Shown piece after piece: positions 1 to 38,694 of a stretch of 38,694 bases of DNA. Each line of letters begins with the position of its first letter. Within the stretch, counting starts at the first letter, position 1. The DNA comes from a virus: IMG/VR virus record IMGVR_UViG_3300021963_000295, positions 1 through 38,694 of that record; one strand, written 5' to 3'. The translations under genes were made by a program, and so were the position numbers. Under the pieces are notes generated by a model that made no database searches, was not told the DNA's origin, and saw nothing but the letters and a program-made list of their open reading frames with translations.

Positions 1-515
1 GTTGCTGGTAATTGTTCAGCGTGTACTTTTACATTGTATTTTGCTGAGTTGTCAGTACTTCTAGTGTTTTCTTTGTTGGTTGCAACTTTACCTGCTACTT
101 TAGCGCTAAAGCTCATACCCCACCATCTTCCACTTGCAGATGCTTCATAGCTGTTTTCAGTAGCTACTGTATCTTTTGATGCTTCTGATGTTTTTACTTC
201 CATAGAGAATTCAATGTCTGCTGAAGTAATTGCTAATGAAGGTAATGGTACTAATGGTAACATCGGAACTTTGTTATACAATTTTTGTATTTCTTGTTCT
301 CCAGTTTGACCGTTTGTAACAACACGATTCATTTCTACATCTAATGAACGAGCAGATGTTTTACCTGTCTTTTCATCTTTTACGAAAGCTACTTCAGAAA
401 TGTATTTCCAAGTTACTTCGTTTAATTTTGCCTGTCCTTTAGCCATTCCAACGATAGGGGAAACAATTAGTTCCTCTATTGGAAGTCCTGCGAATTGGTC
501 TGCGATTCCTGCCAT
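1..515 (-). CDS. DUF2589 family protein (C-terminus cut by window edge)
   Basis: The gene reads leftward from an ATG at 515 and runs off the window edge, so about 171 residues are visible and no stop is seen. The N-terminus (MAGIADQFAGLPIEELIVSP) is followed by an alanine/lysine/glutamine helix, and later by a VPMLPLVPLPSLAI segment leading into a beta strand. This pattern of 'LPIEELI..P' plus 'VPLL.LVPIP..' matches my memory of the DUF2589 family, whose function is unknown. There is no signal peptide or membrane segment. A TATATTTAT-type motif lies 43 nt upstream. It follows a small zinc-ribbon gene, a plausible functional partner. Family call is fairly sure; role (virion or cytoplasmic) is unknown. 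Confidence 0.7.
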   Translation of the reverse strand, partial: MAGIADQFAGLPIEELIVSPIVGMAKGQAKLNEVTWKYISEVAFVKDEKTGKTSARSLDVEMNRVVTNGQTGEQEIQKLYNKVPMLPLVPLPSLAITSADIEFSMEVKTSEASKDTVATENSYEASASGRWWGMSFSAKVAGKVATNKENTRSTDNSAKYNVKVHAEQLPA

Positions 516-557
516 AAAATTTTATTTTTTGAATTAAATTAGTATAACTTGTTCTTC

Positions 558-566
558 ATAAATATC
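558..566 (-). promoter_or_regulatory. Candidate late-type promoter box (GATATTTAT)
   Basis: On the minus strand this reads GATATTTAT, a variant of the TATATTTAT box that recurs upstream of several genes here. It lies 43 nt before the DUF2589 start in a 75-nt gap. There is no TTTG -33 element at the right distance. Weak single example, supported by the set. Confidence 0.35.
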
Positions 567-590
567 AGAAATTATCAAAACACCATACCA

Positions 591-794
591 TTATGAAAAC
601 TTAACCATTCCTTTATATTGTTTTTTTATCTTATCTATTTCTGAAATAGCTTCATTAAAACTCTTTTTAATCTCCTCATTTACAGTAAAATCCATAATAA
701 CTTGACAATGTGGACAAGCAGAAACCGGATGTTTTATGATAAATTCTAAAGTTAAACCGATTGGTTTTTTACAAGCCGGACAAGGTAAAGCCAT
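591..794 (-). CDS. Small zinc-ribbon protein
   Basis: A 67-residue protein with two Cys pairs, CPAC at residues 5-8 and CPHC at about 27-30, spaced as in a single treble-clef or zinc-ribbon fold, followed by a charged helix (about 38-60). The N-terminal layout (CPxCxKPI...L...CPHC) suggests zinc binding. It has no signal peptide, so it should be cytoplasmic or virion-associated. It lies between a terminator-promoter element (809-847) and the DUF2589 gene, and may be co-transcribed with the latter. I recall similar zinc ribbons near DUF2589 genes, but that is memory and not shown here. Function unknown. Confidence 0.7.
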   Translation of the reverse strand: MALPCPACKKPIGLTLEFIIKHPVSACPHCQVIMDFTVNEEIKKSFNEAISEIDKIKKQYKGMVKFS

Positions 795-808
795 AACATT
801 TTATTTGG

Positions 809-818
809 TATAAATATA
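809..818 (-). promoter_or_regulatory. Late-type promoter box (TATATTTATA)
   Basis: The minus strand reads TATATTTATA, 14 nt before the zinc-ribbon ATG. It directly abuts the T-tract of the upstream terminator (822-847), so termination of one transcript and start of the next would be fused in about 40 nt. Confidence 0.45.
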
Positions 819-821
819 AAA

Positions 822-847
822 AAAGGGAGAAACTATGTTCTCCCTTT
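822..847 (-). terminator. Intrinsic terminator after holin-like gene
   Basis: A perfect 10-bp stem, AAAGGGAGAA pairing with TTCTCCCTTT around a 6-nt loop. On the minus strand it is followed by a run of seven T. It lies 40 nt past the stop of the leftward gene at 887. Confidence 0.8.
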
Positions 848-886
848 AAAATATTTCCGCCCTTCCTACAGTTAAAGGAAATACAA

Positions 887-1165
887 TTATCCTAATTCTT
901 CTTCAGCCCCAGCATCCAATTTGTTCTTATCGTGCTCTGCTTTTCTATTGATGTACTTATCAACCGAAGCGATACCGAATGAACCTAATGTGATAACCAA
1001 GAAACCATTGAAGATATATTCATTGATTAATAGTTCTTTACCCATCCAACCTGTGATAAGGTCTACGAATAAAGCAATTACCATCATTGCGAATGACAAG
1101 AAACCAACTACTGATTTTTCGTTGATATCGTTGTTGTCTTTAAAAAGTTCTTTAATGAATCCCAT
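887..1165 (-). CDS. Small two-TM membrane protein, holin-like
   Basis: A 92-residue protein with a short charged N-terminus, two hydrophobic segments (about residues 19-40 and 48-67) and a highly charged, lysine/aspartate/glutamate-rich tail. Size, topology and charged ends fit phage holins or the similar small membrane proteins of T4-like phages, but no holin has a diagnostic motif and no endolysin gene is seen next to it. It is the last gene before the terminator at 822-847, at the end of the operon carrying the secreted proteins. Alternative: an unrelated inner-membrane accessory protein. Confidence 0.6.
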   Translation of the reverse strand: MGFIKELFKDNNDINEKSVVGFLSFAMMVIALFVDLITGWMGKELLINEYIFNGFLVITLGSFGIASVDKYINRKAEHDKNKLDAGAEEELG

Positions 1166-1209
1166 AATTTTACATTTTAATTAATTAATGTAACAAATAC
1201 ATAACTAAT

Positions 1210-1872
1210 TTATCCTGCCATTTCAGCATCTTCATCTTTTATTTTTCCACACTTCAAGCATTCTTCATCACCATCACCATCTACATCACCCCAAATATGT
1301 TCACATTGTCTGTGTGCGAAATATGCATCAATCTTACCATCACCATCAAAATCAATACCATCCATTACACCATCACCATCTTCATCCACTTCAACACCGG
1401 TTCTACCTGCTTTTGGAGTTGTTACAGCATCAGTAATTTGTGGTTCTACTTTTTCTTCTTTTGGTTTGTTAGCTTCAATCAAATTAATTTCATGTGCGTT
1501 ATTTGCCGCTTGAACAAATGCATCAGGAATTAATGGAGTATTGTTTGGTGGAGTTATAGGCATATCAGCAGTGTTGCTTAATGATGTACCATCTTCTTCA
1601 TCCATTTTTTGAACTAGCATTTTATCCTTATCGGTATCACTAAACCAATAGTCAATGATTTTACCATAAGAACCAATGAAAGCTCCTAACAACAATAAAA
1701 GAAGTTCTTTCCATTCTCCTTCTATTGCAGATTTATTAAAAATCGCAAAGAACATCCCTGCCATTATAAACATAAACCCACCCAATACCATAGCGGTAAT
1801 ATACCATCTACGGCTCATCATTTTATTTAATAATTCTTTAAATCCGCTTGGCGGTTGTTGATTGTTACTCAT
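1210..1872 (-). CDS. Membrane protein with Ca-binding-type DxDGDG loops and zinc-ribbon tail
   Basis: About 220 residues if started at the ATG at 1872; the longer reading from 1902 overlaps the upstream mini-gene more deeply and is less likely. Two hydrophobic segments lie at about residues 24-46 and 54-70, followed by a conserved-looking GSYGKIIDYWF stretch. A disordered proline/asparagine linker leads to DEDGDG, DFDGDG and DVDGDG loops like EF-hand or thrombospondin type-3 calcium sites (about 162-205). The last loop sits inside a C-x-H-x-W ... C-x2-C zinc-ribbon-like motif. The start overlaps the stop of the 32-aa gene, suggesting translational coupling. Role unknown; membrane-anchored and probably metal-dependent. 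Confidence 0.7.
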   Translation of the reverse strand: MSNNQQPPSGFKELLNKMMSRRWYITAMVLGGFMFIMAGMFFAIFNKSAIEGEWKELLLLLLGAFIGSYGKIIDYWFSDTDKDKMLVQKMDEEDGTSLSNTADMPITPPNNTPLIPDAFVQAANNAHEINLIEANKPKEEKVEPQITDAVTTPKAGRTGVEVDEDGDGVMDGIDFDGDGKIDAYFAHRQCEHIWGDVDGDGDEECLKCGKIKDEDAEMAG

Positions 1873-1963
1873 TTTCTTTTCGTATTCTTTCGTTATTTGC
1901 ATGATTCATAGCCCACATTAAGAAAGCTATAAAAAATAATGTAACACCTATTTTATATCCCAT
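1865..1963 (-). CDS. 32-aa single-TM microprotein
   Basis: A short reading frame starting ATG-GGA at 1963: one hydrophobic segment (residues 3-19) followed by a charged tail ending RIRKENE. Its stop (TAA 1865-1867) overlaps the start of the next membrane gene by 8 nt, and it sits snugly between two genes with no other explanation for the space. Size and topology are like phage lysis accessory or spanin-type peptides, but there is no lipobox and no sequence-based function. Confidence 0.5.
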   Translation of the reverse strand: MGYKIGVTLFFIAFLMWAMNHANNERIRKENE

Positions 1964-1966
1964 AGA

Positions 1967-2284
1967 TTACCATTCAGCTGGCTTCTCTTTGAATTCATCA
2001 CCTTCTTTCTTCTTTGGTGCTGCCGCTGGAGCTGCTGGTTTAGCCGTTCCACCACTATTTCCACCGCCACCATTTACAATTACAGTCTTACCTGCTGATT
2101 GTTGTTGTGTGTTTTGGATGTTGATTACCGGTGCAGCTTGTTGAACTGCTGGTTTTTCTTCATCACCACCTGTTAATTTTGTTGTTACCCATCCACCTAC
2201 ACCTAAAGTTATAGTTGAGATAAATCCGATGATTACATTCTTAATTGATGAACCACCGCCTTGTTGTTCTTGTTCGTCTGCCAT
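1967..2284 (-). CDS. Single-TM protein with low-complexity Gly/Pro/Ala tail
   Basis: A 105-residue protein. A Gln/Gly-rich N-terminus precedes one membrane segment (about 15-39, NVIIGFISTITLGVGGWVTT). The rest is disordered and repetitive: a Gln/Asn stretch, VIVNGGGGNSGG, then a Pro/Ala run and a charged end (KEKPAEW). There is no lipobox. It lies between the lipoprotein genes and the holin-like and Ca-loop membrane proteins in one leftward operon. The composition suggests a tether or linker protein in the inner membrane. Family not recognised. Confidence 0.6.
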   Translation of the reverse strand: MADEQEQQGGGSSIKNVIIGFISTITLGVGGWVTTKLTGGDEEKPAVQQAAPVINIQNTQQQSAGKTVIVNGGGGNSGGTAKPAAPAAAPKKKEGDEFKEKPAEW

Positions 2285-2310
2285 TTTATGTTACTTTTTC
2301 TTGTTTAAAT

Positions 2311-2682
2311 TTATAACTTATTAAAATCGGTAATACCAATCATTTTACCACTCGCATCATATACAGCTACTCTATATGCCGATGCGGGTAACGCGGTAGT
2401 ATATACCTTTAATATATTATCTCCAGAATTTGCGTACATTGTTTCTTTTGATACCACTCTATTTGCAATATCTAAAATTTTAACTGTCACATTTCCTGCA
2501 GCTTCTAACTTAACGTTCATCGCCACTTCTGAAGTGACAAATTGTGATTGTAACTTAATACCAGCGGATGCTGACATATTTAATTCTGCATTTGGATTTA
2601 CAGGTTGAATTATATCAATTGGAGATTTTCTACATCCAACCAAGATGATAGCTCCAAATAATACTAATAATACTTTTTTCAT
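2311..2682 (-). CDS. Lipoprotein with T9SS C-terminal-domain-like beta fold
   Basis: A 123-residue secreted lipoprotein. The N-terminus is a signal peptide ending in the lipobox LVGC (Cys17), followed by RK rather than Asp. Residues about 60-123 follow the type IX secretion sorting-domain pattern: alternating strands with VTVKILDIANRVV, a G-N turn, then LP-x-x-x-Y-x-V-x-V-x-D-x-x-G-K and a final strand ending FNKL. Known members have this domain at the end of secreted cargo, not on short lipoproteins. It is paralogous to the next gene (shared L-K-x-Y-T-x-x-L-P). Probable location: outer or inner membrane, facing periplasm. The domain call is by pattern only. Confidence 0.65.
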   Translation of the reverse strand: MKKVLLVLFGAIILVGCRKSPIDIIQPVNPNAELNMSASAGIKLQSQFVTSEVAMNVKLEAAGNVTVKILDIANRVVSKETMYANSGDNILKVYTTALPASAYRVAVYDASGKMIGITDFNKL

Positions 2683-2694
2683 TTTAATACCTTT

Positions 2695-3048
2695 TTAGTT
2701 TATTATCAGTAACGTCTTACCTATTTGGACACTATTCTCATCTTCCAAAGATAAATATAAATATCTAACAGGTAACGATTTTGTATATAACTTTAAGGAA
2801 TTTATTCCATTTTTACCAATTATTCTTTCTCTCGCTACAACATTTTGACCTATTGAATCAAAAAGAGTAAGTGTAAATACTCCCTCTGATTTTAAATTAA
2901 AGTTTATTTCACCTTCATTTGTTATTGTTACTTCCTTTGAAGAAAATATATCAAGGGGTTGTGGTTGTGGAATTGGTTCTACAGATACCTTGCGGCATCC
3001 GATTATAAAAATCACACAACATAATATTATAATTTTAATCCATTTCAT
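2695..3048 (-). CDS. Lipoprotein paralogous to the 2311 gene
   Basis: A 117-residue lipoprotein with a hydrophobic signal peptide and lipobox IIGC (Cys18), again followed by RK. The C-terminal 65 residues repeat the beta-domain pattern of its neighbour: FTLTLFDSIGQNVV, a G-x-N turn, SLKLYTKSLP, then a last pair of strands ending LLIIN. The two are clearly diverged duplicates. Its start overlaps the stop of the large lectin-domain gene at 3048, so the two are translationally linked. Function unknown; the pairing with large secreted proteins suggests membrane anchors or assembly partners. Confidence 0.65.
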   Translation of the reverse strand: MKWIKIIILCCVIFIIGCRKVSVEPIPQPQPLDIFSSKEVTITNEGEINFNLKSEGVFTLTLFDSIGQNVVARERIIGKNGINSLKLYTKSLPVRYLYLSLEDENSVQIGKTLLIIN

Positions 3049-5624
3049 TATTGTATCTTTATTTTTACACTAGTTCCACTCACATTCACAGCTTCATTAG
3101 TAGCTATGGATAGTAATCCCAATGAGTTAGGGATTTGTTTATTTAATTTGAAACCCAATCGGTATTCGGTAGACCCATCCAGAAGTTCACCAGAGGTGTT
3201 TATAGAACCCAAATTAATAAATGAACCTTTATCTGTCCCAAAGTTTATAGGAGAACCTGTGGTTCTAAAATTGGTTCCTGTGTACTTTAGAATGGTGTTA
3301 TCATAGTTTATCTGAAATTGAGTTCCTACTATTTGATTTGAATTTGGATTGAACTTAATATATGCAATTAGGCTATCACCTTTTATTTCCGAAATGATGT
3401 ATGCTGTTGGTTGAAGCGTTACCGATTTCAAACCAACGTTTGCTGACATTGTGGTGATTCCGTTTGAAGGTGGTGTTGCTGAATGCGATAAGTTTACATC
3501 TCCTTTCCAAGTTACTGCCAAATTGTATGTATAATTCGTTACACCATCTAATAAACTAAATCCATATTCTTTTCCTAAATAATTTGGAAATTGTGTCCAA
3601 TTAGATTTACCAATCGTTGAGTATGTAGAATCGGATATAATCTTCATTGTATTATCCAAAGTGTAACTACTAATCAAATCTTTTGCACCAGTTAGGTTTT
3701 GTAATAATCTAAAACAATCTGCTTCATTAAAAATACCATTATCATCCACATCTGCATTTTTGAATTGAATGCCATATGTAAATTCGTTTCCACTTTGATT
3801 ACCGAATATTCCACTATTAGATACTTCTTTAAATGCCAAATAAACATCGGATACCGTTACAATACTATTATAAAGGGTTTTTAATTGAACAGAATCATAT
3901 TGTTGAAATTCTAATTTGTGTTGTTTGTATGCACCATTTTGTGCAAAATTTATATTAGAAGTAAAGGCCCAATTATTGTAATTAGCATTTCGTATATTAG
4001 CAGCAAATGCCGAAGTTCCATCAGTTACTTTTGGTAATGATGATGGAACAATATAGTGTGCCCAATATGCAGATGTTTGTTGATAAGTTACAGGTCCATC
4101 ATACACATCTAATATTTTTACTTTAGAAATTGTTGAAGGTTGGGTATTTCCAAATCTTGTCAAATCAATGTAAAGAGTTGTAGTTCCATTTGATATATTA
4201 ACATAAGAAAATTCCGCTTGACCGGCTGAAATTGTTGCTTTATATGAAGATGGTTCGTTTACAAATTGATAACTCAATCCCCATGCTCCCCATTCGGAAG
4301 TTGTGATACCATTACGAGTTGAACCAGGATAATTATTTTTTCCTTCAACTACTTTAATGTAAACTTCTTTTGTTTGCCCAATAGTTATAACTCCAGCATG
4401 CACCGCCATAGCGGGAATGTAAGAGTCATTGGTGTATATATCAGTTCCCCAACCACCACCACCTGCTCCTGTGATTGTCATTTTATATATCTTACCAATA
4501 TCAGTTTCACTATATGCAGTCATATCGTTTTGGGTTGCGGCTTGGATTGCAGATGAATATAGTTTTGCGGTATCTAATTGATTTGAAAGATAAACTTTAC
4601 CCAAACCATTTAGTGCTTTGTAATCACCACCAGATGTCCAAACTGATGTGGCATCGTTTCTTTTGAATAGTTTTGATGAAAAATTACTTTCAGTTATATT
4701 AGAACCAAAATTAAAATTAAATACCGCCTTTAGAGTTTCTCCATTTGAATGAACAACACTATTGGAATAAAATTCAGTAAATGTTGCATCATCAGGATTA
4801 GTCCAAGTTCCAAATTCAACTACATAAGCACAACTAAAATTATTAGGTAAATCGTTCCATTGGTTTCCACCACCCCATTTAGTTACTGCATAATCTTCAT
4901 TACCACTATTGTTTGGTTCACCACCTGCCCAGTTATTATATTGACCTACTATGTTTCCGTTTAGTTGTCCGTTTGATGTTTTAATTAAAGTTCCTGCTTC
5001 AGGTCCCGCATCAATTCTCCATTGACCTTCAACTACTTCATCCGTTAATGCAAACCAAATACTAGCTTGCGGAACATTGGCAAATATAAAAGCATCTTCG
5101 GAAGCAGATGTTATTGTTACCAAATATCCTTGCTGACCTTTGAATGTTTGTTGAGATGATAATGTTCTTGCGTTTGTATAAGTTGCTCCGCTTGATATAG
5201 GTCTATAAAAGTGTCCATTAACTCCGTTATAAAAGTATCCAACAGGATTTACAGTTGCAGCTACTGAAATATTAATATCACCCGTTACCGAACCTGTATT
5301 TATTTTTAGAGATGTTAATGCCGTATTAATACTAGCCATTGTTCCCGTTACAACTAAACGAGTTTTATTACCACTTAAAGTAAATCCACTTGCTGCCGTT
5401 AAACCTGTTGTTGTGTTGAGATAGAATGTAGTACCTGAAGGTGGATTAACTAAACTAATTGATGCCAATAAAGTTGCAGTTGAACTAAACCCACTTAAAG
5501 AGAATCCACTTGCATCCTGTGCCGATGTATTTACATTAAACGATTTTGGGTCTGGTGCATCTACTGCTTGCCCAAACCCAAAAATCGTTACAAAAGATAA
5601 TAAAATTGCTAATAATATTCTCAT
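3048..5624 (-). CDS. Large secreted protein with C-type lectin, dockerin-like and cohesin-like domains
   Basis: 858 residues with a Sec signal peptide (about 1-18). Residues about 130-275 form a C-type lectin domain: Y-x-N-A-R start, GYLVTITSASED, WFALTDEVVEGQWRI, WAGGEPNNSGNEDYA and WNDLP. A central beta region follows. Near residue 620 there is an IVTVSDVYLAFKEV segment followed by a Ca-loop DVDDNGIFNEADC that resembles a dockerin half. The last 130 residues look like a cohesin-type beta sandwich (IVGTQFQINYDNTILKY). The C-terminal part is related to that of the neighbouring 564-aa protein. Likely displayed on the virion or on the infected cell, binding glycans. The lectin call is firm; the others are by pattern. 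Confidence 0.75.
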   Translation of the reverse strand: MRILLAILLSFVTIFGFGQAVDAPDPKSFNVNTSAQDASGFSLSGFSSTATLLASISLVNPPSGTTFYLNTTTGLTAASGFTLSGNKTRLVVTGTMASINTALTSLKINTGSVTGDINISVAATVNPVGYFYNGVNGHFYRPISSGATYTNARTLSSQQTFKGQQGYLVTITSASEDAFIFANVPQASIWFALTDEVVEGQWRIDAGPEAGTLIKTSNGQLNGNIVGQYNNWAGGEPNNSGNEDYAVTKWGGGNQWNDLPNNFSCAYVVEFGTWTNPDDATFTEFYSNSVVHSNGETLKAVFNFNFGSNITESNFSSKLFKRNDATSVWTSGGDYKALNGLGKVYLSNQLDTAKLYSSAIQAATQNDMTAYSETDIGKIYKMTITGAGGGGWGTDIYTNDSYIPAMAVHAGVITIGQTKEVYIKVVEGKNNYPGSTRNGITTSEWGAWGLSYQFVNEPSSYKATISAGQAEFSYVNISNGTTTLYIDLTRFGNTQPSTISKVKILDVYDGPVTYQQTSAYWAHYIVPSSLPKVTDGTSAFAANIRNANYNNWAFTSNINFAQNGAYKQHKLEFQQYDSVQLKTLYNSIVTVSDVYLAFKEVSNSGIFGNQSGNEFTYGIQFKNADVDDNGIFNEADCFRLLQNLTGAKDLISSYTLDNTMKIISDSTYSTIGKSNWTQFPNYLGKEYGFSLLDGVTNYTYNLAVTWKGDVNLSHSATPPSNGITTMSANVGLKSVTLQPTAYIISEIKGDSLIAYIKFNPNSNQIVGTQFQINYDNTILKYTGTNFRTTGSPINFGTDKGSFINLGSINTSGELLDGSTEYRLGFKLNKQIPNSLGLLSIATNEAVNVSGTSVKIKIQ

Positions 5625-7318
5625 TATTCAATTACAAGTTCTACCTTCTTACCATTCGCATCAACTGCATCGGCTAATACAAAGAAGAATAAACCTGCAG
5701 TATTGCTTAGTGGAACTTTTGGTGTGAAGATTAATTTATATGGAGTTCCTATTTTAATTCTAGCTGTCTTTAATTGGTCAATAGAACCAAAAGTCAATCT
5801 ACCATTATCATGTGTAGAGAAGTTTGTTATTGTACTACCAGCATCAAATATTACATTATCCAAAGTTAGTTTTGTTGAATCATAATTCATAATAATCTGC
5901 AAACCGGCCAAACCTTCTTTTGTCAATCCACTGGTAAGAACAACTTTACCACTCTCTAATGTAGAAGTAATACTTAAAGTTGCACTTTCAGCTGTTTTAT
6001 TTGAATAAGTGTTTGTTTGATATGAGGTCATTGCCATTGATTTTATATTTTCACTTGTCAAACTTGATTTACCCATATTTGCCGAATTTGTGAATATCCC
6101 CTGTGTTATTCTTGTTGCAATTGTATCAGGATGTGATGAGTGTGACCAATCTAAATCACCACCCCATGCAAATACGGCATCTACCGTTTGTGCGGCTTGG
6201 GTTACATACACCCTGTGTTTTGCCACACCATCTAACCAACTTTGATTTAATAAACCACTATGCCATTTGTAATTAACAGTTTGATTTACAGGTGCCGCGT
6301 TTGTTGGTATAAACGCATTTGTAGATACATCTTGTCCCATTACATATGCAAATGAATAATAAGAATCACTTTCACTAAATGCCGTTTTATTTTTTGATAT
6401 AAACCCAATTTTCTTTTCCAATACAGGTCTAGTAAAGAAATTTGCAGTGCCACCAATATCAGTTTGTGAAACACCTAAAAATGATTTATATGCATCTGAT
6501 ACCGTTACAATGTTATTCATAAATGCTTGTTGAGTTGCTCCACCAACCCATACTCCCAAACTATCGCCAACTTTAATACCGGTTGTAAATAGAGCCTCAC
6601 CACTCGCATCAAATGCTTTACTTGCAATGGCTTGTTTTGTCCAATCAATTTCACCACTACCATCCGTTTTGAGCGATAGTAATTGTGCTTGATGCTTTGT
6701 TATATCATACCCGGATGGAAATAAAACTCTTACTTTGAAATAAGAAGTATTACCGGTAACACCCGTTATTGATAAAGGGGTAGATGTTGTTTTTACATAT
6801 GATATATTGTTACCAGTTGCACTATCTAATGCATATGAAAGGTCTAATTTATGAAAATTACTATATGTGTTCTGGTCTTTAAGAATATATTTTTGAGTTG
6901 CAATTATACCATTAACCGATTGGTCTGCTCTTTGAACTGCTAATTGTCCAACGTTCCAATCTGCATTTACTACATATGACCAAGGAGTTGTTACATATTG
7001 TCCGTATAAAGATGTATCACTAATATTTGCAGCTGCAGTAAACTTATAATTTGACCAACCCGTATAATATGTTTGTACTTGATTTCCTTGTGAAAATGTA
7101 GTTGAAACATAAGTTAGCGCCTTATTATTAAATTGATATCTCAGCCAAAAATAACGAGGTTTAGTTACACCTTTATCAACCGTATAAGTTACGGTTACCG
7201 TATCACCTACTTTATAAGGTCCTGATGAAATTGATTGGTTTACAACTATTTGGGCATCTACTTTAAATACAAATAGGGATATAACTAGTACCCCTAAAAA
7301 TGTTATTAATTTCTTCAT
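5624..7318 (-). CDS. Large secreted protein with N- and C-terminal cohesin-like beta domains
   Basis: 564 residues, with a signal peptide ending near KVDAQ (residue 23). The N-terminal 150 residues and the last 120 residues both show the hydrophobic pattern of cohesin-like sandwiches (e.g. GLQIIMNYDSTKLTLDNVIF). The middle contains IVTVSDAYKSFLGVS and later WGGDLDWSHSSHPD, which match IVTVSDVYLAFKEVS and WKGDVNLSHSATP in the 858-aa neighbour, so the C-terminal halves are paralogous. It lacks the lectin domain. Stop and start overlap with the neighbour at 5624, so they are one operon and probably one structure. Function is inferred only as extracellular assembly or adhesion. Confidence 0.7.
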   Translation of the reverse strand: MKKLITFLGVLVISLFVFKVDAQIVVNQSISSGPYKVGDTVTVTYTVDKGVTKPRYFWLRYQFNNKALTYVSTTFSQGNQVQTYYTGWSNYKFTAAANISDTSLYGQYVTTPWSYVVNADWNVGQLAVQRADQSVNGIIATQKYILKDQNTYSNFHKLDLSYALDSATGNNISYVKTTSTPLSITGVTGNTSYFKVRVLFPSGYDITKHQAQLLSLKTDGSGEIDWTKQAIASKAFDASGEALFTTGIKVGDSLGVWVGGATQQAFMNNIVTVSDAYKSFLGVSQTDIGGTANFFTRPVLEKKIGFISKNKTAFSESDSYYSFAYVMGQDVSTNAFIPTNAAPVNQTVNYKWHSGLLNQSWLDGVAKHRVYVTQAAQTVDAVFAWGGDLDWSHSSHPDTIATRITQGIFTNSANMGKSSLTSENIKSMAMTSYQTNTYSNKTAESATLSITSTLESGKVVLTSGLTKEGLAGLQIIMNYDSTKLTLDNVIFDAGSTITNFSTHDNGRLTFGSIDQLKTARIKIGTPYKLIFTPKVPLSNTAGLFFFVLADAVDANGKKVELVIE

Positions 7319-7319
7319 T

Positions 7320-7976
7320 TTACTTTGCGTTTTTACCGAATAGTTTTTTAATTAGACTATCCGATGCTTTTTTTAGAGCGTTACTTAAAGATGTTTGATT
7401 GAATTTTCCACCTTCATCCACAATGAGTGTGGACATTGATATTTCAGATGAACCTTCTTCAACAACAACCTCTTTTACCTTTTTTCCTTCTTTGTAAAGT
7501 ATTCCCTGTAATCTTACCACAGTTTCATCTTCTCCTTTATGGAAGACTGAAATGTTTGTTTTCGTAGATAATACATCTAAATAAACTATATTTACTTTTA
7601 GTTTATATACCGCATCCTTTGATAAGTCATATCCAGCTTCTTGTAGATACTCCTCTAATATATTTTTAACTCCAAAAGCCAGGTTTCTATTACCGGCTAA
7701 TTTTCCAATTTTAACTTGATTCTCTACGGTCTCAACCCAAATATGGTCTTCTTCTTGATACCAAATGTTTTCTGGGTTATTTTTGAATGTACCATCAATT
7801 CTATGGGTAATATCATTAGCGATTTGTGTAGCCCATTGTTCTCTACCGCTAAATTGTAAGAACACAAAGAACAATTGAAAGATAAGTGCAAGTCCTATGA
7901 ATAGACCAACACCTAATAAAAACATTTTGAACAACAACTCTTTAAAGTTCAAAACTGCTGATTTAATGTATTGCAT
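7320..7976 (-). CDS. Inner-membrane protein with CsgG-like periplasmic domain
   Basis: 218 residues. A single long membrane segment (about 18-43) anchors a domain with the pattern of CsgG/FlgT-like proteins: an IVYLDVLSTKTNISVFH strand, GSSEISMSTLIVDEGG, and a closing helix SNALKKASDSLIKKLFG. I recall similar proteins in marine T4-like phages, some labelled curli-like, but this was not checked. It is the first gene of the operon with the two large secreted proteins, 1 nt from the next gene. It could help export or anchor them. No promoter of either class is evident in the 100 nt upstream. Confidence 0.55.
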   Translation of the reverse strand: MQYIKSAVLNFKELLFKMFLLGVGLFIGLALIFQLFFVFLQFSGREQWATQIANDITHRIDGTFKNNPENIWYQEEDHIWVETVENQVKIGKLAGNRNLAFGVKNILEEYLQEAGYDLSKDAVYKLKVNIVYLDVLSTKTNISVFHKGEDETVVRLQGILYKEGKKVKEVVVEEGSSEISMSTLIVDEGGKFNQTSLSNALKKASDSLIKKLFGKNAK

Positions 7977-8075
7977 GATTTTTCCTGCTTATTATATTAT
8001 CATAACAAGTTACGGAACACTTCAGGAAACTTTACTTTATAAAACTATTGCAAAAACTAATTGGATACAAATAAA

Positions 8076-8108
8076 AAGAGTATCCAAACATAAATATTGG
8101 ATACTCTT
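8076..8108 (-). terminator. Intrinsic terminator after DUF5856 gene
   Basis: Perfect 12-bp stem (AAGAGTATCCAA with its complement) and 9-nt loop. On the minus strand it ends in TTTTTATTTG. It lies 27 nt past the stop of the leftward gene ending at 8135 and separates the sigma-factor region from the envelope operon. Confidence 0.85.
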
Positions 8109-8134
8109 AAAATAGTATTAATTTTAATATTAAA

Positions 8135-8500
8135 TTATAAATTTCTTAATTTATAAAGGGTAGAATATATTAATTTCTCAACATTATCAACTTCGTTTTG
8201 AATCCAACTAGCTGATAATTCTTCTGATTTTCTTTCAGTTTGTACAAATTTTAGTAAATCTTCAAAATAAGTTACGATATTTTCAACCGATGCATCGTTA
8301 TCGATACCCTTTACTGGTTTGAATTCAATTAATCCACTCATTCCTTGATAACCCTCTACTAAACCATCTATCAAACCTACAACACCATCATAATACGCTT
8401 CTAACGCTAAATGCGGTGCTAATCCTTTCGGAGATACTCTTAAATGAAATACATGAGCCTGTGTGCGGCTGTGTAATAACATTGATGCTAAATCTGTCAT
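8135..8500 (-). CDS. DUF5856 family, ferritin-like phage protein
   Basis: 121 residues, all helical in pattern. The N-terminal LLHSRTQAHVFHL, the ALEAYYDGVVGLIDGLVEGYQG segment read in two parts (ALEAYYDGVV and GLIDGLVEGYQG), and two more helices form a four-helix bundle like Dps/ferritin proteins. The conserved His, Glu and Asp residues on helices 1-3 resemble DUF5856, which I associate with T4-like phages; its activity is not established to my knowledge. It lies 18 nt after the gp55-like sigma gene and has a late-type box (8520-8528) 19 nt before its start, so it may be re-transcribed late. Confidence 0.65.
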   Translation of the reverse strand: MTDLASMLLHSRTQAHVFHLRVSPKGLAPHLALEAYYDGVVGLIDGLVEGYQGMSGLIEFKPVKGIDNDASVENIVTYFEDLLKFVQTERKSEELSASWIQNEVDNVEKLIYSTLYKLRNL

Positions 8501-8518
8501 ATTATAATCCTTTATAGA

Positions 8519-9241
8519 TTATAAATATTCCTCTTCCCAAAAATCGTTACTTGGAGATGTAATCATACCGTGGTCTAAATAATCGTTTAACATTTTTATT
8601 TGATGTTTTTTCATTTCATTTACCACTTTTGTAATATAATGCGTCTTACAATCTGTCATCTCTCTAATTAGAAGGTATAGATGTTTCTTATTAAAGTTTT
8701 CTATAAATCTACTTCTACGGAATAATTCTAATACAGCATCTGCTATTTGTATATCTCTTTTCTTCGTAAATACTTTAGTAAGATTCTGGTCCCAATATTT
8801 AAGCATCAATTCTTTAAATTCTACAAATTCATTTCCCTTTTCAACTTCTTCAAAATCATCAGGTGGATTCCAGCTTTCAGGCATTTCAGAAAGTAGTGCT
8901 GTTTTTTTGAAACGTTTGTAGTTACCATTATTTTTTAAAATCAAATGGTTTTTTGCAACAATAGAAAAATAAGAGAATGCTTTACCCTTACCTTCTTTAA
9001 ACATATGTATTTTTTCAATGAGAGTAGATACTACTTCCATTTGAATATCTTCTTTACTGACATCAAAGTATGAAAACTTAAATGTATTAAGAATGTTTTC
9101 TGCCAATTTCTCAAATGGATATTTTATACTTTCTTCGTAAATTTTGTTTCGTAGTTTAAAATCTTCAGATTTATTATATTCTATAATGGCCTTTTCGGTA
9201 TCCATTGTAAAATACATCTTTTCCTTCTTTTTTCTAGGCAT
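8519..9241 (-). CDS. T4 gp55-like late-transcription sigma factor
   Basis: 240 residues. Residues about 44-105 carry the signature of phage gp55-type sigma factors: KLAENILNTFKFSY, DIQMEVVSTLIEKIHMF, GKGKAFSYFSIVAKNHLI and NNGNYKR. This corresponds to sigma region 2, which binds the RNA polymerase clamp and melts the -10 element; no regions 3 and 4 are present, as in gp55. In T4 this factor works with gp33 and the sliding clamp on TATAAATA promoters. Neither partner is visible here. The recurring TATATTTAT boxes could be its target. Upstream neighbour is 2 nt away (9244), so it belongs to an early or middle operon. Confidence 0.8.
   Translation of the reverse strand: MPRKKKEKMYFTMDTEKAIIEYNKSEDFKLRNKIYEESIKYPFEKLAENILNTFKFSYFDVSKEDIQMEVVSTLIEKIHMFKEGKGKAFSYFSIVAKNHLILKNNGNYKRFKKTALLSEMPESWNPPDDFEEVEKGNEFVEFKELMLKYWDQNLTKVFTKKRDIQIADAVLELFRRSRFIENFNKKHLYLLIREMTDCKTHYITKVVNEMKKHQIKMLNDYLDHGMITSPSNDFWEEEYL
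8520..8528 (-). promoter_or_regulatory. Late-type promoter box (ATATTTATA)
   Basis: Minus strand ATATTTATA, lying in the last codons of the sigma-factor gene and 19 nt before the DUF5856 start. Same motif and spacing as at 15598 and 30645. Confidence 0.4.
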
Positions 9242-9243
9242 GT

Positions 9244-9531
9244 TTAGATTTCATTTTTATAATTTTCTATTGTTTCCTTTAATTCAGAAAACACAGCTCC
9301 CACTTCATCATCGGATTCAAATGAACCTCTAATATCAATTTCTTTCATTTTTTGAAGCATTGATTCTATTTTGATTTGAGTATTAATTTGTCTATCATCA
9401 TACTCTCTGATGGTATCCACTAATTGTTCATTTTGTTTTACAAAATTAATTCCCCTAAATAATAGAAGGATGTTAAATATTATTGAAGCTGGTAATAATA
9501 TTATTAGTAAGAATCCTATTAAATAATCCAT
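9244..9531 (-). CDS. Small membrane-anchored coiled-coil phage protein
   Basis: 95 residues: one N-terminal membrane helix (about 4-26), a coiled-coil stretch (32-65) and an acidic end containing FESDDEVGAVFSELKETI. The acidic motif recalls a small conserved protein found near gp55 in large marine T4-like phages; function unknown. It has its own host-like promoter 17 nt upstream and lies 2 nt before the sigma-factor gene, so it probably leads the sigma-factor transcript. Confidence 0.6.
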   Translation of the reverse strand: MDYLIGFLLIILLPASIIFNILLLFRGINFVKQNEQLVDTIREYDDRQINTQIKIESMLQKMKEIDIRGSFESDDEVGAVFSELKETIENYKNEI

Positions 9532-9548
9532 AAATTTTAATTAATATA

Positions 9549-9580
9549 CAAATATACGATTTTTTATTGAAACTACCAAA
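9549..9580 (-). promoter_or_regulatory. Bacteroidetes-type promoter
   Basis: Minus strand TTTG (9577-9580), 20-nt spacer ending in TCG, then TATATTTG (9549-9556). Drives the 95-aa membrane gene and the gp55-like gene; its -33 box begins next to the stop of the upstream gene. Confidence 0.75.
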
Positions 9581-9581
9581 T

Positions 9582-9821
9582 TTAAGCTTCACCTATTTCA
9601 CCACCAAATAAAGAAGTATTGAAATAATTCATTTCCATTTTACTTCTTGCTTTATCTAATTCGGATTGCGCCCATTCCATTTTGGCACGAAATCTATCAT
9701 CAAGCTTTTCTTCTTTTACTTTTTTGGTTTCAATCAATTCATCAACCAAAGATTCTACTAACATTTGTAAGGTTAGTATTCTTTCATTTTGTGCTTTTAT
9801 TATTTCGGTCATATTATCCAT
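9582..9821 (-). CDS. Small coiled-coil protein, unknown
   Basis: 79 residues, almost entirely helical and charged (LVESLVDELIETKKVKEE, DDRFRAKMEWAQSELDKA), with a short tail ending GGEIGEA. No cysteines, signal or membrane segment. The start overlaps the end of the previous gene (9814) by 8 nt, so they are coupled; a start at the fourth residue (MTEII, 9812) is equally possible. Not recognised beyond similarity in style to small phage proteins. Confidence 0.55.
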   Translation of the reverse strand: MDNMTEIIKAQNERILTLQMLVESLVDELIETKKVKEEKLDDRFRAKMEWAQSELDKARSKMEMNYFNTSLFGGEIGEA

Positions 9822-10059
9822 ATGCTAATGAACCGCTAAGGGCTGTATTATAAAGTTCAGTTAATTCGGTATCTAAATCTTTTTTGTATTCTATTCCGAA
9901 GGCCTTTCTTATTGAAAGAGATGTATATCCCATAGCTCCTGCCATTCTCATACACATTCTTTTATATTCCCAAACATCCATATCGTTTGGTACTTCAAAT
10001 TCTATTTTAGAGGCCTCTCTATTTTCAATTTCATCGATGATAAATATTAATTTTGCCAT
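9814..10059 (-). CDS. Small conserved phage protein, unknown
   Basis: 81 residues, an alpha/beta mix. The motif EFEVPNDMDVWEYKRMCMRMAGAMGY... (two parts, EFEVPNDMDVWEYKRMC and RMAGAMGYTSLSIRKAFG) recalls a small protein common in T4-like marine phages, of unknown function. It has no membrane segment. It lies 10 nt after the peptide-deformylase-like gene in a continuous leftward operon and overlaps the next gene. Confidence 0.55.
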   Translation of the reverse strand: MAKLIFIIDEIENREASKIEFEVPNDMDVWEYKRMCMRMAGAMGYTSLSIRKAFGIEYKKDLDTELTELYNTALSGSLAYG

Positions 10060-10069
10060 TTGTTTAGGA

Positions 10070-10648
10070 TTAAATTAAGTTCCATCCTTTTTGTAGGTAA
10101 GAATCAACCTTTTTGTTTTTTACAAATTCCATTTCACCATTAGGACCTTGCAACATAACTCTTTCGTTTCTACCAGGTGTTTTATCCTTTGTAATAGTTT
10201 CTGAATATTGACGAGCTGGGTGTGTTATATCGATGCCATCCATTGCATCCAATCCTCTTTGTACCAATACGGCTTCTAATAATCCCGCATCACTAAAAAA
10301 CTCATCTGCAGTTTTCCAGTCAAATGTTTCACTTGTTGCTTTGAATTCAACTTTTCCTAAATTATCAGTATCAACTACTAACCAAGGATAACGAATTGTT
10401 TTTCTTACTTTATTTTTATTTGTATCCTTTTCAAAATACACAAGTGGTTTATCTGATATAGATATTACTTTTGGATTTACCAAAGTTAATTCATCTTCTT
10501 TATTACCTAATCTTATAGTAATGATTCTCGTATCAAGAGATACATCGGCTGCACTAAATACAACACCTTCAAGATTAGATACCAATTGTTTATAATTAGA
10601 AACATCTTCGGCTGATACTGGACCGTGATTAATTTTTTTTATTTTCAT
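10070..10648 (-). CDS. Degenerate peptide deformylase-like protein
   Basis: 192 residues from the ATG at 10648; an upstream in-frame start at 10696 would overlap the previous gene deeply. Landmarks align in order with peptide deformylase: EGVVFSAADVS where GxGLAAPQ is expected, LVNPKVI, YFEKDT where EGCLS is expected, TIRYPWLVVDTDNLGKV, and VQRGLDAMDGIDITH where QHExDHLxG is expected. The metal ligands are gone: HExxH reads RGLDA (131-135) and the EGCLS Cys is missing. It therefore should not deformylate Met; a binding or structural role is inferred. Active deformylases are known in cyanophages. Homology is by eye. Confidence 0.55.
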   Translation of the reverse strand: MKIKKINHGPVSAEDVSNYKQLVSNLEGVVFSAADVSLDTRIITIRLGNKEDELTLVNPKVISISDKPLVYFEKDTNKNKVRKTIRYPWLVVDTDNLGKVEFKATSETFDWKTADEFFSDAGLLEAVLVQRGLDAMDGIDITHPARQYSETITKDKTPGRNERVMLQGPNGEMEFVKNKKVDSYLQKGWNLI

Positions 10649-10913
10649 TTTGTTTATTTTTATATTTAATATTATTTTCAAAAAATTCCTTATCAACTAA
10701 CTGCCATTTATTTGCAGGGCATGCATTTTCAACAGGCGAATATATTTTGCCACTTAACGGACATCCACACAATCCACATCTTGCAAAAGCAATTACCTGT
10801 TTGTGTTGACAGGAATCACATATCTCCATCCTTAAAGATGCTAATTGTTTTTGTGCCTCATTTGGATTAAAGGCGGTTTTCCATGCTTTAAAAATTTCTT
10901 CAACCTTATTCAT
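10629..10913 (-). CDS. Small Cys-rich zinc-binding phage protein
   Basis: 94 residues with six cysteines in the centre: CDSC (32-35), then CGLCGC (46-51) and a later Cys in ENACPANKW. This gives two zinc-knuckle pairs. The arrangement RMEICDSC...CGLCGCPL...ACP..KW recalls small proteins common in T4-like cyanophages, function unknown. A lysine/asparagine tail overlaps the next gene's start by about 20 nt. Start overlaps the end of the 64-aa gene by 8 nt, consistent with a coupled operon. Confidence 0.65.
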   Translation of the reverse strand: MNKVEEIFKAWKTAFNPNEAQKQLASLRMEICDSCQHKQVIAFARCGLCGCPLSGKIYSPVENACPANKWQLVDKEFFENNIKYKNKQNENKKN

Positions 10914-11100
10914 ATTTCTTTGAATTTGTTATAATATTTTTATTATATTCTTGTATTTTTTCAAAAATATAATCTACCGAACCTTCGTGTTGAGATTCAT
11001 AACCCATATAACCCATATAATATTTTATGTTTTCTGGATTTTCTTGCAATTCTTTTTTTATATCTTCTACACTTCGTAGATGTTTTGTTATTTTTGTCAT
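10906..11100 (-). CDS. 64-aa hypothetical protein
   Basis: A short, charged, helical protein containing a tandem YMGYMGY. No motif recognised. Stop-start overlap with both neighbours (11100 and 10913) supports it as a translated gene of the operon. Cytoplasmic; no signal or membrane segment. Confidence 0.5.
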   Translation of the reverse strand: MTKITKHLRSVEDIKKELQENPENIKYYMGYMGYESQHEGSVDYIFEKIQEYNKNIITNSKKYE

Positions 11101-11489
11101 TATTCTAAATCTTGTGGGCTGTTTCTATAAATTCTATATGAATCTTCGTCAAAATGTTCGGTACTAACTTCAAATATCGTTGCACCGTCAATGAGTGCAG
11201 TTAATTGATGTGGTAATCCTTTTTTAATTTCTATCACATCTCCTTTTTGTATTTGAGTGTAACATCTTTCACCATTTTCAGTATCAATCCAATCAAACTG
11301 AAATGCTCCTTCCTGTACATACCAAGTTTCATCTTTAATCATATGGTAATGCATTGAAAATTTATTACCTGAATAGGTGAATACTAATAACTTACCACAA
11401 TAATCTTTATCGTTGTGTATCCATAATTCGTATCCCCATTTCTTTTCAACTCTTTTAGGGTGTTGGATTTTTACATCAAAGTTTGCCAT
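11100..11489 (-). CDS. Cupin, mannose-6-phosphate isomerase-like
   Basis: 129 residues, one cupin barrel. It starts with KRVEKKWGYELWI, typical of type II phosphomannose isomerase/GDP-mannose pyrophosphorylase C-terminal cupins. Metal ligands are visible: FSMHYHMIKDETWYV gives H-x-H-x(4)-E, and GDVIEIKKGLPHQLTAL gives the distal His. The end (IFEVSTEHFDEDSYRI) fits the same family. It could bind or isomerise a sugar, for virion or host glycan modification, but the substrate cannot be read. It lies directly after thyA and overlaps the next gene. Confidence 0.7.
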   Translation of the reverse strand: MANFDVKIQHPKRVEKKWGYELWIHNDKDYCGKLLVFTYSGNKFSMHYHMIKDETWYVQEGAFQFDWIDTENGERCYTQIQKGDVIEIKKGLPHQLTALIDGATIFEVSTEHFDEDSYRIYRNSPQDLE

Positions 11490-11491
11490 AA

Positions 11492-12499
11492 TTAATTACT
11501 TAAAGGTGCTTTAATCGTTGGATGTGATTGATATCCTTCTAATACAAAATCATCAGGGGTTGCGCAACAAATACCATCAATCTTTACATTAGTTTTAAGT
11601 GTTGGTAAATCAAATGAAGTTCTACCTATTTGTTCTTTTGCTTGTTGGATATGATTTGAATATAAATGTGTATCACCTAAATTACCAATCAATTCATCAG
11701 GCACCATATTCACTTCATTCGCTATTATATGTAATAATAATCCGTATGAAGCAATATTAAATGGCAATCCTAAAAAAGTATCCACACTTCGTTGATTCCA
11801 CATTAAAGATATTGTTCTTTTAGGTACGTTTAATTCATCTAATTTAGATTCATCAAAATCTTCTGCGTAATAAATATTTTTACTTAAAGAATCTGTCCAA
11901 TATTTTTTTCTTTGTTCAAAAGTAAGTTCTTTTGTATAAATTTGAAATCCATAATGACAAGGTGGAAGAACCATTTGGTCTAATTCACCCACATTCCACG
12001 CACTTACCATCAATCTTCTACTATCAGGATTATCTTTTAAGTTTGTAATCAAATCGTGTATCTGGTCAATCTTACCATTACTACTATTCCACTGTCTCCA
12101 TTGTTTACCATAGATTGGTCCTAAATTACCCCACACTTTAGCAAACTCATTATCAGTTTTAATCCTTTCAATAAATTCTTTCATAGGAAGTGGTTCATCT
12201 AAATCATAATTCCAAACCCTTTGATAACGTTTGTAAGCATCACCATCCCAAATATGATTATTATGTTTTAATAAAAATGAAATGTTATTTTGACCCGTTA
12301 GAAACCATAATAGTTCACTAACGATTTGCTTCCATGCCATCTTCTTTGTAGTAAGAATTGGAAACCCTTCACTCATCTTATGTCTAATTTGATGTCCGAA
12401 TTCAGATATAGTACCCGTTCCGGTTCTATCTTTTTTTTCTACTCCAAATGCTATAATATCAGAAAGTAGTTGTTGGTATTTTTTATCTAATGTATTCAT
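11492..12499 (-). CDS. thyA: Thymidylate synthase (ThyA)
   Basis: 335 residues. Makes dTMP from dUMP with methylenetetrahydrofolate in the cytoplasm. All main motifs are present: DRTGTGT near the N-terminus (dUMP phosphate Arg), FPILTTKKMAWKQIVSELLW, the catalytic Cys181 in VLPPCHYGFQ, WNQRSVDTFLGLPFNIASY, and DTHLYSNHIQQ. About 38 residues (191-228, acidic and tyrosine-rich) are inserted just after the catalytic loop, which makes it longer than E. coli ThyA (264). It sits in a nucleotide/small-protein operon with only 2-3 nt to its neighbours. Confidence 0.95.
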   Translation of the reverse strand: MNTLDKKYQQLLSDIIAFGVEKKDRTGTGTISEFGHQIRHKMSEGFPILTTKKMAWKQIVSELLWFLTGQNNISFLLKHNNHIWDGDAYKRYQRVWNYDLDEPLPMKEFIERIKTDNEFAKVWGNLGPIYGKQWRQWNSSNGKIDQIHDLITNLKDNPDSRRLMVSAWNVGELDQMVLPPCHYGFQIYTKELTFEQRKKYWTDSLSKNIYYAEDFDESKLDELNVPKRTISLMWNQRSVDTFLGLPFNIASYGLLLHIIANEVNMVPDELIGNLGDTHLYSNHIQQAKEQIGRTSFDLPTLKTNVKIDGICCATPDDFVLEGYQSHPTIKAPLSN

Positions 12500-12502
12500 T
12501 TA

Positions 12503-12748
12503 TTAATGTATTAAATCGTCTAATTTGATATTGTGTTCTTCTAATATTTCGTATATCTTTTCATATACCATATCCAAAGCATCATACTTATCAATTTCTT
12601 TACCTTCCATTGTCCATTCTAAAGCCTTCTTTGTGTTATGTGTTATATCCCATAATGCCAATGCCATATCCAATGATTTAACGGCTCTCTTATGTGCCAT
12701 AGTATCATCCGCATCATTAAGGTCGAACTCTAGTATTCCTTTTGCCAT
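12503..12748 (-). CDS. Small conserved acidic phage protein
   Basis: 81 residues, acidic and helical. The start (GILEFDLNDADD) and the centre (AHKRAVKSLDMALALWDI) follow a pattern I associate with a small conserved T4-like phage protein next to ThyA-type genes; function unknown. No membrane segment. The start overlaps the end of the upstream membrane gene by 32 nt. Confidence 0.6.
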   Translation of the reverse strand: MAKGILEFDLNDADDTMAHKRAVKSLDMALALWDITHNTKKALEWTMEGKEIDKYDALDMVYEKIYEILEEHNIKLDDLIH

Positions 12749-13037
12749 TTTCTTTTGATTTAAAGAATGAAAATAATTTTGATTCTAAATTTTCCATTTG
12801 TGTCATCGCTATCCACTTTCCCAATACACTACCACCAATATAAAATGGTAGTACCCACATATCTCCTTTCAATAAACTATCCAATGAAAAATAAACCGAA
12901 GCAAGTGATACTAAATTAATCCATACTGAATTAATAAGTAACCTATTGATTTGATTCTCATAAGTAAATTTAATTTCCAATACCTTAAAGATATTGAACA
13001 TTATTTGAAAGGTTAATATTGCTATATAATTCATCAT
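12717..13037 (-). CDS. Small integral membrane phage protein
   Basis: 106 residues with at least three hydrophobic segments (about 3-18, 36-52 and 61-77). KVLEIKFTYENQINRLL and LPFYIGGSVLGKWIAMTQ are the most distinctive stretches and recall a membrane protein conserved in T4-like phages. Function unknown. The first or second Met may be the start. It begins at the stop of the UV endonuclease gene (13037) and overlaps thy-region gene 12503-12748. Confidence 0.6.
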   Translation of the reverse strand: MMNYIAILTFQIMFNIFKVLEIKFTYENQINRLLINSVWINLVSLASVYFSLDSLLKGDMWVLPFYIGGSVLGKWIAMTQMENLESKLFSFFKSKENGKRNTRVRP

Positions 13038-13960
13038 TAATACGCCGCTACTGCTTTTAATCCACTATACTCACATATAGTTTGTTCGTTAATAAAAGGT
13101 AATATTGCTAATTCTTTTGCTTTTGCCTCAACCATAACATCGATATCTAATCCATATGTTTCAGGTAATTGTTTTATATAATCGGCATGTGCTTGTGGTT
13201 TGTTACCTTCTCTTGCTTCGGAGTAATGTACTTCTTGCTTTATACCAACAGGCCAAGTTGTAGCTGCTAATTTAAGTGCTTGTTCTTCGGTTAAACCGCC
13301 TGTGCAAAAATTGTGGTGGTGATAATCGAATACAATTGGAATACCTATCTCTTGGTAAATATACATAAGGTCTAATACCGAATACATCGATGCCTTATCA
13401 TCATTCTCAACTGTCAATCTACTTTGTACTGATTTAGATAATCGTTTGAAGTTCTTACAAAATCTATCCATAGCAGATTTCTTATCTCCATAAACTCCGT
13501 TACAATGAATATTGATATTATTGAAATGTGATTTAGATAATCCCATCATATCAAATATCTTACCATGTAATTCTAAATCAGCGATAGCGTTTTTAACTAC
13601 TTCTTCTTTCGGTGATGTTAGAACAACAAATGGACCGGGATGTGAATTAATACGCATACCCCAAAACTTTGCGAAATCGCCGGCTTTCTTTAACTCACGT
13701 TTAATCTCTTTGTAATCTTTTAATTGAGTCAAATCAATATGGTCTCCCCACGGAACAATAGTGGATGATAATCTAAATAAAGATATACCATTCAATCTAT
13801 TCCATTCTAGTATTTTGATAATATCCTTTGCATTGGCTAATGCAAGGTCAGATACATAATCCAATCCTTTGGTTTCAAAGGTACGTTTAACCATAGCTCG
13901 ATTAGTAGTAACTTTCTTACCCATACTCATATTGATACATGCGTATCCTAAATTCATCAT
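13037..13960 (-). CDS. uvsE: UV damage endonuclease (UvsE/UVDE)
   Basis: About 308 residues from ATG at 13960. An upstream in-frame reading to 13993 would start within the promoter and is rejected. Motifs are those of the UVDE TIM barrel: NLGYACINMSM, FRLSSTIVPWG, RINSHPGPFVVL, NIHCNGVYGDK, RLTVENDD, IPIVFDYHHHNFCTGG and HYSEAREG, containing the His, Glu and Asp metal ligands. The enzyme nicks DNA 5' of pyrimidine dimers, starting repair. A Bacteroidetes-type promoter lies 22 nt before the start. It fits with phages exposed to sunlight; no other excision genes are seen here. Confidence 0.9.
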   Translation of the reverse strand: MMNLGYACINMSMGKKVTTNRAMVKRTFETKGLDYVSDLALANAKDIIKILEWNRLNGISLFRLSSTIVPWGDHIDLTQLKDYKEIKRELKKAGDFAKFWGMRINSHPGPFVVLTSPKEEVVKNAIADLELHGKIFDMMGLSKSHFNNINIHCNGVYGDKKSAMDRFCKNFKRLSKSVQSRLTVENDDKASMYSVLDLMYIYQEIGIPIVFDYHHHNFCTGGLTEEQALKLAATTWPVGIKQEVHYSEAREGNKPQAHADYIKQLPETYGLDIDVMVEAKAKELAILPFINEQTICEYSGLKAVAAY

Positions 13961-13982
13961 TTTGATATTATTTGTTGTTATA

Positions 13983-14014
13983 CAAATATACAAAAATTAT
14001 TTGAATTCACCAAA
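13983..14014 (-). promoter_or_regulatory. Bacteroidetes-type promoter for uvsE
   Basis: Minus strand TTTG (14011-14014), 20-nt spacer, TATATTTG (13983-13990). It overlaps the longer in-frame reading of uvsE, which fixes the real start at 13960 or 13957. Confidence 0.75.
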
Positions 14015-14016
14015 TA

Positions 14017-15393
14017 TTAATATGATTTACTTGAGAAATCGGTTGGATATTGAGAAGGTTTGATATGTTTTATCCAATAATTAACCGCATTTTGGTCATT
14101 TATCCAATGTTTACGGTCAGACCAATTGAAATTGGGTCTAGCATAGTATGGTAACATATTTTGTATTGCTGCAGCTCTACCAGGATGTGATGCTATAACT
14201 CTATTTATTAGACCATCTCCATCAGTATCTATACCATCAGTACTACCATCACCATCCAAATCAATAGCTCTTTCTGAGTAATCAGTTTGAAGATTCAATA
14301 GTATTTCATCGGTGATTTCTGGTTCTAATGCCGCCTTTTCTTCATCGGTTAATGTAGCGTATTCCTCTTCCAAATTTGTTGGAGTGGTATCAGTTTCGTT
14401 TTTTTTTACTTCTTCTTCATTCGTTGATGGAAGTTCACTATTATCAAAACTTGTATTTTTTACATCTTTTGATAATTCGGTTGGTTCATCGTATAATCCC
14501 AATTCCTCGTCTCCTTCCATTATTTCAACTATGGCTTCTTTTTGTTTTTCTTTATCACCATATACTTCATATTCTTTTTTCTTTTCTGAAATATATTCCG
14601 ATATACCACCATCATCTATAATAGCATCAATACCATCTTCCTCTTTACGTTTCATTATTAATCCATTAAATGCAATAATTAACGCTACAGCTAACGGGTC
14701 AAACACAATTACTATAATGAATATAAAGAATTTAACAACCGTATTAAGTGGAACATTAAATGCTTCTGCTACGAAACGAAATCCACCAACTTCTCTTTCT
14801 AATTCAATGTTGTTATTTTTGATTGCGTTAATTGAATCTAATGCAACATTGTTTTGTTTTGTAAGTTCATCAATACGTTTTGAAACTGATGTGATTTCTT
14901 TATCGGCAGTTCTAATCATTTGTGAAACTCTTGAAGTAGATTTATCCTTATCAATTTGTTTAGATAAGTTAGCCTCTTGAGAATTACGAATATTTTGTTG
15001 GTTGGTTAATTGAGTTGTATAACGGGCTATCTCCCCATCATTTTTAGTGATTTGAGTTTGATATACTGCAATATCTCTTTCAATTTTTTGTAATCCTAAA
15101 TTTTGTTGTTGAAATGCGTTTGATAGATATCCAAAGATACCAGCCGATGTGATAAGCATCAAAGTACCAACCGATATAGTTAAATACCATTTGTTAAATC
15201 CCTTTAATGTATCCCACTCTTGTTTTAGATATGTTGCGGCAACTAATTTAGCGAGTTCCAATGAACCTGCCATTACCATTACTGAAATCGATGCTCCGGC
15301 GAATAGTACACCTAATCCAGTTACGGAGAAATAAGCCGCACATCCGGCAACGAGGATTGCTGAAAGTCCAACTAATACTTTTAACCAATTCAT
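14017..15393 (-). CDS. Multi-TM protein with coiled coil and DxDGDG tail
   Basis: 458 residues. Two N-terminal membrane segments (about 3-27 and 31-53), a third at 69-90, a long coiled coil (95-210), and a fourth segment near 218-246 (FFIFIIVIVFDPLAVAL). An acidic disordered region follows, then DLDGDG and DTDGDG Ca-type loops (about 372-392) and a soluble tail. The first half, including AGSLELAKLVAATYL, resembles a membrane protein common in T4-like marine phages whose role is unknown. The Ca loops match those of the 1210 gene, so both may share a ligand or partner. Possibly an envelope-remodelling or exclusion protein; not proven. Confidence 0.65.
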   Translation of the reverse strand: MNWLKVLVGLSAILVAGCAAYFSVTGLGVLFAGASISVMVMAGSLELAKLVAATYLKQEWDTLKGFNKWYLTISVGTLMLITSAGIFGYLSNAFQQQNLGLQKIERDIAVYQTQITKNDGEIARYTTQLTNQQNIRNSQEANLSKQIDKDKSTSRVSQMIRTADKEITSVSKRIDELTKQNNVALDSINAIKNNNIELEREVGGFRFVAEAFNVPLNTVVKFFIFIIVIVFDPLAVALIIAFNGLIMKRKEEDGIDAIIDDGGISEYISEKKKEYEVYGDKEKQKEAIVEIMEGDEELGLYDEPTELSKDVKNTSFDNSELPSTNEEEVKKNETDTTPTNLEEEYATLTDEEKAALEPEITDEILLNLQTDYSERAIDLDGDGSTDGIDTDGDGLINRVIASHPGRAAAIQNMLPYYARPNFNWSDRKHWINDQNAVNYWIKHIKPSQYPTDFSSKSY

Positions 15394-15397
15394 TTTA

Positions 15398-15577
15398 TTA
15401 TGCTAAATCTACTATGTTTGTTGTTAGTTCAACCAATCTTTCAATTTCTTTTGCTGCTCTTTTTGCTTCGTCTTGATTAACTGGTCTTTCACCATTTAAC
15501 ATTTCAGAAATAACTTTAGCTCTTTTTGCTATCGCTTCTAAATTTTCTTGAGCTCTATTTTTGTATTCAGGTTTCAT
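15398..15577 (-). CDS. 59-aa conserved helical phage protein
   Basis: A short frame from ATG at 15577 to TAA at 15398. It is helical and charged, with a central LNGERPVNQDEAKRAAKEIE and an end LVELTTNIVDLA. The 'RPVNxDEAKRxAKEI' core recalls a small protein of T4-like phages. It has a late-type box 20 nt upstream and lies 4 nt before the membrane-protein gene. Function unknown. Confidence 0.6.
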   Translation of the reverse strand: MKPEYKNRAQENLEAIAKRAKVISEMLNGERPVNQDEAKRAAKEIERLVELTTNIVDLA

Positions 15578-15597
15578 AAAACTATTATTTGTTTACA

Positions 15598-15607
15598 TAT
15601 AAATATA
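15598..15607 (-). promoter_or_regulatory. Late-type promoter box (TATATTTATA)
   Basis: Minus strand TATATTTATA followed by TG, 20 nt before the 59-aa gene. It follows the hsp20 terminator (15621-15644) by 13 nt. Confidence 0.5.
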
Positions 15608-15620
15608 AGTAAAAATAAAA

Positions 15621-15644
15621 AGGGTGGATTTTGATACCCACCCT
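15621..15644 (-). terminator. Intrinsic terminator after hsp20
   Basis: Stem AGGGTGG with CCACCCT around a 10-nt loop; minus strand ends CCCTTTTTATTTTT. It lies 20 nt beyond the hsp20 stop. Confidence 0.8.
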
Positions 15645-15663
15645 CTTTTGTATTTTGATAGGA

Positions 15664-16143
15664 TTAACCTATTGAAATTGTTCTTTTCTTTGGTTTTTCC
15701 GGTTCTCTCTTTGGAATCTGTAACTCCAATACCCCATCTTCAAATGAAGCTTTGATACCATCTAAATCAAAGATTTTAGAATCCGCTGTAAAACTTCTTA
15801 AAAACGATGAACGTTTAACTTCTCTACGAAGATATGTACCACCTTCTTTTTCGTTTGCTTTACTTGCCTTTTCTCCTTTTAATGTAATCACATCACCATC
15901 TACATCAATGGTAATTTGTTCTTTGGTTAAACCAGGAACTTCTGCTACAATCTCAATACGGTCATCAAAGTTAATGATGTCACATTTTGGATAAGCGTTT
16001 TGTTGGAATGGGTTAATACCTATTTCCTTTGTTAATTCAGGAAATGATTCTGAAAATACTTTATCGAATAAAGTATCTAATGGTGAGAAGAACTCGTCCC
16101 TAAATTGGGGGATAGGGAAACCCCTTTGAATTTGATTTTTCAT
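15664..16143 (-). CDS. hsp20: Small heat-shock protein (Hsp20)
   Basis: 159 residues. A variable N-terminus, then an alpha-crystallin domain (about 50-140): CDIINFDDRIEIVAEVPGL, the EQITIDVDGDVITLKGEK strands, YLRREVKRSSFLRSF, and the A-x-x-x-x-G-V-L signature as ASFEDGVLELQIPK. Ends with a short ISIG tail, equivalent to the I-x-I/V oligomer anchor. It holds unfolding proteins in the cytoplasm. Cyanomyoviruses are known to carry hsp20. It stands alone between a terminator and its own leader, which holds a GC-rich dyad and a late-type box, so it probably accumulates late, perhaps for virion assembly. Confidence 0.95.
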   Translation of the reverse strand: MKNQIQRGFPIPQFRDEFFSPLDTLFDKVFSESFPELTKEIGINPFQQNAYPKCDIINFDDRIEIVAEVPGLTKEQITIDVDGDVITLKGEKASKANEKEGGTYLRREVKRSSFLRSFTADSKIFDLDGIKASFEDGVLELQIPKREPEKPKKRTISIG

Positions 16144-16193
16144 TTTTTTACCTTTTTTAAGCGTTAAGTTTGTATCTCCTTTTGGATGATACG

Positions 16194-16218
16194 CCGATAT
16201 GCCGGCCGGCTCTATCGG
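16194..16218. repeat. GC-rich dyad in hsp20 leader
   Basis: CCGATA, one base, GCCGGCCGGC, two bases, TATCGG. The core is a 10-nt G/C-only palindrome and the outer arms are perfectly complementary. It lies 51 nt before the hsp20 ATG, downstream of the TATATTTATA box, in an otherwise AT-rich region. There is no following T-tract, so it is not a normal terminator. It could be a protein site, a cruciform or a 5'-UTR hairpin. Confidence 0.6.
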
Positions 16219-16220
16219 TT

Positions 16221-16230
16221 TATAAATATA
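16221..16230 (-). promoter_or_regulatory. Late-type promoter box for hsp20
   Basis: Minus strand TATATTTATA, 77 nt before hsp20 and just upstream of the GC-rich dyad, which would be in the leader RNA. No -33 TTTG at 20 nt. Confidence 0.45.
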
Positions 16231-16244
16231 GCCGTAGCTAAATT

Positions 16245-16892
16245 TTATGCATTTTGTCTTTCAATAATTGTACTCATATGGTCGGCCCAATGCAGTATAT
16301 ATTGAATTTTAGAACGAAGGTATTTTGAAGTATCATATACTTTGAAATACTTTTCATTATCTTCATCATATAATCCATCTGTAAGTTTAATACCAAAATA
16401 TTCATTTTCAGAATATTGAACTCCATAATGATTAAGTGTGAAAAATGTTCTATCGGTAATTGTCATAAAAGGAATATTTTCATTTCTCTTATAAACTTCA
16501 CCTCTATTTTCAATATGCCACTTTGAATCGTTTGGTACATAATGCAACTCATCTTTGATACCTAACTTACCTAAATCGTGATGTAGAGCTGCAAATAATA
16601 ATTGCTCATCGGTGAAATCAATAACACCACCAGCTTCTTCATATAATTTTTTCATACGAAGTGCGTTTTTACAAACATTCATTACGTGGTCAATATACCC
16701 ACCTTCATATGCATTGTGGTAGTTAAGATTACCACTTGCAGGTGATATAATCAAATTAGGACCTAATTCATCCATTGAATACATCGTTAATAACTTTTCC
16801 AATCTTTCAGGATTAGAACTACATGCTTTACGAACAAGGTTTAAAAACTTTTCGTAATTTTCTTCCAATTGTTTTTCTGTGTAACTTTTCAT
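16245..16892 (-). CDS. HD-domain phosphohydrolase
   Basis: 215 residues. HD-superfamily metal residues are visible: His in NLNYHNAYEGGYIDHVMNV, the HHDLGK motif near residue 104-109 (tandem His-Asp), LNHYGV, and the late Asp in ILHWADHMST. Such enzymes hydrolyse phosphate bonds in nucleotides, often dNTPs or cyclic nucleotides; the substrate cannot be told. I recall similar proteins in T4-like phages. Its ATG begins exactly 4 nt after a TATATTTG box, so its mRNA is probably leaderless. It lies after the 121-aa gene, whose 3' end overlaps this promoter. Confidence 0.75.
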   Translation of the reverse strand: MKSYTEKQLEENYEKFLNLVRKACSSNPERLEKLLTMYSMDELGPNLIISPASGNLNYHNAYEGGYIDHVMNVCKNALRMKKLYEEAGGVIDFTDEQLLFAALHHDLGKLGIKDELHYVPNDSKWHIENRGEVYKRNENIPFMTITDRTFFTLNHYGVQYSENEYFGIKLTDGLYDEDNEKYFKVYDTSKYLRSKIQYILHWADHMSTIIERQNA

Positions 16893-16896
16893 AATA

Positions 16897-16928
16897 CAAA
16901 TATACGTTTTTATTCTTGAATTTCCAAA
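16897..16928 (-). promoter_or_regulatory. Bacteroidetes-type promoter, leaderless geometry
   Basis: Minus strand TTTG (16925-16928), 20-nt spacer ending CG, TATATTTG (16897-16904). Only 4 nt separate the box from the ATG at 16892. The -33 box lies inside the 3' end of the 16910 gene. Confidence 0.75.
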
Positions 16929-17275
16929 TTTTCTTCAATATCTTCTCCACATAGAGCTGAATATAGTATGTCTAATTCTTCCTCACTACTACAAAATCCT
17001 AATCCATCCATATCCATCATTTCTATAAAAAATTGTCCTGGTTTTATACCAATCTCTTTCATTAATAATTGTTCATCGGTTGAAGATGATACTAACATTG
17101 GTGCAAATTCATCTTCTCTATATTTTGGAATTGCCAATGTCCAATAATAATGCCCATCTTCATCATTTCCATTTTCATCCATACCATCCCCAGCTATTAT
17201 TTTTTTCCAACCCTGTCTAATAAACGTTTCTTCGGTTATAGGAGTCATTGGTAGTTTAACTTCTTTCTTTCTCAT
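16910..17275 (-). CDS. 121-aa hypothetical acidic protein
   Basis: An acidic protein with LPMTPITEETFIRQGWKKI at the start, a pattern also seen in small Bacteroidetes prophage proteins ('PLTEE.L..NGF.K'). DGMDENGNDEDGHYYW follows, then GIKPGQFFIEMMDMDGLGF and an acidic tail with EELDILYSALCG. No enzyme motif recognised. Start overlaps the lipoprotein stop at 17275 (TAATG), so the two are coupled. A shorter start at MTPITEE (residue 10) is possible. Confidence 0.6.
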   Translation of the reverse strand: MRKKEVKLPMTPITEETFIRQGWKKIIAGDGMDENGNDEDGHYYWTLAIPKYREDEFAPMLVSSSTDEQLLMKEIGIKPGQFFIEMMDMDGLGFCSSEEELDILYSALCGEDIEENLEIQE

Positions 17276-17829
17276 TATTCAATTACTATTTTAGTATAAG
17301 CTATTTTATTACTCAATGTATTGTGTGCTTTTAATACCATCGTATCACCAATCATTTCTTTTATAGGACCAATCATATTTGAAAACTCGCCGTTTTTACC
17401 GGTGTATGATGCTATATTAGTGGTTGGTACTAATTCGGATTTAAGTGCCACAAATGGTGGTAATTTTACAATAGTAAACTGACCTGTAAAATAGTTTATA
17501 TATGCTTCACTTATTGTTGCAATTGTATCACCTCTTTGAACTGACCAAAACAAATTACTTTCCCATTCTATTTTATGTGGGTAATTTGGTTGTTGTCCGT
17601 TTACTAAAAATTTACCAACTACTCTATGAGTTTGTTGTTGTGAATATGGATTGTTTATAATCAAATGATAATATCCATTACTATCTTTTGATAAAGATTT
17701 AGTACCCGCTCTATTAAGGACCGAATCAATTACTAATTCGTAATTGTAAATTGGTTCAATGAATGTTTCATCTTTTTGACAAGATGCTAGTAATAATAAA
17801 CAAACGATAGGGGTTAAAAGTTTTTTCAT
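17275..17829 (-). CDS. Secreted lipoprotein, unknown
   Basis: 184 residues. Signal peptide with lipobox LLASC (Cys17) followed by QKDE. The rest is beta-rich and has no motif I recognise; it ends in AYTKIVIE. It overlaps the deoxyribonucleotidase gene's stop and the next gene's start, so it is co-expressed with cytoplasmic nucleotide genes. The Asp at +4 after Cys does not by itself decide between inner and outer membrane in Bacteroidetes. It may be an envelope or superinfection factor, but that is inference. Confidence 0.65.
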   Translation of the reverse strand: MKKLLTPIVCLLLLASCQKDETFIEPIYNYELVIDSVLNRAGTKSLSKDSNGYYHLIINNPYSQQQTHRVVGKFLVNGQQPNYPHKIEWESNLFWSVQRGDTIATISEAYINYFTGQFTIVKLPPFVALKSELVPTTNIASYTGKNGEFSNMIGPIKEMIGDTMVLKAHNTLSNKIAYTKIVIE

Positions 17830-18308
17830 TATAGAAGTTTTTTAAGTATAGAATCCCAATTCGGGTATTCATTAAATTGTTTTGTTTCGTAAGCCCATCC
17901 AAATCTTAATAGTTCACCTTTGAATTCACCTGCACCATTTGCAGTTCTATCATCAATAAGGTAATCACCAATTAACATTCCTTTAAGGTGAGTGATACAC
18001 ATTTTTTTGTGGAACAAACGTCCGAAGTATTCTTCAATCCAAAATCGTTTATCCATAGCCGCCATCGGGTTACCCCAAGGTGCCGCGGTAGCTATATACA
18101 ATTCATACTTACCACTTTCTGCTAATTTCTTAATAGCATCAACTGCACCATCAACGGGTTTTGGGTTTCTAAATATACCCGGTATGTGGTCATATCTACC
18201 TTTGTATGCAGTTTTAAGAAACACATTTTTTTCTATCGTTTCTTCAACGTGTCCGGCAAAATCAACCAAAACACCATCCATATCAATCCATACAATTTTC
18301 TTTGACAT
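17829..18308 (-). CDS. 5'(3')-deoxyribonucleotidase (NT5C-like, HAD)
   Basis: 159 residues. HAD fold of the NT5C family: motif I DMDGVLVDF (8-16, nucleophile Asp), a FRNPKPVDGAVDAIKKL cap, motif II Thr in YIATAAPWGNP, Lys in HKKMCITHLK and motif IV DYLIDDR. It removes phosphate from pyrimidine deoxynucleotide monophosphates; in a phage this may tune dNMP pools or discard an unwanted base. It starts 21 nt after a TATCTTTA promoter box which is nearly identical to that of the 24309 gene. Family sure, substrate inferred. Confidence 0.85.
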   Translation of the reverse strand: MSKKIVWIDMDGVLVDFAGHVEETIEKNVFLKTAYKGRYDHIPGIFRNPKPVDGAVDAIKKLAESGKYELYIATAAPWGNPMAAMDKRFWIEEYFGRLFHKKMCITHLKGMLIGDYLIDDRTANGAGEFKGELLRFGWAYETKQFNEYPNWDSILKKLL

Positions 18309-18329
18309 ATCTTATCTTTCTTTATATAG

Positions 18330-18361
18330 TAAAGATACGAAAAATATCTGATATTACCAAA
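18330..18361 (-). promoter_or_regulatory. Bacteroidetes-like promoter, TATCTTTA variant
   Basis: Minus strand TTTG (18358-18361), 20-nt spacer ending TTCG, TATCTTTA (18330-18337). The leader CTATATAAAGAAA then TAAGAT before the ATG matches the promoter at 24489. The -33 box abuts the T-tract of the hairpin at 18366. Confidence 0.7.
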
Positions 18362-18365
18362 TAAA

Positions 18366-18410
18366 AAAAGGGGAATAACTCATTGAAAATCAACAAGTTA
18401 CGCCCCTTTT
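18366..18410 (-). terminator. PhoH terminator enclosing palindromic repeat 1
   Basis: Outer stem AAAAGGGG (18366-18373) with CCCCTTTT (18403-18410). Inside is a 29-nt repeat unit (18374-18402) whose core TAACT..TTGA-AAA-TCAA..AGTTA is itself paired. On the minus strand a run of seven T follows and merges into the next promoter's TTTGG. It lies 17 nt beyond the phoH stop. Confidence 0.75.
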
Positions 18411-18439
18411 TATAAGTCATTGAAAATCAATTAGTTATA
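18411..18439. repeat. 29-bp palindromic repeat 2
   Basis: Arms TATAAGTCATTGA and TCAATTAGTTATA around AAA, complementary but for two positions. The last phoH codons and stop (18427 onward) are inside it. Same length and core as the units at 24543, 24589 and 24614. Confidence 0.65.
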
Positions 18440-19269
18440 ACTTCCTCATTTTCAACCACTTCTTCATCTGGAAAAGGGTTAAAACTGAAATCTAGCTCAT
18501 ATTGGTTATTTTCACCTAAATAAATTTCTTCTTCTAATTCATATCGTTCCAATACTCTTTTAACAATGCCAGAACGGATACAATCTTCTTTTGTAAATTC
18601 AATCTGATAAACTCCTTTTAGTTTACCCAATCGTTTCCACACATCAAAAAATCCACTTTTTGTATAAGCGGGTGAACCATTATTTTTGTACTTATCACAT
18701 TGAGAAAGGTCACCTTCAATGATTAATTTGGCATCATCCGAAATACGAGTAATTAATGTTTTTAGTTGTTGCGGTGATGCGTTTTGCGCTTCATCTAAAA
18801 TAATATAACTCTTTTCAAAGTTTATACCTCTTAAAAAGTTTAATACTCTAAACTCAATCTTTCCTTGGTCAATCAACTTTTTAGTTTCAACCGGTCCTAT
18901 AATTTTGTGCATTATATATAAAGATGATTCATTGTGTACTGCTATCTTCTCCATTAAATCACCAGGCAAATGCCCTAATTTATCTTCACTACCAACATCA
19001 ACAGTTGGATTTATTATAATTAATTTTTCAATATGCGATAAACGATGTAATAATAACTCTAAACCTTTTTGTATTGATATGTATGTTTTTCCTGCCCCCG
19101 CTAAAGCATGACCCATTATAATATTATGGTTGGGATGCTCAATTGCTTTGTAAAATCTCTTTTGATTGTATGTTTTAAATTTTATTTTCTTTATAACCTT
19201 TGGATACGATAACTTATACTCTTTAACTACCTCTTTTGGAACTTCTTCCTCTTTTACCTTTTTAGCCAT
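18427..19269 (-). CDS. phoH: PhoH-like P-loop ATPase
   Basis: 280 residues. Walker A GHALAGAGKT (53-62), Walker B YIILDEAQNASPQQL (about 154-168) and sensor IIEGDLSQCDKY are those of the PhoH family. It binds and hydrolyses ATP and is suspected to act on RNA; phage PhoH proteins are common markers of marine phages. N-terminal basic tail and C-terminal acidic tail (EEVVENEEVITN) flank the core. Stop overlaps palindromic repeat 2, and a terminator follows. The 118-aa gene lies 6 nt upstream, in the same transcript. Confidence 0.9.
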   Translation of the reverse strand: MAKKVKEEEVPKEVVKEYKLSYPKVIKKIKFKTYNQKRFYKAIEHPNHNIIMGHALAGAGKTYISIQKGLELLLHRLSHIEKLIIINPTVDVGSEDKLGHLPGDLMEKIAVHNESSLYIMHKIIGPVETKKLIDQGKIEFRVLNFLRGINFEKSYIILDEAQNASPQQLKTLITRISDDAKLIIEGDLSQCDKYKNNGSPAYTKSGFFDVWKRLGKLKGVYQIEFTKEDCIRSGIVKRVLERYELEEEIYLGENNQYELDFSFNPFPDEEVVENEEVITN

Positions 19270-19275
19270 ATCAAT

Positions 19276-19629
19276 TTATTTTTTTGGTTTAACTGATGTA
19301 ACACTTTTAGGTTTCCCTCTAGTTTTTTTCAATTTAATGAGTTTCAATTTATTATGTATATCTCTACACAATTCGTATTTTTCTAATTTAATACAAAGGT
19401 TTAGTAGTTGTTCTAATGCTGGGACGTATTCTTCCCTACCGATTTTAGAAACTATATCGGAATCTTTAAAACGAAATAAAATGATGTGAGATTTTTTGGA
19501 TTTGATTGCAAATGTTAATCGTTGAAATGTCTGATGGAGAAGTGTATCACCATAATCATTAAGATATTTGTTAATAATAGGATTACTACTATTAAGGTAC
19601 TTCTTCCATGCAACATTTGGATTAACCAT
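19276..19629 (-). CDS. Basic hypothetical protein (118 aa)
   Basis: Starts at ATG 19629 (MVNPNVAWKKYL); a TTG 6 nt upstream is possible. Helical, basic, with a lysine-rich tail (KKTRGKPKSVTSVKPKK) that suggests nucleic-acid contact. No motif recognised. A late-type box lies 19 nt upstream, and phoH follows after 6 nt. It may be a transcript leader for phoH, or a virion protein. Confidence 0.55.
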   Translation of the reverse strand: MVNPNVAWKKYLNSSNPIINKYLNDYGDTLLHQTFQRLTFAIKSKKSHIILFRFKDSDIVSKIGREEYVPALEQLLNLCIKLEKYELCRDIHNKLKLIKLKKTRGKPKSVTSVKPKK

Positions 19630-19648
19630 CGGCAACCATTTTATTACA

Positions 19649-19658
19649 TATAAATATA
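19649..19658 (-). promoter_or_regulatory. Late-type promoter box (TATATTTATA)
   Basis: Minus strand TATATTTATATG, 19 nt before ATG 19629; same sequence and distance as at 15598 and 30645. Confidence 0.5.
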
Positions 19659-19670
19659 ACCAAACAATCT

Positions 19671-21326
19671 TTATCCAAATGCAGTTTGTGCATTAGTTTG
19701 TTGCTGTTGTTTTTCTAATATACTTTTTCCTATGTTTTGAAAATATTTTTGAGTTGATGAAAATCTATCATCTCCTTTTGGTTTACCATCAAGTGTTAAT
19801 TTACCACTCTTGGTTATATTATTAATTTCAAATTCAATATCTTCTTTTCGTTTAGTTAGACGTTCTAATTCAGCCATAGATTTATCGTATGCTTCTTTTT
19901 GTTTCTTAAATTCTTTCTTTTGTTTTGCTTTACCAACAAAGAATTTAACAATACCAACTGCTGCCATAATACCCGCTCCAATTGGACCAGTAGCTGCACC
20001 TAATATTTTCGCGCCAGCCCCTTTTATAAGTCCTTTTGTAATAGCTTTTTTTACTATCGCTTTTCCTAATTCTATGGTTGCGGTTTTTCTTATTTCTTTT
20101 GCAACTTTTATTGCTACTGCTCCTTTTGGCTGAACAGCTCCCTTACTACTTTGTACTATATCATTAACTGCAATACCAGTTCTGATTGCAGCTGCACCAA
20201 GATCTGTTTGAGCCGCTCTATTAATTAATCCAGAAACTTGTTTAGTTTTATTACCTACAAATTTAGTAGCAGCTCCAACCTTATTACCAACTTTAGTTGC
20301 TGCCGTTTTTACACTATTTACTACGTTTTTAAAATTAAATGCCCTTTTTGTTAGTTCTTTCGTTACAGTTATAGTTGGAGCTCCAATTCTATTACCCAAC
20401 GAGTCTACAAGTCCACCCGATACAACTTTATTTTGTAAAGCAGTCATTCCGGCTTGATTTAAATTAGTTATCTTTGGAATACTAGATGTAGTTTTAATAA
20501 TAGCTGGGGCTGCAGCTCTTAATGCCTTACTTGCTTTTTCTGCAGCTACAAATGATTTAAGAGCAGTGGCTCCTTTTGCCACACTAAGAGCTCCTAATCC
20601 TAAACTAATAATTTCTAATACGGATGTTTTTCGTTTTTTAGGTTCGGCCGGTATATCCCCTTGCATCGCAGCAATAGCTTCTTCAACATCTTCTAACTCA
20701 AAGTATAATTCTTCTAATCTATTAGCTAGTGCAACCGCCTTTGCACTATTTGGTGTAAATTCACCCGTATCTGGATTATATTCTCCAATTTCATAATCAG
20801 CAATTTTTTCAGCAGGTAATACTCCATTACTATCATCATCCAACGGGTTTACCGGTGCTACAACCCAATCGATATACTGAACTAATGTTATATAATCAAT
20901 TGTATTATCCGCTACCAAAAATAAGTTTTGATTTTGTTTTACACCAGTTCCTAAATCTATTAATTTTAAATCATTAAATAATGCTATTTGTTTATCAATT
21001 GTAATCCTTACAAAAAGATTCTCATTTAAAGCATTATTAATAAAAAATGGATTGTTTTCCGTAATTGATATTAATAAATCATCATAAAACGGTTGTGAGG
21101 TGAAATATCTAGTTTCATCAGATACCATCGATTCTTTGATAGCAAGAATAAATCTAAATGAAGTATTTTCTATAACTTCTATATCATTTAGATTAGGATT
21201 CGTATATGGTTTTACATTATCCTTTTCGTAATTACCTACTACGGCGAAGTTTCCATCAAGGGTTCTGCCGTAATTATCAATCGAAGGATATACGTTTGGA
21301 TATAATAATAAGTTTTGATATTCCAT
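19671..21326 (-). CDS. 551-aa protein with Gly-rich hydrophobic hairpin, virion/ejection-like
   Basis: An N-terminal domain of about 190 residues (MEYQNLLLYPNVYPS..., with FTSQPFYDDLLISIT and ITLVQYIDWVVAPVNPLDDD) is followed by a coiled coil (about 205-225) and a long alanine/lysine-rich middle. A glycine/alanine hydrophobic hairpin, GAKILGAATGPIGAGIMAA then VGIVKFFVG (about 440-470), and a basic coiled coil follow. This mix resembles phage internal or ejection proteins, or pore-forming proteins. It has a late-type box and stands apart from enzyme genes. Family not recognised; structural role is inference. Confidence 0.55.
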   Translation of the reverse strand: MEYQNLLLYPNVYPSIDNYGRTLDGNFAVVGNYEKDNVKPYTNPNLNDIEVIENTSFRFILAIKESMVSDETRYFTSQPFYDDLLISITENNPFFINNALNENLFVRITIDKQIALFNDLKLIDLGTGVKQNQNLFLVADNTIDYITLVQYIDWVVAPVNPLDDDSNGVLPAEKIADYEIGEYNPDTGEFTPNSAKAVALANRLEELYFELEDVEEAIAAMQGDIPAEPKKRKTSVLEIISLGLGALSVAKGATALKSFVAAEKASKALRAAAPAIIKTTSSIPKITNLNQAGMTALQNKVVSGGLVDSLGNRIGAPTITVTKELTKRAFNFKNVVNSVKTAATKVGNKVGAATKFVGNKTKQVSGLINRAAQTDLGAAAIRTGIAVNDIVQSSKGAVQPKGAVAIKVAKEIRKTATIELGKAIVKKAITKGLIKGAGAKILGAATGPIGAGIMAAVGIVKFFVGKAKQKKEFKKQKEAYDKSMAELERLTKRKEDIEFEINNITKSGKLTLDGKPKGDDRFSSTQKYFQNIGKSILEKQQQQTNAQTAFG

Positions 21327-21330
21327 ATAG

Positions 21331-21340
21331 ATAAATATAT
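21331..21340 (-). promoter_or_regulatory. Late-type promoter box (ATATATTTAT)
   Basis: Minus strand ATATATTTAT, 4 nt before the ATG at 21326. If it is a promoter, the transcript has little or no leader. The short distance makes it less certain than the other members. Confidence 0.35.
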
Positions 21341-21355
21341 CTATACAAAATTCCT

Positions 21356-21721
21356 CTACTTAGCCCACTTACCTCTTTGTACTAATTGAGCAATAATTCC
21401 ATAAACGGAAAGATCTTGGTAAGTATCTTGTACGGATTCTCCCACCTCATCGGGCTGTCCTAATACTATTAATTGTTTTAATCGCTGTACTTTATCATTA
21501 ATTCTAAACCAAAGACCTGTAAGTGATAGTTTAATATCTTCGTTTGTTTGTAGGGACGTTCCTACCGAAATGTTGCCAGGTCCATAATTTCTTTGTTTCT
21601 TACAAAAGGTTTCATACATTTCAGCCTGTATTTTCTTAAATTCATCCATCATTTGTGGATATTCTCTTTCGCAATATTCGATTGCAGATTCTTCTTTTTT
21701 AATGTTTGGTTTTGCCGGCAT
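21356..21721 (-). CDS. DUF1599 / nucleotide-modification-associated domain 1 protein
   Basis: 121 residues from MPAKPN (21721); the longer frame to 21787 would cross the promoter. The domain reads FKKIQAEMYETFCKKQRNYG, then DIKLSLTGLWFRINDKVQRLKQL, and SVQDTYQDLSVYGIIAQLVQRGKW. This all-helical layout with K-x-x-x-Y-G, R-x-x-D-K-x-x-R-L and D-x-x-x-Y fits DUF1599, called Nmad1 because it occurs with phage DNA-base modification genes. Activity is not established. No modification enzyme is evident in this window. Host-like promoter 26 nt upstream. Confidence 0.7.
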   Translation of the reverse strand: MPAKPNIKKEESAIEYCEREYPQMMDEFKKIQAEMYETFCKKQRNYGPGNISVGTSLQTNEDIKLSLTGLWFRINDKVQRLKQLIVLGQPDEVGESVQDTYQDLSVYGIIAQLVQRGKWAK

Positions 21722-21747
21722 ATATGTAGATATTTTTATTCGTTTCA

Positions 21748-21779
21748 CAAATATACGAATAATTTTTGATACTACCAAG
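21748..21779 (-). promoter_or_regulatory. Bacteroidetes-type promoter for DUF1599 gene
   Basis: Minus strand CTTG (21776-21779), 20-nt spacer ending TTCG, TATATTTG (21748-21755). The -33 box has one change from TTTG, but the rest fits exactly. The 207-nt gap to the next gene holds nothing else I can assign. Confidence 0.65.
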
Positions 21780-21928
21780 CAAAACAAACTTTATTTGAAA
21801 AAATGAAAAATTTTTCCACATTTGTTTACGTTTGGGGTTTTTGGACCATAGTTATTGACACTAGACTATTTAACCAGGGAATAAGAAAGCAGTATAAATA
21901 AAGACATTAACAAGGAACTTGGAGCTGC

Positions 21929-22129
21929 TTACAGTTCTGAAAAACTACCATCTTCTTTTTGCAAAGATATTTTATATCCTCTACCATCGGTATCGGAATG
22001 CTTCAATTCGTTTAATTTAATTTCAGCTTCTTCTATTGTAGAAAATGAATGTATAACATCACTATCGTTTATTTTTAATACCCAAATAAGATTGTTGTTA
22101 GGTATAAGTTGCTTGTGAATAACGTACAT
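21929..22129 (-). CDS. 66-aa hypothetical protein
   Basis: A small mixed protein: a beta start (YVIHKQLIPNNNLIWVLKI), a helix (TIEEAEIKLNELKH) and a short tail with GRGYKISLQKEDG. The layout 'strand-strand-helix' with an S-x-EEA motif is common in single-domain phage proteins, but no family is recognised. It lies 2 nt after the broken small membrane gene. Confidence 0.5.
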   Translation of the reverse strand: MYVIHKQLIPNNNLIWVLKINDSDVIHSFSTIEEAEIKLNELKHSDTDGRGYKISLQKEDGSFSEL

Positions 22130-22131
22130 TT

Positions 22132-22300
22132 TTATTTTATTAATTTTTTAAATAATATCTTTTTAGCCCACACACTTCGTAACCCTACCCATTGGTAATA
22201 TCTATATTTCAATTGTTGCGAAGAAATTATAAAGAAAACAAAACCAAACACCAATAACAAAAGATTAATTAACTTTGATATGGTGGTTGATATTATCATT
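22132..22300 (-). pseudogene. Small membrane-protein gene with apparent frameshift
   Basis: ATG at 22300 overlaps the upstream stop as TAATG, a sign of coupling. That frame gives 32 residues (MIISTTISKLINLFVIG...) and stops at 22202. The frame one base off runs on without stop to 22132, with a convincing continuation: a hydrophobic stretch, then QQLKYRYYQWVGLRSVWAKK. Removing one base from the T5 run (A5 on plus, about 22259-22263) would join them into a 55-aa single-TM protein. So there is a mutation, a sequencing error in a homopolymer, or frameshifting. A TTG-start 42-aa gene is also possible. Confidence 0.4.
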
Positions 22301-22544
22301 ATCTCTTTTTTAACAATGATTTAATATCACAATAACAGGCATTAGCTCCGTGTGCAATGGCCATTAATATCCACATCCAAGTCATTTCACCTAAACCTAA
22401 AAGGGTTTTTGATTCACCAACACTAATTAATAAGTTTGGAGAGCAATGAGTGATTGTAGATTGTGGTTGATAGAAATAAAATGCTAATACTAAAAATAAA
22501 AAAGAAACCCAATATCGTAGTATGTAGTATTTTATTTTACTCAT
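22299..22544 (-). CDS. Small two-TM membrane protein
   Basis: About 81 residues from MSKIKYY (22544); a start 5 codons earlier at 22559 is possible. Two hydrophobic segments (about 8-25 and 50-66) flank a loop with CSPNLLISVGESKTLLG, and the end is ANACYCDIKSLLKKR. No family recognised. It follows the helicase gene closely and its stop overlaps the next start. Confidence 0.5.
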   Translation of the reverse strand: MSKIKYYILRYWVSFLFLVLAFYFYQPQSTITHCSPNLLISVGESKTLLGLGEMTWMWILMAIAHGANACYCDIKSLLKKR

Positions 22545-22564
22545 ACTAATAAATATCATCTAAT

Positions 22565-23944
22565 TTAGATACCGATTTCTTTAAGACGGAGTAACTCCTG
22601 CTGAATTTGTTTATTGAAGGGATTCCATTTAATATTTTCCAACATCCATTTACGATACCAAATTGGAATCTTTCGTATTTCAGTACCTTTGTATTTTCCG
22701 AATGTCATTTGAACAACCGGTCCTTGTGCGGCAATATCATGCGGACTTGGTTGATTTTGCTTGTGTAAACCTATTTCGTGAAGTGGAATACCTGTTAATA
22801 ACTTTGTACCTTCACCATATAATTTCCATAATGGAGTTTCGTATTCAAAATATAAATCTTCTACCTTCCCGAACTTTGGTACACTCCCCACGAAATCGAT
22901 TATAAGCCCATCAGCTTTATCAGGATGGATACGTGTCACTCTACCCACAAATTGATACCACCAACTCAAAGAAGCCGTAGGTCTACCGGTAATGATACAA
23001 TCCAGTTGAGGATGGTCAAACCCTACTGATAGAATTGTAACTTGTACAACAATTCTCAATACACCTCTTTTGAATTCATCGATTATTCTATCTCTATCCG
23101 CATCCGCCATCCCACTATATATCGGAGCACAACTCGGTAAACGGGTGGATAGTTCTTTTGCTTCTTCAATTGAAGGAACTGCCACTAATATTGATTTTCT
23201 ATCGGGTAATTGAGCAATTTTACGAATTATCTTACCAGCAATATCCTGGTCTCTATACGCTTTTCTAATACTTTCTTCGGTATATTCTGCATTTGTAGAA
23301 TTATACACTAAATCACCGGTTTCAAAATCATACGATTCATATTGTAGTGGTGACCAGAATCCTAACTCACACATTTCCTTAATTTGAGCAACGTGGATGA
23401 TTTCTTTGAAATAATTACCCTTTTTACTCTTTGATGTCAACATTACCAACTTTGAAAACGGCTTTCCGAACTCATCCATATTGGTTTGTAACTTTAATGG
23501 GGTTGCAGTAAGACCTAATACATGTGTTATCTTCGCGGCTGTTAAAAATCTCCTTAACATACCATCGGGTTCTCTCGGAAACCTATCACATTCATCGATA
23601 ATAACCTTTCTGATACCTAATTCGTGGAATTTCCAAGCAATATTCACAATAGAACCAATTGTAGCATAAGTTACATCACCAATTTCCTTTTCATTCATAG
23701 ATGCGGAGTAAATTGATGCTTTTCCACCTAAATTGATAAATTTATTGTAATTTTGTTCTAATAACTCCTTTGAAGGTTGAATAACTAGGATTTTTTCACC
23801 TAATTGGTGAGCAATTTCAGCAATAACGATACTTTTACCAAAAGCGGTAGGGGCAACAATGATTGAAGGGTGCGGCTTCTTACTTTTAAAGAATTCCACA
23901 CCCTTTTTTACAGGTTCTATCTGATTCGGTCTTAATTCCATCAA
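22565..23944 (-). CDS. SF2 DNA helicase with ExoX-like C-terminal module
   Basis: 459 residues. Superfamily 2 motifs in order: Walker A APTAFGKS (31-38), motif II DECD (117-120), motif III GLTATP (144-149), YSGM near 275, and motif VI QFVGRVTRIHP. It resembles YejH/RadD and the phage UvsW-type helicases that unwind forks and R-loops. The last ~60 residues carry MTFGKYKGTEIRKIPIWYRKW, the 'fGKykG..i.eip..Y..W' module found at the end of ExoX and in DUF3820 proteins. The fusion suggests DNA repair or replication-fork processing. It starts 1 nt after the previous gene. Confidence 0.85.
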   Translation of the reverse strand: MMELRPNQIEPVKKGVEFFKSKKPHPSIIVAPTAFGKSIVIAEIAHQLGEKILVIQPSKELLEQNYNKFINLGGKASIYSASMNEKEIGDVTYATIGSIVNIAWKFHELGIRKVIIDECDRFPREPDGMLRRFLTAAKITHVLGLTATPLKLQTNMDEFGKPFSKLVMLTSKSKKGNYFKEIIHVAQIKEMCELGFWSPLQYESYDFETGDLVYNSTNAEYTEESIRKAYRDQDIAGKIIRKIAQLPDRKSILVAVPSIEEAKELSTRLPSCAPIYSGMADADRDRIIDEFKRGVLRIVVQVTILSVGFDHPQLDCIITGRPTASLSWWYQFVGRVTRIHPDKADGLIIDFVGSVPKFGKVEDLYFEYETPLWKLYGEGTKLLTGIPLHEIGLHKQNQPSPHDIAAQGPVVQMTFGKYKGTEIRKIPIWYRKWMLENIKWNPFNKQIQQELLRLKEIGI

Positions 23945-23945
23945 A

Positions 23946-24296
23946 TTATTTTAAATATTCCGGTCCATACACACCATATTGAGCAGTTCCATCGATAATG
24001 TTACCTCTCGCGTGCTTTGCCGGTGCTTTCCAAGTGGCTGCTTTTAATAAATCACCTTTTTTAATAGGTGAACCTTTCAAATCACCATCAACTCTACTAA
24101 TAAACCCCCAACAACTTGTACCATGCCAAATTCTAATGAATTTATTACCAACTTCAACAACAACCGGCTTATATTGGTTTGGCATACTAGCTTTTTCGTA
24201 ATACTCTTTACGTTCTTTATCTAATTTTTCGATAAATTTAGCTACAATTGGGTTACTTTTCAAGTAATCTAACGCTTTTTGTTCAGTTTGTCTCAT
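23946..24296 (-). CDS. Small conserved phage protein (116 aa)
   Basis: A helical N-terminus (about 1-40) followed by a beta domain: YKPVVVEVGNKFIRIWHG, CWGFISRVDGDLKG, KKGDLLKAATWKAPAKHARG. The 'GDxLKAASWKAPAK..RGN' stretch recalls a small conserved T4-like phage protein of unknown function. No membrane segment. It precedes the helicase by 1 nt and so is probably co-regulated with DNA processing. Confidence 0.6.
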   Translation of the reverse strand: MRQTEQKALDYLKSNPIVAKFIEKLDKERKEYYEKASMPNQYKPVVVEVGNKFIRIWHGTSCWGFISRVDGDLKGSPIKKGDLLKAATWKAPAKHARGNIIDGTAQYGVYGPEYLK

Positions 24297-24308
24297 ATTT
24301 CTTAATTT

Positions 24309-24467
24309 TTATTTACAATTTTTAAAATCAAAGGTGAATTTCTTACGAGCCCACTCTTTTTTCTCTTTTTTCTTTCTATCAACTACTGTTTTTTCACGAA
24401 AACGGCCATCGTAAGCTCCCGCTTGTATCATATCGGCTCGTTTTAGGGTTAATTCATAATTTTTCAT
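24309..24467 (-). CDS. 52-aa basic protein
   Basis: Start at ATG 24467 (MKNYELTLKRADMIQAG); the longer frame to 24545 would run through the promoter. Very basic centre (VVDRKKKEKKEWARKKF) with a Cys near the end. No family recognised; may bind nucleic acid or act as a regulator. It is the first gene of the leftward helicase transcript, 21 nt after a promoter box that is near-identical to that of the deoxyribonucleotidase gene. Confidence 0.6.
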   Translation of the reverse strand: MKNYELTLKRADMIQAGAYDGRFREKTVVDRKKKEKKEWARKKFTFDFKNCK

Positions 24468-24488
24468 AATCTTAATTTCTTTACATAG

Positions 24489-24520
24489 TAAAGATACGAA
24501 AAAAAATCGAATTTTCCAAA
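24489..24520 (-). promoter_or_regulatory. Bacteroidetes-like promoter, TATCTTTA variant
   Basis: Minus strand TTTG (24517-24520), 20-nt spacer ending TTCG, TATCTTTA (24489-24496), then CTATGTAAAGAAA and TAAGAT before the ATG. Its distance to the start is 21 nt, exactly as at 18330. Confidence 0.7.
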
Positions 24521-24531
24521 TATTTTTTCGT

Positions 24532-24589
24532 AAAAACACCCCCATAAGTCATTGATTTTCAACAAGTTATGAGATTTTTTGGTGTTTTT
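24532..24589. terminator. Terminator-like hairpin enclosing palindromic repeat 3
   Basis: Outer 9-bp stem AAAAACACC (24532-24540) with GGTGTTTTT (24581-24589). Inside is a 29-nt unit (24543-24571) with core CATAAGTCATTGA-TTT-TCAACAAGTTATG. T-tracts occur on both strands. It sits between divergent promoters, like the 18366 hairpin. Confidence 0.65.
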
Positions 24590-24617
24590 ATAAATATCTG
24601 ATTGTCAATGAGTTATA
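24589..24617. repeat. 29-bp palindromic repeat 4
   Basis: TATAAATATCTGA-TTG-TCAATGAGTTATA. Same length and layout as the unit at 18411; it begins in the T-tract of the hairpin just as unit 2 does. Confidence 0.6.
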
Positions 24618-24642
24618 AATGGTTGACTATCAATAATTTATG
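24614..24642. repeat. 29-bp palindromic repeat 5
   Basis: TATAAATGGTTGA-CTA-TCAATAATTTATG, overlapping unit 4 by TATA. It ends 9 nt before the -33 box of the rightward promoter. Confidence 0.55.
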
Positions 24643-24650
24643 TTGAATTT

Positions 24651-24682
24651 TTTGGTTCTGTGGAAATTTTTTCGTATATTTG
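24651..24682 (+). promoter_or_regulatory. Bacteroidetes-type promoter for leader ORF and TonB receptor
   Basis: TTTG (24651-24654), 20-nt spacer ending TTCG, TATATTTG (24675-24682). It faces right, opposite to the promoter at 24489, and is the only clear promoter before the receptor gene. Confidence 0.75.
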
Positions 24683-24699
24683 TTAAACTTTTACAAAAA

Positions 24700-24807
24700 A
24701 TGAAGATAGTTATAAGAGTAAAAAATGTTTCAAAGCCTATGGATGTAAATTATACATACACAAATTTATATATAAATAATTTAGCCTTAAAAAGCTATAA
24801 ACTCTAA
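24700..24807 (+). CDS. 35-aa leader ORF
   Basis: ATG at 24700, 17 nt after the -7 box; TAA at 24805 overlaps the terminator stem. The peptide starts MKIVIRVKNVSKPMD and is rich in Tyr, Asn and Leu near the end. It may be a regulatory leader peptide, because translation to its stop would reach into the hairpin that follows. A chance ORF cannot be excluded. Confidence 0.4.
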   Translation: MKIVIRVKNVSKPMDVNYTYTNLYINNLALKSYKL

Positions 24808-24837
24808 AGGGTGTGGAGAGAAATCTCCGTACCCTTT
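24806..24837 (+). terminator. Terminator/attenuator before TonB receptor
   Basis: Stem AAAGGGT with ACCCTTT, a GT/GT internal loop, inner stem GGAGA with TCTCC and a GAAA tetraloop, then TTT-ATTTT. It lies between the promoter (24651) and the receptor start (24878), with no second promoter evident in the 40 nt between, so it would act as an attenuator. Confidence 0.75.
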
Positions 24838-24877
24838 TTTATTTTAATGGTTACAATTTAAACAAAAAACAAAACAC

Positions 24878-27800
24878 ATGAAAAAAATCGGAAAATTTCT
24901 CCTTATGGTAGTGATAACACTATTATCATTTGGAACAAGTGCGCAAGAAACAACTTCTGAAATTCAGGGATTAGTTTCTGATGGAAAAGCCGGATTAACA
25001 GGTGTAACAATTGTAGCTACTCACCAGCCAACGGGTACGAAGTACACAACTTCTTCTCGTGCTGATGGTAGATACAACTTGCCAAACTTGAAAATCGGCG
25101 GACCGTATTCAATTCACGTAACATCAATTGGTTTCAAAGCAGAACATCAAGACGATATTACATTGTTATTGGGTCAGTCACACAAAGCAAACTTTATTTT
25201 GAAAGAAGCATCAACAACTTTAAAAGAAGTAGTTGTAACTTCAGGACAAAGTAAGGTGTTCAACTCTAGCCGTAATGGTTCTCAAGAGATTATTAATAGA
25301 CAATTAATTGAGAGAATACCAAACGTTAATAGAAGCTGGAAAGATTTAGTTAAATTAGTTCCTTCGCAAAACAACTTATCATTTGGTGGTTTATCTTCTC
25401 AATTGAATAACGTTACTTTGGATGGTGCAAACTTCAACAACTCTTTCGGTTTAGGTGATGGTACATTAGGAGGTCAAACAGGAGCACAACCAATCTCATT
25501 AGATGCGGTTGAACAAATCCAAGTTAACGTTTCTCCTTTTGATGTAAAGTATGGTGGTTTCGCAGGTGGTTCAGTAAACACTGTCACTCGTAGTGGTAAG
25601 AATCAATCTTTCGGTTCTGTTTATCAATTCTTTAAGAATAAAGATTTACAGGGTTATAAAGTTGGTGATATTACTTTACCTAAACAAGACTTTACTTATG
25701 ATTTAAAAGGTTTCACCGCAGGTGGAGCAATTGTTAAAAACAAATTGTTCTTCTTTGTAAATGGTGAAGAAGAAAGTAGAATGGAACCTGGTACACAATG
25801 GATAGCATCTGATGCTACTAATACTCCAAATGGTATCAACATATCTCAAGCTAAAGCAGCTGATTTGGATGCATTAAGAAAGTTTTTAATTGAAAAATAT
25901 AATTACGATCCAGGTACATATCAAGGATACCAATATGGTTCAGTATCAAAACGTTTAACTACAAAATTAGATTGGAATATCAATAGTAAAAATTCATTCT
26001 CATTGAAATATACACTATTACGTTCTTCGGCAGATATCCCACCATCTAACTCACAATCAGTAAACGCATCAAATGGTAGAAGACCAAGTGTAACAGCGAT
26101 GCCTTTCTACGGAGCTGGTTATACAATTAATAACAACGCTGATATCATCATTGGTGAGTTAAACACTAGATTCTCAAATAACGCTTCCAACAAATTACAA
26201 ATTGGATACACTAAATTGAGAGATTTTAGAGGAACATTGACTAGTGGTAATTTCCCACAAGTAGATATATTAGATGGTAACGGTCAACCTTTCACAACTT
26301 TTGGTTATGAAAGATTTACTTATGGTAACGTTTTAAATTCAGATGTAATTCAATTGAATAACATTTTCAACTTATATAAAGGTAAGCATGAATTTACATT
26401 CGGTACACAAAATTCATTTAAGAAATATTCAAATGGATTCTCACCTAACTATGCCGGAGCATTCCGTTTTAATAGCTTAGCCGATTTCTACGCATCTGCA
26501 GCAGGTACAAAGCCAGCAGCTGTGTATGATTTATCGTGGTCATTAACCGGTGATTTTCCGTTGGTTGGGCCAAAGAATACTGAATTAAGTTTATTTGCAC
26601 AGGATAAATTCAGAGTGAAAGATAACTTAACAGTCACTTATGGTTTGAGAGCGGATTATGTATCTTTCGCTGATAATTTCCTTTACAATCCAGTAGTTGA
26701 CACATTATCTAAATTCTATGATGGTGTAAGATTAAATACAGGTTTAGCACCTAAAAATGCTTTACAACTTTCGCCTAGAATTGGTTTCAACTGGGATGTG
26801 AACAATGACCAAACATTACAAGTTCGTGGTGGTACTGGTTTATTCCAAGGCCCTCCACCTTTCGTTTGGATATCTAACCAAGCATCTAATAGTGGTATGG
26901 CGTTATTCGGTTCTATTACAAATGCAACCGGATATATGTTTAATCCAGATATTAATGCATATAGACCAACTCCAACACCTGGATTGGCTAAATCATATTC
27001 TCTTAACGTAACTGACCCTAACTACAAATTCCCACAAGTATGGAAATCAACGTTAGCAGTAGATAAGAAAGTATTAGGATGGACAGTAACTGCGGAAGGA
27101 ACTTATATTAAGAACATCAACGCTACTGTATTCCAAAACGTTGCATTACCTTCAACAGGAAATATTACGTTAAGCGATGGTAGAACTCGTTTCATCAAAC
27201 GTTCAATATATGATGCAACTGGTACAGCTCAAACAGCAGCTAATCCAAATATCGGTAACGCAATTTATATGACCAATGCAAATGTTGGTTATGTATTATT
27301 CGGTACATTGCAAGTTCAAAGACAATTTAAGAATTTAGCGGTAAACGCTTCTTACACTCGTCAAACTGCAAAAGATGGTACAATCAATGGTTCTACTGCA
27401 TTTACAATGTGGGGAGCTAGACCAACATCTACAAATCCTAATAACTTTGAAGAAGGTTTTTCAAACAACTACCTACCTCATAGAATCGTAGGTTCATTTG
27501 TTTATGGTAAAGAGTTTATTAAGAACACAAGAACTTCATTTGGTTTATTATATGAAGCTTCTCCAAACGCTTTACAATCATCTCTTTCTTACACATATGC
27601 GGGTGATTTAAATAATGATGGTTTCAATGGTAACGATTTAATCTTCGTTCCTGCAAACGCATCTCAAATTAAATTAGTAAACGCATCTGCGGTAAGTGGT
27701 GTAGCTGATACTCGTACACAAGAAGAATTATGGAATCAATTAGATGCTTTCATTTCAAATAACAAATACCTTTCAACTCGTAGAGGTCAGTTTGCTGAAA

Positions 27801-28138
27801 GACAAGCATTAGTATTACCTTGGGTTCATAGATTAGATTTGAATTTCACACAAGATGTTTATATCAAATACAAAGATACAAAACATACTTTAAGATTCAC
27901 AGCCGATATCTATAACTTCACAAACTTCATCAGCAAAGATTGGGGTGTAAACCAAACTCCAACAACTGTAACTCCACTTAACTTTGTAAGATTGGATACT
28001 GATGGAAAAACTCCGGTATTCTCATTCCCGTATTTGGATGGAAAGAATAAAGTTCCGTTTACTGATTCATTCAGAGATAACGTAGGATTTAGTTCTCGCT
28101 ACCAAATTCAATTGGGTGTTAGATATATCTTTAACTAA
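24878..28138 (+). CDS. Oar-like TonB-dependent outer-membrane receptor
   Basis: 1086 residues, full length for the Oar-like class. Signal peptide (1-22, ending SFGTSAQ), a CarboxypepD_reg-like domain (about 27-115), a plug (about 120-235) with ERIPNVNRSWKDLVKLVPSQ, LNNVTLDGANFNN and QVNVSPFDVKYGGFAGGSVN, and a long beta barrel with GLRADYVSF, ending YQIQLGVRYIFN with the usual terminal aromatic. Such porins take up large substrates at the outer membrane using TonB, and phages use them as receptors. Carriage by a phage is unusual. Codons use AAC, TTC and TAC more freely than the neighbours, like highly expressed host genes, so transfer from a host is likely. Confidence 0.9.
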   Translation: MKKIGKFLLMVVITLLSFGTSAQETTSEIQGLVSDGKAGLTGVTIVATHQPTGTKYTTSSRADGRYNLPNLKIGGPYSIHVTSIGFKAEHQDDITLLLGQSHKANFILKEASTTLKEVVVTSGQSKVFNSSRNGSQEIINRQLIERIPNVNRSWKDLVKLVPSQNNLSFGGLSSQLNNVTLDGANFNNSFGLGDGTLGGQTGAQPISLDAVEQIQVNVSPFDVKYGGFAGGSVNTVTRSGKNQSFGSVYQFFKNKDLQGYKVGDITLPKQDFTYDLKGFTAGGAIVKNKLFFFVNGEEESRMEPGTQWIASDATNTPNGINISQAKAADLDALRKFLIEKYNYDPGTYQGYQYGSVSKRLTTKLDWNINSKNSFSLKYTLLRSSADIPPSNSQSVNASNGRRPSVTAMPFYGAGYTINNNADIIIGELNTRFSNNASNKLQIGYTKLRDFRGTLTSGNFPQVDILDGNGQPFTTFGYERFTYGNVLNSDVIQLNNIFNLYKGKHEFTFGTQNSFKKYSNGFSPNYAGAFRFNSLADFYASAAGTKPAAVYDLSWSLTGDFPLVGPKNTELSLFAQDKFRVKDNLTVTYGLRADYVSFADNFLYNPVVDTLSKFYDGVRLNTGLAPKNALQLSPRIGFNWDVNNDQTLQVRGGTGLFQGPPPFVWISNQASNSGMALFGSITNATGYMFNPDINAYRPTPTPGLAKSYSLNVTDPNYKFPQVWKSTLAVDKKVLGWTVTAEGTYIKNINATVFQNVALPSTGNITLSDGRTRFIKRSIYDATGTAQTAANPNIGNAIYMTNANVGYVLFGTLQVQRQFKNLAVNASYTRQTAKDGTINGSTAFTMWGARPTSTNPNNFEEGFSNNYLPHRIVGSFVYGKEFIKNTRTSFGLLYEASPNALQSSLSYTYAGDLNNDGFNGNDLIFVPANASQIKLVNASAVSGVADTRTQEELWNQLDAFISNNKYLSTRRGQFAERQALVLPWVHRLDLNFTQDVYIKYKDTKHTLRFTADIYNFTNFISKDWGVNQTPTTVTPLNFVRLDTDGKTPVFSFPYLDGKNKVPFTDSFRDNVGFSSRYQIQLGVRYIFN

Positions 28139-28146
28139 TAATAAAT

Positions 28147-28166
28147 GGGGAGAAGAAATTCTCCCC
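28147..28166 (+). terminator. Intrinsic terminator after TonB receptor
   Basis: Stem GGGGAGAA with TTCTCCCC and a GAAA loop, then TTTATTTTG. The T-tract contains the TTTG -33 box of the next promoter (28172-28175). Confidence 0.85.
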
Positions 28167-28171
28167 TTTAT

Positions 28172-28202
28172 TTTGTCCTTTCAATAAATTTTCGTATATT
28201 TG
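28172..28202 (+). promoter_or_regulatory. Bacteroidetes-type promoter, leaderless geometry
   Basis: TTTG (28172-28175), 19-nt spacer ending TTCG, TATATTTG (28195-28202). The ATG at 28207 begins 4 nt later, as for the HD gene. Confidence 0.75.
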
Positions 28203-28206
28203 TACA

Positions 28207-28746
28207 ATGAGTAAAATTATAAATCTATTCGGTGGACCTTCAATTGGTAAGTCCACACAAGCAGCAGGATTGTATTATGAAATGAAGAAGGCAGGATACA
28301 ATGTAGAGATGCCTTATGAATTTCCTAAATTACAAGCATGGGAAAGAAATGTGTATGCTGTTAAAGACCAATTTTATATTACTGCCAATCAACATCGTAA
28401 TATTTCTCGTCTTTATGGACAGGTTGATTACATCATTGTTGATTCGCCAATTCTATTTGGATTGATTTATAAAGACCACTATAACGATATACCAGAATAC
28501 CCATCAATGTTCTATGGATATAAGTTTGATGAGTTTATTGTTGATTTACACAAACACTATGATTCTCTTAATATCGTTTTAGAAAGAGACCCATCAATGT
28601 ATCAAGAAGATGGACGTTTTCAAAATTTGGAAGAAAGTATTCAGATTGACAAAGAGATTGTTGGTATGTTAGATAGATACGAAGTTGAATATTTTAAAGT
28701 TCCAATTAATAATGATACCGCCAATATCATTGTATCACTATTATAG
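28207..28746 (+). CDS. P-loop NTPase, NadR/nucleoside-kinase-like
   Basis: 179 residues. Walker A GGPSIGKST at residues 9-17, DYIIVDSPILFG as the Walker B/DxP region, and a helical lid with YDSLNIVLERDPSMYQEDGRFQ and ESIQIDKEIVGMLDRY. This fits the AAA_28 / NadR-like kinase group common in T4-like phages, which phosphorylate nucleosides or nucleotide precursors. The substrate is not readable. The P-loop lies too near the N-terminus for any later start, so the mRNA is probably leaderless. It works alongside ThyA, NT5C and APRT. Confidence 0.75.
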   Translation: MSKIINLFGGPSIGKSTQAAGLYYEMKKAGYNVEMPYEFPKLQAWERNVYAVKDQFYITANQHRNISRLYGQVDYIIVDSPILFGLIYKDHYNDIPEYPSMFYGYKFDEFIVDLHKHYDSLNIVLERDPSMYQEDGRFQNLEESIQIDKEIVGMLDRYEVEYFKVPINNDTANIIVSLL

Positions 28747-28765
28747 TAAAATTTATTTTATTAAC

Positions 28766-28793
28766 TATCACAATTAAAGTTGGTTATCACAAT
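28766..28793. repeat. Direct repeat TATCACAAT (2 copies)
   Basis: Copies at 28766-28774 and 28785-28793, 19 nt apart, in the 151-nt gap before the 37-aa gene. A GATATTTAT box follows at 28827. Could be an operator; short enough to be chance. Confidence 0.3.
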
Positions 28794-28826
28794 GTGGATA
28801 GGTAGTGTTATCATACCATTTTATAC

Positions 28827-28835
28827 GATATTTAT
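28827..28835 (+). promoter_or_regulatory. Possible late-type box (GATATTTAT)
   Basis: Plus strand GATATTTAT, 62 nt before the 37-aa ORF, the only rightward member of the class. Weak by itself. Confidence 0.25.
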
Positions 28836-28897
28836 TAAAACAAATTAGCGCTTGTTTTATTATTATGTTATTACGATTAACTTAAACAAATAGAAAC

Positions 28898-29011
28898 ATG
28901 CAGACAGTTGTAGATTTCGTATTCAATTTTCACTTTTTAGTAGGTGGATTAGTTGGATACTTCGTTGTTCCTTATTTAGTAAAATTCGCTAAAGGATTTC
29001 TAAAGAAGTAA
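28898..29011 (+). CDS. 37-aa single-TM microprotein
   Basis: ATG at 28898, TAA at 29009-29011. A membrane helix (about 12-32; FLVGGLVGYFVVPYLV) with a basic tail AKGFLKK. It has its own gap upstream and a strong terminator 40 nt downstream, which argues for real expression. It could be a virion or lysis-related membrane peptide. No family recognised. Confidence 0.6.
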   Translation: MQTVVDFVFNFHFLVGGLVGYFVVPYLVKFAKGFLKK

Positions 29012-29050
29012 CGAGAAACTAAACCCAAAGTTGATATTAGCTAATCAAAC

Positions 29051-29076
29051 AAACCCTCATAGAAATATGGGGGTTT
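29051..29076 (+). terminator. Intrinsic terminator after microprotein
   Basis: Stem AAACCCTCAT with ATGGGGGTTT (one G-T wobble), loop of 6 nt, then a T-tract on plus. The 128 nt up to the next gene show no clear element. Confidence 0.8.
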
Positions 29077-29204
29077 TTTATTTTGTGTAATATATATTAT
29101 AGAAACCTTGTGGTTAATCCTTTAGTGTTCACCGAAACATTTGAGTTGAAAATAAAACCCTCAACGAATAAAGGCTTAAATAAACAAACAAAAACAAGAC
29201 AATT

Positions 29205-29996
29205 ATGTACACAAACATTACAAGCACTTGGTCTGCTTACAAAAGACCAGAAGCCTTTATTACCAAGGCTAAAAAAAGAATCAAACAATTTGATGGACAA
29301 GTATATCTCTCTAATGGAGATGAATACGAAATTGAATTATTCAATCCTACACAAGAAGTAATCTTAGCAAAAATCAAAATCGATGGGAATTATATCGCCG
29401 GTGGTGGTATTGTTTTAAGAAGGGGTGAAAGAGTGTTTTTAGAACGATTCTTGGACTCACCAGAGAAGTTTAAGTTCTCAACCTATGTAGTTAATGGAAA
29501 TAATACAGAGGTTCAGGATGCGATTGCAAACAACGGTTATGTGGAGATTGAGTTCTATTCAGAATATGTACCAACGATTCCAAACACAGTACCATTCTCA
29601 TTGGGTGGAACTACGGGTGGATATAATCCAATAACATTTACTACAACAGGTGGTAGTGGTAATTTCAATTTAACATCGGGTACTACCACAACAAGCACAT
29701 TCTATAATGCTAGTTTAAATTCAACTAATACTTTAGCAGGTCCAAACATTAGAAACCTATCTAATAAAGTAGAAACAGGCACAACTGAAAAAGGTAGTAG
29801 TTCTGACCAAACATTCCAACATACAAACAAAACATTCAATTCGTTTTCGTTTTGGAATGTAGCTTGGCAAATTCTACCAACATCACAAAAACAATATACT
29901 GCAGAAGAAGTAAGTGTAAACTATTGTGGAAATTGTGGAGCTAAGAGAAAGAAAGATTCTTTTAAGTTCTGTCCACACTGCGGGAATAAATTCTAA
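29205..29996 (+). CDS. Protein with beta N-domain, disordered linker and C-terminal zinc ribbon
   Basis: 263 residues. N-terminal beta domain (about 28-125) with YEIELFNPTQEVILAKIKID and a GGIVLRRGERVFLERFL strand pair; the region 130-225 is Gly/Thr/Asn-rich and disordered; the end is a zinc ribbon, CGNCGAKRKK ... FCPHCG (two Cys pairs about 12 apart). The 'IVLRxGxRVFLERFLD' pattern recalls proteins of large phages and nucleocytoplasmic viruses, of unknown function; this is a loose recollection. No signal peptide. Ends at a bidirectional terminator. Confidence 0.6.
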   Translation: MYTNITSTWSAYKRPEAFITKAKKRIKQFDGQVYLSNGDEYEIELFNPTQEVILAKIKIDGNYIAGGGIVLRRGERVFLERFLDSPEKFKFSTYVVNGNNTEVQDAIANNGYVEIEFYSEYVPTIPNTVPFSLGGTTGGYNPITFTTTGGSGNFNLTSGTTTTSTFYNASLNSTNTLAGPNIRNLSNKVETGTTEKGSSSDQTFQHTNKTFNSFSFWNVAWQILPTSQKQYTAEEVSVNYCGNCGAKRKKDSFKFCPHCGNKF

Positions 29997-30030
29997 TAAG
30001 TTATAATAAATCACAAGGTATTCAAAAGAA

Positions 30031-30058
30031 AAAAGGGAAGTAATTACACTTCCCTTTT
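30031..30058. terminator. Bidirectional terminator between convergent genes
   Basis: AAAAGGGAAGT with ACTTCCCTTTT, 6-nt loop, followed by T-runs in both directions. It sits between the convergent genes ending at 29996 and 30063 and can serve both. Confidence 0.85.
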
Positions 30059-30062
30059 TTTA

Positions 30063-30641
30063 TTAAAATCTACTAGATGTCCGTGTTAAATCGATGCCCG
30101 TAACTTTAGGTTTAAGGTCAATCCAATGTTTTGGTAAGGTTTTTAAAATAAATATTTTAGCATTATTGGTAAAACTTGAATCCATTATAGTATATAAAAG
30201 AAGTTTTGCAAAATATTGTTCATCTTCTTTTGTCAGCTTGTATTTTCTTTTTATATTTTTATAAGAACTTGTTTTTAATAATTTCTCCACAATCTTTTTA
30301 GCTGTACTATTTGGTTCAAAATCGGGCGCATTAATAAGTTTCCAAATTTTTTCGGTTTGATATAAATCAGATTTATCGGATATTTTAACCTTTCTAAAAT
30401 CCGCGGCGATTTTATCGAAATCACCTTCGTCTGCCAGAATCTTTGCAAAATCTTTTACAAATGGTTTATCTCCCCACATATCGTTTATTGCTTGAATAAC
30501 ATTCGAATTTGGAAGTGGTTTATCTTTTTTTCCAGATATACCTTTTTCTAAACCCAACATCTTATTCAATCCATACACAGCAAGACTAAATGCGGCCATT
30601 GCAAATAATCCAGTACCTAAATCTTCTTTTAAAATTTTCAT
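30063..30641 (-). CDS. Membrane-anchored hypothetical protein (192 aa)
   Basis: One N-terminal hydrophobic segment (about 10-29) and a helical soluble region with KPFVKDFAKILADEGD and LTKEDEQYFAKLLLYTIMD. No enzyme motif. A late-type box lies 4-13 nt before the start, which gives a very short leader, as at 21331. It may be a virion or inner-membrane protein. It is the last gene of the leftward block, with the convergent terminator beyond it. Unrecognised. Confidence 0.5.
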   Translation of the reverse strand: MKILKEDLGTGLFAMAAFSLAVYGLNKMLGLEKGISGKKDKPLPNSNVIQAINDMWGDKPFVKDFAKILADEGDFDKIAADFRKVKISDKSDLYQTEKIWKLINAPDFEPNSTAKKIVEKLLKTSSYKNIKRKYKLTKEDEQYFAKLLLYTIMDSSFTNNAKIFILKTLPKHWIDLKPKVTGIDLTRTSSRF

Positions 30642-30644
30642 ACA

Positions 30645-30654
30645 TATAAATATA
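30645..30654 (-). promoter_or_regulatory. Late-type promoter box (TATATTTATA)
   Basis: Minus strand TATATTTATATG, beginning 3 nt beyond the ATG at 30641. The short distance repeats that at 21331. Confidence 0.4.
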
Positions 30655-30665
30655 ATGGAAACTAA

Positions 30666-30992
30666 TTATCCACTATACGCAGTAATATGCTTTATCTTAC
30701 CATCGTTACTCCAATCGATTACGTCCACTATTTTAAGTGTAGAACCACCGATTTCTAATTGAATGTGACCATAGGTACGATTACCACTAATACGAACCTC
30801 GTCAATCTTTAAATGGAAATCATTGTTAAAAAGATTCTCATTCATTTCTAATACAGCTAGTCTACCTTTCCATTGTCCATTCCAATCGGTTAAGGTAATA
30901 TCTTCACTATACAATTCTTCTAACCCCTTTGGGTTTTTACTCAAAAACAAGTTAAAGTACTTGTGAGTAAGTTCAATTAAATTCAATTCCAT
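30666..30992 (-). CDS. NTF2-like / SnoaL-like protein
   Basis: 108 residues. The fold pattern is helix-helix-strand: THKYFNLFLSKNPKGLEELYSEDITLTD, read in two parts (THKYFNLFLSKNPKGLE and ELYSEDITLTDW), a loop with W-x-G-x-W, and strands ending KIKHITAYSG, typical of SnoaL/ketosteroid-isomerase-like proteins. These have a hydrophobic pocket and many roles; no catalytic Asp pair can be assigned. It lies between the HTH-gene terminator and the 192-aa gene. Confidence 0.65.
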   Translation of the reverse strand: MELNLIELTHKYFNLFLSKNPKGLEELYSEDITLTDWNGQWKGRLAVLEMNENLFNNDFHLKIDEVRISGNRTYGHIQLEIGGSTLKIVDVIDWSNDGKIKHITAYSG

Positions 30993-31015
30993 AATTTTTG
31001 TTTTTAAAGTTTAAA

Positions 31016-31042
31016 ATAAGGGAGTTTATAGTACTCCCTTAT
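31016..31042 (-). terminator. Intrinsic terminator overlapping HTH gene end
   Basis: Stem ATAAGGGAGT with ACTCCCTTAT, 7-nt loop; minus strand continues TTATTTTAAAC. It overlaps the last codons of the HTH gene (stop at 31026). Confidence 0.65.
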
Positions 31043-31235
31043 GTATTAAGAAATGTTTTACTTCTGCTGTTTTAAACCAGCACTTTCCTAGAAATTTGTA
31101 TTTCTTCAATTCATTCGCTTCGCATAAACGATATATTGTGTTTTGCGATGTATTGAGAATATCTTTCAATTCTTTTATATTTACAAACTCCTTTGAGTCT
31201 AAAATATTCGTTTTGATAATTAGTTGTCTTTCCAT
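31026..31235 (-). CDS. Small HTH DNA-binding protein (excisionase/MerR-like)
   Basis: 69 residues. A winged-helix pattern: FVNIKELKDILNTSQNTIYRLCEANELKKYKF, read as FVNIKELKDILN, TSQNTIYRLC and a basic wing KKYKFLGKCWFKTAEVKHFL. This matches the HTH_17/excisionase class used in phage regulators. It starts 2 nt after the DUF262-HNH stop and ends in a terminator, so it is expressed with that gene and may regulate it. A palindrome near the DUF262 start (32784-32806) is a possible target. Confidence 0.65.
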   Translation of the reverse strand: MERQLIIKTNILDSKEFVNIKELKDILNTSQNTIYRLCEANELKKYKFLGKCWFKTAEVKHFLIHKGVL

Positions 31236-31237
31236 AA

Positions 31238-32776
31238 TTATTTACGTTTATTTCTAAGTTTACGATACTGCTCTGGCATTTTGGTTTTAACTTGGTGACA
31301 AGATAAACACAATACTTCACAATTATCTATTTCGGTTTTACCACCTTCACTATGAAGAATAACGTGGTCACCTTCATATGAAGAAGTATTATCTGGATCG
31401 ATATCTTCGCCACAACATGCACATTGATTGTTTTGTAATGAACAAACTTGTTGTTTTTGTTGTTTAGAAAAAGCCCTCTTACCATCACGTATAGAGATTA
31501 TACCATCTTCAAATAGTTTATCTTTAATAGATTCAATTACAAATTCCAAAGTAATTGGAGAATCACCGGCAGTATAACAAGCGGCAAATGTGTTATTACG
31601 CTCCCTAATAGATTCCGCCAACTTATTATCATCGTGATAGTTGTTTTTATCAACTAAATAATTGTTTTCCAATGCCCAATCATTAAGAAGTGTGTTTCTC
31701 TTTTTCAAGAGATTTATTGCTTTAATATACCCACCTCTTAAAAGTTTTGCATCAAACTTCTTTTTACTTCTAATTAAGTCCCAAACCACAATCATAAAGA
31801 TAAGAATATCTCTTTTTTTCCAAAAATCAGATGATGATGATTTTGTAATTACATATTCAGATGTATCCATCATCTTATCGAAGATAGGTTTAATTCTATC
31901 GATATCTTTTTGATTTCTATACCCATCTTCGTTAAAAGATTCATATAGAGAATCGATTCCCGATTTACCAATATTTGTATATTTGTCAGCGTAGCCGTAG
32001 ACCAATACTTTGGAAACTACTTCTTGCACAAGTTTACCAAAAATACTTAATTTAGGCATATGTACAAACTCAGCCTTATCGGTATCTACTTTAAGAAAGT
32101 CATATATTGGTTTTTCTATAAACATAATACCATTCAACCAATGTGAAAGTGGATTATCCAATGATGACCTAATATCCTGGTCACTTAATGGATTTTGGTC
32201 ATTCACATCTACAAAACGTTTGTGTTTTTCTTTTGAAGTAAGAGTTGAGTTCAATATAATAAACTTATAATTAGTCAACCATTCTGCAATATATTCAGAA
32301 TGAAGTGTATTCAGTTCTTTCATTGTCATATTGGATACATCATACATCTTTCCTTCATAGAATATGGTAGCCCCTTTGGGAAGGCGAACTTTGTTATCCA
32401 TAATATCAATGAATGTTTTGGTTCTTTGTTGCCCATCCATTGATTCGATTTTACTAATCAACTTACCAGTTTTAGGATTAATAGTATTAACCCATTCGAT
32501 AATACCCATTGGTTGATAATTGATAATGTTTAGAAACAGATTTCTCTGCCAAGGGTGTCCACTTCCACCTGGTAGGTTATTAAATAAATAATAACGTTGG
32601 AAATTAATACTGTAAGTTACGAACCTACATTTTGAATTGAAGTCTTCCGCTGAAACTGCGGTTAAAGAAAATTTGGTATCACCAAATTCATTTTCTGGAG
32701 AAGTAAACAAGTTTGTTATGTTTTCATTCTCTAATTCGGCAAGACGATTGTTGCCATCTAGTACCATTGTACTCAT
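31238..32776 (-). CDS. DUF262-HNH nuclease (GmrSD-like)
   Basis: 512 residues. N-terminal DUF262: NFQRYY in place of 'P.yQR.y.W' (58-63), ESMDGQQRTKTFID (111-124), KRFVDVNDQNPLSDQDIRSS. C-terminal HNH nuclease (about 447-505): CACCGEDID, then YEGDHVILHSEGGKTEIDNCEVLC and LSCHQVK, i.e. Cys-x2-Cys zinc pairs plus the D-H motif. DUF262-HNH pairs are known from GmrSD type IV restriction, which cuts modified DNA; the DUF262 part is an NTP-driven DGQQR nuclease domain. In a phage it may target host or rival DNA. Promoter 143 nt upstream; the HTH gene follows. Confidence 0.8.
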   Translation of the reverse strand: MSTMVLDGNNRLAELENENITNLFTSPENEFGDTKFSLTAVSAEDFNSKCRFVTYSINFQRYYLFNNLPGGSGHPWQRNLFLNIINYQPMGIIEWVNTINPKTGKLISKIESMDGQQRTKTFIDIMDNKVRLPKGATIFYEGKMYDVSNMTMKELNTLHSEYIAEWLTNYKFIILNSTLTSKEKHKRFVDVNDQNPLSDQDIRSSLDNPLSHWLNGIMFIEKPIYDFLKVDTDKAEFVHMPKLSIFGKLVQEVVSKVLVYGYADKYTNIGKSGIDSLYESFNEDGYRNQKDIDRIKPIFDKMMDTSEYVITKSSSSDFWKKRDILIFMIVVWDLIRSKKKFDAKLLRGGYIKAINLLKKRNTLLNDWALENNYLVDKNNYHDDNKLAESIRERNNTFAACYTAGDSPITLEFVIESIKDKLFEDGIISIRDGKRAFSKQQKQQVCSLQNNQCACCGEDIDPDNTSSYEGDHVILHSEGGKTEIDNCEVLCLSCHQVKTKMPEQYRKLRNKRK

Positions 32777-32783
32777 AATATGA

Positions 32784-32806
32784 TTCGGTTAAACTAATAT
32801 ACCGAA
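32784..32806. promoter_or_regulatory. Inverted repeat before DUF262-HNH start (candidate operator)
   Basis: TTCGGT, 11-nt spacer, ACCGAA; 8 nt upstream of the ATG at 32776 and within the leader. It may bind the small HTH protein encoded next. Short arms, so moderate doubt. The 180-nt gap holds nothing else but the promoter. Confidence 0.4.
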
Positions 32807-32918
32807 AGTTTTTATGCCCCTATTTGTTACTTAAATTTCACGTTTAGGGAAGGTTAAATTTATTCACACTTTATTATCGGTAGTGAATTTCACCGCTTGT
32901 ATAATTACTAATACAATA

Positions 32919-32950
32919 CAAATATACGAAGATTTCCTGAAACGGCCAAA
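32919..32950 (-). promoter_or_regulatory. Bacteroidetes-type promoter for DUF262-HNH gene
   Basis: Minus strand TTTG (32947-32950), 20-nt spacer ending TTCG, TATATTTG (32919-32926). It lies 6 nt after the stop of apt, so the nuclease is controlled apart from the array operon. Confidence 0.75.
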
Positions 32951-32956
32951 TTTATT

Positions 32957-33463
32957 TTAATATTTTATTAGGGATATCACATTTTTACCCCCAATTTTGA
33001 TATCTCCGTGTAAATATGTTAGGTCAATTAAGGTAATAGCACCGATAACATTGTACCCAGCTAACCTCAATAGTTCTTCTGTCGCGAGTAAAGTTCCACC
33101 TGTAGCAAGAACATCATCAACTATAACGATATCACCTTTACCTTCTTTTACCTCTAATACATCATGCCCATACTCTTTGGATGCATCTATCTTTATTGTA
33201 GGTGGTGGTAATTTACCTGCCTTACGAACTGGAACAAATCCTTTACTATCTACTCCTGATATTGCGGAAGCGAATATAAATCCTCTTGCCTCAATTCCAG
33301 CAACTAAATGACAAGGAAAGTTCTCGTCTATTAATACAACCATTTCATCTATCGCAGATTGAAATGCTCTACCATCTTGAAGGAGTGGTGTAATGTCCCT
33401 AAATGTAACTCCCTCAATCGGGAATCCTTCTACGTCTTTAATTAATTCTTTTAAATTTTCCAT
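32957..33463 (-). CDS. apt: Adenine phosphoribosyltransferase
   Basis: 168 residues, full length. Makes AMP from adenine and PRPP. Visible motifs: GFPIEGVTFRDITPLL, the flexible IEARGFIFASA loop, KAGKLPPPTI, and the PRPP-binding IVIVDDVLATGGTL. All key acidic residues of the PRPP motif (VVDDVLATGGT) are intact. It lies 1 nt after the last array gene, as the end of that operon. Phage purine salvage is unusual but known; here it complements ThyA and the kinase. Confidence 0.92.
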   Translation of the reverse strand: MENLKELIKDVEGFPIEGVTFRDITPLLQDGRAFQSAIDEMVVLIDENFPCHLVAGIEARGFIFASAISGVDSKGFVPVRKAGKLPPPTIKIDASKEYGHDVLEVKEGKGDIVIVDDVLATGGTLLATEELLRLAGYNVIGAITLIDLTYLHGDIKIGGKNVISLIKY

Positions 33464-33464
33464 T

Positions 33465-33776
33465 TTATATTGTGTTTAAATAATGTACTAATGATTCTCC
33501 AAATAACTCCATATCTTCCAAAACTGCTTTATAAATAATATCTTCGATTATAGATGAACTACCTTTATCATCATCGATTAAAGATATAGCATAAGCAGTT
33601 TCATAAAATTCAGTATCAATCTTATCCTCTCTAAATATTACAACCGTAACACTTCTTTTTTCAAATTTGTGATGTACTTGTAAGGCATAATAAGTCGATT
33701 CTTCTGCAATCCTTCCGATTTGCCAATTACCAAAATACTGGTTCTTAATCTTTTTATAATTCACTATTGTTAGCAT
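33465..33776 (-). CDS. Array protein A (paralogous family, 103 aa)
   Basis: Last member of the array in transcription order. It opens MLTIVNYKKIKNQYFGNWQI, the family head: Met, two hydrophobics around Thr/Ile, Asn, an aromatic or Leu, Lys-Ile, a Gly-Trp strand about residue 16-18. A beta core follows (YYALQVHHKFEKRSVTVVIF), and the closing helix FGESLVHYLNTI fits the F-x-x-h-x-x-h-h end. No membrane segment or signal. Function unknown; it lies 1 nt from neighbours. Confidence 0.65.
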   Translation of the reverse strand: MLTIVNYKKIKNQYFGNWQIGRIAEESTYYALQVHHKFEKRSVTVVIFREDKIDTEFYETAYAISLIDDDKGSSSIIEDIIYKAVLEDMELFGESLVHYLNTI

Positions 33777-33777
33777 A

Positions 33778-34206
33778 TTAAAAAGGTAGGTGATGATTGG
33801 TTACGGTTTCTTCTACTAATCCCCAAAAGTTTTTATATGTTATATCATGTGCCCTAAACCAACTTCTATTATCCCACTCACCATTATCATCGTGAATATA
33901 ACATTGATACATCATTTCGGGATAGTAAGGTAGTTCTGCATATTGTAATACCCTACTCAATGTTATATATACCCTTAATTTATTATCAGTTCGATATCGT
34001 AATTGGAATAAATAGCTATCTTCGGTTTCATCCGCCGAAATAATATCCCATCCATAAAATACAGCTGTGTTTAGGTCTTTATCAAAATTTTCTATTGTTA
34101 ATTTTTTATCCATACTATAAAAATCTTTAAAGTTATTAATGCCTTTTGGAGTAGATGTAATAATAACATGAGGTCTAAATCCGCCTGTTAATTTATTTAT
34201 TTTCAT
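33778..34206 (-). CDS. Array protein B (long N-terminus)
   Basis: 142 residues from ATG at 34206, whose A overlaps the previous TAA (TAATG). The family head (MDKKLTIENFDKDL, then VFYGWDI) starts at residue 32, so the first 31 residues are extra and contain MKINKLTGGF, itself similar to a worn family head. A start at 34113 would give the usual length but leave a 92-nt gap, unusual for this operon. The core is beta-rich; the end (YKNFWGLVEETVTNH) is the closing helix. Function unknown. Confidence 0.6.
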   Translation of the reverse strand: MKINKLTGGFRPHVIITSTPKGINNFKDFYSMDKKLTIENFDKDLNTAVFYGWDIISADETEDSYLFQLRYRTDNKLRVYITLSRVLQYAELPYYPEMMYQCYIHDDNGEWDNRSWFRAHDITYKNFWGLVEETVTNHHLPF

Positions 34207-34517
34207 TACATTACACATTTAAGACACGCATCAAATGTTTTGAGTACATTTACAAAACGTTTAAACCAATTCGCTGTTATAACGTGTATTGGGCTGTTTG
34301 GATAGTTCAATCGATATTCCCATTCATCCTCAACAGCATTATAATGTCCAAATCGACTAACTTCAATCCAAACATAGCGAGTTGAAGGAGCAGCATCATC
34401 TCTAAACTGGAAACGATAATTAGTATCAGTTTCAATCGCATTGGTGCATATAAATCTATCTTTATGATACATCGTTGTTATTACCTTATTATAATTTTCT
34501 ATCTTTAATGTTTTCAT
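34206..34517 (-). CDS. Array protein C (103 aa)
   Basis: Head MKTLKIENYNKVITTMY, core strands TNYRFQFRDDAAPSTRYVWI and YRLNYPNSPIHV, then closing helix NWFKRFVNVLKTFDACL with two Cys at the end. The Trp of the first strand is replaced by Phe (DRFI). It shares the overlap style with B and is 1 nt from D. No domain recognised. Confidence 0.6.
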   Translation of the reverse strand: MKTLKIENYNKVITTMYHKDRFICTNAIETDTNYRFQFRDDAAPSTRYVWIEVSRFGHYNAVEDEWEYRLNYPNSPIHVITANWFKRFVNVLKTFDACLKCVM

Positions 34518-34518
34518 A

Positions 34519-35157
34519 TTAGTATGCAGCTTTTTTAGCGGTTATCTTTTTCTTTTTAGGTATCACTTGCTCTATTGCAGTTTTCATTGGGAACAAAATG
34601 TTAATCCACTTATCCCACTTTATCATCTCTTTAAATGTTTCCCACATTGTAGGCATCTTTGGTTTAGATTCGGTTTCTTCACTAACGTACCATTGTGGTT
34701 GTGATATCGGTGGTGGTTTAGGTATTTGATATCCACCAAATGAATGTCCCCCGCTATTAATCCTTTTTGTTACCGTAGCTAATGATGAAGTATGATATGT
34801 AGTTGGAACATTAATACCATTCCTTAATATATCATTGAACTTATGTAAAGTTCTTGTCAACGTTCTACAAAATGCATCAAATGTTTGAAACTCATCTTTG
34901 GTTAAAGATTGAGTATCTCCAAAAGAATTAGTTTGAAATTGAGATACAAACATAGTACGATTATCCATTTTGGCCTTTAATGTCCACAATCCTTTAATTT
35001 GGTCCTCTTTGAAAAGACGGAATTGAGTAATAACTCCAGTTGTTGTAGAAGATTCAAATAACATTGTATAATGGTCTTTACGTTCTTCAACCATATAACA
35101 AGTCCAATCAGCAATCTTTACTCCATTTAATTTACCTATGTTTTCTAACTTTATCAT
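34519..35157 (-). CDS. Array protein D (212 aa, extended)
   Basis: Head MIKLENIGKLNGVKIADWTC and core (YTMLFESSTTTGVITQFRLF) are family-like up to the closing helix near residue 95-110 (FDAFCRTLTRTLHKFNDIL). It then continues for about 100 residues: a Ser/Gly/Pro-rich linker with PKPPPISQPQW and a basic, Trp-containing end (MIKWDKWINILFPMK, KKKKITAKKAAY). The extra tail may bind nucleic acid or a membrane. It is the only long member, and overlaps E at 35157. Confidence 0.6.
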   Translation of the reverse strand: MIKLENIGKLNGVKIADWTCYMVEERKDHYTMLFESSTTTGVITQFRLFKEDQIKGLWTLKAKMDNRTMFVSQFQTNSFGDTQSLTKDEFQTFDAFCRTLTRTLHKFNDILRNGINVPTTYHTSSLATVTKRINSGGHSFGGYQIPKPPPISQPQWYVSEETESKPKMPTMWETFKEMIKWDKWINILFPMKTAIEQVIPKKKKITAKKAAY

Positions 35158-35474
35158 TATATATGTTTTTCATGTTCTCTTTGAATTGCTAAAACCAAAT
35201 TTCGGAGTAAGTTATCTTTATCCTTAAATTCGTTTAGAGCGTACTTACCACTTCCAATACAATTATTAAATGTATCATACATCAAACGAATTGCAATATA
35301 TCCATCTTCACAAAATTCTTTTGTTATTTGAATACATCCGTGAGTTGGATGCCCATCATTTCTTCTAACCTTTATGGTGTAATGTTTTTCGTTTTCAGTT
35401 GGGGCATAAAGGTCCCATCCACCAACTTCATATCCATCCATACGTTCAAAGTTACTAATCGTTAAGTTCTTCAT
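35157..35474 (-). CDS. Array protein E (105 aa)
   Basis: Head MKNLTISNFERMDGYEVGGWDL with the Gly-Trp strand, core strands HYTIKVRRNDG and GYIAIRLMYDTFNN, closing helix LLRNLVLAIQREHEK. Function unknown. Its start overlaps the end of the two-TM gene by 20 nt, and its stop overlaps the D start. Confidence 0.6.
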   Translation of the reverse strand: MKNLTISNFERMDGYEVGGWDLYAPTENEKHYTIKVRRNDGHPTHGCIQITKEFCEDGYIAIRLMYDTFNNCIGSGKYALNEFKDKDNLLRNLVLAIQREHEKHI

Positions 35475-35724
35475 TAATATAATTTTTATTCATTTGATAA
35501 TAAGGTTTGTTATCTTTCTTCTTTCGGATTTTGATTCTGCTTAATCTCTCTCCTGCGAATATTGGAAAAAAGAATGGACCAATAATGGGTACAAACAATA
35601 TGTAACCAATTAAACCAGCCACCGTCAATTCATCGGACTCGTATGAATCTGATATAAGATAGTATCCCAACCAACCTACCGATACAATGTAATACAATAT
35701 AAGTGCAATTGTTAATATTAACAT
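35455..35724 (-). CDS. Two-TM membrane protein in the array
   Basis: 89 residues with hydrophobic segments at about 2-25 and 33-56 (VAGLIGYILFVPIIGPFFFP), then a basic tail (RIKIRKKKDNKPYY) on the cytoplasmic side. It is not a family member but lies within the array and overlaps both neighbours (35474 and 35718), so it is co-expressed. It could anchor an array protein at the membrane. Confidence 0.55.
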   Translation of the reverse strand: MLILTIALILYYIVSVGWLGYYLISDSYESDELTVAGLIGYILFVPIIGPFFFPIFAGERLSRIKIRKKKDNKPYYQMNKNYINEELND

Positions 35725-36059
35725 ATATTTTTATTTTTTAGTTTTTCCATTATTATTTCATCCAGCTTTGCAAACATTTCTGTTTTTTTCTTAAACACAC
35801 CATGCATTACATCTTCATTATAAATGCAATTATTACGGGCTTCCCAACGTATCTCCAAATAGAATGCCCCTTTATATCGAGAGGATGGTTCTCTCTTAAT
35901 AATCACTTCACCACGTGCGCTAGTTTGGTTTCCTTTAATATCGAACATAATGTAATATTGGTCATTGAAACTATCCCAACCAGCATCTTCTATTTTTAGA
36001 TTTTGAGTTTCTTTGCCTTTAATGGATTCAAAGTTTTCTATATTTAATCTTTTTAACAT
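35718..36059 (-). CDS. Array protein F (113 aa)
   Basis: Head MLKRLNIENFESIKGK, then LKIEDAGWDSFNDQYYIMFDI and EVIIKREPSS, closing helix MFAKLDEIIMEKLKNK. The W sits a few residues later than in most members. It overlaps the two-TM gene by 7 nt and G by 7 nt. Function unknown. Confidence 0.6.
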   Translation of the reverse strand: MLKRLNIENFESIKGKETQNLKIEDAGWDSFNDQYYIMFDIKGNQTSARGEVIIKREPSSRYKGAFYLEIRWEARNNCIYNEDVMHGVFKKKTEMFAKLDEIIMEKLKNKNIC

Positions 36060-36343
36060 AAATTTTTTATTATTGTTCTAATTCCATTCATTACATTTTT
36101 TATATCCCTCAACTCATGTTTGCTAAACCAAATTAATTCTTGCTGACAACATAATAAATACTTTCCTCTATTCGGGTGTGGTCTACCATCTTGCACTAAT
36201 GGAGTAAATCTACCTAATGTTATTTCTAAATTTGGAAGATTACTAAACGCAACATTAAATTGATAATGTGTTTGATGGGTAATTATATCCATCGGGTGAT
36301 ATGTAAGATGCCTTATCTTCTCTACGTTTTCTATTGTTATCAT
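36053..36343 (-). CDS. Array protein G (96 aa)
   Basis: Head MITIENVEKIRHLTYHPMDI, core THYQFNVAFSNLPNLEITLGRF and KYLLCCQQELIWF, closing helix IKNVMNGIRTIIKNL. It has the same N-Asn-h-x-Lys-Ile head but lacks the Gly-Lys. Start overlaps H by 4 nt. Confidence 0.6.
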   Translation of the reverse strand: MITIENVEKIRHLTYHPMDIITHQTHYQFNVAFSNLPNLEITLGRFTPLVQDGRPHPNRGKYLLCCQQELIWFSKHELRDIKNVMNGIRTIIKNLC

Positions 36344-36660
36344 CTTGGTATTCGTTTTATTATTGCTTCAAATGATTCTAATACAAAGCCCATATCTTTT
36401 AAATCCAATACACACGCCCAATTATCAGTATCATACCCTTCATATAGAAATCGGTAAAGAAGCGTACCAGGCCCCAAAGTAGAACCATGCAATCGGACAA
36501 TTGAAATCTTTGTAGTATAATCAATCTTAAAATTATTATTATACCTATCCAATATGAAATTATACTTAGATGTATCTTCCCACACTTTACTTACTCTCCA
36601 ATTCAAATCAGGTGTGAATGTCTTACCAACTATCTTATCTAAATTTTTTATTGTTAGCAT
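36340..36660 (-). CDS. Array protein H (106 aa)
   Basis: One of the clearest members: MLTIKNLDKIVGKTF, LNWRVSKVW, KYNFILDRYNNNFKI, TTKISIVRL, WACVLDLKDMGF and closing helix LESFEAIIKRI. Overall: head, Trp strand, four further strands, terminal amphipathic helix. No match to a known fold can be made by eye. Confidence 0.65.
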   Translation of the reverse strand: MLTIKNLDKIVGKTFTPDLNWRVSKVWEDTSKYNFILDRYNNNFKIDYTTKISIVRLHGSTLGPGTLLYRFLYEGYDTDNWACVLDLKDMGFVLESFEAIIKRIPR

Positions 36661-36661
36661 C

Positions 36662-37000
36662 TTATTTTTTATTATGGTAGTTTGTAATAATATACTCTAA
36701 TTGAGCGGTGAAGTTATCCATATCCGCTAACCAATCCGCCGAACCACATACATTGGTATGGTCTCCGTTGTAGTTAAAGAAGTATGTCGCCTCTCTCTTA
36801 TTTGTTTTAGGGTTTAGGACATTTACAGAGATTCGGTTTATGGATATTGTACATCTATCCATCACTACTCCTATTGGAGAGAAGCAATGAATATCAAACA
36901 TATACTTTGATTGAGTGGGATGTCCATTCACATCTTTGATTACCCAATTAGCAAATACCTTCCTATTGAGTGCCTTTCTTATGTTTTGTATGTGTAACAT
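36662..37000 (-). CDS. Array protein I (112 aa)
   Basis: MLHIQNIRKALNRKVFANWVI head with Trp at the same place, core SKYMFDIHCFSPIGVVMDRC and TYFFNYNGDH, closing helix FTAQLEYIITNYH. It has extra Cys and Asp residues. 1 nt to H and 1 nt to J. Confidence 0.62.
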   Translation of the reverse strand: MLHIQNIRKALNRKVFANWVIKDVNGHPTQSKYMFDIHCFSPIGVVMDRCTISINRISVNVLNPKTNKREATYFFNYNGDHTNVCGSADWLADMDNFTAQLEYIITNYHNKK

Positions 37001-37001
37001 G

Positions 37002-37277
37002 TTATGTTAAGTTGTGTATTAAAAATGAAACAAACTCATCCCTATCCCTTATAACCTCTATTGGTATGTATTGTTCGTTACCCGTTTCAAAGCATGATAC
37101 ATGATAATCACCATGTGCCGTTCTCCGCCTATCAATCATAAGGTTAAACATATCGAAGGATGTACCTGGACCCAATACTTTTATATAGTAGATATCGTTT
37201 CCTATTGATATGTTATGTATCTTCCATTGACCGATGAACTTACCGGCTAGGGATTCTATATTTTCTATTATTAGCAT
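37002..37277 (-). CDS. Array protein J (91 aa)
   Basis: MLIIENIESLAGKFIGQWKI head, YYIKVLGPGTSFDMFNLMI core, YHVSCFETGNEQYIPI strand pair, closing helix RDEFVSFLIHNL. The shortest member; it may represent the minimal fold of head, Trp strand, core and end helix. Confidence 0.65.
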   Translation of the reverse strand: MLIIENIESLAGKFIGQWKIHNISIGNDIYYIKVLGPGTSFDMFNLMIDRRRTAHGDYHVSCFETGNEQYIPIEVIRDRDEFVSFLIHNLT

Positions 37278-37283
37278 ATACTA

Positions 37284-37592
37284 TCATTTATACCCATTAA
37301 GGAATTTTTCAGTAATCCAAAATATAAATTTACCTCTATCACGAAATGTATCCATATCTAAATTAAACTTTGATAAGATATAATGGTCATTCGCATCGGT
37401 AAAATAAAGGAATACAAAATCCCCATTCAATTCTCTCATTACGGTCAACTTCGCATCTAATACACCATCTCTCAATATACGAAATAGGTATTCCATAGCG
37501 TTCCCTCTTTGATATACAATTTCAAATTCTATATTTCTCGTTGTGAGTTTACTATGAAAGTTTAACTTATCTGGGTTTTCTATTTGTAACAT
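37284..37592 (-). CDS. Array protein K (102 aa)
   Basis: MLQIENPDKLNFHSKLTTRNIEFEI, taken as MLQIENPDKLNF and TTRNIEFEIVY; core EYLFRILRDGVLDAKLTVM and DFVFLYFTDANDHY; closing helix RGKFIFWITEKFLNG. The Trp of the first strand is missing. Function unknown. Confidence 0.62.
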   Translation of the reverse strand: MLQIENPDKLNFHSKLTTRNIEFEIVYQRGNAMEYLFRILRDGVLDAKLTVMRELNGDFVFLYFTDANDHYILSKFNLDMDTFRDRGKFIFWITEKFLNGYK

Positions 37593-37598
37593 AATTCT

Positions 37599-37691
37599 TT
37601 ATAGGTTTGATGATAACACCATTAATAATGCTATTGCAATAATATACACTAACATCATAATCCAAATTGAATAATCTTTTTTCTTTTTCAT
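37599..37691 (-). CDS. 30-aa single-TM microprotein
   Basis: ATG at 37691, TAA at 37599-37601. Basic start (MKKKKDYS) and one membrane helix (IWIMMLVYIIAIALLMVLSS). It fills the gap between array proteins L and K and keeps the operon's close spacing, which supports translation. Function unknown. Confidence 0.5.
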   Translation of the reverse strand: MKKKKDYSIWIMMLVYIIAIALLMVLSSNL

Positions 37692-37694
37692 ATT

Positions 37695-38051
37695 TTATCT
37701 ATTTTCCATCCAATATCTTTTACCTCTTTGAACCACTACTACTAAACCGTCAATGAATTTATCAAAGTTTCCAATATCTTCTTTGGATAATTCTGCACAA
37801 GTTACACCGTGTAATCCCATCCAAAACAATTCGTACTTATCATTTTTAGGAGTTCGGTAAAGGTGAACCTCAAATTCACTTTCCCATTGTTTATATGTGT
37901 TTCCATAATTGTAATGCGGTATTTCCGGAAAATGAAACACATACGAAGTTGAACCATCTCTATATCTATTAGCAATACTTACGTTCTCTATTTTACGATT
38001 GCAGATTTGGTGACCTACTATTTTATCTAAACCACTAATGTTTAACTCCAT
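37695..38051 (-). CDS. Array protein L (118 aa)
   Basis: First family member in the transcript. Head MELNISGLDKIVGHQI, strand NRKIENVSI, core STSYVFHFPEI and EFEVHLYRTP, W-rich loop (LFWMGLHGV) and closing helix FDKFIDGLVVVVQRG. The start overlaps the stop of the 78-aa gene (TGGAGTTAA). Function unknown. Confidence 0.62.
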   Translation of the reverse strand: MELNISGLDKIVGHQICNRKIENVSIANRYRDGSTSYVFHFPEIPHYNYGNTYKQWESEFEVHLYRTPKNDKYELFWMGLHGVTCAELSKEDIGNFDKFIDGLVVVVQRGKRYWMENR

Positions 38052-38278
38052 ATACCTTTCACTTTTAAGAAGTTCAGAAAAGAAGATTTCGGTGAAGTGG
38101 TCGAAAAATCATATTGGTCGGTTAGGTATTTCGCTTTGATAGTACTTTCCGGGTCTACATACGATTGAGAAATGTGTAATTCTTTCACCCATTGTTGATA
38201 AGATGGGTCTAATTGTGTTTTCGTTCTTTCATTTTCCAAGGCCTCATACGCTTGGATATCATTGTAATTGTTATACAT
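38042..38278 (-). CDS. 78-aa hypothetical protein
   Basis: Acidic, Tyr- and Gln-rich start (MYNNYNDIQAYEALENER), a helix with SYQQWVKELHISQSY, and a Ser-rich end. No family head. It precedes array protein L with an overlap, so it belongs to the operon. Not recognised. Confidence 0.5.
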   Translation of the reverse strand: MYNNYNDIQAYEALENERTKTQLDPSYQQWVKELHISQSYVDPESTIKAKYLTDQYDFSTTSPKSSFLNFLKVKGIWS

Positions 38279-38304
38279 AATAAGGGGTTTTATAATTTAG
38301 TTAA

Positions 38305-38532
38305 TTAATCGTTGGACAGATATAAATCTAATGCCATATAGATAGTATATAGAATACCGAATACTACCATAACAAAGGCAAGTATAATAGATACAGGTGG
38401 TATTAATAGAATCCACTTTACCCATTTATACGATAGATACTCTTTCCTTGTCTTATCGTTTACTGCCATCTTTATAGAGAAAGCGAGTAACATATTGAAT
38501 ACGGATAGAATTATAATCAGTAACGTACTCAT
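38305..38532 (-). CDS. 75-aa two-TM membrane protein
   Basis: Start chosen at MSTLLIII (38532), because a longer frame to 38574 overlaps the upstream gene whose stop lies at 38534-38536. Two hydrophobic segments (about 2-18 and 39-65) with a charged loop (NDKTRKEYLSYKW). A 26-nt gap separates it from the 78-aa gene. Function unknown. Confidence 0.55.
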   Translation of the reverse strand: MSTLLIIILSVFNMLLAFSIKMAVNDKTRKEYLSYKWVKWILLIPPVSIILAFVMVVFGILYTIYMALDLYLSND

Positions 38533-38533
38533 A

Positions 38534-38694
38534 CTATTTGGTTTTAGTGGTTTTCTTCTTAATAGGTTTACCATTGGTATCGGTAGCTGGGGATGAAGAT
38601 TCTACCAACTCCGTCTTTTTGAGTTTCTTTGCCGGTTTGGTTTCTTCTACTATACCTGTATTATCTGATGTGGTAGGTATTGTATCATCGATGA
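38534..38694 (-). CDS. C-terminal end of a Lys/Thr-rich protein (5' end beyond window)
   Basis: An open frame enters from the right edge and stops at 38534. The 52 visible residues are disordered and basic: EETKPAKKLKKTELVE, then SSSPATDTNGKPIKKKTTKTK. The start is outside the window, so the protein cannot be identified. Its stop is 1 nt from the next start, so it is part of the array operon. Confidence 0.5.
   Translation of the reverse strand, partial: IDDTIPTTSDNTGIVEETKPAKKLKKTELVESSSPATDTNGKPIKKKTTKTK

Follow-up and report, generated by a model that had tools for sequence, protein, structure and literature searches.

Integron arrays of close relatives differ in which short cassettes they contain and in how these are arranged. 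Polyimmunity loci are bacterial and encode proteins of the SUKH and Imm families (Zhang et al. 2012, PMC3482391). Two reports describe cytomegalovirus gene families (RL11 and others) as host-adapted and acting in immune evasion (PMC11416908, PMC8781790). Freshwater Bacteroidetes phages with ribosomal protein S21 have genomes of up to 331 kb, and the text describing them says nothing about paralogues, duplication or genes in tandem (PMC9723584). Our search of the literature on phage paralogue or cassette arrays found nothing close to the locus described here.

The locus lies in the window, the stretch of DNA that we analyzed, which is an entire 38.7-kb IMG/VR record (IMGVR_UViG_3300021963_000295). 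Twelve ORFs occupy positions 33465-38051 on the minus strand, tightly packed and with apt next to them, just where a preliminary description had placed them. Their products are 91-146 aa long, plus a single product of 212 aa. The array (array 1) comprises g1 (37695..38051; 118 aa; gene no. 1; type 16), g2 (37284..37592; 102 aa), g3 (37002..37277; 91 aa; type 17), g4 (36662..37000; 112 aa; type 35), g5 (36340..36660; 106 aa), g6 (36053..36343; 96 aa), g7 (35718..36059; 113 aa), g8 (35157..35474; 105 aa), g9 (34519..35157; type 24), g10 (34206..34517; 103 aa; type 10), g11 (33778..34218; type 20) and g12 (33465..33776; 103 aa; type 19). The most divergent array member in the window is g2 (profile E 2.8e-9). 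Because g11 has a conserved N-terminal extension before its array domain (from 34113), and g9 a conserved C-terminal tail after an N-terminal array domain of ~104 aa, the lengths of 146 and 212 aa represent a domain plus an extension. An orthologue of g1 is found at the matching position in each of three other phages (G001, G002 and G007), and g9 is missing in G002.

Three small membrane-protein genes had been described as interspersed in the array or adjacent to it. We found one within the array (35455..35724, minus strand; 89 aa), one that encodes a peptide of just 30 aa (MKKKKDYSIWIMMLVYIIAIALLMVLSSNL; 37599..37691, minus strand) and one upstream (38305-38574). The 89-aa protein is outside the family and is present in G001 and absent from G002. 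The 30-aa peptide, also outside the family, is kept between the g1 and g2 positions in both of these phages. Array 1 is followed by a gene for an apt-like phosphoribosyltransferase (32957..33463, minus strand), 92-93% identical to the G001 and G002 copies. Across three phages, the slot behind apt holds three non-homologous large proteins, the one in the window being of the HNH-nuclease type, and large restriction-like proteins adjoin array 1. G001 and G002 have a second array ~9 kb upstream of array 1, a position past the window's edge, and several phages have two arrays per genome. Scans for sigma-70 promoters and terminators found no excess over shuffled sequences.

We found that the similarity among the array proteins extends over their whole length. 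Pairwise BLAST matches among the 12 ORFs were weak. The top full-length pair was g7/g8 (E=2e-5), and most other matches were confined to the first ~35 residues. A profile of the 12 ORFs finds whole-length relatives on other contigs. We also made an array 1 profile from which the heads (the conserved gene starts described below) had been removed, and searched 70 held-out types with it. This body-only profile matched 39/70 types at E<1e-3, and matched none of the reversed sequences (0/70), shuffled sequences (0/70) or other ORFs (0/1658). The test supports the earlier claim that the 12 genes are paralogues, and it excludes a likeness restricted to the start codon or translation-start region. The array ORFs almost certainly form one family with a shared fold.

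We also agree that the family has not been described: searches of Pfam, PHROGs, NCBIfam, PADLOC, the PDB and INPHARED gave no significant match. PHROGs, Pfam and NCBIfam profiles matched at most 3/93 members per family (lowest E in the 93 scans, 0.0026), and PADLOC profiles at most 2/93 (best E 0.0033). The Pfam matches to the 93 members were scattered and at chance level, and included no immunity family (SUKH, Imm6, Imm11 etc.). INPHARED contained no DNA match to the array and no protein match for g12, and the best E for a second-array member was about 7. Whatever these proteins do, they make up a large family that had not been described and that occupies several kilobases per genome.

The same order of elements, as a shared fold should show, appears in two AlphaFold models whose alignments were disjoint: a predicted five-strand antiparallel meander, then a C-terminal helix. 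The AlphaFold2 model of g12 had a pLDDT of 88.7 and a pTM of 0.80. Both models share weak structural neighbours, namely CapZ (the top match, Z 6.5; 89 residues, 3.5 A), a Mediator Med17 chain (Z 6.4; 89 residues, 4.1 A) and Csm1 (Z 6.3; 83 residues, 3.0 A); no match, those to RWD-like or CapZ-like domains included, reached Z 8. Foldseek found nothing at E<0.001 in the PDB with either model, or in BFVD with the g12 model. T7 Gp1.2 (rank 4, E 1.3, TM 0.34) and Pur-alpha were dropped as relatives because their matches were insignificant.

Several residues are conserved across types (Y30 in 87/87, N6 in 83/88, R/K49 in 87/88 and Y62 in 81/88). Alternating strand positions are unconserved, and the pI ranges from 4.5 to 10.2. 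This combination suggests a binding scaffold and not an enzyme, and we somewhat favor the notion that the array proteins are target-binding inhibitors. Small beta-rich domains with variable exposed positions might also be expected if the array proteins decorated or built the virion and varied at their surface. However, the profile scans contained no virion signature (isolated matches were at chance level), and the arrays in G002 are distant from the terminase, so we consider a virion role very unlikely.

The family is carried by 23 IMG/VR contigs with 3-32 copies apiece, and copy number is thus variable in related phages, as the preliminary description anticipated. The carriers are large uncultured phages of Bacteroidota-type bacteria. 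The terminase of one, G002 (274 kb), is 57.5% identical to that of Flavobacterium phage immuto (Immutovirus); the family is absent from immuto, Mel-JY01 and the 484-kb LR756508. A profile search found the family in 0/395 Bacteroidota genomes, a set that includes no known positive; the positive control was a search of the viral records with that profile. Neighbouring array genes are all on the same strand, and 146/194 pairs are no more than 60 bp apart. A single array gene used as search seed found no relatives, and g10/g11 pairs retrieved only G001 and G002. A search with the DNA pattern of the head did retrieve further carrier phages, and this motif alone suffices to find more of them.

We found that the arrays are assembled from modules that recur in different phages. 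The module set contained 233 modules in 88 types. The nearest relative lies in another phage for 231/233 modules, pairs within a genome are at most about 35% identical, and none of the 233 modules has a close sister within its own genome. These results point to a shared, non-redundant cassette pool. They argue against repeated local duplication, proposed earlier, as a current process, and recent tandem duplication is ruled out because no genome has close sister copies. Same-type collisions per contig numbered 2, compared to a mean of 21.6 and a minimum of 8 in shuffles, which ignore shared ancestry. The constant order reported before did not hold among relatives, where gene order is shuffled and copy number also varies. 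We conclude with high confidence that the cassettes come from a pool of at least 88 types that are swapped among phages.

Orthologous cassettes are under purifying selection, with median dN/dS of 0.19-0.41. The diversifying selection suggested previously is therefore not supported at gene level. Where close phages show a jump, one cassette has replaced another, and dS climbs along with dN. There was no excess of dN over dS for all orthologues together, and gene-wide positive selection was not seen in orthologue dN/dS. One orthologue pair with dN > dS (L074/L075 9350; 0.103 vs 0.086) may be a mosaic. Head repeats would ease gain and loss, so the arrays could in principle be a selectively neutral or selfish expansion maintained by recombination. 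That is most improbable given the dN/dS values, frames that are open throughout, the conservation of core residues across 88 types and the lack of redundant copies within a genome.

The replacements also bear on what the proteins might bind. In a general host takeover, each protein would bind a different house-keeping protein (polymerase, division, metabolism) and have no role against defence. The small, soluble, diverse proteins encoded in one operon would fit this, as would the placement of the arrays among metabolism genes. Nevertheless, we find this explanation unlikely, since stable house-keeping targets would not favor cassette turnover between phages that are 95-98% identical.

We found that cassettes have been exchanged at a short conserved sequence at their 5' ends, the head. 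Breakpoints of indels between near-identical phages fall in the coding head ATGCTAACAATAGAAAAC. G018 and G023 (98% identical) differ by a single 331-bp cassette with both breakpoints inside the head. G001 and G002 differ by a 773-bp indel of two cassettes, flanked by an exact 21-bp repeat (ATGCTAACAATAGAAAACATA). In addition, one kind of zinc-ribbon start is fused at the head to two distinct bodies. Examples of the head in the window are ATGCTAACAATAAAAAATTTAGATAAGAT (36632..36660, minus strand), an example of the conserved 5' seam, and ATGCTAACAATAGTGAATTATAAAAAGAT of g12 (33748..33776, minus strand); the exact 12-mer ATG[CT]TAACAATA is present in 2/12 heads. We think that the head is probably an exchange seam. 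Canonical-head junctions were broken no more often (37 kept and 32 broken vs 50 and 35; P 0.62), so heads as statistical rearrangement hot spots are unsupported and hot-spot activity rests on the three traced cases.

Gene starts had been said to look alike at the DNA level, and codon counts bear this out. In de-replicated contigs, none of them found via the head motif, the Leu codon CTA makes up 27/35 in heads versus 40/275 in the remainder of the same genes (P 6e-14). At other gene starts, a control taken from motif-found contigs, it makes up 57/510. Neither protein sequence nor gene-start bias thus explains the head codons. Enrichment of CTA, ACA, ATA and AAC was first measured on related sequences and then on motif-found contigs, and neither measurement is used as evidence.

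The head might instead be an RNA or translation signal (a phage repressor site or downstream initiation enhancer), with arrays that shuffle by ordinary homology. The head would then be a seam only as the longest shared sequence, which is compatible with any protein function. This possibility deserves weight, although we do not prefer it. It is consistent with the junction test and with conservation that starts at the ATG and spans about +1 to +21, with little upstream. However, other genes should also make use of a general initiation signal, and in the DNA that we analyzed the motif is confined to the family (80 sites in family genes and 2 outside, both in apparently truncated family genes).

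Our preferred explanation, to which we give roughly even chances, is a cassette array of swappable binding or inhibitor proteins used in counter-defence or host takeover, close to the anti-defence or binding-module role proposed earlier. Each array gene would encode the compact scaffold once, its core fixed and its outward strand positions variable. The pool of at least 88 types supplies related large phages with differing, non-redundant sets of 3-32 copies. Whole cassettes would be gained, lost, replaced and reordered by recombination between the short, near-identical heads (ATGCTAACAATAGAAAAC...), the head doubling as gene start and, in the three traced cases, exchange seam. Each protein would bind and block a different host or competing-phage protein, presumably early in infection, when we infer that the arrays are expressed. 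It is slightly less than an even call that the targets belong mainly to defence or takeover. The array could work as a changeable repertoire. We tentatively suggest an exchangeable counter-defence library, in which one scaffold carries at least 88 inhibitor types and the head is at once gene start, N-terminal segment and seam. Such a seam might, equally tentatively, let populations reshuffle inhibitors gene by gene with reading frames intact. If so, the 88 types would be a candidate list of inhibitors of unknown defence systems.

Of the known systems, integron arrays are likewise variable in order and content. Here, the traced seams are in a protein-coding head, and recombination at them looks repeat-mediated, unlike that in integrons. 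The phages with S21 are in a size class similar to that of G002, and likely share its host phylum. Homogeneous polyimmunity loci are likewise tandem, same-strand sets of distant paralogues from a single small-protein superfamily. The gaps between these genes are tiny, no toxin genes lie among them, and their number and kind differ between close relatives, as they do here between G001 and G002 and between G018 and G023 (PMC3482391). These likenesses, and the restriction-like large proteins next to array 1, would fit antidotes that each neutralise a different toxin, either a host abortive-infection toxin or a weapon of a competing phage, and that together form a bank against many toxins. We doubt this, because no member matched a Pfam immunity family and the family is in phages and in 0/395 Bacteroidota genomes. 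The two arrays in several phages and the seam in the coding head also differ from polyimmunity loci. Cytomegaloviruses are likewise large DNA viruses with families of related genes. This is an analogy and not a relation: the phage proteins have no sequence relation to theirs, the viruses infect different hosts, and the phage cassettes are non-redundant, shared across phages and inserted or deleted at a coding repeat. If our preferred explanation is true, the arrays are a phage counterpart both to the immune-evasion families of large animal viruses and to the polyimmunity loci of bacteria, exchangeable cassette by cassette.

We found that the array genes are homologous over their whole length. 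The array lies on the minus strand (33465-38051) of the window, a complete 38,694-base IMG/VR record, and contains twelve co-directional ORFs (91-146 aa, plus one of 212 aa), mostly overlapping or separated by a few bases, followed by an apt-like gene. Similarity in an all-against-all BLAST of the twelve was weak overall. Only g7 and g8 matched across their full length (E=2e-5), and for the majority of the remaining pairs similarity was confined to the first third. A profile from the twelve ORFs recovered the same family in other contigs. We then used a body-only profile, trained on this array (array 1) and its counterparts in the related phage contigs G001 and G002, with the conserved head cut from every sequence. 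It recovered 39/70 held-out types (groups of modules) at E<1e-3 and 53/70 at E<0.01. In contrast, at both thresholds it recovered 0/70 reversed sequences, 0/70 shuffled sequences and 0/1658 other ORFs. These results establish the family along the entire protein, and the divergent paralogues of the preliminary description share more than a translation-start region. A gene for a 30-aa membrane peptide (37599-37691, minus strand) sits between g1 and g2, and G001 and G002 have a similar stretch at the corresponding position. The tail of g9 (34519-35157, minus strand; PPPIS...WYVSE...WETFKEMIKWDKWINILFP) has a conserved counterpart in G001 and a partly conserved one in G007, and is possibly an anchoring helix.

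Structure predictions support a single shared fold without a firm known relative. The AlphaFold2 model of g12, made with 93 family rows (pLDDT 88.7, pTM 0.80), is a five-strand antiparallel meander with a C-terminal helix. A less confident model (76.7, 0.69) of a type from the second array, made from that type and its seven orthologues with zero window sequences, has the identical order of elements, as expected if the paralogues proposed earlier share a fold. Foldseek found no significant match to either model in the PDB, or to the g12 model in BFVD. VIA-align gave middling neighbors common to both models (CapZ, Med17, Csm1; best Z 6.5 and 6.4) and no row at Z 8 for either.

The family is present in 23 viral contigs, reached through apt, one second-array gene or the DNA head motif. 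These contigs are all metagenomic and mostly fragments; the 3 to 32 copies apiece are minima. Several carry two arrays. G002 (274 kb) has a terminase 57.5% identical to that of Flavobacterium phage immuto. The family was absent from immuto, Mel-JY01 and LR756508, and from all 395 Bacteroidota genomes searched. Pfam, PHROGs, PADLOC, NCBIfam and PDB sequences gave no family match above chance level.

We found turnover of array genes (cassettes). The closest relative of 231/233 modules sits in another phage, and pairs within one genome are at most about 35% identical. Same-type repeats within a contig numbered 2, versus a mean of 21.6 and a minimum of 8 when the 88 types were shuffled, treating contigs as without shared ancestry. 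The order of types varies between phages. Between two 98% identical contigs (G018 and G023), the difference is a single 331-bp cassette whose breakpoints lie inside heads; between G001 and G002 it is two cassettes (773 bp) flanked by the exact repeat ATGCTAACAATAGAAAACATA. In G005 and G006 the same zinc-ribbon N-terminus (CxxC...CxxC) continues in frame into two different array bodies, the fusion point falling within the head (relatives' stretches L077, 7568-7951; L078, 7101-7574 and 9209-9499). Several cassettes in otherwise close phages have dS of 0.3-0.5, versus 0.06-0.1 for adjoining cassettes, as would be expected if a diverged allele had replaced the original. In the orthologous pairs compared, median dN/dS was 0.19-0.41 and gene-wide positive selection was not seen. 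These ratios indicate that the cassettes are maintained rather than neutral.

The role of the head as a seam rests on the traced cases because, in a general test, junctions with canonical heads were not broken more often than others. The main alternative is that the head is a regulatory or translational element. Roughly the first 21 bases of each gene are conserved, and little upstream of them. The head 12-mer occurs 80 times at family genes and twice elsewhere, both times apparently at truncated family genes. Using only contigs found without the motif, and one sequence per type, we compared codons in heads with the remainder of the same genes. Heads were enriched for Leu CTA (27/35 vs 40/275, P 6e-14), Thr ACA (27/30 vs 109/242), Ile ATA (34/36 vs 207/338) and Asn AAC (25/39 vs 70/241). 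At other gene starts of these contigs, neither CTA nor AAC was in excess.

Metabolism genes surround the arrays, and in G002 the terminase is distant. Adjoining array 1, a slot flanked by apt and a conserved 108-aa gene (window 31238-32776, minus strand; relatives' stretches L002, 10677-12314, and L003, 10583-12457) is occupied by a protein of 512 aa in the window, one of 545 aa in G001 and one of 624 aa in G002, none of them homologous to each other. The window's protein has an HNH nuclease domain, and conflict genes appear to be exchanged at this site. Adjoining array 2 in G002, genes resembling a cyclophilin-type isomerase and a GroES-like protein were read by eye (L072, 7571-8334). Elsewhere, the window encodes a full-length TonB-dependent outer-membrane receptor (24878-28138, plus strand) with carboxypeptidase-regulatory, plug and barrel domains. 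G001 and G002 carry versions 94-97% identical to it, and its identity to proteins of Ferruginibacter and other Bacteroidota is about 50%. The receptor gene is genuinely phage-borne and an unusual cargo. The window also encodes an 858-aa secreted-looking protein with C-type lectin and LCCL domains (3048-5624, minus strand) and, at the contig edge, a DUF2589 protein (3-515, minus strand).

Across the 88 types, Y30, N6, R/K49 and Y62 are almost invariant, unconserved strand positions alternate with core positions, and pI ranges from 4.5 to 10.2. Because of this pattern, we infer that a scaffold with differing binding faces fits better than an enzyme. Our preferred reading is that the arrays are repertoires of protein-binding inhibitors, aimed at host defense or serving takeover; depending on the step, we put this at a little under even to somewhat better than even. 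Rival readings are that the arrays are antidote banks, or that they encode purely host-takeover proteins. The nearest described organization is the homogeneous polyimmunity locus (PMC3482391), which the arrays match in layout and variability but not in protein family.
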